From Citrobacter koseri (GTDB lineage: Bacteria > Pseudomonadota > Gammaproteobacteria > Enterobacterales > Enterobacteriaceae): a stretch of DNA of 64,000 bases. The notes beneath the pieces are model-generated. The model saw nothing but the letters and a program-made list of their open reading frames with translations. It had not been told where the DNA came from and searched no databases. Positions within the stretch are counted from its first letter, which is position 1; every line of letters begins with the position of its first letter. Shown here in pieces: positions 1 to 64,000 of this stretch. The translations under genes and the position numbers were made by a program. The stretch is from the NCBI GenBank assembly GCA_900446925.1, contig UAVY01000001.1, positions 248,001-312,000 of the forward strand, read 5' to 3'.

Positions 1-363
1 TCATGGAAATTCGCCCTCGCGCAGATGGGGATTTCCAGCGCGAACTGGATGGTGATGGGCGCCATTATCTGGCTGCTGATGGGGCAAGACGTTAATTATT
101 TCTTTGTACTTGGCGTGCTACTGGTGAGCAGTATTGCCGGAGTGATCGTGCATATCCCGGCCGGGATCGGCGTTCTGGAAGCCGTGTTTATGGCGCTGCT
201 GGCGGGTGAGCATACGTCGCAAGGCACCATTATCGCCGCCCTGCTCGCCTGGCGTGTGCTCTATTATTTTATTCCGCTATTGCTGGCGTTGATTTGCTAT
301 CTGCTGCTGGAAAGTCGGGCAAAGAAGCTGCGGGCGAAAAACGAGAAAGCCTTAGCGAAGTGA
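1..363 (+). CDS. ybhN: YbhN inner-membrane protein, C-terminal part (gene starts before the window)
   Basis: The frame is open from base 1, so this is the 3' end of a longer gene; about 120 residues are visible. It has several hydrophobic helices with the Gly-rich stretch VHIPAGIGVLEAVF, typical of the lysylphosphatidylglycerol synthase/flippase-like membrane family to which E. coli YbhN belongs, and a basic tail (ESRAKKLRAKNEK). Its exact biochemical role is not established; in E. coli it neighbours the cardiolipin synthase gene clsB. It converges on ybhL. In K-12 a ybhL paralogue, ybhM, lies between these two genes; here only about 90 bp of repeat-like DNA separates them. Confidence 0.9.
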   Translation, partial: SWKFALAQMGISSANWMVMGAIIWLLMGQDVNYFFVLGVLLVSSIAGVIVHIPAGIGVLEAVFMALLAGEHTSQGTIIAALLAWRVLYYFIPLLLALICYLLLESRAKKLRAKNEKALAK

Positions 364-394
364 CAGGTTATTTGCTGCTTATCAGGTGTATTAC

Positions 395-450
395 CGGCCT
401 AACCTGTAGGCCGGATACAGCGTTCACGCCGCCCGCTGGCGCAACGCCAA
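395..450. repeat. REP/BIME-like palindromic repeat
   Basis: Contains the enterobacterial REP signature GTAGGCCGGATA followed by GC-rich inverted sequence, in the gap between the convergent ybhN and ybhL genes. The same signature recurs at six other intergenic sites in this window. Confidence 0.6.
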
Positions 451-1157
451 TTAACGGCGATTACCGAAAATACGCAGCAGCATCAGGAACAGGTTGATGA
501 AGTCCAGATACAGCGTTAACGCGCCGAGAATCGAGTATTTCCGCAGCGTCGAGCTGTCACGAACATCAATCTGCTCGCCAATGTTTTTCAGCTTCTGCGT
601 GTCATAGGCGGTCAGACCGACAAAGACAACCACCCCGATATAGGTCACCGCCCACATCAACGCTTCGCTTTTGAGCCAGAAGTTGACCAACGATGCCAGA
701 ATAATGCCGATCAGCGCCATAAACAGCATGCTGCCCCAGCCGCTGAGATCGCGTTTCGTGGTGTAGCCATACAGGCTCATCACGCCAAACATCCCGCCGG
801 TCACGACAAACGTGCTGGCGATAGACGAATAGGTATAAACGATAAAAATGCTCGACAGCGTCAGGCCCGTCAGCGCCGAATAGAGCATAAACAGCGTGGT
901 CGCCATCCCGGCGCTAAGTTTTTGCACCCATTGCCGACAGCGCAATAACCAACGCAAGCTGGGCGATAATCAAGCCAAAGAAGGTGATTTTGCTGGAAAA
1001 GACAAACATCATCACCGCAGGCGTATTCGCCGCATACCAGGCGATAAATGCGGTCAGCAGCAGCCCAACCGTCATCCAGCCATATACCTGCGCCATATAC
1101 GTTTGCAGGGCCGGAACGGGTCTGTATGATAGAATCGGATCGTGGGAATCGGTCCAT
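451..1157 (-). CDS. ybhL: YbhL, Bax inhibitor-1 family membrane protein (two frame breaks)
   Basis: Matches E. coli YbhL, 234 aa, a seven-helix inner-membrane protein of the BI-1/YccA family with no firm function. The protein begins MDRFPRSDSI, shifts frame near 1110, continues through TYMAQVYGWMTVGLLLTAF, shifts again near 920-950 and runs intact from QKLSAG to the end LLRIFGNRR. The family-typical FVGLTAYDTQKLK motif is present near the C-terminus. The span is 707 bp against 705 expected, so two one-base insertions explain the breaks; both flanking parts are fully conserved. It follows moaE on the same strand but a terminator separates them. Confidence 0.92.
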
Positions 1158-1172
1158 GATGATCTCCTGATT

Positions 1173-1204
1173 AAAAGTGATACCCCCTGAATAAGGGGTA
1201 TCAC
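1173..1204 (-). terminator. Rho-independent terminator of the moa operon
   Basis: A perfect 10-bp stem (GTGATACCCC at 1177-1186 with GGGGTATCAC at 1195-1204) lies 6 bp after the moaE stop codon. Read on the minus strand it is followed by TTTTAAT, a short U tract. Confidence 0.75.
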
Positions 1205-1210
1205 ATTCTG

Positions 1211-1663
1211 CTACCAGCGTTTTGCCGCCTGCCGATCGCTATCGCGCGCTTCCACCCAGCGCTCGCCTTCCGGCGTCGCTTCACGCTTCCAGAACGGCGC
1301 GCGGGTTTTCAGATAATCCATAATGAATTGCCCGGCCTCGAACGCGCTGCTGCGGTGCGCGCTGGTTACGCCGACAAAGACAATCTCATCGCCCGGCCAC
1401 AGTTCACCAATGCGATGGATCACCGTCACGCGCCCCAGCGGCCAGCGCGAGCGCGCCTCGTCCACGATATCCGCCAGCGCTTTTTCCGTCATCCCCGGGT
1501 AATGTTCCAGCGTCAGCGCTTTAACGCTGTCGCCCAGATTATGATTGCGGACTTTACCGGTAAAGGTCACAACCGCGCCATCTTCATCACGCTCCGCCAG
1601 CCAGGGGTACTCCTCCCCGACGCTGAACGGCGCATGGCCAACGATCACTCGCGTTTCAGCCAT
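1211..1663 (-). CDS. moaE: Molybdopterin synthase catalytic subunit MoaE
   Basis: Intact, 150 aa, the normal family length. MoaE dimerises and binds two MoaD subunits; together they transfer two sulfurs from the MoaD thiocarboxylate to cyclic pyranopterin monophosphate (precursor Z), giving molybdopterin in the cytoplasm. The conserved core VRNHNLGDSVKALTLEHYPGM and the C-terminal catalytic region FWKREATPEGERWVEA, with its conserved lysine, are visible. The gene follows moaD after 1 bp and is the last gene of moaABCDE. Confidence 0.97.
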   Translation of the reverse strand: MAETRVIVGHAPFSVGEEYPWLAERDEDGAVVTFTGKVRNHNLGDSVKALTLEHYPGMTEKALADIVDEARSRWPLGRVTVIHRIGELWPGDEIVFVGVTSAHRSSAFEAGQFIMDYLKTRAPFWKREATPEGERWVEARDSDRQAAKRW

Positions 1664-1664
1664 C

Positions 1665-1910
1665 TCAGCCTCCTGTCACCGGTGGGAAAAAGGCCACTTC
1701 ATCACCCGCCGTCAGCGGATGTTCAAAACTGACCAGCGTCTGATTAACGGCGGCCAGCAGCTTGCCGTCTTCCAGTGCCAGCGCCCAGCGATCGCTTTGC
1801 GCCGCCAGATGCTGACGCAGCGCTTCTACGGTTGGGAAATCGGCGGCGACCTCTAACGCATCCGTTCCCACCAGTTCACGCACCTGAGCGAAAAACAGAA
1901 CCTTAATCAT
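1665..1910 (-). CDS. moaD: Molybdopterin synthase sulfur carrier subunit MoaD
   Basis: Intact, 81 aa. MoaD is a ubiquitin-fold sulfur carrier whose C-terminal Gly-Gly is adenylated by MoeB and converted to a thiocarboxylate; the visible end is FFPPVTGG. The start [15 protein letters not shown] is chosen because it gives the exact family length; the upstream open frame only reflects the overlapping moaC gene. The start overlaps the end of moaC by 8 bp, which suggests translational coupling. Confidence 0.97.
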
Positions 1911-2388
1911 GCGCATCCACCTTAAAATCGCCAGACTTACCGCCGCTTTTCGCCAGCAAGCGCACCGGGCCAATCACCATATCCTTTTGCACCGCTTTGC
2001 ACATGTCGTAGATCGTCAATGCCGCCACGGAAGCGGCAGTCAGCGCTTCCATCTCCACGCCGGTTTTCCCCGTCAGGCGACACAGCGATTCAATGCGTAC
2101 CCGGTTGTGTTCGGGTTCCGCCTGCAATTGCACTTCGACCTTACTCAACAACAGCGGATGGCACAGCGGGATCAGCTCCCAGGTACGTTTAGCCGCCTGA
2201 ATACCGGCGATACGCGCGGTCGCGAAAACATCGCCCTTATGGTGGCTACCGTCGATAATCATCGCCAGCGTTTCACTGCGCATCGTCACAAACGCTTCGG
2301 CGCGCGCCTCACGTACGGTTTCCGCTTTGGCAGAGACGTCCACCATGTGCGCTTCGCCAGCGGCATTAATATGGGTCAGTTGCGACAT
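1903..2388 (-). CDS. moaC: Cyclic pyranopterin monophosphate synthase MoaC
   Basis: Intact, 161 aa. With MoaA it makes cyclic pyranopterin monophosphate from GTP: MoaC converts the 3',8-cyclo-GTP intermediate. Conserved active-site segments [16 protein letters not shown] and the following LIPLCHPL are present, as is the [19 protein letters not shown] helix. It starts 2 bp downstream of the moaB stop codon within moaABCDE. Confidence 0.97.
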
Positions 2389-2390
2389 AC

Positions 2391-2903
2391 TTATTTCTTC
2401 AAATGTGGGTGGAAGTTACACGGGCGTGTGCGAGCATCAAGCTGCGGCGCGATGATGTTGTCCCAGGCGGTGCGGCACGCTTTTGTGGAACCGGCATCGC
2501 AAAAATCAGCGTCTTGTTGGCAACGCCGGCCACCGCGCGAGATTGCAGGGTCGATGTGCCAATCTCTTCAAACGACAACATGCGGAACACTTCGCCAAAC
2601 CCTTCGACTTCGCGATCAAAAGAGCGGCAGTAACGCTTCCGGCGCCTGATCCCCATCGGTCAGCCCGGTGCCGCCGGTGATGAGCACCACCTGAACGTCA
2701 TCGCTGGCGATCCACGCGGAAACCTGCGCGCGAATGGCGTAGCGGTTCTCTTTAACGATGGCTTTGTCCACAACCTGATGCCCTGCTTCCAGCGCGGCGT
2801 CGCGCAGAAAATGACCGGAAGTGTCGTCTTCTTCGCCGCGACGACTGGAAACCGTAAGAATAGCAATGCGGGTAGGGATAAACTCAGCGCTTACCTGACT
2901 CAT
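2391..2903 (-). CDS. moaB: MoaB, molybdopterin adenylyltransferase-like protein (two cancelling frame breaks)
   Basis: Member of the MoaB/Mog family; in E. coli its requirement for cofactor synthesis is unclear because Mog carries out the adenylylation. The N-terminal part [19 protein letters not shown] through [19 protein letters not shown] is one frame; from [11 protein letters not shown] to KTLIFAMP is another, with a break near 2620-2650. A second break near 2480 restores a frame ending CNFHPHLKK with stop at 2391-2393. The span of 513 bp equals the expected 170 codons plus stop, so one insertion and one deletion cancel. It lies between moaA and moaC. Confidence 0.93.
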
Positions 2904-2927
2904 AAAAACTCCTTGTCCGTTAAGGCG

Positions 2928-3917
2928 TTAACCGCCTATGTACGATAGATTTTGCGTAATACCGGTATTGTTCTGGTGCAGGAAGTGGGTCTGCTTTTTC
3001 TCCAGCAGCGCGGCTGAAATGCGTTCTTCCAGCGCATGTTGCTGTGCATCGTCTTCCAGCAGGTCGCGCAGGCTTACGCCGCCTTCGCCAAACAGGCAAA
3101 GATGGAGTTTACCGACCGAGGAAACGCGCAGACGGTTGCAGGTGGCGCAGAAATCTTTTTCATACGGCATGATGAGACCGATTTCACCGGCATAGTCAGG
3201 ATGACAAAAAACCTGCGCCGGGCCATCGCTGCGCTGGCGCAGTTGATGAATCCAACCGCGACGCAGCAGTTCATCACGCAGCACCTGTCCAGAAATATGG
3301 TGTTTACGAAAGAGTTCGCTCCCCTCTCCCGTCTCCATCAGTTCAATGAAGCGCAGTTGAATGGGGCGTGCCTGAATCCAGGCGAGAAAGGTGTCCAGTT
3401 GATGATGGTTCACATCGCGCATCAACACGGTGTTCACTTTGACCTTTGCGAAACCGGCGTCAAACGCGGCGTCAATGCCCGCCATCACCTGCTGGAATTT
3501 ATCCTGCCCGGTAATGGCGTGAAACTGGCGGGCGTCGAGGCTATCGACGCTGACGTTGATGCCCGTCAGACCCGCGTCGCGCCAGTTCGCCGCATCACGC
3601 GCCAGACGATACCCATTAGTGGTCACCGCAATCTGGCGAATCGCGTCGTTTTCACGCACGGCGGCAATGATGTCGGTAAAGTCGCGACGCAGCGACGGTT
3701 CACCGCCGGTAAGGCGCACTTTTTCGGTGCCCAGACTGGCAAACGCGCGCGTCACACGGCGAATTTCATCGACGGTCAGAAAGCCGTTATTGGTGACACC
3801 GCCAGGCTTGTAGCCATCCGGCAGGCAGTATGTGCAACGAAAGTTACACACATCAGTAATCGACAGACGTAAGTAATAAAACTTACGTGCGAAAGCATCG
3901 GTAAGTTGTGAGGCCAT
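2928..3917 (-). CDS. moaA: GTP 3',8-cyclase MoaA (radical SAM)
   Basis: Intact, 329 aa. First enzyme of molybdenum cofactor synthesis, converting GTP to 3',8-cyclo-GTP. The radical SAM cluster CNFRCTYC gives Cys24, Cys28 and Cys31; a second iron-sulfur site is seen near the end (FCATCNRLR ... [10 protein letters not shown]), and the protein ends in Gly-Gly as required for activity. The start MASQLTDAF is chosen over an in-frame start 11 codons upstream because it gives the family length and because the upstream stretch belongs to the riboswitch expression platform. First gene of moaABCDE. Confidence 0.97.
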
Positions 3918-3924
3918 GTACACC

Positions 3925-4039
3925 TTTCCAAATACGGGAGGCGGAGTCATTTCTTCCTGCGCCCTGGTGGCAAACTCTTTCGAGGCTTGTCACGGCCAAA
4001 ACACCATATCAATTTGACACAGGCGTAGAGGCTAGAGTG
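3925..4039 (-). promoter_or_regulatory. Molybdenum cofactor (Moco) riboswitch in the moaA leader
   Basis: On the minus strand the leader begins CACTCTAGCCTCT and contains TTTGGCCGTGACAA, GCCACCAGGGCG and GGAAGAAATGACTCCGCC before running to the moaA start. These blocks and their order match the Moco RNA motif known upstream of E. coli moaA, which senses the cofactor and reduces moa expression when the cofactor is plentiful. Boundaries are approximate. Confidence 0.88.
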
Positions 4040-4041
4040 TC

Positions 4042-4062
4042 TTTTTAAGCATCGCTTAAAAA
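4042..4062. other. Perfect 9-bp inverted repeat upstream of the Moco riboswitch
   Basis: TTTTTAAGC at 4042-4050 and GCTTAAAAA at 4054-4062 flank a 3-base loop. It sits between the ModE operator and the riboswitch. It resembles a small terminator or an operator; no protein is assigned. Confidence 0.5.
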
Positions 4063-4116
4063 GGTGGTTATGCCGATACTAGCGTGTAAATAGCATTTTT
4101 TGCCATTCCCACTTTA

Positions 4117-4140
4117 CGCTATATAATCATGTATATAGCG
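4117..4140. promoter_or_regulatory. ModE operator upstream of moaA
   Basis: An almost perfect palindrome of two 9-bp arms, CGCTATATA and TATATAGCG, separated by 6 bp. This matches the known ModE binding consensus (TATATA halves flanked by CG) and its position upstream of moaA in E. coli, where molybdate-loaded ModE activates moa transcription. The other ModE site in the window precedes modA. Confidence 0.85.
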
Positions 4141-4278
4141 TCATGATCGTGCTATTTCGCTACAGAATAAGCAAAAATCACACTTTTGCATTGATATACA
4201 TCAGTTAGCCATCAGGCTAACCCTATCCGAAAGAGGTAGAGGAGATGGATTTATTTTCCATCGTTGTTCGTTGGCTAA

Positions 4279-5246
<968 letters not shown>

Positions 5247-5257
5247 GCGTTCAGATT

Positions 5258-5347
5258 TGCCCGGTGGCGCTTCGCTTACCGGGCCTACACACAACAGGCG
5301 GCACAACCGTAGGCCGGATAAGACGCTTTACGTCGCCATCCGCCATC
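5258..5347. repeat. Two REP elements (BIME) between ybhK and uvrB
   Basis: A GCCCGGTGGCGCTTCGCTTACC unit in inverted orientation to a GTAGGCCGGATAAGACGC unit, lying between convergent genes ybhK and uvrB; typical REP sequences of enterobacteria. Confidence 0.8.
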
Positions 5348-5348
5348 G

Positions 5349-7370
5349 TCAGGACGCCGCGATAAACAGCTCACGTAGCTGATGCAACTGGTCGCGGATC
5401 TCTGCGGCTTCTTCAAACTCCAGGTTTTGCGCATGCTGCATCATCTGGCCTTCCAGCTCATGAATTTTCTGCTGCAACGCTTTCGGCGTCATATCCATCT
5501 CAACCACACCCGATTTCGCCGCTGCGCGGGACTTCCCTTTGCCCTTCGCTTTGGTTTTCGCGATGTTCTGACCCAGCGCCAGAATATCGACCACTTTCTT
5601 ATTCAGCCCCTGCGGAACGATACCGTGCTCTTCGTTGTATAACTGCTGTTTCTCGCGACGACGTTCGGTTTCGCCTATCGCTTTCGCCATCGACGGGGTG
5701 ATCTTATCGCCATAGAGGATCGCCTTCCCGTTGACGTTACGCGCCGCACGGCCGATGGTCTGAATCAGCGAACGCTCCGAGCGCAGGAAGCCTTCTTTGT
5801 CTGCGTCCAGAATCGCCACCAGCGAGACCTCAGGCATGTCCAGCCCTTCTCGCAACAGGTTGATCCCCACCAGCACGTCAAACTCGCCCAGACGCAAATC
5901 ACGAATGATTTCCATACGCTCAACGGTATCGATGTCCGAGTGCAGGTAACGTACGCGCTCGCCGTGTTCTTCGAGATATTCGGTAAGATCTTCCGCCATT
6001 CGTTTGGTCAGCGTTGTCACCAGCACACGTTCGTTAATCGCCGCCCGTAGGCGGATCTCAGAGAGCAGATCATCAACCTGCGTCGCCACCGGCCGAACTT
6101 CAATGATCGGGTCCAGCAGCCCGGTGGGACGCACCACCTGATCCACCACCTCGCCGCCGGATTTCTCCAGCTCATAGTTGCCCGGCGTGGCGGAAACGTA
6201 GATGGTTTGTGGGGCCAGCGCTTCAAACTCTTCAAATTTTAGCGGACGGTTATCCAGCGCTGACGGCAGACGGAAACCGTACTCCACCAGCGTCTCTTTG
6301 CGCGCCCTGTCCCCACGAAACATCCCGCCGATTTGCGGAATAGTAACGTGAGATTCATCCACGACTAACAGGCCATCGGCTGGCAGATAATCAAACAGCG
6401 TCGGCGGCGGCTCGCCAGGCCCGCGCCCGGAAAGGTAGCGGGAGTAGTTTTCAATCCCCGAGCAATATCCCAGCTCGTTCATCATTTCCAGATCGAACTG
6501 CGTACGCTGGGTTAAGCGCTGTTCTTCCAGCAGCTTATTGTTTTCCAGCATGATCCTGCGTCTGTCCACCAGTTCGTCTTTGATCTCCTCCATCGCCTGT
6601 ACGATGCGCTCGCGCGGCGTAACGTAGTGCGTTTTCGGGTAGATGGTGTAGCGCTGGATAGTCGATTCAACCTGCCCGGTCAGCGGGTCAAACAACGACA
6701 GACGTTCAACCTCTTCGTCAAACAGCTCAACCCGCAGCGCAATATCGTCAGACTCCGCCGGGAAGATGTCGATGACCTCGCCGCGTACGCGGAAAGTGCC
6801 GCGCTGGAAGGCCTGATCGTTGCGGGTATATTGCAACTCCGCCAGACGGCGCAGGATAGCGCGCTGATCGATGATCATCCCCACCGTCAGGTGCAGCATC
6901 ATCTTCAGGTATAAATCGGGATCGCCCAGACCGTAGATAGCGGAAACCGAAGCCACGACTACAACGTCCCGCCGCTCAAGCAGTGCCTTGGTCGCCGACA
7001 GTCGCATCTGTTCTATGTGTTCGTTCACCGACGCATCTTTTTCGATAAAGGTGTCGGAGCTGGGCACATACGCCTCTGGCTGATAGTAGTCATAGTAAGA
7101 GACGAAATATTCCACCGCGTTGTCAGGGAAGAACTCTTTCATTTCGCCGTATAACTGGGCCGCCAGCGTTTTATTGGGCGCAAGCACCATCGTCGGGCGC
7201 TGTAAATCGGCAATCACATTGGCGATGGTGAACGTTTTCCCTGATCCCGTTACGCCCAACAGCGTCTGGTGCGCCAGACCATCTTCAAGACCTTCCTCCA
7301 GACGACGTATCGCCTCCGGCTGATCGCCTGAGGGTTTAAAAGCGGAATTCAGTTTGAACGGTTTACTCAT
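5349..7370 (-). CDS. uvrB: UvrABC excision nuclease subunit B
   Basis: Intact, 673 aa, same as E. coli. UvrB is the damage-verifying helicase-like subunit of nucleotide excision repair: loaded by UvrA, it clamps one strand and recruits UvrC for the cuts. Visible are the Walker A motif GVTGSGKT (about residues 38-45), the beta-hairpin region [12 protein letters not shown], helicase motif II VVDESHV (about 336-342), motif [11 protein letters not shown], and the C-terminal UVR domain ([17 protein letters not shown]) that contacts UvrC. A LexA box about 75 bp upstream shows SOS control. Confidence 0.98.
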
Positions 7371-7443
7371 GGGCAGCTACCTGAAGGAATGGGCGGGCAG
7401 GACACTAATTTTACCCGGAGCCGCTAATATTGCCAGCAAAATA

Positions 7444-7463
7444 TACTGGATGAAAAAACAGTG
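7444..7463. promoter_or_regulatory. LexA (SOS) box upstream of uvrB
   Basis: The 20-mer TACTGGATGAAAAAACAGTG fits the CTG-N10-CAG LexA consensus and sits where the E. coli uvrB SOS box is found. On the minus strand it reads CACTGTTTTTTCATCCAGTA. Confidence 0.9.
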
Positions 7464-7937
7464 GCACCTTAAGGTATTACTCAAATAAGGGATAACACCC
7501 GGCATTGCGACGTAAAATGTAGACCCTGACGAGATAAAAAACCAGTGAGATGCGGTTATCCCCAAACCAAAGACTTTTTTAACACTTGTCAAGATGTGTG
7601 ATGAAAGATTTGTGGCAACCCGTGACACTTTCCTTACAGCCATTGCTTTTATCTAACAAGTTGTTTCATAACCACTATTTACTTAAGACGCCTTTCGCAT
7701 CAATTTAGTCGCAGGCCGCGTCTTCTCTCGCTTACGTTGTGTTTTCTAACTCTAATACACAAGGTTATCCACAGGAATGGTGGATAACTGCGTCCAGCCC
7801 GTATGGACTGCCGCCTGGCAAAATCGCGCAGACGCCCCTTGATGAGGGGCTAAAAAAAAATTATCGCTTTTTTTTGATTTTTATCAGCTAACGAAACGCG
7901 GGCGGCAGGCGAGATCCTGCTCGCATTTTCACCCGTT
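7464..7937. other. uvrB-bioD intergenic region, no gene seen
   Basis: About 470 bp without a convincing coding region. It holds upstream uvrB promoter sequence, a DnaA box (7765-7773) and a small hairpin (GCCCC at 7834-7838 with GGGGC at 7846-7850) followed on the plus strand by a run of nine A. A weak open frame on the minus strand (7377-7643) crosses the LexA box and is not believed. Confidence 0.6.
7765..7773. promoter_or_regulatory. DnaA box
   Basis: A perfect TTATCCACA; a one-mismatch copy in inverted orientation (GGTGGATAA) follows at 7779-7787. DnaA involvement upstream of uvrB has been described for E. coli, so this pair is likely part of the distal uvrB control region. Confidence 0.6.
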
Positions 7938-8624
7938 TTACACCGCCTTCAGGCGCGTCAGGTCGAGATATTGTCCTGTCGATGCACTTTCCGCCTTCCC
8001 GGAAAGCCAGGGGATTTCGCCCAGCAGAGGAGCCGTAATCACCCGCGTTAGCGTCGCCATGTATTCCGCATGGCGCTTTCCGGGCGGCGTCACGTCATTG
8101 GCTACCCACCCGGCAAGCGTCAGCCCGGCTTGCTGCACGACCTGCGCCGTCAGCATGGCATGATTGATACACCCCAGCTTCACGCCCACCACCAGAATCA
8201 CCGGCAGGTGCTCCGCCGCAACCCAGTCGGCAAACGTCAGCGTTTCGCCAAGCGGAGTAAACCAGCCGCCCGCCCCTTCCACTAACACCCAGTCGGCCTG
8301 CCGTTCCAGCGTGCGTAAACCGGCGGACATCACCGAGGCCTGAACGGGTCTCCCCTCCTCTGCGCTCACAATGTGCGGCGAGGTCGGTTCCGCAAAGGTG
8401 TAGGGATTGATCGCTTCATAGGCCAGCGTCAGCGTGCTGTTGCGCTGTAGCGCCAGGGCATCGCTATTGCGCAGCCCCTGCGCCGTCATCTCGCTGCCCG
8501 ACGCCACGGGCTTGTAGCCCGCCGTCCGAAAGCCGCTCTGCGCGGCAGCCTGTAACAGGGCGCAACTGGCGACCGTTTTTCCAACTTCAGTGTCCGTCCC
8601 GGTGACAAAATACCGTTTAATCAC
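7938..8624 (-). CDS. bioD: Dethiobiotin synthetase BioD
   Basis: Intact, 228 aa. ATP-dependent carboxylation of 7,8-diaminopelargonate to dethiobiotin, next-to-last step of biotin synthesis. The P-loop GTDTEVGKT is near the N-terminus, followed by GYKPVASGSE, VEGAGGWFTPL and GVKLGCINHAMLT, all typical. I choose the GTG at 8624 (M-I-K-R-Y-F-V-T-G) rather than a TTG two codons upstream, because it matches the E. coli start. The start overlaps the end of bioC by 8 bp. Last gene of bioBFCD. Confidence 0.95.
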   Translation of the reverse strand: MIKRYFVTGTDTEVGKTVASCALLQAAAQSGFRTAGYKPVASGSEMTAQGLRNSDALALQRNSTLTLAYEAINPYTFAEPTSPHIVSAEEGRPVQASVMSAGLRTLERQADWVLVEGAGGWFTPLGETLTFADWVAAEHLPVILVVGVKLGCINHAMLTAQVVQQAGLTLAGWVANDVTPPGKRHAEYMATLTRVITAPLLGEIPWLSGKAESASTGQYLDLTRLKAV

Positions 8625-9375
8625 GTTCAATGACTCCCAAAAAAAGCTGATACGTCAGCGGATATTTCCCCCTGCTGCCTGCGGCCAGGCCAACTGCAAC
8701 TGTCGCAACTGCGAACGCGTTAACACGCGCGGTTCACGCCCCTCGTGCAGATGCGTCGCCCCAATGCCTTTAAGCGAACGCATCGCGCTGAGCGCATCAT
8801 CAAACCACAGGGTGATCGCCTGGATCTGCTGACGGACGCGCCAGCCGCGCATTGCATTGCCGATCGTCTCCGGCGACAAAAAGTGGTTTGGCATGCCCCC
8901 CGGTTATCTACCGCCTGCCAGGCCTGACGCAGTTCCGGCAGCGATCCGTGCGCCAGCGAGGTAAACGCCACCACGCCGCCAGGACGCACCACGCGATACA
9001 GTTCGCTTAGCGCGCCGCGCAAGTCGCCGCACCATTGCACCGCCAGGTTGCTCCATGCCAAATCAAACCGCGCCGCCGCCAGCGGGATGGCTTCGATATC
9101 CGCCGTAAGGTAATGGTGAGCAGCCTGCTGACGACGCGCCTCATCCAGCATTTGCGCCGAAAGATCGAGCGCCGTGACTCGCATCCCTGCTCTCGCCAGA
9201 AGCGACTCATCCGCCCAGGCCCACAACCGGCGTCCAGAACGTGCGCACATTCGCGCCCTGCCAGCAGCGCCAACAGCGCGTCCGCACTCTGGCGTTGCAG
9301 TTCAGCGTGCTGTTCATAATGCGACGCGGCGCGCCCAAACGCGGCTGCAATCGCCTGCTTATCAACCTGCGCCAT
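8617..9375 (-). CDS. bioC: Malonyl-ACP O-methyltransferase BioC (three frame breaks)
   Basis: Matches E. coli BioC, 251 aa, the SAM-dependent enzyme that methylates the free carboxyl of malonyl-ACP to start pimelate synthesis. The N-terminus [17 protein letters not shown] and SAM-binding motif [13 protein letters not shown] are in one frame; [14 protein letters not shown] through [10 protein letters not shown] in a second (break near 9220); [19 protein letters not shown] in a third (break near 8890). The C-terminus [16 protein letters not shown], ending at 8617, needs a further break near 8680. Start at 9375 overlaps the end of bioF. Confidence 0.9.
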
Positions 9376-10521
9376 CCAGCACCTCCAGTAAGCGATCAAT
9401 ATCCTGCGTTTCGTGCGCCTGAGTGAGCGTCAGGCGCAATCGGGCAGTACCGGCCGGAACGGTAGGCGGTCGGATCGCGCTCACCCAGCATCCCTGCTCC
9501 CGCAGAGTATCCGCCAGCCGTAACGCGCGCGCATTGTCTCCGACAATCAGCGGCTGAATCGCACTGTGCGAATTTGCCAGCGTAAAATCGCTGGCCTTAA
9601 CGCCCGAACGGAAGCGCTGAATTAACGCAGCCAGTTTTTCCCGGCGATCTGCGCCTTCCGGGCTTCGGATCACCGCCAGCGCCGCGCTCAGCGCCTGCGC
9701 CTGGGCCGGCGGCATACTGGTGCTGTAGATCAGATGACGGGCAAACTGCAACAGATAATCCGCAACGCTTTCAGAGCAGAGAATCGCCGCCCCGCTGACG
9801 CCAAAGCCTTTGCCAAACGTCACAATCAGCAGCTCAGGTTTGACCTGCTGTCGCCAGCAGCTTCCGCGCCCCTCATCGCCCGTAACGCCAATACCGTGCG
9901 CATCATCCACCAGCCAGCCAGGCGTTACGCTGCCGTGCGACACGGTGGATCTCCGCCAGCGGCGCGCCGTCGCCGTCCATACTGAATATGCCCTCTGTCA
10001 CCACCAGTTGCTGCCCGCCGCACGGGGCGTCCAGCAGGCGCGCCAGGTGTTGAGGATCGTTGTGGGTAAAGCGGCGAAGCGTCGCCGGGCTGAGGTTTGC
10101 CGCTTCCAGCAATGAGGGCGTGGCTGAGACGGTCCGCGACAATCCGATCGTCTTTCGCCATCAGCGCGGCGATAACCGCCTGATTCGCCGCAAAGCCAGA
10201 GATAAACAGCAGCGCCCGCGAATAGCCAAGCCAGCCTGCCAGCGCCTCCTCAAGCGCCTGATGCGCCACGGGAGTAGCCGCTGACGTGGCCGGAGCCGCC
10301 GCTGCCGACGCCAAAAGCGCTCCGCACCCTGTTGCCAGGCGCGAATAATCTGCGGATGGTGACTTAAACCGAGGTAGTCATTGCTGGAGAAATTCAGATA
10401 CTGGCGTTCGTTAGCCACCAGCCAACGCCCTGGCCCCCTGCGCCACCGCATAGCGGCGACGCAACGCATCGGCAGAACGACGCGCCGTAAGCGCATCGTC
10501 GATTTTTTGCTGCCAGGTCAT
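9362..10521 (-). CDS. bioF: 8-amino-7-oxononanoate synthase BioF (several frame breaks)
   Basis: Matches E. coli BioF, 384 aa, a PLP enzyme joining pimeloyl-ACP and L-alanine to give KAPA. The start [15 protein letters not shown] is at 10521, overlapping the bioB stop as ATGA. Recognisable pieces lie in alternating frames: [59 protein letters not shown], then one frame from VDDAHGIGV through [13 protein letters not shown] (containing the PLP-binding lysine) to LLEVLDGAG. At least four indels are needed; the 1160 bp span compares with 1155 expected. Confidence 0.9.
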
Positions 10522-11563
10522 ACTGCTGCCGCGTTGTAATAGTCGTCTGTATCCGGGGTCATCAGCGCCTGCTCCAGACGCTGTTGCTGTTCGTTGTCGC
10601 CAGCCCAGCACCGACGTTTGCTGCGGATTCAGCCCCAGTTTGCGGAACAGCTGGAGATCTTTGTCTTCTTCCGGGTTCGGCGTGGTCAGCAGCTTGCAGC
10701 CGTAGAAGATGGAGTTCGCCCCCCGCCATAAAGCCACATCGCCTGCGTTTGCTCGTTCATCTGTTCGCGACCCGCAGAAAGACGCACGTAGGAGGTTGGC
10801 ATCATAATGCGCGCGACAGCGATCGTGCGGATGAAATCAAACGCATCCACATCCTCATTATCCGCCAGCGGCGTACCTTTGACCTTCACCCAGCATGTTG
10901 ATCGGCACGCTTTCCGGCGGGGTCGGCAAATTCGCCAGTTGCAACAGCAGCCCGGCGCGATCTTTAACCGTTTCGCCTAAGCCAACGATACCGCCAGAGC
11001 AGACTTTAATCCCGCTTCACGCACTTTGTCCAGCGTATCAAGACGTTCCTGATACGGAGCGGGTCGTGATGATGTTGCCGTAAAATTCCGGGGAGGTATC
11101 CAGGTTGTGGTTGTAGTAGTCCAGCCCGGCGTTGGCGAGGCGCTGCGCCTGAGATTCATTGAGCGTGCCGAGGGTCATACAGGCTTCCAGCCCCATCGCC
11201 TTCACGCCCTGCACCATCTGTTCCAGATACGGCATATCGCGCTCGTGCGGGTTTTTCCATGCCGCGCCCATGCAGAAACGGGTTGAACCGGCGTTCTTCG
11301 CTTTGCGCGCGGAGTCCAGCACCTGTTCCACTTCCATCAGACGTTCCGCTTCCAGCCCCGTCTTATAGCGAGAACTCTGCGGGCAATATTTGCAGTCTTC
11401 CCGGGCAGGCGCCGGTTTTAATCGACAGCAGCGTACTGACCTGCACCTGTTGCGGATCGAAATGCTGACGATGGATTTGCTGCGCGTCAAACAGCAGATC
11501 CAGCAGCGGTTTATTAAATAATTCGGTAACTTGCGACAATGTCCAGCGTGGGTGGTGAGCCAT
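10518..11563 (-). CDS. bioB: Biotin synthase BioB (several frame breaks)
   Basis: Matches E. coli BioB, 346 aa, the radical SAM enzyme that inserts sulfur into dethiobiotin. Start [15 protein letters not shown] at 11563. The radical SAM motif CPEDCKYC is interrupted in this sequence by an extra G in the run at about 11400, so the cysteines lie in two frames: [11 protein letters not shown] and [19 protein letters not shown]. Further breaks occur near 11060, 10970, 10890, 10730 and 10610. The end DDYYNAAAV stops at 10518 inside the bioF ATG. First gene of bioBFCD; the 1046 bp span compares with about 1041 expected. Confidence 0.9.
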
Positions 11564-11609
11564 AGGGCCTCTCCAAAGGGTGTTGTTAATTCTTGATTCG
11601 GTGTAGACT

Positions 11610-11641
11610 CGTAAACCTAAATGTTTTTAATTTGGTTTACA
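11610..11641. promoter_or_regulatory. BirA operator (bioO) between bioB and bioA
   Basis: Inverted arms GTAAACC (11611-11617) and GGTTTAC (11634-11640) separated by 16 bp, as in the E. coli bioO where biotinyl-5'-AMP-loaded BirA dimers repress both bioA and bioBFCD. It lies in the short divergent promoter region. Confidence 0.9.
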
Positions 11642-11649
11642 AGTCGATT

Positions 11650-12939
11650 ATGACAACGGACGATCTTGCCTTTGACCAACGCCATATCTGGCATCCCTAT
11701 ACCTCCATGACCTCCCCGCTCCCGGTTTATCCGGTTGCGCGCGCCGAAGGTTGCGAACTGATTTTGGCCAACGGCGACCGTCTGATCGACGGCATGTCGT
11801 CATGGTGGGCGGCGATCCACGGTTACAACCATCCACAACTCAACGCCGCGATGAAAACGCAAATTGACGCCATGTCGCATGTGATGTTTGGCGGCATTAC
11901 CCATGCCCCTGTGGTCAACCTGTGTCGCAAGCTGGTGGCGATGACGCCGCAAGCACTGGAGTGCGTGTTCCTGGCGGACTCCGGTTCGGTGGCGGTGGAA
12001 GTGGCGATGAAAATGGCGCTGCAATACTGGCAGGCGAAAGGCGAGTCTCGTCAGCGTTTTCTGACCTTTCGCAACGGCTATCACGGAGACACCTTCGGCG
12101 CGATGTCGGTATGCGATCCAGATAACTCAATGCACAGCCTGTGGAAGGGCTATCTGCCGGAAAACCTCTTTGCCCCCGCCCCGCAAAGCCGGATGGATGG
12201 CGAATGGGACGAGCGGGATATGGTGGCCTTTGCCCGCCTGATGGCGGCGCACCGGCATGAGATTGCGGCGGTGATTCTGGAGCCCATTGTCCAGGGCGCA
12301 GGCGGGATGCGGATGTATCACCCGGAGTGGCTTCGCCGCATCCGCAAGATGTGCGATCGTGAAGGGATTCTGCTGATTGCCGATGAGATCGCCACCGGAT
12401 TTGGCCGCACAGGTAAACTGTTTGCCTGCGAACATGCAGACATTACGCCGGATATTTTGTGTCTCGGTAAGGCCATCACCGGCGGTACGATGACGCTTTC
12501 CGCCACGCTAACCACCCGTCTGGTCGCTGAAACCATCAGCAACGGCGAAGCCGGTTGCTTTATGCATGGCCCGACTTTTATGGGCAATCCGCTGGCGTGC
12601 GCCGTGGCTTGCGCCAGTCTTTCCCTGCTGGAAACAGGCGAGTGGCAGCAGCAGGTGGCGACGATTGAAACGCAGTTACGCCAGGAATTAGCGCCCGCGC
12701 GCGCATCGTCCTGGGTCGCTGACGTACGCGTACTCGGCGCCATCGGCGTCGTGGAAACCACGCACCCGGTCAATATGGCGGCGTTGCAGCGTTTCTTTGT
12801 CGGGCAAGGCGTCTGGGTGCGCCCGTTCGGTAAACTGATCTACCTGATGCCGCCCTATATCATCCAGCCGGAACAATTGCATCGTCTGACGCAGGCGGTG
12901 AACGACGCTGTGCGCAATGAAACATTTTTTATCCATTAA
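11650..12939 (+). CDS. bioA: Adenosylmethionine-8-amino-7-oxononanoate aminotransferase BioA
   Basis: Intact, 429 aa, the same length as E. coli BioA. PLP-dependent transamination of KAPA to DAPA using SAM as amino donor. Class III aminotransferase features are seen: [12 protein letters not shown] at the N-terminus, [43 protein letters not shown] and the PLP lysine in [10 protein letters not shown] (about residue 274). The start MTTDDLAF at 11650 is chosen by family length over an in-frame ATG inside the operator region 19 codons upstream. Transcribed away from bioB. Confidence 0.98.
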
Positions 12940-13004
12940 TCAGCGGTAAGCTGTAGCGGTTCTGGCTACACTTCCTTGCTAATCAGTAGATTAATGGAGG
13001 CGGT

Positions 13005-13481
13005 ATGAAACTTATCAGCAACGACCTGCGCGACGGGGAAAAACTGCCCCATCGCCATGTGTTTTAACGGCATGGGCTATGACGGGGACAACATCTCCCG
13101 CACCTGGCCTGGGACGAGGTGCCCGCCGGTACGAAAAGCTTTGTCGTGACCTGCTACGATCCCGATGCGCCAACCGGCTCAGGCTGGTGGCACTGGATTG
13201 TCGCCAACCTGCCAGCCGATACCCGCGTACTGCAGCAAGGGTTTGGTTCCGGCCTGGTGGCGATGCCGGAAGGGACTCTCCAGACGCGCACCGATTTTGG
13301 TAAAGCAGGCTACGGCGGCGCAGCTCCGCCGAAAGGGGAAACGCACCGCTACATCTTTACCGTTCACGCGCTGGATGTGGAGCGCATTGATGTCGATGCA
13401 GGCGCCAGCGGCGCGATGGTGGGCTTTAACGTCCATTTCCATTCGCTCGCCAGCGCGTCGATTACCGCAATGTTCAGTTAA
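13005..13481 (+). CDS. ybhB: YbhB, PEBP/Raf kinase inhibitor-like protein (two cancelling frame breaks)
   Basis: Matches E. coli YbhB, 158 aa, a phosphatidylethanolamine-binding-protein family member of unknown cellular role. Start MKLISNDLRDGEKLPHRHVF at 13005. An extra T in the TTTT run near 13065 creates an immediate stop, and a missing C near 13092 restores the frame, so the 477 bp span is exactly the expected length. The ligand-pocket motif CYDPDAPTGSGWWHWI and GPPKGETHRY-like AAPPKGETHRYIF are present. Both indels are at homopolymers. Confidence 0.92.
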
Positions 13482-13488
13482 GTGCCGT

Positions 13489-13582
13489 TGTTGCCTGATG
13501 GCGACGCTAAAGCGTCTTATCCGGCCTGCGGCACCTGACACCCAATGCCGTAGGCCGGATAAACGTCAGCGTCATCCGGCAT
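13489..13582. repeat. REP pair between ybhB and hutH
   Basis: GCCTGATGGCGACGCTAAAGC and the inverted GTAGGCCGGATAAACGTC copy, in the gap between convergent ybhB and hutH. Confidence 0.75.
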
Positions 13583-13586
13583 TTTT

Positions 13587-15113
13587 TTACAAGAAATCAG
13601 GTAATAACCGGAACAAGTCCCCACGCGCCAGCAGTTCGGTCGCGCACTCAATATCCGGCGCGAAGAAACGATCCTGAGTATAATGCGGCACCTGCTCGCG
13701 CAGCGCTTTTCGCGCCTGCTCCAGCAGCGGGCTTGAGGTTAACCCTTCCCGGAGGTCGATACCCTGACAGGCCGCCAGCCACTCTACCGCAATGACCCCC
13801 ACGCGTGTTTGCCGCCCATTTCCCATAGTCGCCGACCCGCAGCGGGCGCCATCGACACATGATCTTCCTGATTGGCCGACGTCGGCAGGCTGTCCACGCT
13901 GTGCGGATGCGCCAGTGCTTTGTTCTCGCTGGCCAGCGCCGCAGCGGTCACCTGCGCAATCATAAAACCGGAGTTGACGCCGCCGTTTTTCACCAGGAAA
14001 GGCGGCAACTGCGACATATGTTTATCCATCATCAGCGCGATGCGCCTTTCCGACAGCGCGCCGATTTCCGCAATCGCCAGCGCCAGATTATCCGCCGCCA
14101 TCGCCACCGGTTCGGCATGGAAGTTACCGCCGGAAATCACATCCCCCTCTTCGGCAAACACCAGCGGGTTATCCGAAACGGCGTTGGCTTCAACGAGCAG
14201 CACCTCCATCGCCTGACGCAGTTGTGTGAGGCACGCGCCCATCACCTGCGGCTGACAGCGAAGCGAGTACGGGTCCTGCACCTTTTCACAGTTATGGTGC
14301 GACTGTGCTATCGCGCTGGTCTCCGTCAGAACGTGGCGGAACAGCCCGGCGGCGGTCGATCTGCCCCACGCTGACCGCGCGCGGCATGAATGCGCGCATC
14401 AAACGGTCGGCGCGACCCCAGAACGGCTTCGGTGGTTAACGCCCCGCAGACCACTGCAGGAGGCGAACAGCGCCTGCGCTTCGAACAGCCCACGCAGCGC
14501 AAAGGCGGTGGAGGCCTGGGTGCCATTCAGCAGCGCCAGTCCCTCTTTCGCCGCCAGCGTGATCGGTTCCAGTCCAGCCTTTTTTCAACGCCTCTTTCGC
14601 CGGAAGCCACTCCCCCTGCCAGCGGGCTTTCCCTTCGCCAAGCAGCGTCAACGACATATGCGCCAGCGGCGCCAGATCGCCCGATGCCCCTACAGAACCT
14701 TTCGCCGGGATCAGCGGCCAGACTTCTGCGTTGACCAGCGCAATCAGCGCTTCAATCACGCTCAGGCGGATGCCCGAGAAACCACGCGCCAGGCTATTGA
14801 TTTTCAGCACCATGATCAGACGCACCATCGCGTCGTCCAGCGGCTCGCCAATACCCGCCGCGTGGGAGAGCACCAGCGAACGTTGCAGGTTTTGCAGATC
14901 CTCCGTGGCGATGCGCGTCTGCGCCAGCAGACCAAAACCGGTATTGATACCGTAGGCCGTGCGCCCCTCGGCGACGATATTGTTCACGCAGTCGACGCTG
15001 GCATTAATACCGTCAACCGCGCTGCTATCAAGACGCAGTTGCACTGGCTGCTGCCAGACGGCGCGAAGCTGCGCAAAACTCAGATGACCCGGCGTTAACG
15101 TAAGCGTATTCAT
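13587..15113 (-). CDS. hutH: Histidine ammonia-lyase HutH (several frame breaks)
   Basis: About 506 aa expected. First step of histidine breakdown, giving urocanate and ammonia. The N-terminal frame runs [13 protein letters not shown] to about residue 180 and contains [13 protein letters not shown], whose Ala-Ser-Gly forms the MIO electrophile, and the [10 protein letters not shown] motif. Breaks near 14570, 14330-14460 and 13810 divide the rest: [19 protein letters not shown], then [18 protein letters not shown] through [17 protein letters not shown], then [17 protein letters not shown] to the end. All parts look conserved. Start 1 bp after the hutU stop codon, so hutU-hutH form an operon. 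Confidence 0.92.
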
Positions 15114-15114
15114 A

Positions 15115-16806
<1,692 letters not shown>

Positions 16807-16851
16807 GACACCAGACTCCTTACGATGATCGGACAGATAAGTAACATATAC

Positions 16852-16862
16852 TTGTCTATACA
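16852..16862. promoter_or_regulatory. Putative HutC operator upstream of hutU
   Basis: TTGTCTATACA is found here and, identically, upstream of hutI (19943-19953). HutC, a GntR-family repressor released by urocanate, binds TGT-rich TATACA sequences at hut promoters, so the shared 11-mer is the likely operator. Inferred from co-occurrence. Confidence 0.65.
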
Positions 16863-16946
16863 ACTTGTCGCAAGGCTGATTTTTAACAACTGAGATACAT
16901 TTTTGTTATATTGCGTCAGCAATCACGCTTTTTATCGCGCCGTCAT

Positions 16947-17669
16947 TCAGGACATAAAATGGCCCTGCAACCGGTAGCGAGAACCGGGAAAAAGCAGGCG
17001 AGCGTGAGAAACAATGTGCGACGCAGACCAGGTGCGCCGATGAATTAACAGGCAGGGATCGTGCTCCTTAATGTTCAGCAGCGCGCACTCTTCCGCCGTG
17101 GCGCGCACGGCTTCCACAATGTGCTCCCCTTCCGTTAGCGGGGCGATCAGCGACAGGTATGCATGAGGCGTGGTCTGGCTGTAATCCTGCGCCAGATAAT
17201 CCGGTACAACGCCGGCATTCACACAGCGATCCTCAATCTGCACCGGCAGATCGTTTTCATAGTGCACCATCACCGAATGAAAAAATCAGCGTGCCTTCAC
17301 GCACATTCAGGGCCGTGGCCTGAAAGCGCATTCGCCTGCGTCTGTTCCAGCGTCAGCACCTCACAGCGGTGCTGATGGTGACGGGCGGCGATTTCATCGG
17401 CAATGCTGCGAATTTCAAACAGTGCGGACTGCCCTTTCGGTTCCGCCACCAAATGTGCCGACGCCCTGTAAACGCACCAGCAGCCCTTCATCCGTTAATT
17501 CCCGCAACGCCCGGTTGATTGTCATCCGGCTGAAGCCAAATTGCGCCACCAGTTCCGCTTCCGAGGGAATGCGGTCATGCGGGCGCCAGACGCCGCTGGC
17601 GATGTTGTCGCTGATCGTCTGTTTGACCTTTTCATAGAAAGGCACAGGAGCAGAACGGGATGGGAGCAT
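16947..17669 (-). CDS. hutC: Histidine utilisation repressor HutC (two frame breaks)
   Basis: GntR family, HutC/FarR subfamily. The N-terminal winged helix-turn-helix is clear: RIPSEAELVAQFGFSRMTI, then NRALRELTDEGLLVRLQGVG. After a break near 17460 the ligand domain continues VAEPKGQSALFEIRSIADEIA and HRCEVLTLEQTQANAL; after a break near 17300 it continues in the frame of MVHYENDLPVQIEDRCVN through AYLSLIAPLTEGEHIVEAV to the end. HutC represses the hut operons and is released by urocanate. Third gene after hutI and hutG, separated from hutG by a REP element. Confidence 0.9.
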
Positions 17670-17697
17670 GCGTAAGCCTTCCTTAAGCGTATGATTT

Positions 17698-17755
17698 TAT
17701 TTGCCGGATGGCATTATCCGGCCTGTAACGCGATTTCGGGCCGGACAAACATCGC
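17698..17755. repeat. REP element between hutG and hutC
   Basis: GCCGGATGGCATTATCCGGCC palindrome with adjoining GGGCCGGACAAAC, inside the hutIGC transcription unit. Confidence 0.7.
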
Positions 17756-17757
17756 GA

Positions 17758-18699
17758 TTAACGCCACCCGTGTGCGATTTGCCAGCCGAGGCGTGCCGCA
17801 ACACGCGCTGCGTTGCCATCATCGTCAAAGCGCGGATTAAATTCAACCATATCCACCGCCTGTAGCTTACCGCTGCGACAAACGGCATCAACAAGCCGCA
17901 TCACCGTCGCCAACGGCACACCGAGCGCTGCGGGCGCAGACACTGCGGGCATCTCCCAGGCGGGCAGCACATCAAGATCGATGGTCAGGTAGATCTTATC
18001 CACGCTGTCGATAACCTGCGCCAACGGCGCCTGAGCGGTATCACAATCCACGTCTTCTACGATTGTCACTCCGCGTTGTTGCGCCTCATCCCATAACGCC
18101 TGCGTATTTGCCGCCCGACTGACGCCAAAGCAGGCGTAATGAAACTCACGCTGTTGTTCATCGCATAATTGCGCTAACTGGCGAAACGGCGTACCGGAGG
18201 TGGCGTGGTCAGCCCGACGCAGATCCAGATGCGCATCAAGATTAATAATGCCGACTCTGGCATGCGGGAACGCATCAAGCAGTCCCGCGCCATGCCCAAA
18301 CGCCGTTTCATGTCCGCCGCCTAGCACAAACGTGCGCATATCCGCCTGCTGGCAGCGCCGTACTGCATCGCGAAGCGCCTGCTGCGCGCCTTCCAGATCG
18401 GGGGCTTGCGCAATAATGTTACCTAAATCCACCAGCCGATCGTGGCCGTGTGAGAGGCCAGGTTCGCCAGCGCCCGGCGCAGGGCATCCGGCGCGCCAGC
18501 AGCGCCAGGTCGCCCCTGGTTTCGCTTCACGCCTTCGTCACAGGCAAAGCCGAGCAAGGCGATTTTTTCACGATACATTTCGGGAGAAAACGTCGGGCTG
18601 CGCGTCACCGTCTGAAAGAGACGCAGCGCGTTAGCCGCCTCGGCGCTGTCATCACGCCCCTGCCAGAGCGTGGGGGGATGCGGGTTGCCATTGCGTCAT
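17758..18699 (-). CDS. hutG: Formimidoylglutamase HutG (two frame breaks)
   Basis: 313 aa expected; the 942 bp span fits exactly. Arginase/ureohydrolase family enzyme that hydrolyses N-formimidoyl-L-glutamate to glutamate and formamide. Metal-binding motifs are present: [21 protein letters not shown] and [20 protein letters not shown]. The start [10 protein letters not shown] at 18699 loses frame near 18670 (missing base before [12 protein letters not shown]); a second break near 18430 separates ASHTATIGW from [19 protein letters not shown]. The ATG overlaps the hutI stop (ATGA). Confidence 0.93.
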
Positions 18700-19920
18700 G
18701 TTACTTCTCCTCTGAATACACGGTGACAGAGCGGGTTACGCCCCGGTTCATAAAGGATTTCAACCGGAAGCTCAGCGTCCCATACGGCAAAGTCAGCGAC
18801 ATATCCCGCTTTCAATTGCCCATGCGTCGTCTGCCGCCCCAGCGCGCGCGCAGCATGCCGCGTCACGCCCGCCCACGCCTCTTCCGGCGTTAAGCCAAAC
18901 TGTACGCAAGCCATGTTCATCGCCAGATGCAAACTGATAAACGGACTGGTGCCGGGGTTAAAGTCCGTTGCAACCGCCATTGGCACGCCATAGTGGCGGA
19001 GCAACGCCACTGGCGGGCGCTGCGTCTCTTTGAGGAAATAAAACGCCCCCGGCAGCAGAACGCCCACGGTGCCGCTGCGACTCATCGCCGCCACGCCAGC
19101 CTCATCCAGATACTCAATATGGTCAGCGGATAACCCCTGATAACGACTCACCAGTTGTGCGCCCCCCAGCAAGGAGAGCTGCTCAACGTGCCCTTTTACC
19201 GGAATGCCCAACGCCTGAGCGGCCTGAAATACCCGCTCACTCTGCGCCAGGTTAAACCCCACGCTTTCACAGAAAAGATCCACCGACTCAAACAGCCCTT
19301 TTGCCCATAATCCGGGCAGAATACTTTCGCAAACTAGCGTGATATAGCCGTCGGGATCGTCACGGTATTCTGCTGGCGTCGCGTGTGCCGCCAGCAGGGT
19401 AGGACTGATTTCCACCCTGTTTTCATGCGCCAGCGCAGCGGCAACGCGCAACATTTTCTCTTCCGTGGCGAAATTCAGGCCATAGCCGGATTTCACCTCC
19501 AGCAACGTAACGCCTTCTTGCAGCAACCGCGCCATCCGCGCACGCGCAACGGCTAAAAGCTCATCTTCAGAGGCCGTCCGGGTCGCGGCGACGGTCGCGT
19601 TGATACCGCCGCCCTGCGCGCTGATCTGCTGGTACGACACGCCGTTAAGCCGCTGCTCCCACTCCCCGGCGCGCGTGCCGCCAAAAATCAGGTGGGTGTG
19701 ACAGTCAATCAATCCGGGCGTGACCAGTCGGCCTTGCAGATCCACGGTATTGCGGTGCGCGCGTTGAGCGACGACGCAGGCACAATATCCAGTATCCGGC
19801 CTGGCGGACGACAAAGCGCATGATCGTCCACCATCCCAATAAGGGCTACCGCGTTCAGGGTCCATCGTCGCCAGTCGGCCATTCCGCCAGATCGTGTCAT
19901 CAGGTAAAAGTTGCGCCCAT
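18696..19920 (-). CDS. hutI: Imidazolonepropionase HutI (several N-terminal frame breaks)
   Basis: About 405 aa expected. Metal-dependent amidohydrolase opening imidazolone-5-propionate to N-formimidoylglutamate. The intact main part has the metal motif [21 protein letters not shown] split as HTH, plus [32 protein letters not shown] and [11 protein letters not shown]. The start at 19920 assumes one extra G in the GGG after ATG: without it the protein reads [19 protein letters not shown], a good match to HutI N-termini. Two more breaks lie near 19840 and 19750. First gene of hutIGC. Confidence 0.92.
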
Positions 19921-19942
19921 TGGGTTCATCACTTGTCATGGG

Positions 19943-19953
19943 TTGTCTATACA
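19943..19953. promoter_or_regulatory. Putative HutC operator upstream of hutI
   Basis: Second copy of TTGTCTATACA, 23 bp before the hutI start. Identical to the motif upstream of hutU, so both hut transcription units would be controlled together. Confidence 0.65.
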
Positions 19954-20087
19954 TTTATTTTTTATTCTGCCGGGGTTGTCAATATTACAGGCCATGAATG
20001 TTATTTATTTGTGATGTACTTGCCTGGAACGTCGGGTGCGCGGCGTCTAAAAAAGAACTTTTTACCTTTTCACCTTCCCGTTTCGCT

Positions 20088-20108
20088 CAACTTAGTATAA
20101 AAAAGCAG
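20088..20108. other. Lambda-type attB site, unoccupied
   Basis: On the minus strand the 15-bp core GCTTTTTTATACTAA (20092-20106) is identical to the core of phage lambda attB in E. coli, including the 7-bp overlap TTTATAC. In the 21-bp attB span only one base differs, in the outer arm. The flanking GCTCAA and AGGCTTCA bases also match the E. coli locus. It lies just upstream of ybhC, as in K-12. No prophage genes adjoin it. Confidence 0.9.
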
Positions 20109-20152
20109 GCTTCAATGGAATTAATTTAAACTTTCAAAGCCCGGAGCAACCT

Positions 20153-21437
20153 GTGAACACATTTTCGGTTTCCCGTCTGGCGCTGGCACTGGCTTTTTGG
20201 CGTGACGCTGACCGCCTGTAGCTCTACGCCGCCCGATCAAATCCCATCCGATCAGACCGCGCCAGGCACTCCTCGCGTCCGATCCTGTCGGCGAACGAAG
20301 CGCAGAATTTCGTTGCTGCACACTATTTCTCGTCACTGACGCCGAATACGGCGCCGTGGACGCCTTCCGCCATTACGCTGCCTGCACAACCTGACTTCGT
20401 TGTCGGCCCGGCTGGCACGCCAGGCGTGACGCACACCACCATTCAGGCGGCGGTAGATGCAGCAATTACGCAGCGCAGCAGCAAGCGTCTGTACATCGCC
20501 ATTATGCCGGGCGAGTATCAGGGAACCGTGTATATCCCGGCGGCGCCTGGCAGCCTGACGCCTGTACGGCACGGGCGAGAACGCGATTGATGTGAAAATC
20601 GGCCAGGCGATTGACGGCGAAATGAGCACGACCGACTGGCGTCGTTCAGTGAACCCGGGCGGTAAATACATGCCGGGCAAACCTGCGTGGTATATGTTTG
20701 ATAACTGCCAGAGCAAACGCGGCGCCAGCATTGGCGTGATGTGTTCTGCGGTGGTCTGGTCACAGAATGACGGCTTGCAGTTACAAAATCTGACCATCGA
20801 AAACAATCTCGGTGACAGCGTTGACGCCGGCAACCATCCGGCAGTGGCCTTACGCACTGACGGCGACAAAGTGCAGATTAATAAAGTGAACATTCTGGGT
20901 CGCCAGAATACCTTCTTCGTGACCAACAGCGGCGTGCAGAACCGCCTGCAAAACGATCGCCAACCACGCACGCTGGTGACGAACAGTTACATTGAAGGGG
21001 ATGTGGATATGGTTTCCGGTCGCGGCGCAGTGGTGTTCGATAACACCGATTTCCGCGTGGTGAACTCCCGTACCCAGCAGGAAGCGTATGTTTTCGCTCC
21101 GGCAACGCTGTCGAATATTTATTACGGTTTCCTCGCCACCAACAGCCGCTTTACCGCCGCAGGTGATGGCGTCGCGCAACTGGGTCGTTCGCTGGATGTG
21201 GATGCCAACACCAACGGTCAGGTCGTTATCCGCGATAGCGTGATTAACGAAGGGTTCAATATGGCGAAACCGTGGGCTGACGCCGTTATCTCCAAACGTC
21301 CTTTTGCCGGGAATACTGGCGCGAAGGATGATAAAGACGAGGTGCAGCGTAACCTGAACGACACGAACTTTAACCGGATGTGGGAATACAACAACCGGGG
21401 TTTAGGCAGTAAAGTGGTTGCCGAACCGAAGCAATAA
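20153..21437 (+). CDS. ybhC: YbhC, outer-membrane lipoprotein of the pectinesterase family (three frame breaks)
   Basis: Matches E. coli YbhC, 427 aa, an outer-membrane lipoprotein with a pectin methylesterase-like beta-helix fold, reported to act as an acyl-CoA thioesterase in vitro. A GTG start gives V-N-T-F-S-V-S-R and a signal peptide with lipobox LTAC; an extra T in the TTTTT run near 20195 breaks the frame just before it. Further breaks lie near 20270-20290 and 20560-20570. The intact part from IDVKIGQAIDG holds ALRTDGDKVQINKVNILG, EGDVDMVSGRGAVVFDN and a QQEAYVFAPATL stretch, the family's catalytic region. Confidence 0.92.
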
Positions 21438-21475
21438 TATCTGCTGACGATTATTCTTCAGGCCAGATAAAAGAG

Positions 21476-21509
21476 AAAAGGTCGTCACGCCGGGCGTGAC
21501 GACCTTTTT
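21476..21509. terminator. Bidirectional terminator between ybhC and ybhJ
   Basis: Long perfect stem AAAAGGTCGTCACGCC (21476-21491) with GGCGTGACGACCTTTT (21493-21508), with flanking A and T tracts, between convergent ybhC and ybhJ. Works on paper in both directions. Confidence 0.85.
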
Positions 21510-23770
21510 TTACATCTGACGGTTTTTATTGAAATTAATCAGACTTCCCGCTTTGATAATTTCACGTTCCTCGGCGGTCAGGCTTTCCAGATACAGACTG
21601 ATTTCCGTGATTTCATCGTCATGAATCACATAGCCTTTTAAGGTGGTTGCGCATTGATCCAGCGCCGTACGGACGCCAGGAATGTAAATATAATCCCCGA
21701 CGTCAAACCCAGGCTCACCCGCCATTTGCAGCGGCAACATTCCCCAGTTGATCACATTCGAACGGTAGCGTTTCGTCGCATACTCCTGAGCTATATTCGC
21801 CAGACCGCCAATCACGCGCTGACAGCTTGCCGCCTGTTCACGCGCGGAACCGTCTCCCGGCTTAACGGCATAAATCATGCTGCCAATCCCGGTGGCTAAC
21901 GGATCGGTGTTTTTCCTGGCCCGCAATAGTGCGAATACGGGCAAAGACCGGCTCCAGCTCACTCACCTCGCCTGCCAGACGCTGTTTTTCCAGCGTCGCG
22001 GTTGCTTTGCTTCGGCCAACATAGTCTGGATCGCGGCGTGACAGGGTGAACTCCGCCAGACCAACCGGGTTTGAGCGGAAAGACGAGGTCTCCCCGGACG
22101 GGATCAGCTCATCCGTCGTTGTGACTTCATCAAGAATTTTTGACGCCACCTTGAGCAGAATATTTTCCGTCAGCGCCCCCAGCGCCGGCCAGTCTTTAAT
22201 ATTCGGGCCATAGATGAGCGATTGCTGCGTCGCCCCTTTAACAAAACCCTGATAGACACGGTTTTTGTACGGAGTGGGATCAAACGCATAGTCAGGAACG
22301 TTTTCCCAGCAGTCCAGTTCAGCGGCGGAGGTCAGATAGCCCCCATTTATTGCCGTCGCCGCAATAGAACGCGCATCCATCAGCGCAACCGCGGACATTT
22401 GACCATTACCCGGTTTCGAACCTTCACGGTTCGGGAAGTTACGGGTGGTGTGGCGAATGCTCAGCCCGTTGTTAACGGGCGTATCGCCAGCGCCAAAGCA
22501 TGGGCCGCAGAAAGCGGTTCTGATGATTGCGCCCGCGCCAGTTAAATCGGCCACCACGCCTTTTTTCGCCAGATCCATAAATACAGGCTGTGAAGAGGGG
22601 TAAACCGCGAGTGAGAACGTCTCGTTACCACACGATTTACCGCGCAACGCATTCGCCGCCGCAATGACGTTCTCATAGTTACCGCCTGAGCATCCGGCAA
22701 TAATTCCCTGCTGAACCTTTAATCTTCCCTTCTCAACTTTATCCAGCAGCGAGATTTTGGCTTTCCCACGGGCAATGCGCGCAGACTCAATTTCTACCTG
22801 GTGCAGAATATCCGTCAAATTCTCATTTAATATGTCGATTTCATACACATTGCTCGGATGGAAAGGTAGCGCGATCATCGGTTTAATTGTGCTCAAATCA
22901 ACATAAATACAGCCATCGTACCAGGCCATTGGCTGCGGATTCAGCTGTCGATAGTCCGGTTCACGGCCATGTAACGCCAGCCAGCTACGGGTTTCATCAT
23001 CCGTTTGCCACACCGAACTCAGGCAGGTCGTCTCCGTGGTCATGACATCAACACTGTTACGGAAGTCCGTGGACATTGCGCTAATGCCCGGCCCCACAAA
23101 TTCCATGACCTTATTTTTGACATAGCCATTTTTAAATACGGCGCCAATGATGGCTAACGCCACATCCTGCGGGCCAACGCCTGGCGCCAGTTTTCCCGTC
23201 AGATATACCGCCACGACGCCCGGATAATCGATATCCCAGCTATCATTCAACAGTTGCTTGACGAGTTCACCTCCGCCCTCCCCTACGGCCATCGTCCCCA
23301 GCGCGCCATAGCGCGTGTGGGCTGTCTGAGCCTAAAATCATTTTTCCACCGCCCGCCATCATCTCACGCATATATTGGTGGATGACCGCAATATGGGGCG
23401 GCACATAAATACCGCCATAGCGCTGCGCGGCGGAAAGTCCAAAAAGATGATCATCGCCATTAATGGTTCCACCAACGGCGCATAATGAGTTATGACAGTT
23501 TGTGAGAACATAAGGTAATGGAAAACGCGCCATCCCGGACGCTTTCGCGGTCTGAATTATGCCTACATAGGTAATATCGTGGGAGGTTAACGAATCAAAC
23601 TTGATTTTAAGTTTATCCATATTTCCTGACGTATTATGAGACGCAAGAATGGACCATGCTATGGTGCCTTTTTTGGCTTCCTCTTTTTGTACATTACCGC
23701 AATACTGTTCTTCTGCAATTATCTCATTGTTACCGGAGAGATAAATCCCTTTGTCATATAACTTAATCAT
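21510..23770 (-). CDS. ybhJ: YbhJ, aconitase-family hydratase of unknown substrate (two frame breaks)
   Basis: About 753 aa, as E. coli YbhJ. Aconitase/isopropylmalate isomerase fold: LASHNTSGN and [19 protein letters not shown] sequence at the first break (near 23310), [18 protein letters not shown], the iron-sulfur region [23 protein letters not shown] with a Cys-x-x-Cys, and NFPNREG in place of the aconitase NRNFEGR. A second break near 21920 precedes [24 protein letters not shown], the swivelling domain. The span of 2261 bp matches one net deletion. Substrate unknown; operon with ybhI (transporter) and ybhH (isomerase) suggests a tricarboxylate-like compound. Confidence 0.9.
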
Positions 23771-23854
23771 TCGTTACTCCACATTGCCGTGCATGTTTCC
23801 ATGCACGGACAACAGACCATGTCATTAATAATAAAAATGAACACTGACGGTTGA

Positions 23855-25292
23855 TTACAACATGTTCCAGTCAATCAACATGTTCCACCACCAGATACCA
23901 ATCGTGATATGTACCAGGAACGTTAAGATGGTCAGAACCGCGCCGACGAGCCACCAGGACTTAATATCGTTATAACCGACCCCGAAAATAACCGGGCCAG
24001 CGGCACCGCCATAGTGCGTGACCATTCCGCCATAAGAGTTGGAGAATAATAAGGCCAGCGCGGTTAGCATTAATGGCGCGCCAGAGACATTCGCCAGCAT
24101 GGCGAATACCGGCATCAATCGCCACAATATAAGCGCTACCGGAGGCAAAGAAATAACGGACAATAATACTCAGGAACAAAATGACGAAGAACGCCACGTT
24201 ACCCATGATTATCAAAAGAGAGATTGTTTTTAAACAGTTCAGCCAGCCAGTCAAAAAATTTCACTTTCGATAATAAAGAGCTTAAGCCAATGATACCGCC
24301 GTACCAGATTAATGTATTCCAGCCGCCCTTATTTTTAACGACATCATCCCAGCTCACCACGCCCAGTAACAACATCGCGCCCATCACCACAATCGCAACG
24401 GTTGATTCATCCACGCCAAGTTGTTTAGCTGAAAATCCAGCCTGACAGCGCGAGGACAAAATACCCAGCAGTAATTTCTCACGGCCTTTCATTGGCCGAG
24501 ATCCTGAAGCCCCGGCTTTCGCGATCGTCTTATTATCAACCTTTTTAATTTCCGGCGGGTACATGGTATAAATCACCAGCGGCGTCACCAGCAACATAAT
24601 GATACCCGGCACCATTGCTGCCAGCGCCCATCCCCCCCAGCTTAATTGCAGATGGCAAATATCGTTGATCATTTTCAGCGCCCAGTATGTTCCCTGCCAT
24701 TGCGGTAAAAAACATATAACTGGTCGTTTTCGTGACCATATACACGGACATCATTAAGTAATGACCGACACGACGGGGCTTTTTTCAGGCTCTGAACCCA
24801 GCGCGACGGCCACACTGTTGATGATAGGTAAAACAATGCCGCCTGCGCGCGCCGTGTTTGACGGCGTTGCCGGAGAGAGAACCAGATCGAGAAAAACCGT
24901 AACGTAGCCCAGCCCCAGCGTGGTATTCCCGATCTTACCAATCAGAATATACGCAATGCGTTTGCCCAGACCCGGTAGTGACAAACGCGGCGCTTAACGT
25001 AAACGCAGAAAATACCAGCCACGTCGTTCCAGAGGCGTAACCGCTGAGCACGCTGGTCGTTTTAAACGGCCCCTTCACTTAAATTTCCGACCACGACCAT
25101 CGATGCCGCGACGGCAATCAATAATACAACGGGTTCGGGAAACGGTTTTATCACCAGCCCCACGATTGCCGCAAGATAGATGCCAAAGAGAACCCAGGCG
25201 AGTTCACTCAGACCGGCTGGCGCAGGAATTAAGCCAATAATACACGGGATCGCTAATATAATAATTAGCTTCCATATAGATTTTTTATTCAT
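23855..25292 (-). CDS. ybhI: YbhI, DASS-family anion transporter (many frame breaks)
   Basis: Matches E. coli YbhI, 477 aa, a multi-pass inner-membrane carrier of the divalent anion:sodium symporter (citrate/succinate/tartrate) family. Start MNKKSIWKLIIILAIPC at 25292. Pieces in alternating frames: PEPVVLLIAVAASMVVVGNL, GKRIAYILIGKIGNTTLGLG, PATPSNTARAGGIVLPII (the family signature), MVTKTTSYMFFTAMAGNI, VDESTVAIVVMGAMLLLGVV, SYGGMVTHYGGAAGPVIFG and the end WWNMLIDWNML. At least six indels. Likely imports the substrate of YbhH/YbhJ; the substrate is not known. Confidence 0.9.
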
Positions 25293-25380
25293 TTTTTGCA
25301 CCCTGATTTATCTGTATTCGTTATACAGAAAAGGCATTGTTTGATTTTCCTTAATCACAGCGAAATGAGATCAACATCAT

Positions 25381-26437
25381 TCAGGAATATAAACTTCACC
25401 TGCAAAAATCTTTCTTGCTGTGCGAATAACAGAAGCGCGGTATTGAAGAAGGCTCATTACCTTCATTTGTTAAATGAATATCAAGGCACCCCGCCCGGGT
25501 GTTCGATATTTATATCGCCATAGTCCGTCAATTGCGTCATCCGGTGGGCGACCGTCCCTTCTGTCGCACAGCTACTGGCAAGCGCGATGGCACCAGTAAT
25601 CGCCAGCGCCTTATGGCAGGAGTGCGGCATAAAATAGCGCACATTGATCGTCCCGCCCCGTCTGGCCGGGGAAATAAGCACCGGTTTAGGAATAACCATA
25701 TTGCTGACGTCGCCTAACCCCATCGCTTTACCCGCCTGCAAACGGATGGATTCAATGCAAGCGCAATAATTCAGTATCGGCATCAAGTTCCGCAGGGGAT
25801 TCATAACCCGTTTTACCGACATCTTCGGCAGCGATAATAACCACCGGCATCGCCATATCAATACAGGTGACGGCAACGGAATCAAAATGATCGACACGAT
25901 GACCGGTCGGAAAAATTTGCCCGGTTTTGGCGCCAGCAGCGTTCAAAAAACGTGAGTGCCACGGGCGCGGCCGTTCCCGGTACGCCATCGATTTTTGCCT
26001 GGCCTTCGTACTCAACGGCGCCGTCCGGCGTCTGCACGTCCGCTTCGATATACGTATTTGTATTTACATTACGTATACGCACGCGCGTGACGGGCGGCGT
26101 AGTCTCAATTAAGCCATGTTCAATCGCAAATGCGCCTACCGCGGAAAGCATATTTCCACAGTTCGGCGTGGTATCAACGCGGTGTTCATGTACCAGAACC
26201 TGAGCAAATAAATAAGTCGATATCTGCTTTTGAGTCATCCGAACGACGGATAATGGCCACTTTACTGGTCAACGGATTACCGCCGCCAATGCCATCTATT
26301 TCCAGCTCATTCCCCGATCCCATAATTGCCATCAATATGGCATCGCGCCCGCTGTCTCTCCTCAGGAAGGTGTTCTGCTAATAAAAACGCCCCTCTGGAT
26401 GTTCCCCCTCGCATCAACGTGCAGGGAATTTTTTCAT
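25381..26437 (-). CDS. ybhH: YbhH, PrpF/GalD-family isomerase (several frame breaks)
   Basis: Matches E. coli YbhH, 350 aa, homologous to 2-methylaconitate isomerase PrpF and 4-oxalomesaconate tautomerase GalD. The start at 26437 reads MKK then loses frame because the A run has six rather than seven A; the correct reading gives [20 protein letters not shown]. Further pieces: [24 protein letters not shown] text, [50 protein letters not shown], and after a break near 25490 a tail ending GEVYIPE with stop at 25381. The CGNM motif carries the family's catalytic cysteine. First gene of ybhHIJ. Confidence 0.88.
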
Positions 26438-26632
26438 AACATTGCCCTCAATTAAAAAACATTAGCGTTAATGAGGACATGGTTGCACGCGCAGAATAGA
26501 GAGGCTAATGACTTTAAATTTATGATTGATAATTTATTTGCATTAATCAAGACGGATAATTTACATATAAACTACGTTTTTCTCTCCTGGGGCAGCAAAT
26601 CAGGGAATCCCTGGATTCTATTTTCTGGAGTT

Positions 26633-27576
26633 ATGATGAAACACGAATTATCAAGTATGAAGGCATTTTGTCACACTGGCAGAAGCAGGATCATTTAACA
26701 AAGCCGCTAAATTACTTAACATTACGCAACCTGCATTAACTCGCAGAATAAAAAAGATGGAAGATGATTTACATACCCTGCTTTTTGAGAGAACAACACG
26801 TAAAGTAGAATTAACAAAAGCGGGGGAGGATGCTGTTACCGGAAGCCAGAGAATTAATAAGAAAATTGGATGAAGCTCTTTTTAATGTTCGCGAAATGAA
26901 TGCTTATCACCACGGCACGATCACATTGTCCTGTATTCCGACCGCTGTTTTCTATTTTCTACCCCTTGCTATCGGAAAATTTAATGAGTTGTACCCCAAT
27001 ATCAAAATACGAATTCTTGAAAAAGGTACGAACAACTGCATGGAATCGGTGTTGGGTAACGAAGCTGATTTCGGCATAAATATGAACAGCATCACAAATT
27101 CTGCTATTGACTTCACCCCGCTGGTGAATGAACCGTTTGTTCTGGCCTGTCGACGAAACCATCCCTTAGCCAGTAAGCAACTGGTCGAATGGCAGGAGTT
27201 GGTGGGCCACAAATTGATTGGCGTGCGGTCATCCAGCGGTAACAGGCTGCTTATTGAGCACAATCTGGCGGATAAACCCTGGAAGCTGGACTGGTTTTAC
27301 GAGGTTCGTCATTTATCAACCTCGCTTGGCCTGGTTGAGGCCGGGCTGGGTATTTCTGCACTGCCGGGGCTGGCAATGCCTCAGACAGTGCATCCCACGC
27401 TTATCGGAATCCCGTTGATCGAACCCGTTATCAGACGCACGTTAGGGATTATCCGGCGCAAAGACGCCGTTCTCTCTCCTCCGGCAGAGCGTTTTTTCTC
27501 TCTGCTTTTGAATGTCTGGGCCGATGATAAAGACACGCTGTGGACGCCCTTTGCTGAACCACAGCGGCAACAATAA
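26633..27576 (+). CDS. ybhD: YbhD, LysR-family regulator (two frame breaks)
   Basis: About 314 aa. N-terminal HTH: MMKHELSSMKAF, then (after an extra T in TTTT near 26664) VTLAEAGSFNKAAKLLNITQ and PALTRRIKKMEDDL; a second extra base in GGGGG near 26825 precedes LLPEARELIRKLDEAL. The remaining effector-binding domain is open to 27576. A GGAG ribosome site precedes the ATG at 26633. Transcribed divergently from ybhHIJ with about 195 bp between, the usual layout for a LysR activator of the neighbouring operon. Its inducer is unknown. Confidence 0.9.
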
Positions 27577-27582
27577 CGCCGT

Positions 27583-27628
27583 ATCCGGCCGACGGCCCGG
27601 TAAGCGAGCGCCACCGGGCACAACGGTC
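27583..27628. repeat. REP element between ybhD and pgl
   Basis: GCCGTATCCGGCCGACGGCCCGGTAAGCGAGCGCCACCGGGC lies between the convergent ybhD and pgl genes and matches the REP Y/Z pattern; quoted here as an overall pattern with stems GCCCGGT and ACCGGGC. Confidence 0.65.
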
Positions 27629-27636
27629 ACGGAATA

Positions 27637-29615
<1,979 letters not shown>

Positions 29616-30675
29616 TCAGGCGGTAATTGAAACACTCTTGATTTGCGCGTACAGCCACAGGCCAGGTTTGATGCCCAGCTCATCCCTGGCCCATGGGCTG
29701 ATTCTCGCCCACAGCGTTTTCCCGCCGACTTCAAGCTGGACTTCCACCTGCCCGTTATCGTCATAACAGTTTGCCACTTTTGCCCGCAGGATATTACGGA
29801 TACTGGTTTGCATCGGTGGTTGTAATACCAGCGACACGTCCGAGGCCTGAATACGAATACGCAGCACGGTTTGCAGCGGCTCTTCCAGTTTGTTGACCCA
29901 CAGGTGCTGATCGCCCCAGCGCCAGCGCGGTCATTGCATAATGCGGATGATGCTCCAGCACGCTCACTTTCAGGATGCTGCTCTGCTGCTCTTTCGGCAG
30001 CCACGGGTGCATCACACTGCTGCCCCAGACCTCTTCCAGCGCGCCAAACGCTTTCACCTGCCCGTTTTCCAGCACCATGACTCTGTCCGCCAGATGTAAA
30101 ATCTCGTCCAGCGAGTGGCTGACGTACAGCAGGGGGATATTAATTTCGCGCGCCAGGCGTTGCAGATACGGCAGCAGTTCACGTTTGCGCGGAATATCCA
30201 GCGAAGCCAGCGGCTCATCAAGCAGCAGTAGCTCCGGCGCGGTCAGCAACGCGCGGCCAATCGCCACACGCTGTTTTTCCCCGCCGGAAAGGCTGCCAGG
30301 CAAACGCTCCAACAAAGGTTCGATACCGAGCAGATCCACCAGCTTGTCGAACTGTCCAGCCATGCTTTTCGCCATGCCATAGCGCAGATTGCCACGCACT
30401 TTGTAATGCGGAAACAGTCGGGCATCCTGGAACACATAACCAACGCGCCGTTTTTCCGGCGTCAGGCAGATGCCATTTTCAACATCATTAAGCACGCGAC
30501 CATTGAGCACAATGCGCCCTTTTTGCGGGCGCGTCAGTCCGCTGATGGCATTGATCAGCGATGTTTTCCCGGCGCCGGAAACGCCAAAAATAGCGGTGAT
30601 CCCATTGGCAGGTAGCGTTTCGTTGAGCGTCAGACAGTGGGTGCCCAGCGTCTGGGAGAAATTGAGTTCCAGCAT
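29616..30675 (-). CDS. modC: Molybdate ABC transporter ATPase ModC (one frame break)
   Basis: 352 aa expected. ATPase of the ModABC molybdate importer. Walker [10 protein letters not shown] (about residues 31-39), Q-loop [10 protein letters not shown], signature [16 protein letters not shown] and Walker [13 protein letters not shown] are in the intact part. The C-terminal molybdate-binding Mop domain ([18 protein letters not shown] through [12 protein letters not shown]) lies in another frame because of one extra base near 29925. The 1060 bp span fits 1059 plus one. Starts 2 bp after the modB stop codon. Confidence 0.95.
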
Positions 30676-30677
30676 GT

Positions 30678-31367
30678 TTATCTCCCCGCGCGCTCACGGC
30701 TGATACGCGCCAGCCATTCCGAAATCAACAATGAGATCAGCGCCAGCACAATAGAAATAATGCACAATCTCGCCGCCGCGCTTTCGCCGCCAGGGGTCTG
30801 GATCAGGGTATACATCGCGGAAGGAATGGTGCGGGTTTCACCCGGAATGTTAGACACGAAAGTGATGGTAGCGCCGAACTCGCCGAGCGAACGGGCAAAC
30901 GCCAGCACGGTCCCGACGATGATGCCAGGCAATGTCAGCGGTAGCGTAATGGTGAGGAAAACACGCCAGCGTCCTGCGCCCAGCGTTCTGGCAGCCTGCT
31001 CCAGCTTAATGTCAACCCCTTCAAGCGCCAGACGAATAGCGCGAACCATTAACGGGAAAGACATCACCGCCGCCGCCAGCACGGCGCCTCGCCAGCTAAA
31101 GGCAAAGGTAATGCCGAACCAGTCATAAAGCCACTGACCAATAAATCCGCGTCGGCCCATCGCGATAAGCAGCAGATAACCGACCACCACGGGCGGTAAA
31201 ACCAGCGGCAGATGCAGTACGCTGTCGAGCAACGCTTTGCCTGGAAACTTGCATCGCACAAGTAACCAGGCAAAAAAGATCCCAAACGGCAGACTAAACA
31301 ACACGGCCAGGGAAGAAACTTTCAGGCTCAGTAGAACGGCCTGCCATTCTGGATCAGTCAGTATCAT
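30678..31367 (-). CDS. modB: Molybdate ABC transporter permease ModB
   Basis: Intact, 229 aa. Inner-membrane channel subunit of ModABC, with five or so membrane helices and the EAA loop that docks on Mod[22 protein letters not shown]. The start codon overlaps the modA stop by one base (TAATG). Ends 2 bp before modC. Confidence 0.97.
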
Positions 31368-32140
31368 TACTTCGTCGTAAATCCATAACGTTTAAAGATT
31401 TCGGAAGCCTGCGGTCCTTTCAGGTAGTCATAGAACGCGCTGACCGTTGCGTTTTTGTGTCCATCAACAATCGCGATCGGGTATTCCACTTTCTTATGGG
31501 AATCTTCCGGGAACGTGCCAACCACTTTCACGCCTTTGCTGGCAACGGCATCAGAACCGTAAACGATACCCAGCGGCGCTTCGCTACGCTCCACCAGCGC
31601 CAGTGCGCCACGCACGTCTTCCGCAGGAGCCAGTTTCGGCGCCAGGGTATCCCATGCGCCCAGTTTTTGCAGCGCTTCTTTTGCATAAATGCCAGCCGGA
31701 ACGTGTTCCGGGTCGCCCACCGCCAGACGACCGCCATTCAGCAGAGTCGTCCAGTTGGTTTTGCTGTCGATGGTGATGTCTTTCTGTTCACTGGCTTTTG
31801 GCGCGACCACAACCAGGCTGTTGCCAAGCAGCGTTTCACGCGTTGCGGTATCAATCGCTTTTTTGTCTACCGCGTAATCCATCCATTTCTGGTCAGCAGA
31901 GATAAACAGATCCGCTGGCGCTCCCGCTTCAATCTGGCGAGCCAGCGTAGAAGAAGAGGCAAATGAAGAGACAACGTCAACGTTCTTCTCTTTTTTGTAT
32001 TCAACCGCAATATCCTGCATTGCGTTGGTCAGCGAAGCCGCCGCGAATACGGTGATTTTCCCTTCATCCGCCAGCGCATGTCCGGCAACAGTCAGAGATA
32101 ATGTTGCCCCAGCAAACAGGCGTAACCATGTACGTGCCAT
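31367..32140 (-). CDS. modA: Molybdate-binding periplasmic protein ModA
   Basis: Intact, 257 aa. Periplasmic receptor for molybdate and tungstate. A signal peptide (RLFAGATLSLTVAGHALA, cut before DEGKITVFAAASL) is followed by the family's SLTNAMQDIA ligand-binding loop. First gene of modABC; a ModE operator lies 20 bp before the start, where molybdate-ModE represses transcription. Confidence 0.97.
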   Translation of the reverse strand: MARTWLRLFAGATLSLTVAGHALADEGKITVFAAASLTNAMQDIAVEYKKEKNVDVVSSFASSSTLARQIEAGAPADLFISADQKWMDYAVDKKAIDTATRETLLGNSLVVVAPKASEQKDITIDSKTNWTTLLNGGRLAVGDPEHVPAGIYAKEALQKLGAWDTLAPKLAPAEDVRGALALVERSEAPLGIVYGSDAVASKGVKVVGTFPEDSHKKVEYPIAIVDGHKNATVSAFYDYLKGPQASEIFKRYGFTTK

Positions 32141-32159
32141 CTGTAACTCCTTTGAGTGT

Positions 32160-32183
32160 CGTTATGTAGGCGCAAATATAGCG
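32160..32183. promoter_or_regulatory. ModE operator upstream of modA
   Basis: On the minus strand the site reads CGCTATATT, 6 bp, CTACATAACG: two imperfect inverted halves in the ModE pattern and at the same place as the E. coli modA operator. Confidence 0.85.
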
Positions 32184-32351
32184 AGAAAATAAGGTTTTTC
32201 CCAGAAGTTATTGATACCCAATTGAGGTTACGCAAAGAAAATATCGGCAGAAAAAGCAGGATCTTGAGGGGCGCTACTCAATGGATTTCGGGTTGCGCTG
32301 AGACTCACAGGCACAGCCAACAAAAATGCGGCCTGAAAGTCGAAGAAAGTA

Positions 32352-32375
32352 AAACGCCCGACTGAGCGGGCGTTT
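32352..32375 (-). terminator. Rho-independent terminator after acrZ
   Basis: Perfect stem AAACGCCCG (32352-32360) and CGGGCGTTT (32367-32375), loop ACTGAG, directly after the acrZ stop codon. On the minus strand a T-rich tract (TTTTACTTTC) follows. Confidence 0.85.
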
Positions 32376-32380
32376 AAAAA

Positions 32381-32530
32381 TCAATGGTTTTGTCTGGACT
32401 GGTCTTTCTGACCGATACCGGAGAAAATGTTGAACACTTCACCCAGACCGTAAATCAGCCCCAGAATGATGGCCATGACCACCGGAACCATGACTACGGC
32501 GAATACCAGACTTTTCAATAACTCTAACAT
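32381..32530 (-). CDS. acrZ: AcrZ, small AcrB-associated membrane protein
   Basis: Intact, 49 aa, the family length. AcrZ (YbhT) is a single-helix inner-membrane protein that binds AcrB and changes the drug range of the AcrAB-TolC efflux pump. The hydrophobic helix [20 protein letters not shown] is followed by [13 protein letters not shown] and a short polar tail. The start MLELLKSL at 32530 is chosen by family length over upstream in-frame codons. Lies between modE (divergent) and modA. Confidence 0.95.
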
Positions 32531-32658
32531 GGTCAACTCCAGATAGGATTCTTTTGATATTCTAACTGCATAAATGAGAAAAGCACTCCCCTTTTGTGCG
32601 GTCGACTTTGCGCGGAAGCGGTTTTCCGTCACAATAACCCTTTTGCCAGGATCTTGTT

Positions 32659-33447
32659 ATGCAGGCCGAAATCCTCCTTACACTCAAACTTCAACAAAAA
32701 TTGGTTGCGGACCCCCGCCGCATTTCGCTGCTCAAGCATATCGCGCTTTCCGGCTCCATCAGCCAGGGGGCGAAAGATGCGGGCATCAGCTACAAAAGCG
32801 CCTGGGATGCCATTAACGAGATGAATCAACTCAGCGAGCAGACGCTCGTCGAGCGCGCAACAGGCGGCAAAGGCGGCGGCGGCGCGATACTGACCCGCTA
32901 CGGTCAGCGCCTGATCCAGCTTTACGATTTGCTCGCCCAGATTCAACAAAAAGCGTTCGACGTGCTGAGCGACGACGACGCCCTGCCGCTCGACAGCCTG
33001 CTGGCCGCCATTTCCCGTTTTTCTTTGCAAACCAGCGCCCGTAACCAGTGGTTCGGCACCATTACCGCACGCGATCACGATCAGGTTCAACAGCATGTCG
33101 ATGTGCTGCTGGCCGACGGCGAAACGCGACTGAAGGTCGCCATCACTGCGCAAAGCGGCGAGCGTCTTGGCCTTGATGAAGGTAAAGAAGTCCTGATCCT
33201 GCTGAAAGCGCCGTGGGTTGGCATTACCCAGGACGAGGCGATTGCCCGGGCTGCCGACAACCAGCTTCAGGGAACCATCAGCCATATTGAACGCGGCGCC
33301 GAGCAGTGCGAAGTCCTCATGACATTACCTGACGGCCAGACGTTGTGCGCCACCCTGCCCGTTGAAGAGACCGCCACGCTGGAAGAAGGTGCTAACGTGA
33401 CGGCATATTTTAATGCTGACAGAGTGATTATCGCTACGTTGTGCTAA
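32659..33447 (+). CDS. modE: Molybdate-responsive regulator ModE
   Basis: Intact, 262 aa. Dimeric regulator: N-terminal winged helix (DPRRISLLKHIALSGSISQG, SYKSAWDAINEMNQLSEQ) and two C-terminal Mop domains, the first starting near SARNQWFGTITARDHDQVQQH and the second near NQLQGTISHIERG. With molybdate it represses modABC and activates moa and molybdoenzyme genes. The two operators found in this window, before modA and moaA, are its expected targets. Followed by modF. Confidence 0.97.
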   Translation: MQAEILLTLKLQQKLVADPRRISLLKHIALSGSISQGAKDAGISYKSAWDAINEMNQLSEQTLVERATGGKGGGGAILTRYGQRLIQLYDLLAQIQQKAFDVLSDDDALPLDSLLAAISRFSLQTSARNQWFGTITARDHDQVQQHVDVLLADGETRLKVAITAQSGERLGLDEGKEVLILLKAPWVGITQDEAIARAADNQLQGTISHIERGAEQCEVLMTLPDGQTLCATLPVEETATLEEGANVTAYFNADRVIIATLC

Positions 33448-33515
33448 AGTGCATTGACATCTGTTCTTTGAACACGTATCCCTGTCATTCATCGCTGCAA
33501 AAAATGGGATACAAA

Positions 33516-34988
33516 ATGTCATCATTGCATATTTCGCAAGGCACGTTTCGCCTGAGCGACCCAAAAACGCTTCAGTTAAGTGCGCTGACGTTGCAGGCGG
33601 GGGATAGCTGGGCTTTTGTCGGCACCAATGGAAGCGGGAAATCGGCGCTGGCCCGCGCGCTGGCGGGAGAACTGACGTTACTGAAAGGCGAGCGCCAGTC
33701 TCAGTTCGCGCGCGTCACCCGCCTCTCATTCGAACAGTTGCAAAAACTGGTCAGCGATGAATGGCAGCGCAATAACACCGACCTGCTCAGCCCTGGCGAA
33801 GACGACACCGGACGAACTACGGCAGAAATCATTCAGGATGAGGTGAGCGATCCCGCCCGCTGTGTCGAACTGGCGCAGCAGTTTGGCATTTCTTCTCTGC
33901 TCGACAGACGTTTTAAATACCTTTCTACGGGCGAAACGCGCAAAACACTGCTTTGTCAGGCGCTGATGTCAGAACCGGATTTATTAATCCTCGATGAGCC
34001 GTTTGACGGGCTGGATGTCGCCTCCCGCCAGCAACTGGCGAATCTTCTCGCCACGCTGCACCAGTCGGGCTACACGCTGGTGCTGGTGTTAAACCGCTTC
34101 GATGAGATCCCCGAATTCGTTCAGTATGCGGGAGTCCTTGCCGACTGCACGTTAACGGAAACGGGAGAAAAAGCGGATTTGCTCCAGCGGGCGCTGATTG
34201 CCCAACTCGCGCATAGCGAACGACTGGAAGGCGTACAGTTGCCCGAACCGGATGAGCCTTCTGCCCGTCACGCCCTGCCGGACGGCGCGGCGCGCATTAT
34301 TCTCAACGATGGCGTCGTCTCCTATAACGACCGCCCTATTCTTAATCATCTGAGCTGGCAAGTGAATCCTGGTGAACACTGGCAGATTGTCGGGCCTAAC
34401 GGCGCGGGAAAATCCACCCTGCTAAGTTTAATCACCGGCGACCATCCGCAGGGATACAGCAACGACCTGACGCTGTTTGGCCGCCCGTCGCGGGAGTGGT
34501 GAAACAATCTGGGATATCAAAAAACATATCGGCTATGTCAGCAGTAGCCTGCATCTGGATTACCGCGTCAGCACCACGGTGCGTAATGTCATTCTCTCCG
34601 GTTACTTTGACTCGATTGGCATCTACCAGGCGGTTTCCGACAGGCAGCACAAGCTGGCGCAGCAATGGCTGGATATTCTGGGAATGGACAAACGCACTGC
34701 GGATGCGCCTTTCCACAGCCTGTCCTGGGGCAACAACGGCTGGCGCTGATCGCCCGTGCGCTGGTCAAACACCCTACGCTGCTGATTCTTGATGAGCCAT
34801 TACAAGGCCTGGACCCGCTGAATCGTCAACTCGTTCGCCGCTTTGTCGATGTACTGATTAGCGAGGGAGAAACGCAGTTGCTGTTTGTCTCCCATCACGC
34901 GGAAGACGCCCCAGGCTGCATTACCCATCGACTGGAGTTTGTACCGGAAGGCGAGGGTTACCGCTATCAACAGACGACGCTGCGTTAG
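33516..34988 (+). CDS. modF: ModF, double ABC ATPase (two frame breaks)
   Basis: About 490 aa, soluble protein with two ABC ATPase domains; linked to molybdate metabolism by its position but of uncertain function. First domain: Walker A GTNGSGKSALA, signature LSTGETRKTLLCQAL, Walker B LLILDEPFDGLD. Second: GPNGAGKSTLLSL, then after a break near 34490 ETIWDIKKHIGYVSSSLHLD, and after loss of one G from GGGGG near 34733 LALIARALVKHPTLLILDEPL. The start MSSLHISQGTF at 33516 matches E. coli; the frame upstream of it is not used. Downstream of modE, same strand. Confidence 0.93.
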
Positions 34989-35111
34989 CGGTTCACTGGG
35001 GGCGTGCGACCACGCCCTTTTTTCACTGCTTTTTCAGATAAAAGGTGCAATTATTCTTAAAGCATATGATTTATCATTAAATAACGGGCGTCGGCGGGAG
35101 AAAAAACCGAA

Positions 35112-35173
35112 GTGTAAACGATTCCACTAATATATTCCATGTCACACTTTTCGCATCTTTGTTATGCTATGGT
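35112..35173 (+). promoter_or_regulatory. gal promoter region: external operator, CRP site, P1/P2
   Basis: GTGTAAACGATTCCAC (35112-35127) is the external operator for GalR/GalS, identical to E. coli. A CRP site follows (ATTCCATGTCACACTT, about 35134-35149). The overlapping -10 elements TATGCT (35163) and TATGGTT (35168) correspond to galP2 and galP1. Confidence 0.9.
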
Positions 35174-35205
35174 TATTCCATACCATAGGCTTAACGGAGC
35201 GAATT

Positions 35206-36222
35206 ATGAGAGTACTGGTCACCGGTGGTAGCGGTTACATTGGAAGTCATACTTGTGTACAGTTACTGAAAAACGGTCACGATGTCATCATCCTTGATAA
35301 CCTCTGCAACAGTAAGCGCAGCGTACTGCCTGTTATCGAGCGATTAAGTGGTAAGCACCCAACTTTCGTTGAAGGCGATATTCGTAACGAAGCGCTGATG
35401 ACTGAAATTCTGCATGACCACGCGATTGACGCCGTCATTCACTTTGCCGGTCTGAAAGCCGTGGGCGAATCCGTCGCCAAACCGCTGGAATACTATGACA
35501 ACAACGTCAACGGTACGCTGCGTTTAATCAGCGCCATGCGCGCCGCCAATGTCAAAAACTTCATCTTCAGCTCCTCCGCCACCGTCTACGGCGATCAGCC
35601 CAAAATTCCTTATGTCGAAAGCTTCCCGACCGGCACGCCGCAGAGCCCATATGGCAAAAGTAAACTGATGGTCGAACAGATCCTGACCGACCTGCAAAAA
35701 GCGCAGCCGGACTGGAGCATCGCCCTGCTGCGCTACTTCAACCCGGTCGGCGCGCATCCGTCAGGTGATATGGGCGAAGATCCGCAAGGCATTCCTAACA
35801 ATCTGATGCCGTACATCGCCCAGGTCGCAGTTGGCCGTCGCGAATCGCTCGCGGTCTTTGGCAACGACTACCCTACCGAAGACGGCACCGGCGTGCGCGA
35901 TTACATCCATGTGATGGATCTTGCCGACGGCCACGTAACCGCGATGGAAAAACTGGCTGGCAAACAAGGCGTGCATATTTACAACCTTGGCGCCGGTGTT
36001 GGCAACAGCGTGCTGGATGTGGTTAACGCCTTCAGCAAAGCCTGCGGTAAACCCGTTGCTTATCATTTTGCCCCACGCCGTGAAGGCGACCTTCCGGCCT
36101 ACTGGGCGGACGCCAGCAAAGCCGACCGCGAACTGGACTGGCGCGTAACCCGCACTCTTGACGAAATGGCACAGGACACCTGGCGTTGGCAGTCACGCCA
36201 TCCGCAGGGATATCCAGACTAA
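35206..36222 (+). CDS. galE: UDP-glucose 4-epimerase GalE
   Basis: Intact, 338 aa. NAD-dependent interconversion of UDP-galactose and UDP-glucose in the Leloir pathway; also supplies UDP-galactose for cell-surface glycans. Rossmann motif TGGSGYIGSH at the N-terminus, catalytic Ser in FSSSATVYGD (about residue 124) and the YGKSK motif (Tyr149, Lys153). The start MRVLVTGGSGYIG is chosen over an upstream in-frame ATG inside the promoter. First gene of galETKM; the internal gal operator lies within its first codons. Confidence 0.98.
   Translation: MRVLVTGGSGYIGSHTCVQLLKNGHDVIILDNLCNSKRSVLPVIERLSGKHPTFVEGDIRNEALMTEILHDHAIDAVIHFAGLKAVGESVAKPLEYYDNNVNGTLRLISAMRAANVKNFIFSSSATVYGDQPKIPYVESFPTGTPQSPYGKSKLMVEQILTDLQKAQPDWSIALLRYFNPVGAHPSGDMGEDPQGIPNNLMPYIAQVAVGRRESLAVFGNDYPTEDGTGVRDYIHVMDLADGHVTAMEKLAGKQGVHIYNLGAGVGNSVLDVVNAFSKACGKPVAYHFAPRREGDLPAYWADASKADRELDWRVTRTLDEMAQDTWRWQSRHPQGYPD
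35225..35240. promoter_or_regulatory. Internal gal operator (O_I) in galE
   Basis: GTGGTAGCGGTTACAT inside the start of galE matches the E. coli internal operator; with the external operator it allows GalR-mediated DNA looping. Confidence 0.88.
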
Positions 36223-36231
36223 GGACATGTC

Positions 36232-37275
<1,044 letters not shown>

Positions 37276-37278
37276 ATA

Positions 37279-38428
37279 ATGAGTCTGAAAGAGAAAACAC
37301 AATCTCTGTTTGCAGAAATTTTCGGCTACCCTGCTACCCACACCATTCAGGCGCCTGGTCGCGTCAATCTGATCGGCGAGCACACCGATTACAACGACGG
37401 CTTCGTGCTGCCTTGCGCTATCGACTACCAGACGGTGATTAGCTGCGCCACGCGTGACGATCGCAAAGTGCGCGTGATTGCGGCTGACTACGACAACCAG
37501 GTTGATGAATTCTCCCTTGATGCGCCGATCGTTACCCACGACAGCCAGCAGTGGTCAAACTACGTGCGCGGCGTTGGTGAAGCATCTGCAAAACGAAATA
37601 ACGCATTTGGCGGCGCGGATCTGGTTATCAGCGGCAATGTGCCGCAGGGCGCGGGACTCAGTTCTTCTGCGTCGCTGGAAGTCGCGGTCGGCACCGTATT
37701 CCAGCAGTTGTACCACCTGCCGCTGGATGGCGCGCAAATCGCGCTCAACGGCCAGGAAGCGGAGAATCAGTTCGTCGGCTGCAACTGCGGCATTATGGAT
37801 CAGCTGATCTCCGCGCTGGGTAAAAAAGATCATGCCCTGCTGATTGACTGCCGCACGCTGGGTACGAAAGCGGTCTCCATGCCGGAAGGCGTGGCGGTGG
37901 TGATCATCAACAGTAACTTTAAACGTACGCTGGTGGGCAGCGAGTACAATACCCGCCGCGAGCAGTGTGAAACGGGCGCACGTTTCTTCCAGCAACCGGC
38001 GTTGCGCGATGTCAGCCTTGCGGCGTTCAACGCGGTGGCCAGCGAGCTGGACCCGATTGTCGCCAAACGTGTTCGCCACGTACTGACCGAAAACGCCCGT
38101 ACTGTTGAAGCCGCCAGCGCGCTGGAGAAAGGCGACCTGAAACGCATGGGTGAATTGATGGCGGAATCTCACGCCTCAATGCGCGATGACTTCGAAATCA
38201 CCGTCCCGCAGATCGACACTCTGGTCGAAATTGTGAAAGCGACCATCGGCGATAAAGGCGGCGTACGCATGACCGGCGGCGGCTTCGGCGGCTGCGTCGT
38301 CCGCGTTGATCCCGGAAGCGCTGGTTCCTGCCGTACAGCAGGCCGTAGCCACGCAGTATGAAGCGAAAACCGGAATCAAAGAAACGTTTTACGTATGCAA
38401 ACCCTCACAAGGAGCCGGACAGTGCTAA
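37279..38428 (+). CDS. galK: Galactokinase GalK (one frame break near the end)
   Basis: 382 aa expected; 1150 bp against 1149, one insertion. Phosphorylates galactose at C1. GHMP kinase motifs: galactokinase signature [23 protein letters not shown] loop [20 protein letters not shown], and [11 protein letters not shown] near the C-terminus. An extra C near 38297 (GTCCGCG for GTCGCG) shifts the frame after GGCVV; the true end, reading [20 protein letters not shown] and finishing KPSQGAGQC, stops at 38426-38428. The galM GTG start overlaps this end. Confidence 0.95.
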
Positions 38429-39461
38429 ACGAAACGCCCGCACTGGCGCCCGATGGTCAGCCGTACCGCCTGCTCACCCTGCGCAACGATGCAGGGATGG
38501 TGGTCACGCTGATGGACTGGGCGCCACACTACTTTCCGCCCGTATCCCGCTAACCGATGGCAGCGTCCGTGAAGCGTTGCTGGGGTGCGCCAGCCCGGAA
38601 TATTACCAGGATCAGGCCGCCTTTCTTGGCGCATCGATTGGCCGCTACGCCAATCGCATTGCCAACAGCCGTTACACCTGGGCGGGTGAAACCGTCAGCC
38701 TGCTGCCGAGCCAGGGTGAAAACCAACTGCACGGCGGGCCGGACGGCTTTGACAAACGTCGCTGGCAGATAGTCAACCAGAACGATCGTCAGGTGCTGTT
38801 TGCACTGACGTCTGACGATGGCGATCAGGGCTTCCCTGGCCATCTCTGCGCCACCGCGCAGTATCGTCTCACCAACGATAATCGAATCTCCATTACCTAT
38901 CGAGCGACGGTAGATAAGCCCTGCCCGGTGAACCTGACCAATCACGTCTACTTTAACCTGGACGGCGAGCAGTCAGACGTACGCCAGCACAAGCTACAGA
39001 TTCTGGCTGATACGTACCTGCCGGTTGATGAAAGTGGTATTCCACGCGACGGGCTGAAATCCGTTGCCGGAACCTCGTTCGACTTCCGCAGCGCAAAAAC
39101 CATCGCCAGCGCGTTTCTTGCCGATGACGATCAGCGCAAGGTAAAAGGTTACGATCACGCCTTCTTATTGCAGACCAAAGGCGATGCCAGCCAGCCAGCC
39201 GCGCATCTGTGGTCGCAGGATGAGAAATTGCAGATGAAGGTTTATACCTCCGCTCCGGCGCTGCAATTCTATTCCGGCAACTATCTGGGCGGCACGCCGT
39301 CGCGCGGGCCTGAACCTTATGCCGACTGGCAAGGCCTGGCGCTGGAAAGCGAATTTCTGCCAGACAGCCCGAACCACCCGGAATGGCCGCAACCTGACTG
39401 CGTGTTACATCCCGGCGACGAGTACGCCAGCCTGACGGAATATCAGTTTATTCCGGCCTGA
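38422..39461 (+). CDS. galM: Galactose mutarotase GalM (one frame break)
   Basis: 346 aa expected; 1040 bp against 1041, one deletion. Interconverts alpha- and beta-galactose. GTG start ([11 protein letters not shown]) overlapping galK. A G is missing from the GGGG run near 38520, where [16 protein letters not shown] should be read. The rest is intact, with [27 protein letters not shown] (catalytic His region), [13 protein letters not shown] (second catalytic His) and the catalytic Glu in [15 protein letters not shown]. Last gene of galETKM. Confidence 0.95.
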
Positions 39462-39473
39462 CGATGAGCCATA

Positions 39474-39505
39474 ACAGGCCCGATGGTGCCAGCTATCGGG
39501 CCTGT
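39474..39505 (+). terminator. Stem-loop after galM, terminator without a clear U tract
   Basis: Perfect 11-bp stem ACAGGCCCGAT (39474-39484) with ATCGGGCCTGT (39495-39505). No T run follows, so it may protect the 3' end or act with Rho rather than terminate alone. Confidence 0.55.
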
Positions 39506-39641
39506 GGCGCGTCGCTTTGCTCAAATCCCCACCACTCAAAGACAAAATCGCAACTCCGGGTTCACAAGAACCTTACACTGCGTCACTATTTTCGCTATGG
39601 TTATGCGTAAGCGTTGCCGCTGACCTGTCACGGCAATATAA

Positions 39642-39656
39642 TGAGAATTATTATCA
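39642..39656. promoter_or_regulatory. Fur box upstream of gpmA
   Basis: TGAGAATTATTATCA matches the 7-1-7 Fur consensus (TGATAAT-N-ATTATCA) with one mismatch, 27 bp before the gpmA start. gpmA is Fur-regulated in E. coli. Confidence 0.8.
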
Positions 39657-39682
39657 TTCAATAAAGCTTGAGGAGTGAGAGT

Positions 39683-40437
39683 ATGGCTGTAACTAAGCTG
39701 GTTCTGGTACGTCACGGCGAAAGTCAGTGGAACAACGAAAACCGTTTCACCGGTTGGTACGATGTTGACCTGTCCGAGAAAGGCGTGGGTGAAGCAAAAA
39801 GCGGCAGGTAAACTGCTGAAAGAGGGAAGGCTATAGCTTCGATTTTGCTTATACCTCCGTGCTGAAACGTGCCATCCACACGCTGTGGAACGTCCTGGAC
39901 GAACTGGATCAGGCCTGGCTGCCGGTTGAGAAATCCTGGAAGCTGAACGAACGTCACTACGGCGCACTACAGGGTCTGAACAAAGCGGAAACCGCTGAAA
40001 AATACGGTGATGAGCAGGTTAAACAGTGGCGTCGTGGTTTTGCCGTGACCCCGCCGGAGCTGACCAAAGATGACGAGCGTTATCCGGGCCACGATCCGCG
40101 TTATGCGCAACTGACCGAGAAAGAGCTGCCGCTGACTGAAAGCCTCGCGCTGACTATCGATCGCGTGATCCCTTACTGGAACGAAACCATTCTGCCGCGC
40201 ATGAAAAGCGGTGAGCGCATCATCATCGCCGCTCACGGTAACTCTCTGCGTGCGCTGGTGAAATACCTGGATAACATGAGCGAAGAAGAGATTCTCGAAC
40301 TGAACATCCCGACCGGTGTACCGCTGGTGTACGAGTTCGACGAAAACTTCAAACCGATCAAACATTACTATCTGGGTAACGCTGACGAGATCGCGGCAAA
40401 AGCGGCGGCCGTAGCGAACCAGGGTAAAGCGAAGTAA
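39683..40437 (+). CDS. gpmA: 2,3-bisphosphoglycerate-dependent phosphoglycerate mutase GpmA (two frame breaks)
   Basis: 250 aa expected; 755 bp against 753, two insertions. Interconverts 3- and 2-phosphoglycerate in glycolysis. Start [20 protein letters not shown] with the phosphohistidine His11 in the RHGE motif. An extra A in AAAAA near 39800 and an extra G in GGG near 39828 break and restore the frame around [19 protein letters not shown]. The rest is intact with [15 protein letters not shown] and the second catalytic His in [12 protein letters not shown]. The Fur box upstream ties it to iron status. Confidence 0.95.
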
Positions 40438-40443
40438 TCTGAT

Positions 40444-40530
40444 TTGCCTGATGGCGCTTCGCTTATCGGGCCTACGGGTTGGCAATATGCGTCCTGTAGG
40501 CCGGATAAGGCGTAAGCCGTCATCCGGCAA
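40444..40530. repeat. REP pair between gpmA and the ABC transporter operon
   Basis: GCCTGATGGCGCTTCGCTTATC and the inverted GTAGGCCGGATAAGGCGTAAG unit; described as stems around GATGGCGCTTCGC and CCGGATAAGGCG. Convergent gene boundary. Confidence 0.8.
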
Positions 40531-40539
40531 TACATGCAC

Positions 40540-41316
40540 TTAAACCCCGATAACCCCGTCGAGCACCACCTGCGCCCTGCCCTGTGAACAACGTTCCACA
40601 CGACCCCGAACGTTATACACTTCCGCCAGGCTTTCTGCGGTAATAACCGCTTCCGGCGCGCCGCTGGCCACCAGTTTGCCCTCCTTCAGCATCAGCACAT
40701 GTTCGCTGTGGCGTAGCGCGATATTAATGTCATGCACCACCACAACCGTCACCATATTGCGCGCCCGCGTTTCCCGCGCGATCAGATCCATAACGTGAAA
40801 CTGATAGTTCAGATCCAGCGCGCTAAGCGGCTCGTCCAGCAACAAAAGTTCCGGGTAGCGAATCAGCGACTGCGCCAGCCCCACCAGTTGCCGCTGGCCG
40901 CCGGAAAGCTGGTCAAGATAGTGCAGCGCCAGATGCGCAATGCCGAGTTGATCCAGGATTGCCAGCACCTGCGAGTGGCTGTTCGCGCCATCCCGCCCGC
41001 CGGACGCCCGCTGCGCCACGATAATCGACTCCAGCACATGCAGATGTACGCCCTGCGGCAGCGACTGCGGTAAAAACACCACCTTTTCCGCACGCCGGGC
41101 AAATGGCAGCGACATCAGGTTCTCACCGTCCAGCATGACCTCGCCACGGGCTTTATTCAGCCCGGCCAGCGCGCGTAATAACGTTGATTTCCCGCAGCCG
41201 TTCGGCCCCAGCAGAACGGTAATTTTACCGCGCGGCAGCTCAGGCACGCTGAGATCGCGAATAACCGGATGTTTCGGATAACCGGCGCTTATTCCCTTGA
41301 GGATCAACCCGCTCAT
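40540..41316 (-). CDS. ABC transporter ATPase, FecE/FepC type
   Basis: Intact, 258 aa. Cytoplasmic ATPase for a type II (BtuCD/FecDE-like) importer of iron-siderophores, other metal complexes, haem or cobalamin. Walker A GPNGCGKSTLLRALAG (about residues 35-50), Q-loop FLPQSLPQG, signature LSGGQRQLVGLAQSLI and Walker [15 protein letters not shown]-loop VVVVHDINIALRHSEHV. Its start overlaps the end of the permease gene, so both are translated together. Last gene of the four-gene uptake operon. Substrate not shown by the sequence. Confidence 0.92.
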   Translation of the reverse strand: MSGLILKGISAGYPKHPVIRDLSVPELPRGKITVLLGPNGCGKSTLLRALAGLNKARGEVMLDGENLMSLPFARRAEKVVFLPQSLPQGVHLHVLESIIVAQRASGGRDGANSHSQVLAILDQLGIAHLALHYLDQLSGGQRQLVGLAQSLIRYPELLLLDEPLSALDLNYQFHVMDLIARETRARNMVTVVVVHDINIALRHSEHVLMLKEGKLVASGAPEAVITAESLAEVYNVRGRVERCSQGRAQVVLDGVIGV

Positions 41317-42398
41317 GAGATGCTCCCCCCCGGTGGCGCAAAATAATGCTCAGGAAGAATGGCACACCCACCAGCGACGTTACGATGCCTACCGGGATGA
41401 TCACGCCAGGAACAATATTCTTCGACGCGATCGAGGCCAGAGACAGCACCAGCCCCCCCCGTCAACACGCTGCCCGGCAGATAGAACCGGTGATCTTCAC
41501 CAAACAGCATTCGCGCAATGTGCGGCGCGACCAGACCGATAAAACCGATTGGCCCGACAAACGCCACCGACAGCGCCGATAGCAGGCTGATGCGCAGCAG
41601 CGATGACAGGCGCAGGCGCCGCACGTCAATGCCAAAACTCATCGCCCGATCTTCCCCCAACCGCAGCGCCGTCAATTGCCAGGCGCTACGCATCGACCAC
41701 GGCAGCACAATGGCAAACACCAATGCCAGCACGCCGAGCTTTTCCCACGACGCGCGCGCCAGGCTGCCCATCGTCCAGAACACCAGCCCCTGTAGCGTGT
41801 CCTCATCGGCAACGAACTGCATCATCGACACCAGCGCATTAAAGGTAAACACCAGCGCGATACCGAACAGCACCACGCCAGAGGTCGCCACGCGCGTCCA
41901 GCGAGTAATCCCGTCCAGCAGCAGGGCGGACAACAGCGCAAAAGCAAAGGCATTCGCGGGAATAAACCAGGCGGCAGGAACGCCGGGAATGCCGATACCC
42001 AACACGATCGCCAGCGCAGCGCCAAAGGCCGCTGCGGAAGAAACGCCCAGCGTGAACGGACTCGCCAGCGGGTTGTTCAGGATTGTCTGCATTTCGGCGC
42101 CCGCCAGCCCCAAAGCCATTCCCACCAGTAACGCCATCAGCGCATAGGGTAAACGGATATCCCAGACGATAACGCGCGTCCCCGCATTAACGCTTGCCGG
42201 GTGCAGCAGCGTTTGCCAGAGCTCGCCGAGCGACAGACCAGACGGGCCAAGCGTAGAGTCCAGCACCAGCGAGGCGACTATCGCCGCAATAATCAGCAGC
42301 GCCAGCATCAACCGCTTGCGTACTACAAGACGGTAGCGATCGTCGATCGACGGAGCATTAGCGGATAGCGACATAACGTTCCTTACCTGTAGAGTCAT
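41313..42398 (-). CDS. ABC transporter permease, FecCD family (frame breaks near the C-terminus)
   Basis: About 350 aa, many membrane helices. FecCD/BtuC signatures: LRLPYALMALLVGMALGLAG, EMQTILNNPLASPFTLGVSS, RLSSLLRISLLSALSVAFVG, GFIGLVAPHIARMLFGEDHR. After FYLPGSVLTGG a base error in a run of eight C near 41455 shifts the frame: the expected LSLASIASKNIVPGVIIPVG and TSLVGVPFFLSIILRHRGG lie in another frame, and a second indel in the run of seven C near 41330 restores the stop at 41313. The start overlaps the stop of the binding-protein gene (ATGA). Confidence 0.9.
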   Translation of the reverse strand: MTLQVRNVMSLSANAPSIDDRYRLVVRKRLMLALLIIAAIVASLVLDSTLGPSGLSLGELWQTLLHPASVNAGTRVIVWDIRLPYALMALLVGMALGLAGAEMQTILNNPLASPFTLGVSSAAAFGAALAIVLGIGIPGVPAAWFIPANAFAFALLSALLLDGITRWTRVATSGVVLFGIALVFTFNALVSMMQFVADEDTLQGLVFWTMGSLARASWEKLGVLALVFAIVLPWSMRSAWQLTALRLGEDRAMSFGIDVRRLRLSSLLRISLLSALSVAFVGPIGFIGLVAPHIARMLFGEDHRFYLPGSVLTGGAGAVSGLDRVEEYCSWRDHPGRHRNVAGGCAILPEHYFAPPGGSIS

Positions 42399-43381
42399 TT
42401 CGGCGGATTGAGCACATCGCTAATCTGCGCGTCGCTGAGTGTAATGCCAAAGAAGTCCTGGTAAAAGCGGCGGGTCTCCTTGCGCATATCCACATCGGCA
42501 AAGCGCTGCGGGTAGAGCGTTTTTGCCAGCCAGAGGAATTGTAACGCCTCTTCGCTGGTCTCCCGACACCACCAGAACATCCCTTTCGGGTTCACATACA
42601 CGCGATGATGAATCACGGCATCCACCTGCGCCCACTGGGGAGAAGTCAGGATGGCATCCGCATCCCGCTTATTCATGGCGATAATCACCGCCGGATTTGC
42701 CGCGACGATCTGCTCAAGAGCGACTTCCCCCGTCCGGTTTTGCTTGTGGCTAAACCAGCGTTCGGCGACGTTTTTTGCACCGGCCAGATCCATCCAGTCC
42801 TGATTAAGCGACGGCCTGCCGGAAGTGGTCAGCGGATTGCCCATGCTGTGATAGAGGGTCATTCGCTGATCTTCAGGAAGATCGCTTAAGCGCGCCTTTA
42901 CCCGCGCCACATTGCGGTCAAAATACTGCTGATACCGCTGCGCTTTATCCTGCGCATCCGGCCCCAGCACCTCCGCTGTTTTATGCACCCGGGCGGTCAG
43001 CGCCTGCATGGAGTTCGCCTCAAACGCCAGTACGCGCACCCCCGCCTGCTGGAGCAGCGACGCCCTCGGCACCGTCATCGATTTCGGCACAAACAGCAGT
43101 TGCGTACCGAGCGAGATGATCTGCTCCGGGTCCAGTTCGTGACCGCTGTTGACGCTGACAACGGCGACATTCTCAATACGCGGCAGACTCTGGCGAAAAA
43201 GCGGAATCGTCTTTGCAATCATCGACGTGCCAACAATATTATCGCCATACCCCAGCATGGTGATGATGGTGTTTTGCGCCGGCCACGGCGAAGCGATGCG
43301 CACATCGCTGTGCGGCTGCGCGGCAAACAGGCTCCCCGCCACCAGCCAGGCCAGCGCGGGGAAAATGCGGGTTAGCGTCAT
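42395..43381 (-). CDS. Periplasmic substrate-binding protein, FecB/BtuF type
   Basis: Intact, 328 aa. Signal peptide (FPALAWLVAGSLFAAQ) followed by a TroA/BtuF-fold binding protein: RIASPWPAQNTIITMLGYGD, VSVNSGHELDPEQIISLGTQ, GNPLTTSGRPSLNQDWMDLA, EQIVAANPAVIIAMNKRDA, and GMFWWCRETSEEALQFLWLA near the C-terminus. It would deliver a metal complex or similar ligand from the TonB receptor to the permease. 11 bp after the receptor stop codon. The ligand cannot be named from sequence. Confidence 0.88.
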   Translation of the reverse strand: MTLTRIFPALAWLVAGSLFAAQPHSDVRIASPWPAQNTIITMLGYGDNIVGTSMIAKTIPLFRQSLPRIENVAVVSVNSGHELDPEQIISLGTQLLFVPKSMTVPRASLLQQAGVRVLAFEANSMQALTARVHKTAEVLGPDAQDKAQRYQQYFDRNVARVKARLSDLPEDQRMTLYHSMGNPLTTSGRPSLNQDWMDLAGAKNVAERWFSHKQNRTGEVALEQIVAANPAVIIAMNKRDADAILTSPQWAQVDAVIHHRVYVNPKGMFWWCRETSEEALQFLWLAKTLYPQRFADVDMRKETRRFYQDFFGITLSDAQISDVLNPPK

Positions 43382-43392
43382 GACTCCATCCT

Positions 43393-45560
43393 TTAAAAAT
43401 CAAACGTGACGGAGGCGCGAACTTCACGCCCGCTGCCGATAAAGGCGCTGGGTGAACCGTTATCGCCATCGGTGCCTGACGGGAAGATTGATGCCCAGTA
43501 ATGCTTATCGAACACGTTGTTAACCACCACGCGGAAGGTGGTCGGCACGTTGCTGATTTTCGTGGTGTAGCGGGTGCCCAGGTCCCAGGTGGTGTAGCTG
43601 CTGGCCCATGCGGTGTTGGTATCGTTGGCGGCACGCTTGCCGGTATAGTGAACGTTAGCGCTGTATACCCATTCCGGCATCGACGGTAAGCTGTACTCCG
43701 CCAGCATGTTCGCCTGCACTTTCGGTACGCCTACCACCCGTTTATCGCTGGTGGTATCGCTCACCGTATCTTGCAGTTTCGGATCGAGGAGCGTCACGCC
43801 GCTGTAGATATTCAGCCCTTGCCAGACATTACCGGAGGCCGTCAATTCCAGACCGTTATTGACCTGGTTCCCCTGTTCCTTATAGACATTGTCGCCGGGA
43901 TCGACATAGGCAAATGGACGCTCAAGACGGAACAGCGCCGCCCCCAGATTCATCCCGGAGACATCGGCTTTTAGCCCCATCTCATATTGTTTGCTGCGAT
44001 ACGGGTCGAGGGTTTGCCCGGCATTTTTCACGTCGCTATTGGTTGGCGCCGTCCCGCCCTGTTCCAGCGACTCCGCATAGCTGACGTAGGCCATCACATT
44101 CGGGGTGATTTTATACATCAACGCCGCATTTGGGCTTAAACCGTTCTCATCAATCTGGCCGGTTTTATGACCGCTTTTATTGTAGTTCTGCGACTGAATC
44201 CAGCTCTGGCTCAAGTAGAACATCGCCGACCATTTCGGCGTGAAAGTCACGGTATCCCCAAGGGTAATGCTCTGTTGCGTGTTGACGCTGGATTTATAAC
44301 GATCCCCACCGGTTATGATTTTGCCATCGCCCTTTTCGTACATCTTAGAGGGTGGTACATATTGGTGGTGTCCCAGCTATAAGACGGCCCCGTCCCTTTC
44401 GCACTGTACAGCGACCAGACATAACCGGTGGTCGAGAGCGCAATATCATGCCCGACAGAACCGGTATCAACATGACCGTTAAGCGTGGCGGTATTGCTCA
44501 GTACGCGAAAACGTCCTGCGGCAGTAGAGTCTTTCAGCGAACGGCTGATATCGCCCTGGTTATTGATAATTTTGCTGGATACGTTACGCATCGCACGATC
44601 CGCCTGCTGCCAGCCAACGCCTGCCGTTACGGACCAGTCATCATTGAGATAATGAATAAGACGCGTGCTCACCGTGTCGGTTGTCAGATCGTTCCCGGCC
44701 GTGCTGAGCGCCAGATTTTATCTTTGGGATCGGGTGCGGAAGGTAATTTAATGTTCGGGCCATAGCTGAAGCTACCTGGATAGCCTTTCTGAATAAACTC
44801 ATAGTGGCTGGCATCCAGCTGCAATTGCGTGCCTGGCTGAATATTCCAGTCCAGCGCCACGGAAAGCAACTTACGGCGCAGCGTACTGTCATCCAGATTC
44901 CCTTCACCTTCCTGATCCAGCACATTCACGCGATAGCCAAAAACGGTTGTCATCATCAATGTGTCCGCCCAAATCGACATGCCCGGTGAAGGCGCTCCGG
45001 CTTTGATAACCCAGAGTGACTTTGCGCAGCGTCTCTTCCGTTGGGCGTTTGGCGACAAAATTAAACTGCCCGGCCGGACTTGCCGGGCCGTACAGCGCGC
45101 CGGTCAGACTGTTGAGCACATCCAGGCGTTCCAGCATCTCAACGGGGAAAGCGGTGGTTGAGACGATGTTCAACCCATCCAGGCGGCTGTTGGCAACCAC
45201 GCTGCCCTGCATCCCCCGGCTCTGCGGTCTGCCGACATCCATGCCGCCGCGCGCCTGCATTTGTGTGCTGGGCGAGTATTTCAGCAGTTCGCTCACGCTT
45301 TGCGCCTGCTGGTTCTCAATCATCTCTTTGGTGACGGTCGTGGTCGAATACGGTGTATCAACCCAGGCTTTATTGCCCAGCGGCCCGACATCGATATCAT
45401 TGGTTTTGAATCCAGCGCCGGAAGCGGCATGCGTGGTATCGGCAGAAGGCTGGCTGGTGACGATAATTTCATCTTCAGAGGTGTTTGCCGCATGTGCGCT
45501 GTGCGGCGCCAGGGAAATGAGAAGAGGCAACAGCGTTGCCAGTTGAGTGGGCTTATTCAT
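43393..45560 (-). CDS. TonB-dependent outer-membrane receptor, siderophore-receptor type (several frame breaks)
   Basis: About 720 aa. Signal peptide MNKPTQLATLLPLLISLAPH ending SAHA, then a TonB box-like DEIIVTSQPS. Plug domain: PYSTTTVTKEMIENQQAQSV, GLNIVSTTAFPVEMLERLDV, LNSLTGALYGPASPAGQFNF with the family's GP-P-G turn. Barrel parts in several frames (breaks near 44950, 44700, 44340): DWNIQPGTQLQLDASHYEF, LNDDWSVTAGVGWQQADRAM, then intact from about 44340 to the C-terminal aromatic SVTFDF. No close match to FepA, FhuA, FecA, FhuE or IroN is recognised. The start is ATG 45560; the in-frame TTG upstream is not preferred. Confidence 0.88.
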
Positions 45561-45616
45561 TTGTATTATCAATCGTTATGTAAAAATTTATATTACGACC
45601 AATATAAGTGTAAAAA

Positions 45617-45632
45617 GTTGATCACGATCACA
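45617..45632. promoter_or_regulatory. CRP- or FNR-like site upstream of the TonB receptor
   Basis: GTTGATCACGATCACA reads as TGTGA-N6-TCAAC on the minus strand (CRP half-perfect) and as TTGAT-N4-ATCAC on the plus strand (9 of 10 FNR consensus bases). About 57 bp before the receptor start. I saw no good Fur box in this leader. Confidence 0.5.
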
Positions 45633-45686
45633 TCAAAACTTTTAAACAAAGAACTAACTCTTTTGGATTACAAACAGTTAGTAGAA

Positions 45687-45713
45687 AAAAACCGGCCTGA
45701 TTTGCCGGTTTTT
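45687..45713 (-). terminator. Rho-independent terminator of aroG
   Basis: Stem AAAAACCGGC (45687-45696) with GCCGGTTTTT (45704-45713); on the minus strand it ends in a run of seven T. 30 bp after the aroG stop codon. Confidence 0.9.
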
Positions 45714-45743
45714 CAATTGCGCAACGTGCGTTGGCAGGAGGAA

Positions 45744-46796
45744 TTATCCGCGACGGGCTTTCACCGCATTCGACAGCTGACGCAACAGCGCATCCGTATC
45801 TTCCCAGCCGATACAGGCGTCGGTAACGCTCTTACCGTAGGTCAGCGGTTCACCGCTTTCCAGGCTCTGATTACCTTCCACCAGATGGCTTTCCACCATC
45901 ACGCCAATGATCGCGTTTTCGCCACGCGCAATCTGCTGGCAAACATCCGCACAAACGTCCATCTGCTTTTTAAACTGTTTGGAGGAGTTCGCATGGCTGA
46001 AATCGATCATAACCTGCGGCGCAAGCCCCGCTTTAGCAAGACCTTCTTTTACTTCTGCCACATGTTGCGCGCTGTAGTTTGGCTCTTTGCCTCCACGCAG
46101 AATAATGTGGCAGTCGCCGTTGCCGCTGGTATTCACAATGGCGGAGTGCCCCCACTTAGTGACGGAGAGGAAGCAGTGAGGCGCACCGGCGGCATTGATA
46201 GCGTCAATCGCCACTTTAATGGTGCCGTCAGTGCCATTTTTAAAGCCGACCGGGCAGGAAAGACCGGAGGCCAGCTCGCGGTGTACCTGAGACTCCGTGG
46301 TACGTGCGCCAATCGCGCCCCAGCTCATCAGATCCGCCAGGTATTGCGGGGTGATCATATCAAGGAACTCACCCGCAGCAGGTAATCCGCTGTCGTTAAT
46401 GTCGAGCAATAGCTTGCGGGCAATACGCAGGCCATCGTTAATCTGGAAGCTGTTATCCATATGCGGATCGTTGATCAGCCCTTTCCAGCCCACCGTGGTG
46501 CGCGGTTTTTCAAAATAGACGCGCATGACAATTTCAAGCTCGCCTTTTAGCTCTTCACGCAGCGTCATTAAACGAGCGGCATACTCTTTGGCGGCAACCG
46601 GATCATGAATTGAGCACGGCCCAATCACCACCAGCAGGCGATCGTCATTCCCTTTCAGGATTTTATGAATCGCTTTGCGGGCATGGGCAACGGTGTTTGC
46701 TGCATTCTCTGTAGCGGGAAATTTTTCAAGGAGTGCGACTGGCGGTAATAACTCGTTGATCTCTTTAATACGTAAATCGTCGTTCTGATAATTCAT
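45744..46796 (-). CDS. aroG: DAHP synthase AroG, phenylalanine-sensitive type
   Basis: Intact, 350 aa, E. coli length. Condenses phosphoenolpyruvate and erythrose-4-phosphate to DAHP, the first step of aromatic amino acid synthesis. Features: N-terminal DDLRIKEINELLPPVALLEK (involved in feedback inhibition), LLVVIGPCSIHDP with the metal-binding Cys61, MRVYFEKPRTTVGWKGLIND, RTTESQVHRELASGLS and GVMVESHLVEGNQS. A TyrR box 70 bp upstream agrees with TyrR repression of aroG. Own terminator downstream. Confidence 0.97.
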   Translation of the reverse strand: MNYQNDDLRIKEINELLPPVALLEKFPATENAANTVAHARKAIHKILKGNDDRLLVVIGPCSIHDPVAAKEYAARLMTLREELKGELEIVMRVYFEKPRTTVGWKGLINDPHMDNSFQINDGLRIARKLLLDINDSGLPAAGEFLDMITPQYLADLMSWGAIGARTTESQVHRELASGLSCPVGFKNGTDGTIKVAIDAINAAGAPHCFLSVTKWGHSAIVNTSGNGDCHIILRGGKEPNYSAQHVAEVKEGLAKAGLAPQVMIDFSHANSSKQFKKQMDVCADVCQQIARGENAIIGVMVESHLVEGNQSLESGEPLTYGKSVTDACIGWEDTDALLRQLSNAVKARRG

Positions 46797-46866
46797 GATT
46801 ATTCCAGTGTTGCCATACTTATCTAATTAAATGCAATCCCTTCAATCTATCTCTTTGGCTAAAAAG

Positions 46867-46884
46867 TGTAAACTGACTTTTACA
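46867..46884. promoter_or_regulatory. TyrR box upstream of aroG
   Basis: TGTAAACTGACTTTTACA is a perfect TGTAAA-N6-TTTACA strong TyrR box in the aroG promoter region, as in E. coli. The rest of the 315 bp aroG-ybgS gap shows no gene. Confidence 0.9.
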
Positions 46885-47111
46885 CTTCGAACGGACTAAT
46901 CCTGGAATTAGGAAAAAAAACGCCAGAAAGTAGCGAAAAACGAGATCTAACCTACAATTTTTAACTGCAAACACTCTTTTTGTGAGTTTTTTCAAGATTC
47001 TCTGCTGGGCTAAATCGCCAGTGCGGGATCTTTAACCCCTCTCTGAGATTTTACTGGCACATGCACTGTTGGAAGAGTTATCCGACATATCGACCATAAC
47101 AGGAGCATCTT

Positions 47112-47486
47112 ATGAAAATGACAAAACTGGCCACACTTTTTCTTACTGCCATACTCAGCCTTGCCAGTGGCGCAGCGTTGGCCGCTGACGCGAATACGCA
47201 GTCCAACAACGGACAGGCAAACTCTTCGGCGGATGCCGGACAGATCGCCCCTGACGCCCGCGAAAACGTCGCGCCAAACAATGTAGACAACAGTCAGATT
47301 AATTCCGGCGGCACCATGCTTCACCCGGATGGCTCATCAATGACCCACGACGGCATGACCTCCGATGAAGTGCATAAAAACACCATGTGTAAGGACGGCC
47401 GCTGCCCGGACGTGAATAAGAAAGTGGAGACCGGCGACGGCATCAACAACGACGTTGATACTAAAACCGATGGCACCACGCAGTAA
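47112..47486 (+). CDS. ybgS: YbgS, small secreted protein of unknown function
   Basis: Intact, 124 aa. Signal peptide [20 protein letters not shown] ending ALA before ADANTQSNN; the mature part is short, rich in Asn, Asp and Gly, with [12 protein letters not shown] holding two cysteines that could form a disulfide. Homologous to E. coli YbgS, reported as possible homeobox-like by annotation only; no function is known. Followed by a strong terminator. Confidence 0.93.
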
Positions 47487-47509
47487 GCCTGAAAAAAGGC
47501 CAGGTAACG

Positions 47510-47537
47510 GGAGAGCTGATGCTCTCCTTTTTATTTT
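47510..47537 (+). terminator. Rho-independent terminator of ybgS
   Basis: Stem GGAGAGC (47510-47516) and GCTCTCC (47521-47527), loop TGAT, followed by TTTTTTATTTT. Confidence 0.9.
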
Positions 47538-47551
47538 GTCAGCCCAAAACT

Positions 47552-47567
47552 TGTATGATGTCATACA
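47552..47567. promoter_or_regulatory. Palindrome in the zitB leader, possible operator
   Basis: TGTATGATGTCATACA: 7-bp arms TGTATGA and TCATACA around two bases, 32 bp before the zitB start. The shape suits a GntR-type regulator, but none is assigned. Confidence 0.45.
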
Positions 47568-47598
47568 GTAATAATGAAAATAACAAAGGGATGACACG

Positions 47599-48541
47599 AT
47601 GGCACATTCACACTCTCATACTGCTTCGCATCTGCCGGAAGATAAGAACGCGCGTCGGTTGCTGTTCGCATTTTGTGTCACCGCCGGATTTATGCTGGTT
47701 GAAGTGGTGGGCGGCATTCTTTCAGGATCGCTGGCGCTGCTGGCCGATGCCGGGCATATGCTTACCGATGCCGCAGCCCTGTTGTTCGCTCTGATGGCCG
47801 TACAGTTTTCCCGTCGTCCTCCAACCATTCGCCACACTTTCGGCTGGCTGAGACTGACAACGCTGGCCGCGTTTGTTAACGCCATCGCATTAGTGGTAAT
47901 TACCCTTTTAATCGTCTGGGAAGCCATTCAGCGCTTCTATACGCCACGCCCTGTCGCAGGCGGCATGATGATGACTATCGCAGTGGCGGGTTTGCTCGCC
48001 AACGTGTTCGCGTTCTGGCTCCTGCACCGGGGGAATGAAGAAAAAAACCTCAATGTGCGTGCCGCCGCGCTGCATGTGATGGGGGATTTACTGGGATCGG
48101 TCGGCGCCATTTTTGCCGCACTGATTATCATCTGGACAGGCTGGACGCCAGCGGACCCGATTCTCTCGATCCTGGTTTCCATACTGGTGTTACGCAGCGC
48201 CTGGCGTCTGTTAAAAGACAGCGTAAATGAATTACTGGAAGGCGCGCCGGTTTCGCTGGATATCGCGGCGTTGCGTCGCCATCTCAGCCGGGATATTCCC
48301 GAAGTACGCAATGTGCATCACGTCCATGTCTGGATGATAGGAGAAAAACCCGTGATGACGCTGCATGTGCAGGTGATCCCGCCGCACGATCATGACGCGT
48401 TGCTGGCGCGCATCCAGCATTTCCTGATTCACCATTACCAGATTGAGCACGCCCACCATTCAGATGGAATATCAGCCGTGCAACGGGCCGGACTGCCACC
48501 TGAATCAGGGGCTATCCGGCCATTCGCACCATCACCACTAA
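47599..48541 (+). CDS. zitB: ZitB zinc efflux protein, cation diffusion facilitator (one frame break near the end)
   Basis: 313 aa expected; 943 bp against 942, one insertion. Inner-membrane proton-driven zinc exporter. N-terminal His-rich [11 protein letters not shown], six membrane helices, metal motifs [19 protein letters not shown] (helix 2 HxxxD) and [15 protein letters not shown] (helix 5). An extra C near 48455 (GCCCACC for GCCACC) shifts the C-terminus; the correct reading runs [20 protein letters not shown] and ends in a His cluster (HSHHHH) at 48541. It overlaps pnuC tail to tail by 4 bp. Confidence 0.93.
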
Positions 48542-49260
48542 CTGGAAAGCGCGTGTGAGCCTCGTTCGCGCGCGCTGTTGATCCACATCCGGCTGCCATT
48601 CAGGGCGATGAAGGTCAGGATCAGATACTCCAGCGACATCGCATAGACGCCTTGCAGTGCGAAGATCACCACGCTTATCACGTTGATAATCACCCACAGC
48701 AGCCAGTTTTCGACATACTTGCGCGTCATCAGGATCATCGCCACAATCGACAGCACCATCATGCAGGAGTCCCAGAACGGGAAGGCATCAGGCTGCAATT
48801 CCGGCACGGCAACCGACAATCCCAGCGCCTGCATCAGGTTGACGGCGACGCGAGTCAGGAAAGCAAATACCGGATCGATATACGCGGTCATCAGGCCAAT
48901 CGCCACCACGCATACCGCCAGCCAGGCCAGCGCTTTTGGCAGCGGCAGCCAGCGAATTTTCAATTCAATCTCATGCTGGCTTGTTTTTGCGGGACCAGGC
49001 ATACCAGCCGTAAATATTGGCGGCAAAGAAAAAATACCTGAAGCAGCAGGCTGGCGTAGAGTTGGATCTGAAAAAAGATGATCGCGAATAGCGTCACGTT
49101 AATCAGGCCGAAAAAAATAGTTGCTGATCTTTTCCAGGCTGGCAAGCCCGATACACAGCAAACCCGCAACGGTGCCAACAGCTTCAATCCATGACAGGTC
49201 GTAACCGCCAGCGCCAATTGGAATATGAACCAGAATGTTCTGTGTGCTAAAAAAATCCAT
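48538..49260 (-). CDS. pnuC: Nicotinamide riboside transporter PnuC (three frame breaks)
   Basis: 239 aa expected; 723 bp against 720, three insertions that together restore the frame. Inner-membrane uptake of nicotinamide riboside. Start [20 protein letters not shown] at 49260; an extra T in a run near 49110, another T near 49030 and an extra A near 48990 divide [38 protein letters not shown] and [20 protein letters not shown]. From there it is intact, with [20 protein letters not shown] and [20 protein letters not shown]. 24 bp after nadA, as the E. coli nadA-pnuC operon. Confidence 0.93.
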
Positions 49261-49284
49261 CTTTCCCCCAGAGCGTTTTACGTT

Positions 49285-50330
49285 TTACGCTCGTAGTGTA
49301 GCCGCAAATTCCAGCATACGGTTGAGCGGCAGCAGCGGCCCCTTCTCGCAACGCCTGGTCAACGTGAATCTCATGGGCCTGCCCGCCCTGCTCTAACCCC
49401 TCAGCAATTGCCTTAAGGCCGTTCATCGCCATCCACGGACAATGCGCGCAGCTACGGCAGGTCGCCCCTTCTCCGGCTGTCGGCGCTTCAAGCAACTCTT
49501 TATCAGGCACCGCCTGCTGCATTTTATAGAAAAATGCCCCGGTCGGTCGCCACAATAAGCTGCTTATGCGGCAGCGTGCGGGCGGCATTAATCAGCTGGC
49601 TGGTAGACCCGACGGCATCCGCCATATCGACAATCGATTGTGGCGACTCAGGATGCACCAGCACGGCGGCATCCGGGTACAAACCTTTCATCCGGGTCAA
49701 CGCCTGGGTTTTAAATTCATCATGAACGATACAGGCCCCCTGCCAGCAGAGCACATCCGCGCCGGTCTGCTTTTGCACGTAATGTCCCAGGTGGCGATCC
49801 GGCGCCCAGATAATTTTCTCGCCCAGACTGTCCAGATGTTCAATCAGTTCAACGGCGATACTGGAGGTAACAACCCAGTCAGCGCGGGCTTTGACGGCAG
49901 CAGACGTGTTGGCGTAAACCACTACCGTGCGATCCGGGTGGGCGTCGCAAAACGCGCTAAATTCGTCAATCGGACAGCCCAGATCCAGCGAGCATTCCGC
50001 CTGTAGAGTCGGCATCAGGATGGTTTTTTCCGGGCTGAGAATTTTGGCCGTCTCGCCCATAAAACGGACGCCAGCGACCAGCAACGTGGAGGCAGGATGT
50101 TTCGCGCCAAATCGCGCCATCTCCAGCGAGTCGGAAATGCATCCTCCGGTTTCTTCAGCCAGTTGCTGGATTTCGGGATCGGTGTAATAGTGCGCCACCA
50201 TGACGGCATCGCGCGCTTTCAGCAGACGTTTGATTTTCTCGCGGTAGAATTGCTTTTCATCCACGCTTAGCGGGGTCGGTTTCGGCGGAAACGGATAGAT
50301 TGCGGCTTCCGGGTCAAACATTACGCTCAT
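49285..50330 (-). CDS. nadA: Quinolinate synthase NadA (two frame breaks)
   Basis: 347 aa expected; 1046 bp against 1044. Iron-sulfur enzyme making quinolinate from iminoaspartate and dihydroxyacetone phosphate, for NAD synthesis. Start [20 protein letters not shown]. The three cluster cysteines are in [18 protein letters not shown] (first), [15 protein letters not shown] (second) and [16 protein letters not shown] (third, after a break near 49535). A last break near 49345 shifts the end, which should read [16 protein letters not shown] with stop at 49285. A NadR box precedes it. Confidence 0.94.
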
Positions 50331-50403
50331 CATGCTTTCTCGTTTTACTGGCTTAACGAAATAACCGATATAAAGCGTAACCCACGCCACAATCGGTTAA
50401 ATT

Positions 50404-50421
50404 TGTTTTATATGCTAAACA
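50404..50421. promoter_or_regulatory. NadR box upstream of nadA
   Basis: TGTTTTATATGCTAAACA fits TGTTTA-N6-TAAACA with one mismatch, 74 bp before the nadA start; NadR represses nadA when NAD is plentiful. Confidence 0.82.
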
Positions 50422-50462
50422 AGATAGCCGATTGGTTGGCAAAAGTCACAACAATTGCGCTT

Positions 50463-50580
50463 GATAATGCCGGATGGCGGCGCAAGCGCCTTATCCGGCC
50501 TACGGGTCGCCGACTGACGTCTTATCCGACCTGAACGAGTGCATCGCTGTAGGCCTGATAAGCGCAGCGCCATCAGGCAC
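50463..50580. repeat. REP cluster between nadA and the tRNA operon
   Basis: At least three REP units: GATGCCGGATGGCGGCGCAAGC-type stem, CTTATCCGGCCTACGGGTCG, and GTAGGCCTGATAAGCGCAGC followed by GCGCCATCAGGC. Alternating orientation, a BIME. Confidence 0.78.
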
Positions 50581-50596
50581 AAATTCTGCGCATAGC

Positions 50597-50623
50597 AAAA
50601 AGGCGCCTTTAGGGCGCCTTTTT
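50597..50623 (-). terminator. Rho-independent terminator of the Lys/Val tRNA operon
   Basis: Perfect stem AAAAAGGCGCC (50597-50607) and GGCGCCTTTTT (50613-50623), loop TTTAG, just downstream (minus strand) of the last tRNA 3'-end repeat. Confidence 0.92.
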
Positions 50624-50627
50624 ACAT

Positions 50628-50702
50628 TGGTGGGTCGTGCAGGATGACTCGGCTTCGCCTCGCCCTTCGGGCCGTTGCTGACGCAACGTTATCCTTCACG
50701 TT
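50628..50702 (-). repeat. tRNA-Lys 3'-end repeat, copy A
   Basis: About 75 bp that on the minus strand ends in the last 18 bases of tRNA-Lys including CCA (ATCCTGCACGACCCACCA), preceded by hairpins CGTTGC-GTCA-GCAACG and GCCCGAAGGGC. Copies B and C are nearly identical. Located between the last tRNA-Lys and the terminator. Confidence 0.9.
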
Positions 50703-50727
50703 TAACACCTGAGAGCGATGTTAAAAT

Positions 50728-50803
50728 TGGTGGGTCGTGCAGGATTCGAACCTGCGACCAATTGATTAAAAGTCAACTGCTCTACCAACTGAGCTAACGA
50801 CCC
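50728..50803 (-). tRNA. tRNA-Lys (UUU)
   Basis: 76 bases with encoded CCA; 5' GGGTCGTTAGCTCAG, anticodon loop CTTTTAA with TTT, T loop GGTTCGAATCC, identical to E. coli tRNA-Lys. Fifth and last tRNA of the operon. Confidence 0.98.
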
Positions 50804-50835
50804 CTTGCGGGATTTTACTGCTTAATCATTCAGGA

Positions 50836-50910
50836 TGGTGGGTCGTGCAGGATGACTCGGCTTCGCCTCGCCCTTCGGGCCGTTGCTGACGCAACGTTAT
50901 CCTTCACGTT
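50836..50910 (-). repeat. tRNA-Lys 3'-end repeat, copy B
   Basis: Same unit as copy A, identical over its full length as far as I can compare, placed between the third and fourth tRNA-Lys genes. Confidence 0.9.
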
Positions 50911-50935
50911 CTCTACCAGTAACCACCTTTAAAAC

Positions 50936-51011
50936 TGGTGGGTCGTGCAGGATTCGAACCTGCGACCAATTGATTAAAAGTCAACTGCTCTACCAACTGA
51001 GCTAACGACCC
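50936..51011 (-). tRNA. tRNA-Lys (UUU)
   Basis: 76 bases, identical to the other tRNA-Lys copies in the cluster, with encoded CCA. Confidence 0.98.
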
Positions 51012-51056
51012 ATACGGGTGTTACCTGAAAGATTTTACTCGGCACCAATTTAAAAT

Positions 51057-51130
51057 TGGTGGGTCGTGCAGGATGACTCGGCTTCGCCTCGCCCTTCGGG
51101 CCGTTGCTGATGCAACGTTATCCTTCACGC
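51057..51130 (-). repeat. tRNA-Lys 3'-end repeat, copy C
   Basis: Same unit as copies A and B with one difference in the hairpin loop region (GCTGATGC for GCTGACGC on the plus strand). Placed between the second and third tRNA-Lys genes. Confidence 0.9.
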
Positions 51131-51156
51131 TTAACATCTGAGTGTGATGCTAAAAC

Positions 51157-51232
51157 TGGTGGGTCGTGCAGGATTCGAACCTGCGACCAATTGATTAAAA
51201 GTCAACTGCTCTACCAACTGAGCTAACGACCC
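51157..51232 (-). tRNA. tRNA-Lys (UUU)
   Basis: 76 bases, identical to the other copies. Only 3 bp separate it from the upstream tRNA-Val. Confidence 0.98.
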
Positions 51233-51235
51233 GAG

Positions 51236-51311
51236 TGGTGGGTGATGACGGGATCGAACCGCCGACCCCCTCCTTGTAAGGGAGGTGCTCTCCCAGCTGA
51301 GCTAATCACCC
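51236..51311 (-). tRNA. tRNA-Val (UAC)
   Basis: 76 bases with CCA; 5' GGGTGATTAGCTCAGCTGGG, anticodon TAC in CCTTACAAGG, T loop GGTTCGATCCC; matches E. coli valT-type tRNA. Second gene of the operon. Confidence 0.98.
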
Positions 51312-51347
51312 GATACTACGCTGGATACTGCTTACTAACTAAATTAG

Positions 51348-51423
51348 TGGTGGGTCGTGCAGGATTCGAACCTGCGACCAATTGATTAAAAGTCAACTGC
51401 TCTACCAACTGAGCTAACGACCC
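51348..51423 (-). tRNA. lysT: tRNA-Lys (UUU), first gene of the operon
   Basis: 76 bases, identical to the other tRNA-Lys copies; promoter-proximal, the position of lysT in E. coli. The operon here is Lys-Val-Lys-Lys-Lys, against Lys-Val-Lys-Val-Lys-Lys-Lys in K-12. Confidence 0.97.
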
Positions 51424-51473
51424 ACTTTTGCGCTGCTTTCGGTTTGTTTGATATCCCCTGGCAACGGCGGCAT

Positions 51474-51501
51474 ATATTACTGATTTCAGATTTCAGCGCA
51501 A
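51474..51501 (-). promoter_or_regulatory. Likely promoter of the Lys/Val tRNA operon
   Basis: On the minus strand TTGCGC (-35), 16 bp, TAATAT (-10), then a GC-rich ATGCCGCCG discriminator as expected for a stringently controlled stable-RNA promoter. Confidence 0.65.
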
Positions 51502-51587
51502 CAAAAATTTCGATGTAGATCACTCAACTGCTTAGGAATCGCACGACGAGACCAGAAATAACGCGATTTCTGGTCGCGTGGTGTGCA

Positions 51588-52378
51588 TTACATCGCGTTA
51601 AGACGTTTTTGCGCTTGTTTTGCGCCATCAGTGCCAGGGTATTTACTGATAACCTGCTGATAAACCGCTTTGGCTTTTGCCGCGTCGCCTTTGTCCTGCA
51701 TGATGACGCCGACTTTGTACATCGCGTCAGCCGCTTTTGGTGACTTCGGGTAGTTTTTGACTACCGAGGCAAAATAAAATGCGGGCATCATCTTTTTTAC
51801 CCTTGTTGTAATTCAACTGGCCGAGCCAGTAATTGGCATTCGGCTGATAAGTTGAGTCCGGGTATTTTTTTTATGAAGTTCTGAAACGCCACAATCGCAT
51901 CATCCTGGCGGGACTTATCCTGCACCAGAGCAATTGCCGCATTGTAATCGGTATTGGCGTCGCCGCTTTGTACCGGCGCGCCTGACGTCGCCGCGCCCGC
52001 GCCAGGCGCAGGTGTTGCGGTTGCCGCCCCGCTTTGCTCGCCGCCCGCCGACGGCGTCGCTGCGCTACCGCTGCTCAGACTGTCCATCTGTAGCAGGATC
52101 TGCTTCTGCCGTTCAACAACCTGATTCAATTGATACTGGCTTTCCTGGATTTGACCACGCAGGGAATCAATATCGGACTGATTATCAGAGAGTTGTTGCT
52201 GGAGTTGGGTTAAAAGCTGGCTGTGAGCATTCGAAATACGCTCGAGTTGAGTGACGCGGTCTTCGACCGAGCCTGAGCCGACACTACTGATTGGCGCCTG
52301 AGCAAAAGCGGCCCAGGGGGCCGCTATGCCAACCAGTAACGACAGACTCAACAGGTGATGTCTGAAGTTACTGCTCAT
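51588..52378 (-). CDS. cpoB: CpoB (YbgF), Tol-associated cell division coordinator (two frame breaks)
   Basis: 262 aa expected; 791 bp against 789, two insertions. Periplasmic protein coordinating PBP1B-LpoB peptidoglycan synthesis with Tol-dependent outer-membrane constriction. Signal peptide ending AAFA before QAPISSVGS; coiled-coil trimer region VTQLERISNAHSQLLTQLQQ; low-complexity Ala/Gly/Thr linker; TPR domain starting DYNAAIALVQDKSRQDDAI. An extra A in an eight-A run near 51872 and an extra C near 51795 lie in the TPR region; the end IMQDKGDAAKAKAVYQQVIS is intact. Downstream of pal. Confidence 0.94.
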
Positions 52379-52387
52379 GCAATTCTC

Positions 52388-52930
<543 letters not shown>

Positions 52931-52940
52931 TTAATTATTA

Positions 52941-54236
52941 TCACAGATACGGCGACCAGGCAGGGAATTTAACCTGACCATCGGTTGCCGGAAGACGCGC
53001 CTTGAAACGCCCATCTGTAGAAACCAAATTCAGCACGGATCCCATCCCCTGAGAAGAGCTGTAGATTACCATAGTGCCGTTAGGTGCCAGACTTGGCGTT
53101 TCATCCAGGAACGTTGACGACAGAACCTGTACGCCACCCGCTACCAGATCTTGTTTGGCAATGTGCTGCTGACCATTCGCCGAGCTTACCATTACCATAA
53201 ATTTACCGTCGCTGCTCACATCCGCATCCTGGTTTTGCGAACCTTCCCAGGTGATACGCTGCGGAGCACCGCCGTTTACATTAACTTTATACACCTGCGG
53301 ACGACCGGCCTGGTCAGAGGTAAAGGCCAGGTTCTGGCTGTCCGGGAACCATGTTGGTTCGGTGTTGTTGCTGCGACCATCCGTCACCTGACGAATCTGA
53401 CCAGAACCAATGTCCATCACATACAGGTTCAGGCTACCGGTTTTAGACAGGGCAAACGCCAGTTTGCTGCCATCCGGCGAGAACGCAGGCGCGCCGTTGT
53501 GACGCGGGAACGATGCAACCTGACGCACAGCCCCCGTTAGCCAGCGTCTGGATAACCAGCGCGGAACGACCGCTTTCGAAGGTCACGTAGGCCAATTTAG
53601 AGCCGTCAGGAGACCACGCGGAGACATCAGCGGTTGCGGAGAACGGTGAACCACGAACTGGTTGTAGCCATCGTAGTCAGACACGCGCAACTCATACGGG
53701 AACTGGCCGCCGTTAGTCTGCACAACGTAAGCGATACGGGTGCGGAATGCGCCCTTGATGCCGGTCAGCTTCTCAAACACTTCATCACTTGCAGTATGGC
53801 CAGCATAACGCAGCCACTGCTTGTTCACTTTGTAAGAGTTCTGCGCCAGTACAGTACCCGGTGCGCCGCCGGTGTCAACCAGCTGATAAGCAACATTGTA
53901 GGAACCGTCAGGATTCGGAGTCACCTGGCCGACAACAACCGCATCAATACCCAGCGCAGACCATGCCGCCGGCTGAACTTCTTGCGCCGTACCCGGCTGC
54001 TGCGGCAGACGAGAGCGATCCAACGGATTGAATTTACCGCTGTTGCGCAGGTCAGCGCCAACGATGCCGCCAATATCTTCAGGCGCAGCTCCCGGCCCTG
54101 CCCACTGGAATGGCACAACGCCAATCGGGCGCGCCGAGTCCACCCCCTGGGTGATCTCGATACGTACTTCTGCGTGCAGCACCGCTGCCCACAGCATTAA
54201 GAAACCAAATGCTACTCGTAATGCCTGCTTCATCAT
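52941..54236 (-). CDS. tolB: TolB, periplasmic beta-propeller of the Tol-Pal system (two cancelling frame breaks)
   Basis: About 430 aa; 1296 bp span. Signal peptide [20 protein letters not shown] ending LHA before [10 protein letters not shown], whose N-terminal residues contact TolA. N-terminal domain [21 protein letters not shown] missing G near 53630 and an extra G in GGGGG near 53530 shift about 30 codons ([20 protein letters not shown] region). The C-terminal propeller is intact, with repeats such as [20 protein letters not shown] and [20 protein letters not shown]. Promoter likely in the 130 bp after tolA. Confidence 0.94.
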
Positions 54237-54365
54237 ATCTCCCTTATCCGGGCGGAAAGCCCACGATAATTTAGCAGAATGTTAACAAACTCAAATACAC
54301 AAAACTACCAGAACCCAGCGACTCTCGTTGCGTGCCTTTCCCCGCCGTGACGGGGAAAGTTTAGC

Positions 54366-55591
54366 TTACGGTTTAAAGTCCAGAGGTGCATTTTTAAACA
54401 CTTCGTATACCGCCTGGCTTGGTGGTTTTGGAATCTTCGCCTGTCGGGCCGCAGCAAGCGCTGCCTGACAAAGCGCGGGATCGCCACCTTCAGACTGAAT
54501 ATCCAGCAACAGGCCGTCTGGCGCCAGTTTTATACGCAACGTACAGGTTTTACCTGCATAGGACGATGCGTCGTAAAACTTACTTTCAATGGCCGATTTA
54601 ATCTGCCCGGCATAGTTGCTGATATCCGCGCCTGATGCGCCATTGTTTTTAGTATTACCACTCCCCGCAGGAGAAGCATTGCTTCCTGCCGCTCCGCCGC
54701 CGGTTTTCGGCGCATTCTTACCGGAGCTTAAATCGCCCAACAGGTCATCGACGCCAGATGCGGCAGCGGCTTTTTCGGCTGCGGCTTTCTTCGCAGCAGC
54801 CGCTTTATCTGCCGCAGCTTTCTTATTGGCAGCAGCCTTCTCAGCAGCAGCTTTTTTGCTGCTGCCGCTTTCTCAGCGGCGGCTTTGTCGGCGGCAGCTT
54901 TCTTCTCTGCGGCCGCTTTTTCAGCAGCAGCCTTTTCTGCCGCAGCTTTCTTCGCGGCCTCTGCCTGAGCCTGCTTAGCCGCCTCGGCTTCCGCTTTTTT
55001 CTTCGCGTCGGCGGCGGCTTTTGCCGCTTCAGCTTCGGCTTTCTTCTTCGCATCAGCAGCCGCTTTTACCGCTTCAGCTTCCGCTTTTTTCTGCGCTTCC
55101 GCCGCTGCTTTAGCCTGCGCGTCCGCTTTCGCTTTCGCATCCGCTGCGGCTTTCGCCGCCGCTTCTTCAGCCTGTTTCTGCTGCTCCTGCGCTTTCTTCG
55201 CGGCCGCTTCCGCTTGTTTCTGCTGTTCCGCCTGCTCGCGCGCCTGTTCTTGCGCAGCTAAACGTTCTTTCTCAAGTTGCTTCAGTCGTTCCTGTTCAGC
55301 CGCCTGCTTCTCGCGAAGCTCTTCAGCTTGCTGCTGCGCCTGTTTCTCACGCTGTTCCGCCGCACGCTTCGCGCTCGCCTGTTGCTGCTGCTGACGATCG
55401 TACTGCTGAACAACTGCGCCGGGATCGACCATGACGGCGTCGATGGAAGAACCACCGCCGCCCCCGGCTGAAGCCTCTATATGCTCATCGAACGAACTCC
55501 AGATCAGCACTGCAAATAAGATGACATGCAGTACCGCTGAAATAATTATCGCCCGTTTGAGCTTGTCGTTTTGTTCGGTTGCCTTTGACAC
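54366..55591 (-). CDS. tolA: TolA, membrane-spanning link of the Tol-Pal system (one frame break)
   Basis: About 408 aa. One N-terminal membrane helix (AIIISAVLHVILFAVLIWSS) with the SHLS-like TolQR-contact motif, a very long Ala/Lys/Glu-rich helix (domain II) with repeats of AAADAKKKAEAEA and AAEKAAAEK, and the C-terminal domain binding TolB and outer-membrane proteins: SKFYDASSYAGKTCTLRIKL and SEGGDPALCQAALAAARQAK with a conserved disulfide pair. One indel near 54860 in the repeats shifts the frame; the C-terminal domain follows intact. Confidence 0.95.
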
Positions 55592-55654
55592 TCTCGGTTC
55601 CCAAAAACTGTGCGCCTGTTACTTGCTATCTTTACGTCCCGGAGACGCAGAAGA

Positions 55655-56085
55655 TCAGATAGGCTGCGTCATCAAGCCAACCGATTTCACGCCCGCACTG
55701 GTGTAACAAGTTCAGCGCTTTAATTATTTCATCGTAAGGCACGTCTTTCGCGCCACCGATTAAGAAGACCGTTTTCGGATTGGACTCCAGGCGACTTTTC
55801 GCTTCGGCAATAACCTGCTCTGGCGGCAACTGATCCATCCTGTCTTTCTCAACCACCACGCTGTATTGCCCAATACCGGAAACTTCAATAATGACCGGCG
55901 GATCGTCATTGGTGCTGACGGCCTGCGACTCGGTCGCGTCCGGGCAGATCGACTTCCACACTCTGGGTAATGATCGGCGCCGTCGCCATGAAGATCAGCA
56001 GCAGCACCAACAGTACGTCGAGCAACGGTACAATGTTGATTTCGGACTTGAGATCGCGACGACCTCGTCCACGCGTTCTGGCCAT
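55655..56085 (-). CDS. tolR: TolR (two frame breaks)
   Basis: 142 aa expected; 431 bp against 429, two insertions. ExbD-like inner-membrane protein forming the proton-driven motor with TolQ. Start MARTRGRGRRDLKSEINIVP at 56085 with membrane helix VLLVLLLIFMATAPI carrying the conserved Asp (LLDVLLV). An extra C in CCC near 55944 shifts the frame before DATESQAVSTNDDPPVIIEV; a second near 55700 shifts the end, which should read VKSVGLMTQPI with stop at 55655. Confidence 0.94.
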
Positions 56086-56088
56086 GGC

Positions 56089-57175
<1,087 letters not shown>

Positions 57176-57272
57176 TGTACATCCCGGTAATGCAAAAAAA
57201 GTTAACGCTTTTAAACGTTGCTACTATACGCGCGCGGATGAGGCTTGGGAATGGGGGGAAGTTAAGGGAGAG

Positions 57273-57310
57273 TAAAAATTTATGGGCTTATGAAAACCCA
57301 TAAATTTTTA
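57273..57310 (-). terminator. Terminator of cydABX-ybgE
   Basis: Perfect 14-bp stem TAAAAATTTATGGG (57273-57286) with CCCATAAATTTTTA (57297-57310), AT-rich base of stem giving a U tract, 14 bp after the ybgE stop codon. Confidence 0.78.
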
Positions 57311-57324
57311 AGGATACTTCTTAT

Positions 57325-57617
57325 TCAAAAGAAGAAGAAAATCAGACCAACAATAAGCACGATATCAGCGAGCAGCGGGCAAAAGATCCCCTGCCAGTGA
57401 ACGGCGCGAGGACGAAATCCTACGCCATGAATCACGCCGTACAGACGGCCCACATCAGCAGAAAACCATGCCAGATTTCCAGCTCGCTTGTTTTCGCCGC
57501 GAAACGCGTCGGGTCCCAGAAGATGCAGCCTGCCAACACTAACGCCAGCATAAAGGAAAGCGCCCGTAATGGGCGCTTATCCATTACCGCATACAACGTT
57601 GCGATAATACTGGTCAT
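57325..57617 (-). CDS. ybgE: YbgE, cyd operon membrane protein (one frame break)
   Basis: 97 aa expected; 293 bp against 294, one deletion. Small inner-membrane protein co-transcribed with cytochrome bd; role unclear. Start MTSIIATLYAVMDKRPLRAL at 57617, overlapping the cydX stop by one base. Frame lost near 57435 after WAVCT; the rest, GVIHGVGFRPRAVHWQGIFC and PLLADIVLIVGLIFFFF, continues to 57325. Confidence 0.92.
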
Positions 57618-57730
57618 TAGCTGTCTTCTTGTCCGGCTTTACCTGATTCTACGTGCTCAAGCGCCAGCGCAGTAATTATCCCAAATGCACAGGCAAGAAG
57701 CGTTCCCAGAATCCATGCGAAATACCACAT
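57617..57730 (-). CDS. cydX: CydX, small subunit of cytochrome bd-I oxidase
   Basis: Intact, 37 aa; too short for most gene finders. Single-helix protein (MWYFAWILGTLLACAFGIIT) with a polar C-terminal tail (EHVESGKAGQEDS), the expected size and sequence of the essential small subunit that stabilises CydAB haem binding. 14 bp after cydB; its stop overlaps the ybgE start. Confidence 0.96.
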   Translation of the reverse strand: MWYFAWILGTLLACAFGIITALALEHVESGKAGQEDS

Positions 57731-57744
57731 TTTTAGCTCCTTAC

Positions 57745-58884
57745 TTAGTACAGAGAGTGGGTGTTGCTTTCAATATGTTCTTTAGTGATGCGGCCGAACA
57801 TTTTCCAGTAACACCAGCTGGTGTAGATCAGAATGATCGGTACAAACACCAACGCAACCCAGGTCATCAGGTTCAGCGTTCTCTGGCTGGAGGTCGCATC
57901 CCACATGGTCAGGCTCGCATTCATCATGGTGCTGGAAGGCATCACAAACGGGAACATTGCGATACCAGCAGTCAGGATGATGCAGGCCAGGGTCAGAGAA
58001 GAGAACAGGAATGCCCATGCTCCTTTCTCCATACGGGAGGTCAGGATAGTCAGCAGCGGCAGAACCACGCCCAGCGCCGGAACCAGCCACAGGATCGGCG
58101 TACTGTTGAAGTTCACCATCCACGCACCGGCTTCACGCGCGACTTCTTTGGTCAGCGGGTTAGATGCGGCGTGATGATCCATCGCGGAAGTCACGACATA
58201 ACCATCAATACCGTAAACCACCCATACGCCCGCCAGCGCGAAGCACACCAGCGTAACCAGCGCGGCTACCTGTGCCGTCGTGCGGGAACGCAGGTGCAGC
58301 TCACCCACGGTACGCATTTGCAGATAGGTCGCGCCCTGGGTAATGATCATCCCTACGCTGACGATACCTGCCAGCAGGCCAAACGGGTTCAGCAACTGGA
58401 AGAAGTTACCGGTGTAGTACAGACGCAGATACTCGTCGATATGGAACGGTACGCCCCTGTAACAGGTTGCCGAACGCCACGCCGATAACCAGCGGCGCAC
58501 AAAGCTCCCCACGAAGATGCCCCAGTCCCACATGTTGCGCCAGCGGGTGTCTTCAATCTTGGAACGGTAGTCAAAACCGACCGGACGGAAGAACAAGGAC
58601 GCCAGCACGAGGATCATCGCCACATAGAAACCAGAAAACGCCGCAGCGTAAACCATCGGCCAGGCGGCGAACAGCGCACCACCGGCGGTGATCAGCCACA
58701 CCTGGTTACCGTCCCAGTGCGGGGCGATGGAGTTGATCATAATTCGACGCTCGGTGTCGTTACGACCGAGGAAACGGGTGAGCATGCCCACCCCCATGTC
58801 GAAGCCATCGGTAACCGCAAAACCGATCAGCAGAATGCCAACCAGCAGCCACCAGATAAAACGCAATACTTCATAATCGATCAT
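57745..58884 (-). CDS. cydB: Cytochrome bd-I ubiquinol oxidase subunit II CydB (local frame excursion)
   Basis: 379 aa, full length and open throughout, but residues about 129-143 read RRWLSAWRSATCYR where the family has a hydrophobic PPLVIGVAFGNLLQ helix. A missing C near 58495 and an extra G near 58455 cancel, so the frame is wrong for about 14 codons only. Other helices are typical: WWLLVGILLIGFAVTDGFDM, NQVWLITAGGALFAAWPMVY and FPFVMPSSTMMNASLTMWDA. CydB is the scaffold partner of CydA in the high-affinity quinol oxidase. Confidence 0.95.
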   Translation of the reverse strand: MIDYEVLRFIWWLLVGILLIGFAVTDGFDMGVGMLTRFLGRNDTERRIMINSIAPHWDGNQVWLITAGGALFAAWPMVYAAAFSGFYVAMILVLASLFFRPVGFDYRSKIEDTRWRNMWDWGIFVGSFVRRWLSAWRSATCYRGVPFHIDEYLRLYYTGNFFQLLNPFGLLAGIVSVGMIITQGATYLQMRTVGELHLRSRTTAQVAALVTLVCFALAGVWVVYGIDGYVVTSAMDHHAASNPLTKEVAREAGAWMVNFNSTPILWLVPALGVVLPLLTILTSRMEKGAWAFLFSSLTLACIILTAGIAMFPFVMPSSTMMNASLTMWDATSSQRTLNLMTWVALVFVPIILIYTSWCYWKMFGRITKEHIESNTHSLY

Positions 58885-58899
58885 TTGACGACTCCTGTC

Positions 58900-60471
58900 T
58901 TAGCGTGCCGGCTGAGAGGCCACATTGGGCTGCTCAAAGTGATAGCGACCGGTTTTCAGGCTGCTTGGGCCACGGCGTGCAAACTTGAACATTAAGTACA
59001 GCTCCGCCACCAGGAACAGGGTATACAGGCCGCAAATCAGGATCATGGAGAACAGCAGGTCACCGACCGTCAGTGACGAGTTCGCCACGGCGGTTGGCAG
59101 CACCTCACCGATCGCCCACGGCTGACGACCATATTCGGCAACGAACCAGCCTGCTTCTACAGCAATCCACGGCAGCGGGATGCCGTACAGCGCCGCGCGC
59201 AGCAGCCATTTTTTCTCACCGATGCGGTTACGAATGACGCTCCAGAAGGAGAGCGCGATGATCGCCAGCAGCAGGAAGCCGCACGCAACCATGATACGGA
59301 ACGCAAAGTACAGCGGCGCAACGCGTGGGATGGAGTCTTTGGTCGCCATCTCAATTTGCGCTTCGGTCGCGTCAGTGACGTTCGGCGTATAGCGTTTAAG
59401 CAGCAGACCGTAGCCCAGATCTTTCTTCACGTTATTGAACTGGTCGCGAACGGCCTGGTCGGTAGAACCGGCACGCAGTTCTTCCAGCAGCGCGTAGGCT
59501 TTCATCCCGCTACGGATACGTTCTTCATGCTGCACCATCAGGTCTTTCAGACCCGATGACCGGCGTATCGACGGAGCGAGTCGCGATAATACCCAGCGCG
59601 TAAGGGATCTGGATAGCCAGTTTGTTTTCCTGCGTCTCCTGATCCGGGATACCGAACAGGGTGAAGGAAGCAGGCGCTGGCTGGGTTTCCCATTCCGCTT
59701 CAATCGCGGCGAGTTTGGTTTTCTGCACGTCGCCCATTTCGTAGCCGGATTCGTCACCCAGCACGATAACAGACAGCACAGCAGCCATACCGAAGCTGGC
59801 GGCGATAGCAAAGGAGCGTTTAGCGAACGCGATGTCGCGACCTTTCAGCAGGTAGTAAGCACTGATACCGAGGATGAACATTGCACCGGTCACATAGCCA
59901 GACGCCACAGTGTGAACGAATTTCACCTGCGCAACCGGGTTAAGCACCAGTTCGGAGAAGCTCACCATCTCCATACGCATGGTTTCGAAGTTGAAATCCG
60001 ATGCGATAGGGTTCTGCATCCAGCCGTTCGCCACAAGTATCCACAGCGCAGACAGGTTGGAACCCAGCGCCACCAGCCAGGTGACACACATATGCTGGAC
60101 TTTGCCCAGACGGTCCCAGCCAAAGAAGAACAGACCTACAAAGGTGGATTCGAGGAAGAAGGCCATCAAACCTTCGATTGCCAGCGGCGCACCGAAGATA
60201 TCCCCCTACATAGTGGGAATAGTAAGGACCAGTTAGTCCCGAACTGGAACTCCATGGTCAGGACCGGTAGCCACACCCAGAGCGAAGTTGATACCAAACA
60301 ACTTGCCCCAGAACTTGGTCATATCTTTATAAATCTGTTTGCCGGAAAGGACGTATACGTTTCCATAATGGCCAGCAGGAACGCCATACCGAGCGTCAGC
60401 GGCACAAACAGGAAGTGGTACATCGCGGTCAAGGCAAACTGTAAGCGCGACAGTTCGACTATATCTAACAT
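58900..60471 (-). CDS. cydA: Cytochrome bd-I ubiquinol oxidase subunit I CydA (about five frame breaks)
   Basis: 522 aa expected; 1572 bp against 1569. Inner-membrane subunit carrying haems b558, b595 and d. Start [20 protein letters not shown] at 60471 with the conserved His19 region. Four indels lie at about 60358, 60265, 60228 and 60205, around [20 protein letters not shown]. Another near 59560 separates [16 protein letters not shown] from [20 protein letters not shown]. The quinol-binding loop [20 protein letters not shown] and [20 protein letters not shown] are intact. cydB follows after 15 bp. Confidence 0.94.
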
Positions 60472-60474
60472 CAT

Positions 60475-61112
60475 GACTCCTTGCTCATCGCATGAAGACT
60501 CCGAGAGTGAACCCCGTTAGAAAGGGTCACACGCATGCCCCAATAAAATTTATTTGCTCCCCTTCACCGTTGCCGTTTCATCATCAGAGGAAACAGCAAT
60601 GATAAAAAGTTACAAACATGTTAATAAAAAACCTAAATTGATCCCGCAAATATATTACGCCGTAAAATCCCTACAATAAACAGGTTTTTATTGAGTCAAA
60701 TTTGCATTTTTCGACATTGATCAATTTATAGCTAATTTACCAGTTTCAGGCCAATTTGATCGGCGACAATTTATCGCGTTTTGATATCTTTTTCCAAGCA
60801 TTAAACATTGATTTAAATCAAAAACACCAAAATTCGTTAACGGTGTATACAATGCGTAAACACAGTGAAAACAATGTTGCGCATATGTATCTCTGAGGGT
60901 GTTGGCGGTTATCTAATAGAAAGGTATATATAAAAAAACAGCATTTCATTTAACGTTATCATCGACGACATTCTTTTGCCGTCTGCAACTATTTAGCGTA
61001 GACGCTTCAGCGTAATTTTCCACAGGGTCAATTCGCCATGAAAATAATCACAAATATTTTACTTTTGAGCCCATTGAAATTAACACCGGATTGTTATTAT
61101 TCCGTTAACAAT
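60475..61112 (-). promoter_or_regulatory. Long cydA leader and promoter region
   Basis: About 640 bp, AT-rich, with no believable gene. It contains a perfect FNR box (60808-60821) and several ArcA-like GTTAATAA stretches (for example 60617-60626), consistent with the complex oxygen-dependent control of cydABX in E. coli, where ArcA activates and FNR represses. Confidence 0.75.
60808..60821. promoter_or_regulatory. FNR box in the cydA promoter region
   Basis: TTGATTTAAATCAA is a perfect TTGAT-N4-ATCAA palindrome. FNR binds at E. coli cydA at comparable positions. Confidence 0.85.
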
Positions 61113-61135
61113 AAAGCCACGCTAAGCGTGGCTTT
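61113..61135 (-). terminator. Terminator after mngB
   Basis: Perfect stem AAAGCCACGC (61113-61122) and GCGTGGCTTT (61126-61135), loop TAA, 18 bp after the mngB stop codon; on the minus strand followed by ATTGTTAA, a weak U tract. Confidence 0.75.
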
Positions 61136-61153
61136 AATCTGTTTGTCTGAGAT

Positions 61154-63789
61154 TCAGGCAAGCGTGTAGCTAAACGTTCGGGACTGCCCCGGCAGAAAGA
61201 GGCCAGTCCCACTTGCGCCCTCTCCTTTCGCAGGGCACGCCTGTTCATCCATCATGGTCTCTGTACATGCGCTAACGGCTCTGCCGAAGGCAACGGTGGC
61301 ATCACATGAGGTTGTTTCGGACGGATTGTACAGGCGCAGGATGACATCATCGCGATCCTCTGCTTTTTTCAGCGCGCTTAACAGGCAGCCCACCGGCGAC
61401 ATCGTTAACAGGCTGTAATGTTCCGGTACGCAAACATCGGCCTTGTTGAGTTTCATCGCATCCCAGGGAATTTTGTTATAGCACTGAACAGGCGTCAGCC
61501 ACGCCTTTGCCTGTTGCGCGACACCGGCGCTAAAAGGCGTTCCGCTATAGCTGAACAGGCTAAACCGACTGCGTAGCATTCCGCGCATTTGTGAATCCGG
61601 CACCGCCATTTTGATGCCGGAAGGCCGCCCTGGTCGCAGCAGTAGATCCTCTTTCCCCCAGCAGCCCCACCCCACGCAGGAGCGTCAAGGCGAACGTTTT
61701 CTTCCCTTCGCCGATAACTTCAAATTCACGTAATCCCTCCGTGAAAAGCGCAAGGCCATTTCTCTCTTCCTGAAGCGCCGCATAGTTCAGCATATTCCAG
61801 ACCGGCACCGGCGCCTCTTTCCACCCCTCTTCCTGCCAGTTTTCCATCGCGCTGTCCTGTACCGGACGCGTCACTGCGCCCAAACTGGGTGTCCGCCAGC
61901 ACAACATCCGTCGTGAACGGCGTGGGGATTAACACCCGCACGCGGTGATCGTCAGCCTGATTATCCAGCGCCACCTCAACATCAATGCGTCTGCTGTTAT
62001 GGCTCAGGGTGACGGCGATCTCCACGCCTAACGTTCCGTTGCGCTGCCTCGCGCTGCGTTCGGCAAGATTCGCCGGAACCGCCAGGGTATAGCGAATGAC
62101 AACCCTGCTCTGCCACGCGTCATGAATCACTTCATATTCCGGTTTTGCCGTCGTCGAAGTAAGCAGCCACTCTTCTCTGGCGGGAGAGTAATCGTACTCA
62201 TCGCCATCGTCTGACCCCTCTTCCAGCGCCAGTATGCGCTGATAACGCACGCCGCTGTCTTTATCGCGCAGGTTCAGCGTACCGTCATCATTCGCCGTAA
62301 TCTGCCAGAACGCGTTCTCCAGCAGCGCTTCTGATGAAACCGTCGGGTTCACCACATTGCCCGCAGCGTTCGGTTCGATATAAAGCGTGCGATAGCCCAT
62401 TGAAGGGATAATCTGCTGGATCTGGATATCAAATTCCATAAACGGCTCGTAGTTACCGTAATGCACAATCTGGCGGTCAATTAAACCGGGATCGATCTCC
62501 CGGGCATGGCGAATGCAATAAGGAATGGCGTTGCCCCGATCATCCCGCAGAGAGAACTGGCTGGCGCGCAGGCGTACCGTGGTGTTAATCACCTCTTCAC
62601 GCGGCCACGGCATCAGGTTAAACAGCACCAGTTTGTCGGCATCGCTCTGCGGCATGTTGTCGGCGATTTTGCGCTGATAAAAACAGATCAGGTTGTCGGC
62701 CATATCCTCAGCCAGCTCGAAACGGGAGGCAATTTCGCGGTGTACTTTGTCACTGCAACAGCAGCCGATGCTGTCGTGGGCGTGATTCTTCAGAATCTCT
62801 TTCCACATTTTCTCCAGCAGGCCGTGGTGATACTCAAACCCCAGCGTCCAGGCCAGCGTCGCCAGCGGCTCAAGAATGTTGACGATTTTGTTCTCGATGC
62901 GCGCATGGGCGATTTTGATGTCCATCCGCGTCGAACCAATGGTGCGATGAACGCGCATATATTTGCCATCAATAAACTCGCCTTTCAGCGTGGCAAGCTG
63001 CTCGCGGCGGGCTTCTATGTGTTCAAACACCTCTTCAAAGCGGCTCATCACAAACTTACGCTGCGGGTAGATTTCGCGCAGTTTATCCATTACCGCAAAG
63101 ATATTTTGCTGCAACGGCATCTGATCGTGGCCATTCGGCAGCAAAATTTCTTTGGTCAGCGACGCGCGCTCCAGCACATCGAAGTAGCTGTCGAGACGTT
63201 TACGCAGCCCGGCCTCGTCCTCCGGTAAGTACTTACCAATCGCGTAGCCCAGCGGCAGCACCTGCGCCGTCACTTCACTGCCATCCGCGCTTTGCCATAA
63301 AAATTCGGTTTTATCGGTGCCGTGGCGTTCCGAACAACCACGCCAGAACATGGCGCGGGTAATACCGAAACCGTTATAGATATGCGGAAGCTGCCCCGAC
63401 ATGCCGAACGAATCCGGCAGATAGCCAATTTTCATCGGTTCGCCAAACGCCAGGCAGTCGCGCATACCGTACATCAGATTACGCACGATCGACTCCCCGG
63501 ATACCAGCGTGGTATCCGTTTGGGTATACCACGGGCCGATGATCAGTTTTCCGGCCTGCACCAGTTTTCTTACCCGCGCTTTATTTTCCGCTTTGACGGC
63601 GAAATAGTCCTCCAGCACCGCCGTCTGCCCGTCAAGGACATAGTATTTATACTCTGCATCCTGCTCCAGGCGGGTCAGGATCTCCTCCATATTGTTGACC
63701 AGCAAAATACGTGACGCTTCCGTGGTGAAATACCATTCACGATCCCAGTGCATGTGCGGCGTAATGTGAACGCGAGATACTGCTTTCAT
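61154..63789 (-). CDS. mngB: Alpha-mannosidase MngB, mannosyl-D-glycerate hydrolase (two frame breaks)
   Basis: 877 aa expected; 2636 bp against 2634. Glycoside hydrolase family 38 enzyme that splits 2-O-(6-phospho-mannosyl)-D-glycerate, delivered by the MngA PTS, into mannose-6-phosphate and glycerate. Start [20 protein letters not shown] with the metal-binding HxHWDREW motif; [20 protein letters not shown] holds the nucleophile Asp; [20 protein letters not shown] the second metal site. Breaks near 61870 and 61670 shift the C-terminal beta domains, ending [20 protein letters not shown]. Operon with mngA upstream. Confidence 0.95.
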
Positions 63790-63810
63790 CTTCGTTTCCT
63801 GTTAGTTCGT

Positions 63811-64000
63811 TTATGGCAACACATTGTTAGTCAGATACTTGCCCTGCTTTACCGCATGACGACGCCAGAACAGCAGGATGGTGGTCGATATCGCTGTCCC
63901 CACTAACGCTGCGCCAAACCAGCCTGCGGCGGCGACGAAACCGCCGTATCCGGCGTCATGCAAAAGAAAGAGTGAGAAAATGCCTGCGCCCGGCGTCGAA
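63811..64000 (-). CDS. mngA: MngA, PTS permease for mannosylglycerate, C-terminal end (gene continues beyond the window)
   Basis: Only the last 62 codons are inside the window: GIFSLFLLHDAGYGGFVAAA, then AGWFGAALVGTAISTTILLF and the end RRHAVKQGKYLTNNVLP. The hydrophobic helix and its place 21 bp before mngB identify the end of the EIIC domain of MngA (HrsA), as in the E. coli mngAB operon. Confidence 0.85.
   Translation of the reverse strand, partial: STPGAGIFSLFLLHDAGYGGFVAAAGWFGAALVGTAISTTILLFWRRHAVKQGKYLTNNVLP

Follow-up and report, generated by a model that had tools for sequence, protein, structure and literature searches.

An unoccupied lambda-type attachment site in the ybhC leader of Citrobacter koseri, and its use by lambda-type elements in several enteric genera

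The integrase (Int) of phage lambda binds sites of the core type and swaps strands between attP and attB, the two being aligned on identical overlaps, as set out in the excerpted text of PMC4880445, and in Escherichia the ybhC/ybhB interval is described in an excerpt of PMC9580842 as an island-abundant site. In E. coli K-12 the lambda attB lies between ybhB and ybhC, beside bio; the earlier note had placed it between these genes, and the order ybhB-core-ybhC was seen in the MG1655 sequence retrieved for this study (L289). Here we describe the corresponding site in a 64,000-nucleotide stretch of Citrobacter koseri DNA, hereafter the window. The site shares with K-12 attB the neighbouring gene ybhC, the 15-bp core, the overlap and the B arm, and differs from it in its host, in a B' arm that has G rather than C on the att strand, and in a hut operon that stands where K-12 has a short gap between ybhB and the core. 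Elements with integrases of the lambda/HK97/434 type offer a second comparison: the inserts found at this core in relatives carry an Int of the same family, although their P' arms vary between hosts and the copies in C. amalonaticus, Salmonella arizonae and two further genomes (G174 and G259) are truncated or decayed. Salmonella phage SI8 (MK972688) and its group likewise have a lambda-type Int and the same overlap in attP; the SI8 attP arm AAGTTGAACG matches the B' side of the Salmonella clade, and SI8 differs at the GC end of the core.

A sequence match placed an unoccupied 21-bp lambda attB (B-O-B') on the minus strand of the window at 20088..20108. Its 15-bp common core, GCTTTTTTATACTAA (20092..20106, minus strand), is identical to that of lambda attP and K-12 attB, and the 7-bp overlap (20095..20101, minus strand; GTATAAA on the ybhC strand), which we take to occupy this position inside the core, is intact, identical to that of lambda attP (the stretch of NC_001416 denoted L291) and would contain a -10-like TATAAA of ybhC. 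Under an order-2 Markov model of the window, 7e-5 exact copies of the core are expected; a search of all 64 kb with up to three mismatches returned a sole other match, at 45678 with two mismatches, which is within the shuffle expectation (mean 0.83). Over the 27 letters compared, the core and B arm are the same in K-12 MG1655, the window and the nearest genome compared (G001), and 20091 is the sole position at which the window and G001 depart from K-12. The statement of the earlier note that there is one change in the outer arm thus stands as to the single change; the word "outer" is slightly loose, since 20091 lies directly beside the core. The core is 47-61 nt upstream of the ybhC start, within the leader as the earlier note had it, and the site falls in the ybhC-ybhB interval beside bio. 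Because both host halves of the leader block described below are present and the leader is unbroken through the site, the site is empty, and no integrated element was found at the core in either the window or G001. By sequence, core-type half-sites flank the overlap, a B half as in K-12 and a B' half as in lambda C'. This copy may be competent for recombination by lambda Int.

On the far side of the site from ybhC, the interval is filled by a 6.3-kb hut block on the minus strand (about 13590..19939, the low end being approximate), in agreement with the earlier note, and ends at ybhB (13005..13481, plus strand, start approximate), where there is no attB core. The gene ybhC itself (20153..21437, plus strand), with a GTG start, encodes a protein of the putative acyl-CoA thioester hydrolase family and is frameshifted in the window assembly. 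In G001, which is 98.9% identical to the window over 20 kb and has a chromosome of 4,720,462 bp, the hut block is unbroken, and intact open reading frames with NCBIfam names follow the order ybhB-hutH-hutU-hutC-hutG-hutI-core-ybhC. The window has the same gene order with many frameshifts. An alignment of 12999-33034 with G001 contains 158 mismatches and 55 gap openings. The gaps fall in many different genes, and 45 of the 55 are insertions in the window. The assembly thus looks indel-rich, which would explain the broken appearance of the hut genes and ybhC, and the gene breaks in 12999-33034 should not be taken as pseudogenes.

The conservation of the site was examined in 162 loci, comprising 81 of the 105 ybhC-matching genomes, 80 named loci (the best 80 of 139) and the window; the 24 genomes left out were 18 distant matches (up to 50% identity) and six closer ones (66-70%). 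Clustering at 97% ybhC identity gave 135 representatives, of which eight were classed by their junctions as occupied and 127 as unoccupied. The exact 15-bp core is found in 91 of the 162 loci (74 of the 135 representatives), and it belongs to a longer conserved element: in the window, a ybhC leader block CTTCCCGTTTCGCTCAACTTAGTATAAAAAAGCAGG at 20074..20109 on the plus strand, a probable ybhC promoter, preceded in the locus comparison by a weaker conserved A/T-rich element GAACTTTTT (20055..20063, plus strand). Defined as CTTCCCGTTTCGCTC-AACTTAGTATAAAA-AGCAGG with at most three mismatches in the upstream half, the block is present in 122 of the 127 unoccupied representatives. The five without it are L177, with four mismatches, and the distant loci L200, L201, L202 and L206, which are counted as unoccupied though occupation cannot be judged there. 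Across block columns 0-29 the commonest base reaches 0.89-1.00 of the 122 loci, and the flanking columns average 0.48 and 0.50 in a set of 112 loci that was selected on the core, so that the core columns of that set are uninformative; anchoring on the upstream half, as in the 122 loci, is free of this bias. The GTATAAA overlap is in register in 119 of the 122; most of the variation within the block falls in its B arm and A-run. The block occurs at 69 hut-bearing and 53 hut-less loci, and the 18-mer AACTTAGTATAAAAAAGC is exact in 44 and 22 of these, respectively. The core is the inner half of a block of about 36 bp that is conserved before ybhC with or without hut, a pattern for which the ybhC leader is a better explanation than hut.

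The position and length of the block and its TATAAA suggest that it is probably the ybhC promoter, with the -10 TATAAA inside the 7-bp overlap. A scan of 19900-20220 for sigma-70 promoters (-35 and -10 elements near consensus, 16-18 nt) returned a single site, at 19933-19961, and none at the block, which counts against a plain sigma-70 reading. Searches of G001, G228 and G254 with the full block recovered one exact copy, at the known place in G001, and near-matches to the upstream half numbered 18, 8 and 22 in the three genomes against 23, 13 and 17 for a reversed-pattern control; without a clear excess over the control, no regulon is indicated. A literature search for a mapped ybhC transcript start found none, and the excerpted text of PMC9239242 gives none. 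In light of the scan, the near-match counts and this search, promoter function is something that we infer.

The base at 20091 sets the window apart from K-12 in a way that bears on the history of the site. On the att strand (minus) the window has G and K-12 has C, and the G equals the corresponding base of the lambda attP C' arm: after the T-run, K-12 (L289) reads ATACTAACTTG, whereas the window reads ATACTAAGTTG and lambda attP (L291) also ATACTAAGTTG. The identity of the arm letters with those of the phage could be read as the scar of a past prophage. Yet 109 of the 122 unoccupied representative loci with the block share this base, across the family and including the unoccupied locus of Escherichia whittamii (L224), strand exchange within the overlap should not bring an arm base to an empty site, and the C form looks derived; we give the scar next to no credence. 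The remaining 13 loci, which have the K-12 base, are L140, from the Escherichia clade, several from Klebsiella and a few more, and the attR of phage DN1, which comes from a B strain, has T at the arm position 20091. Since the base of the window is the commonest in the family and is shared by E. whittamii, the C form of K-12 is best taken as derived, probably within Escherichia, and most simply arose more than once in the family.

Lambda-Int elements integrate at this core outside E. coli. Some ybhC-side junctions have a lambda P'-type arm in place of the outer half of the block, and 10 of the 162 loci have Int-like sequence immediately before ybhC, corresponding to seven genomes after removal of three duplicates; an eighth genome is L226, in which a lambda P' arm lies close to the start of a contig. 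In C. amalonaticus S646 (L222), 4.57 kb of inserted DNA separates hutI from ybhC; it is bounded on each side by the core (0 and 2 mismatches) and contains an AlgX-like gene along with a truncated lambda-type Int. An insert of 4.8 kb with a truncated Int is present in G174, from the Salmonella clade of the ybhC tree, S. arizonae (L215) retains a decayed remnant of about 0.9 kb whose hut-side half is unrecognisable, and G259 has an Int fragment at the core. Four Escherichia genomes (L223, L225, L226 and L228) have lambda-type arms. At L137, in the Salmonella clade, an open reading frame of 532 aa lies inside a remnant element, between -3374 and -1776 relative to ybhC.

In IMG/VR, both junctions are seen in the 51,486-bp contig IMGVR_UViG_2847562356_000005, which carries the core as a direct repeat at 172-186 and 50150-50164, about 50 kb apart. 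Its flanks (L288 and L039) match C. portucalensis A60, one stretch of 189 bp at 99.5% identity and another of 1342 bp at 94.5%. The 356-aa Int of L039 adjoins attL, is 75.6% identical to lambda Int, has full-length matches to PDB entries 1z1g and 5j0n, and contains the Pfam domains Arm-DNA-bind_1 and Phage_integrase. The residues of lambda-type integrases, R212, K235, H308, R311, H333 and Y342, are invariant in five aligned Ints, those of L039, L004 and L225 and the remnants of L222 and L137, from which the N-terminal part is missing. Two further contigs come from hosts without hut at the locus: L004 is an attL junction with a 357-aa Int and a host flank 98.8% identical to G244, and L287 is an attR junction directly beside ybhB. 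Host-specific patterns, with which the 51,486-bp contig was found, were matched by two contigs in one search and by one in another. At least 120 IMG/VR stretches contain the 15-mer; the first 120 comprise 63 attL-like, 21 attR-like, two with both junctions and 34 others, and among those 120 Escherichia-type sequence flanks 63 of 65 attL and 22 of 23 attR junctions. An IMG/VR stretch of another kind, L092:8787-11024, has a lambda-type junction with a ybhC-type block about 420 bp from lepA; its lepA side matches the Salmonella-clade genome G045 at 95% over 184 bp, and its block side matches ybhC-leader blocks. Among phage records the best, OR851331 (unannotated, 2,093 bp), resembles chromosomal DNA of Salmonella and was not counted as a phage. 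Excerpts of PMC6456863 and PMC2147009 make no mention of this site in Citrobacter, and such prophages may have been reported before.

These junctions bear on whether the core could be only a ybhC regulatory element that resembles attB by chance and is unused by phages outside E. coli. The block is indeed kept where no element has inserted (127 of the 135 representatives being unoccupied), and independently of hut (69 and 53 of 122 loci). However, the core is the site of prophage or remnant junctions in Citrobacter, in the Salmonella clade and in another genus, and IMG/VR contigs L004 and L287 have host flanks of other genera, which makes a purely regulatory role very unlikely. Against its own reading the earlier note had set a core conserved only as part of a ybhC promoter with no integration ever seen; the conserved ybhC leader bears out the first half, and the second is contradicted by the integrations. 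Its suggestion that the site could still be a target for lambda-integrase-type phages is supported by occupation of the core in relatives, among them genomes of Citrobacter and of the Salmonella clade that carry hut.

In E. coli the site is often interrupted. A 151-bp K-12 probe has matches in 5372 of 5426 complete genomes, of which 3457 cover at least 80% of the probe in one place, leaving 1915 (36%) that fall short; with a longer probe the figure was 3460 of 5374. An uninterrupted copy of attB is thus missing from about 36% of E. coli genomes. Among 60 evenly sampled rows, 38 were whole and 22 incomplete, and of these 22, which were inspected as rows with one site annotated, 21 stop at the last or last-but-one base of the core and one keeps the ybhC side only.

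The earlier note had also proposed that the interval is a hot spot where hut was gained or, more likely, lost in the E. coli line. If hut had been gained or lost through this att site, as part of an Int-mobilised element, cores would be looked for at both ends of hut; the window has one core only, with no second core within three mismatches at the ybhB end of the block, and hut, not being flanked by cores, is not an att-mediated insert. In favour of mobilisation, the ybhC tree shows at least eight changes between loci with and without hut, and in some genera the interval holds different cargo (by eye, genes of mannitol type in Kluyvera). Besides the missing core, three things tell against it: Int-like sequence occurs in 10 of the 162 loci, all classed by junction as occupied, and in no unoccupied hut locus; the block is kept with or without hut; and E. 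coli keeps an intact ybhC-proximal block and just lacks hut. We regard carriage of hut by Int as extremely unlikely, and the notion of hut as a passenger of the hot spot is not upheld.

Loss in the Escherichia line, by comparison, fits the ybhC tree, which is that of one gene from a quick search with long branches flagged. Among its 135 rows hut is present at the locus in 73, absent in 57 and not scorable in five. Escherichia (six rows, three hut-less and three unscorable because they are contig ends) is nested in a 27-row clade with an SH-aLRT of 100, in which all of the other 21 rows except G042 carry hut at the locus. HutU was detected in 52 of 80 genomes; the two from the Escherichia clade among the 80, G134 and G228, which were searched whole, gave no match, and K-12 has the ybhC-proximal block intact with about 90 bp between ybhB and the core. 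From this nesting, the absence of HutU and the intact block in K-12, we conclude that hut is most likely an older resident of the ybhB-ybhC interval and that Escherichia lost it by a route that did not involve Int. More distant genera that lack hut may owe this to additional losses, to relocation or to late arrival. In several genomes HutU is encoded elsewhere, and a second HutU type, 72-75% identical, is found away from the ybhC locus in several genera, with G172 and G252 having both types. In G254 (L129, Salmonella clade) HutU is in two pieces with stops, hut being present there in broken form. Kluyvera (L233) has three genes in place of hut, at -4600 to -70 from ybhC, by eye a mannitol transporter, a dehydrogenase and a regulator. 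In G160 (L193) the interval contains a different type of insertion: 10.5 kb of DNA, including what looks by eye like a recombinase gene, abuts the upstream side of the block at -10580 to -137 from ybhC and leaves the core intact. Lambda transducing phages carrying Salmonella hut were reportedly described by G. R. Smith in about 1971. Literature searches on hut beside the lambda attachment site, the last judged by title, found no paper on this arrangement.

Taken as a whole, it is highly probable that the window contains a genuine, empty lambda-type attB that has descended vertically, is conserved through the ybhC leader and is a phage target, with hut an older neighbour lost in Escherichia. 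In the mechanism that we propose, a lambda-type Int would bind B and B' and then exchange strands across the overlap, so that the phage would come to lie between the outer half of the block (hut/ybhB side, attR) and its inner half (ybhC side, attL), splitting the two. The overlap, if held constant by the host as the core of the ybhC leader, would provide a stable phage target across the family.

What replaces the outer half was compared in 11 phage P' arms, some of them related and two, those of L225 and lambda, identical. All begin C-N-T-T-T and end in C, in the same register; the 15-nt stretch that takes the place of the upstream half of the block has C at both ends in 11 of 11 arms and starts with CTT in 9 of 11. 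As a separate observation, the arms of L222, L137, L215, L195, L225, L226, L228, L039, L004, L292 and L291 have a common T-run, which resembles an inverted copy of the T-run of the core, in the same register as the CTTCCCGTTT half of the host.

A more far-reaching proposal, which we advance tentatively and hold to be possible rather than probable, is that phages chose this site because the host pins the overlap as the -10 box of a family-wide ybhC promoter, that integration splits this promoter and the P' arm replaces its outer half, so that lysogeny rewires ybhC, and that K-12 attB is a derived, mismatched form. Lambda attB is known in kind; what deserves to be retained from the present analysis is the ancestral arm and the pinned overlap. 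The lambda target emerges as older than the E. coli arrangement, kept by the host in a leader block and used by lambda-type elements in several enteric genera. This raises the questions of whether K-12 attB is weaker than the ancestral variant and whether ybhC expression is altered by lysogeny; if the tentative proposal is true, lambda lysogeny would rewire ybhC expression.
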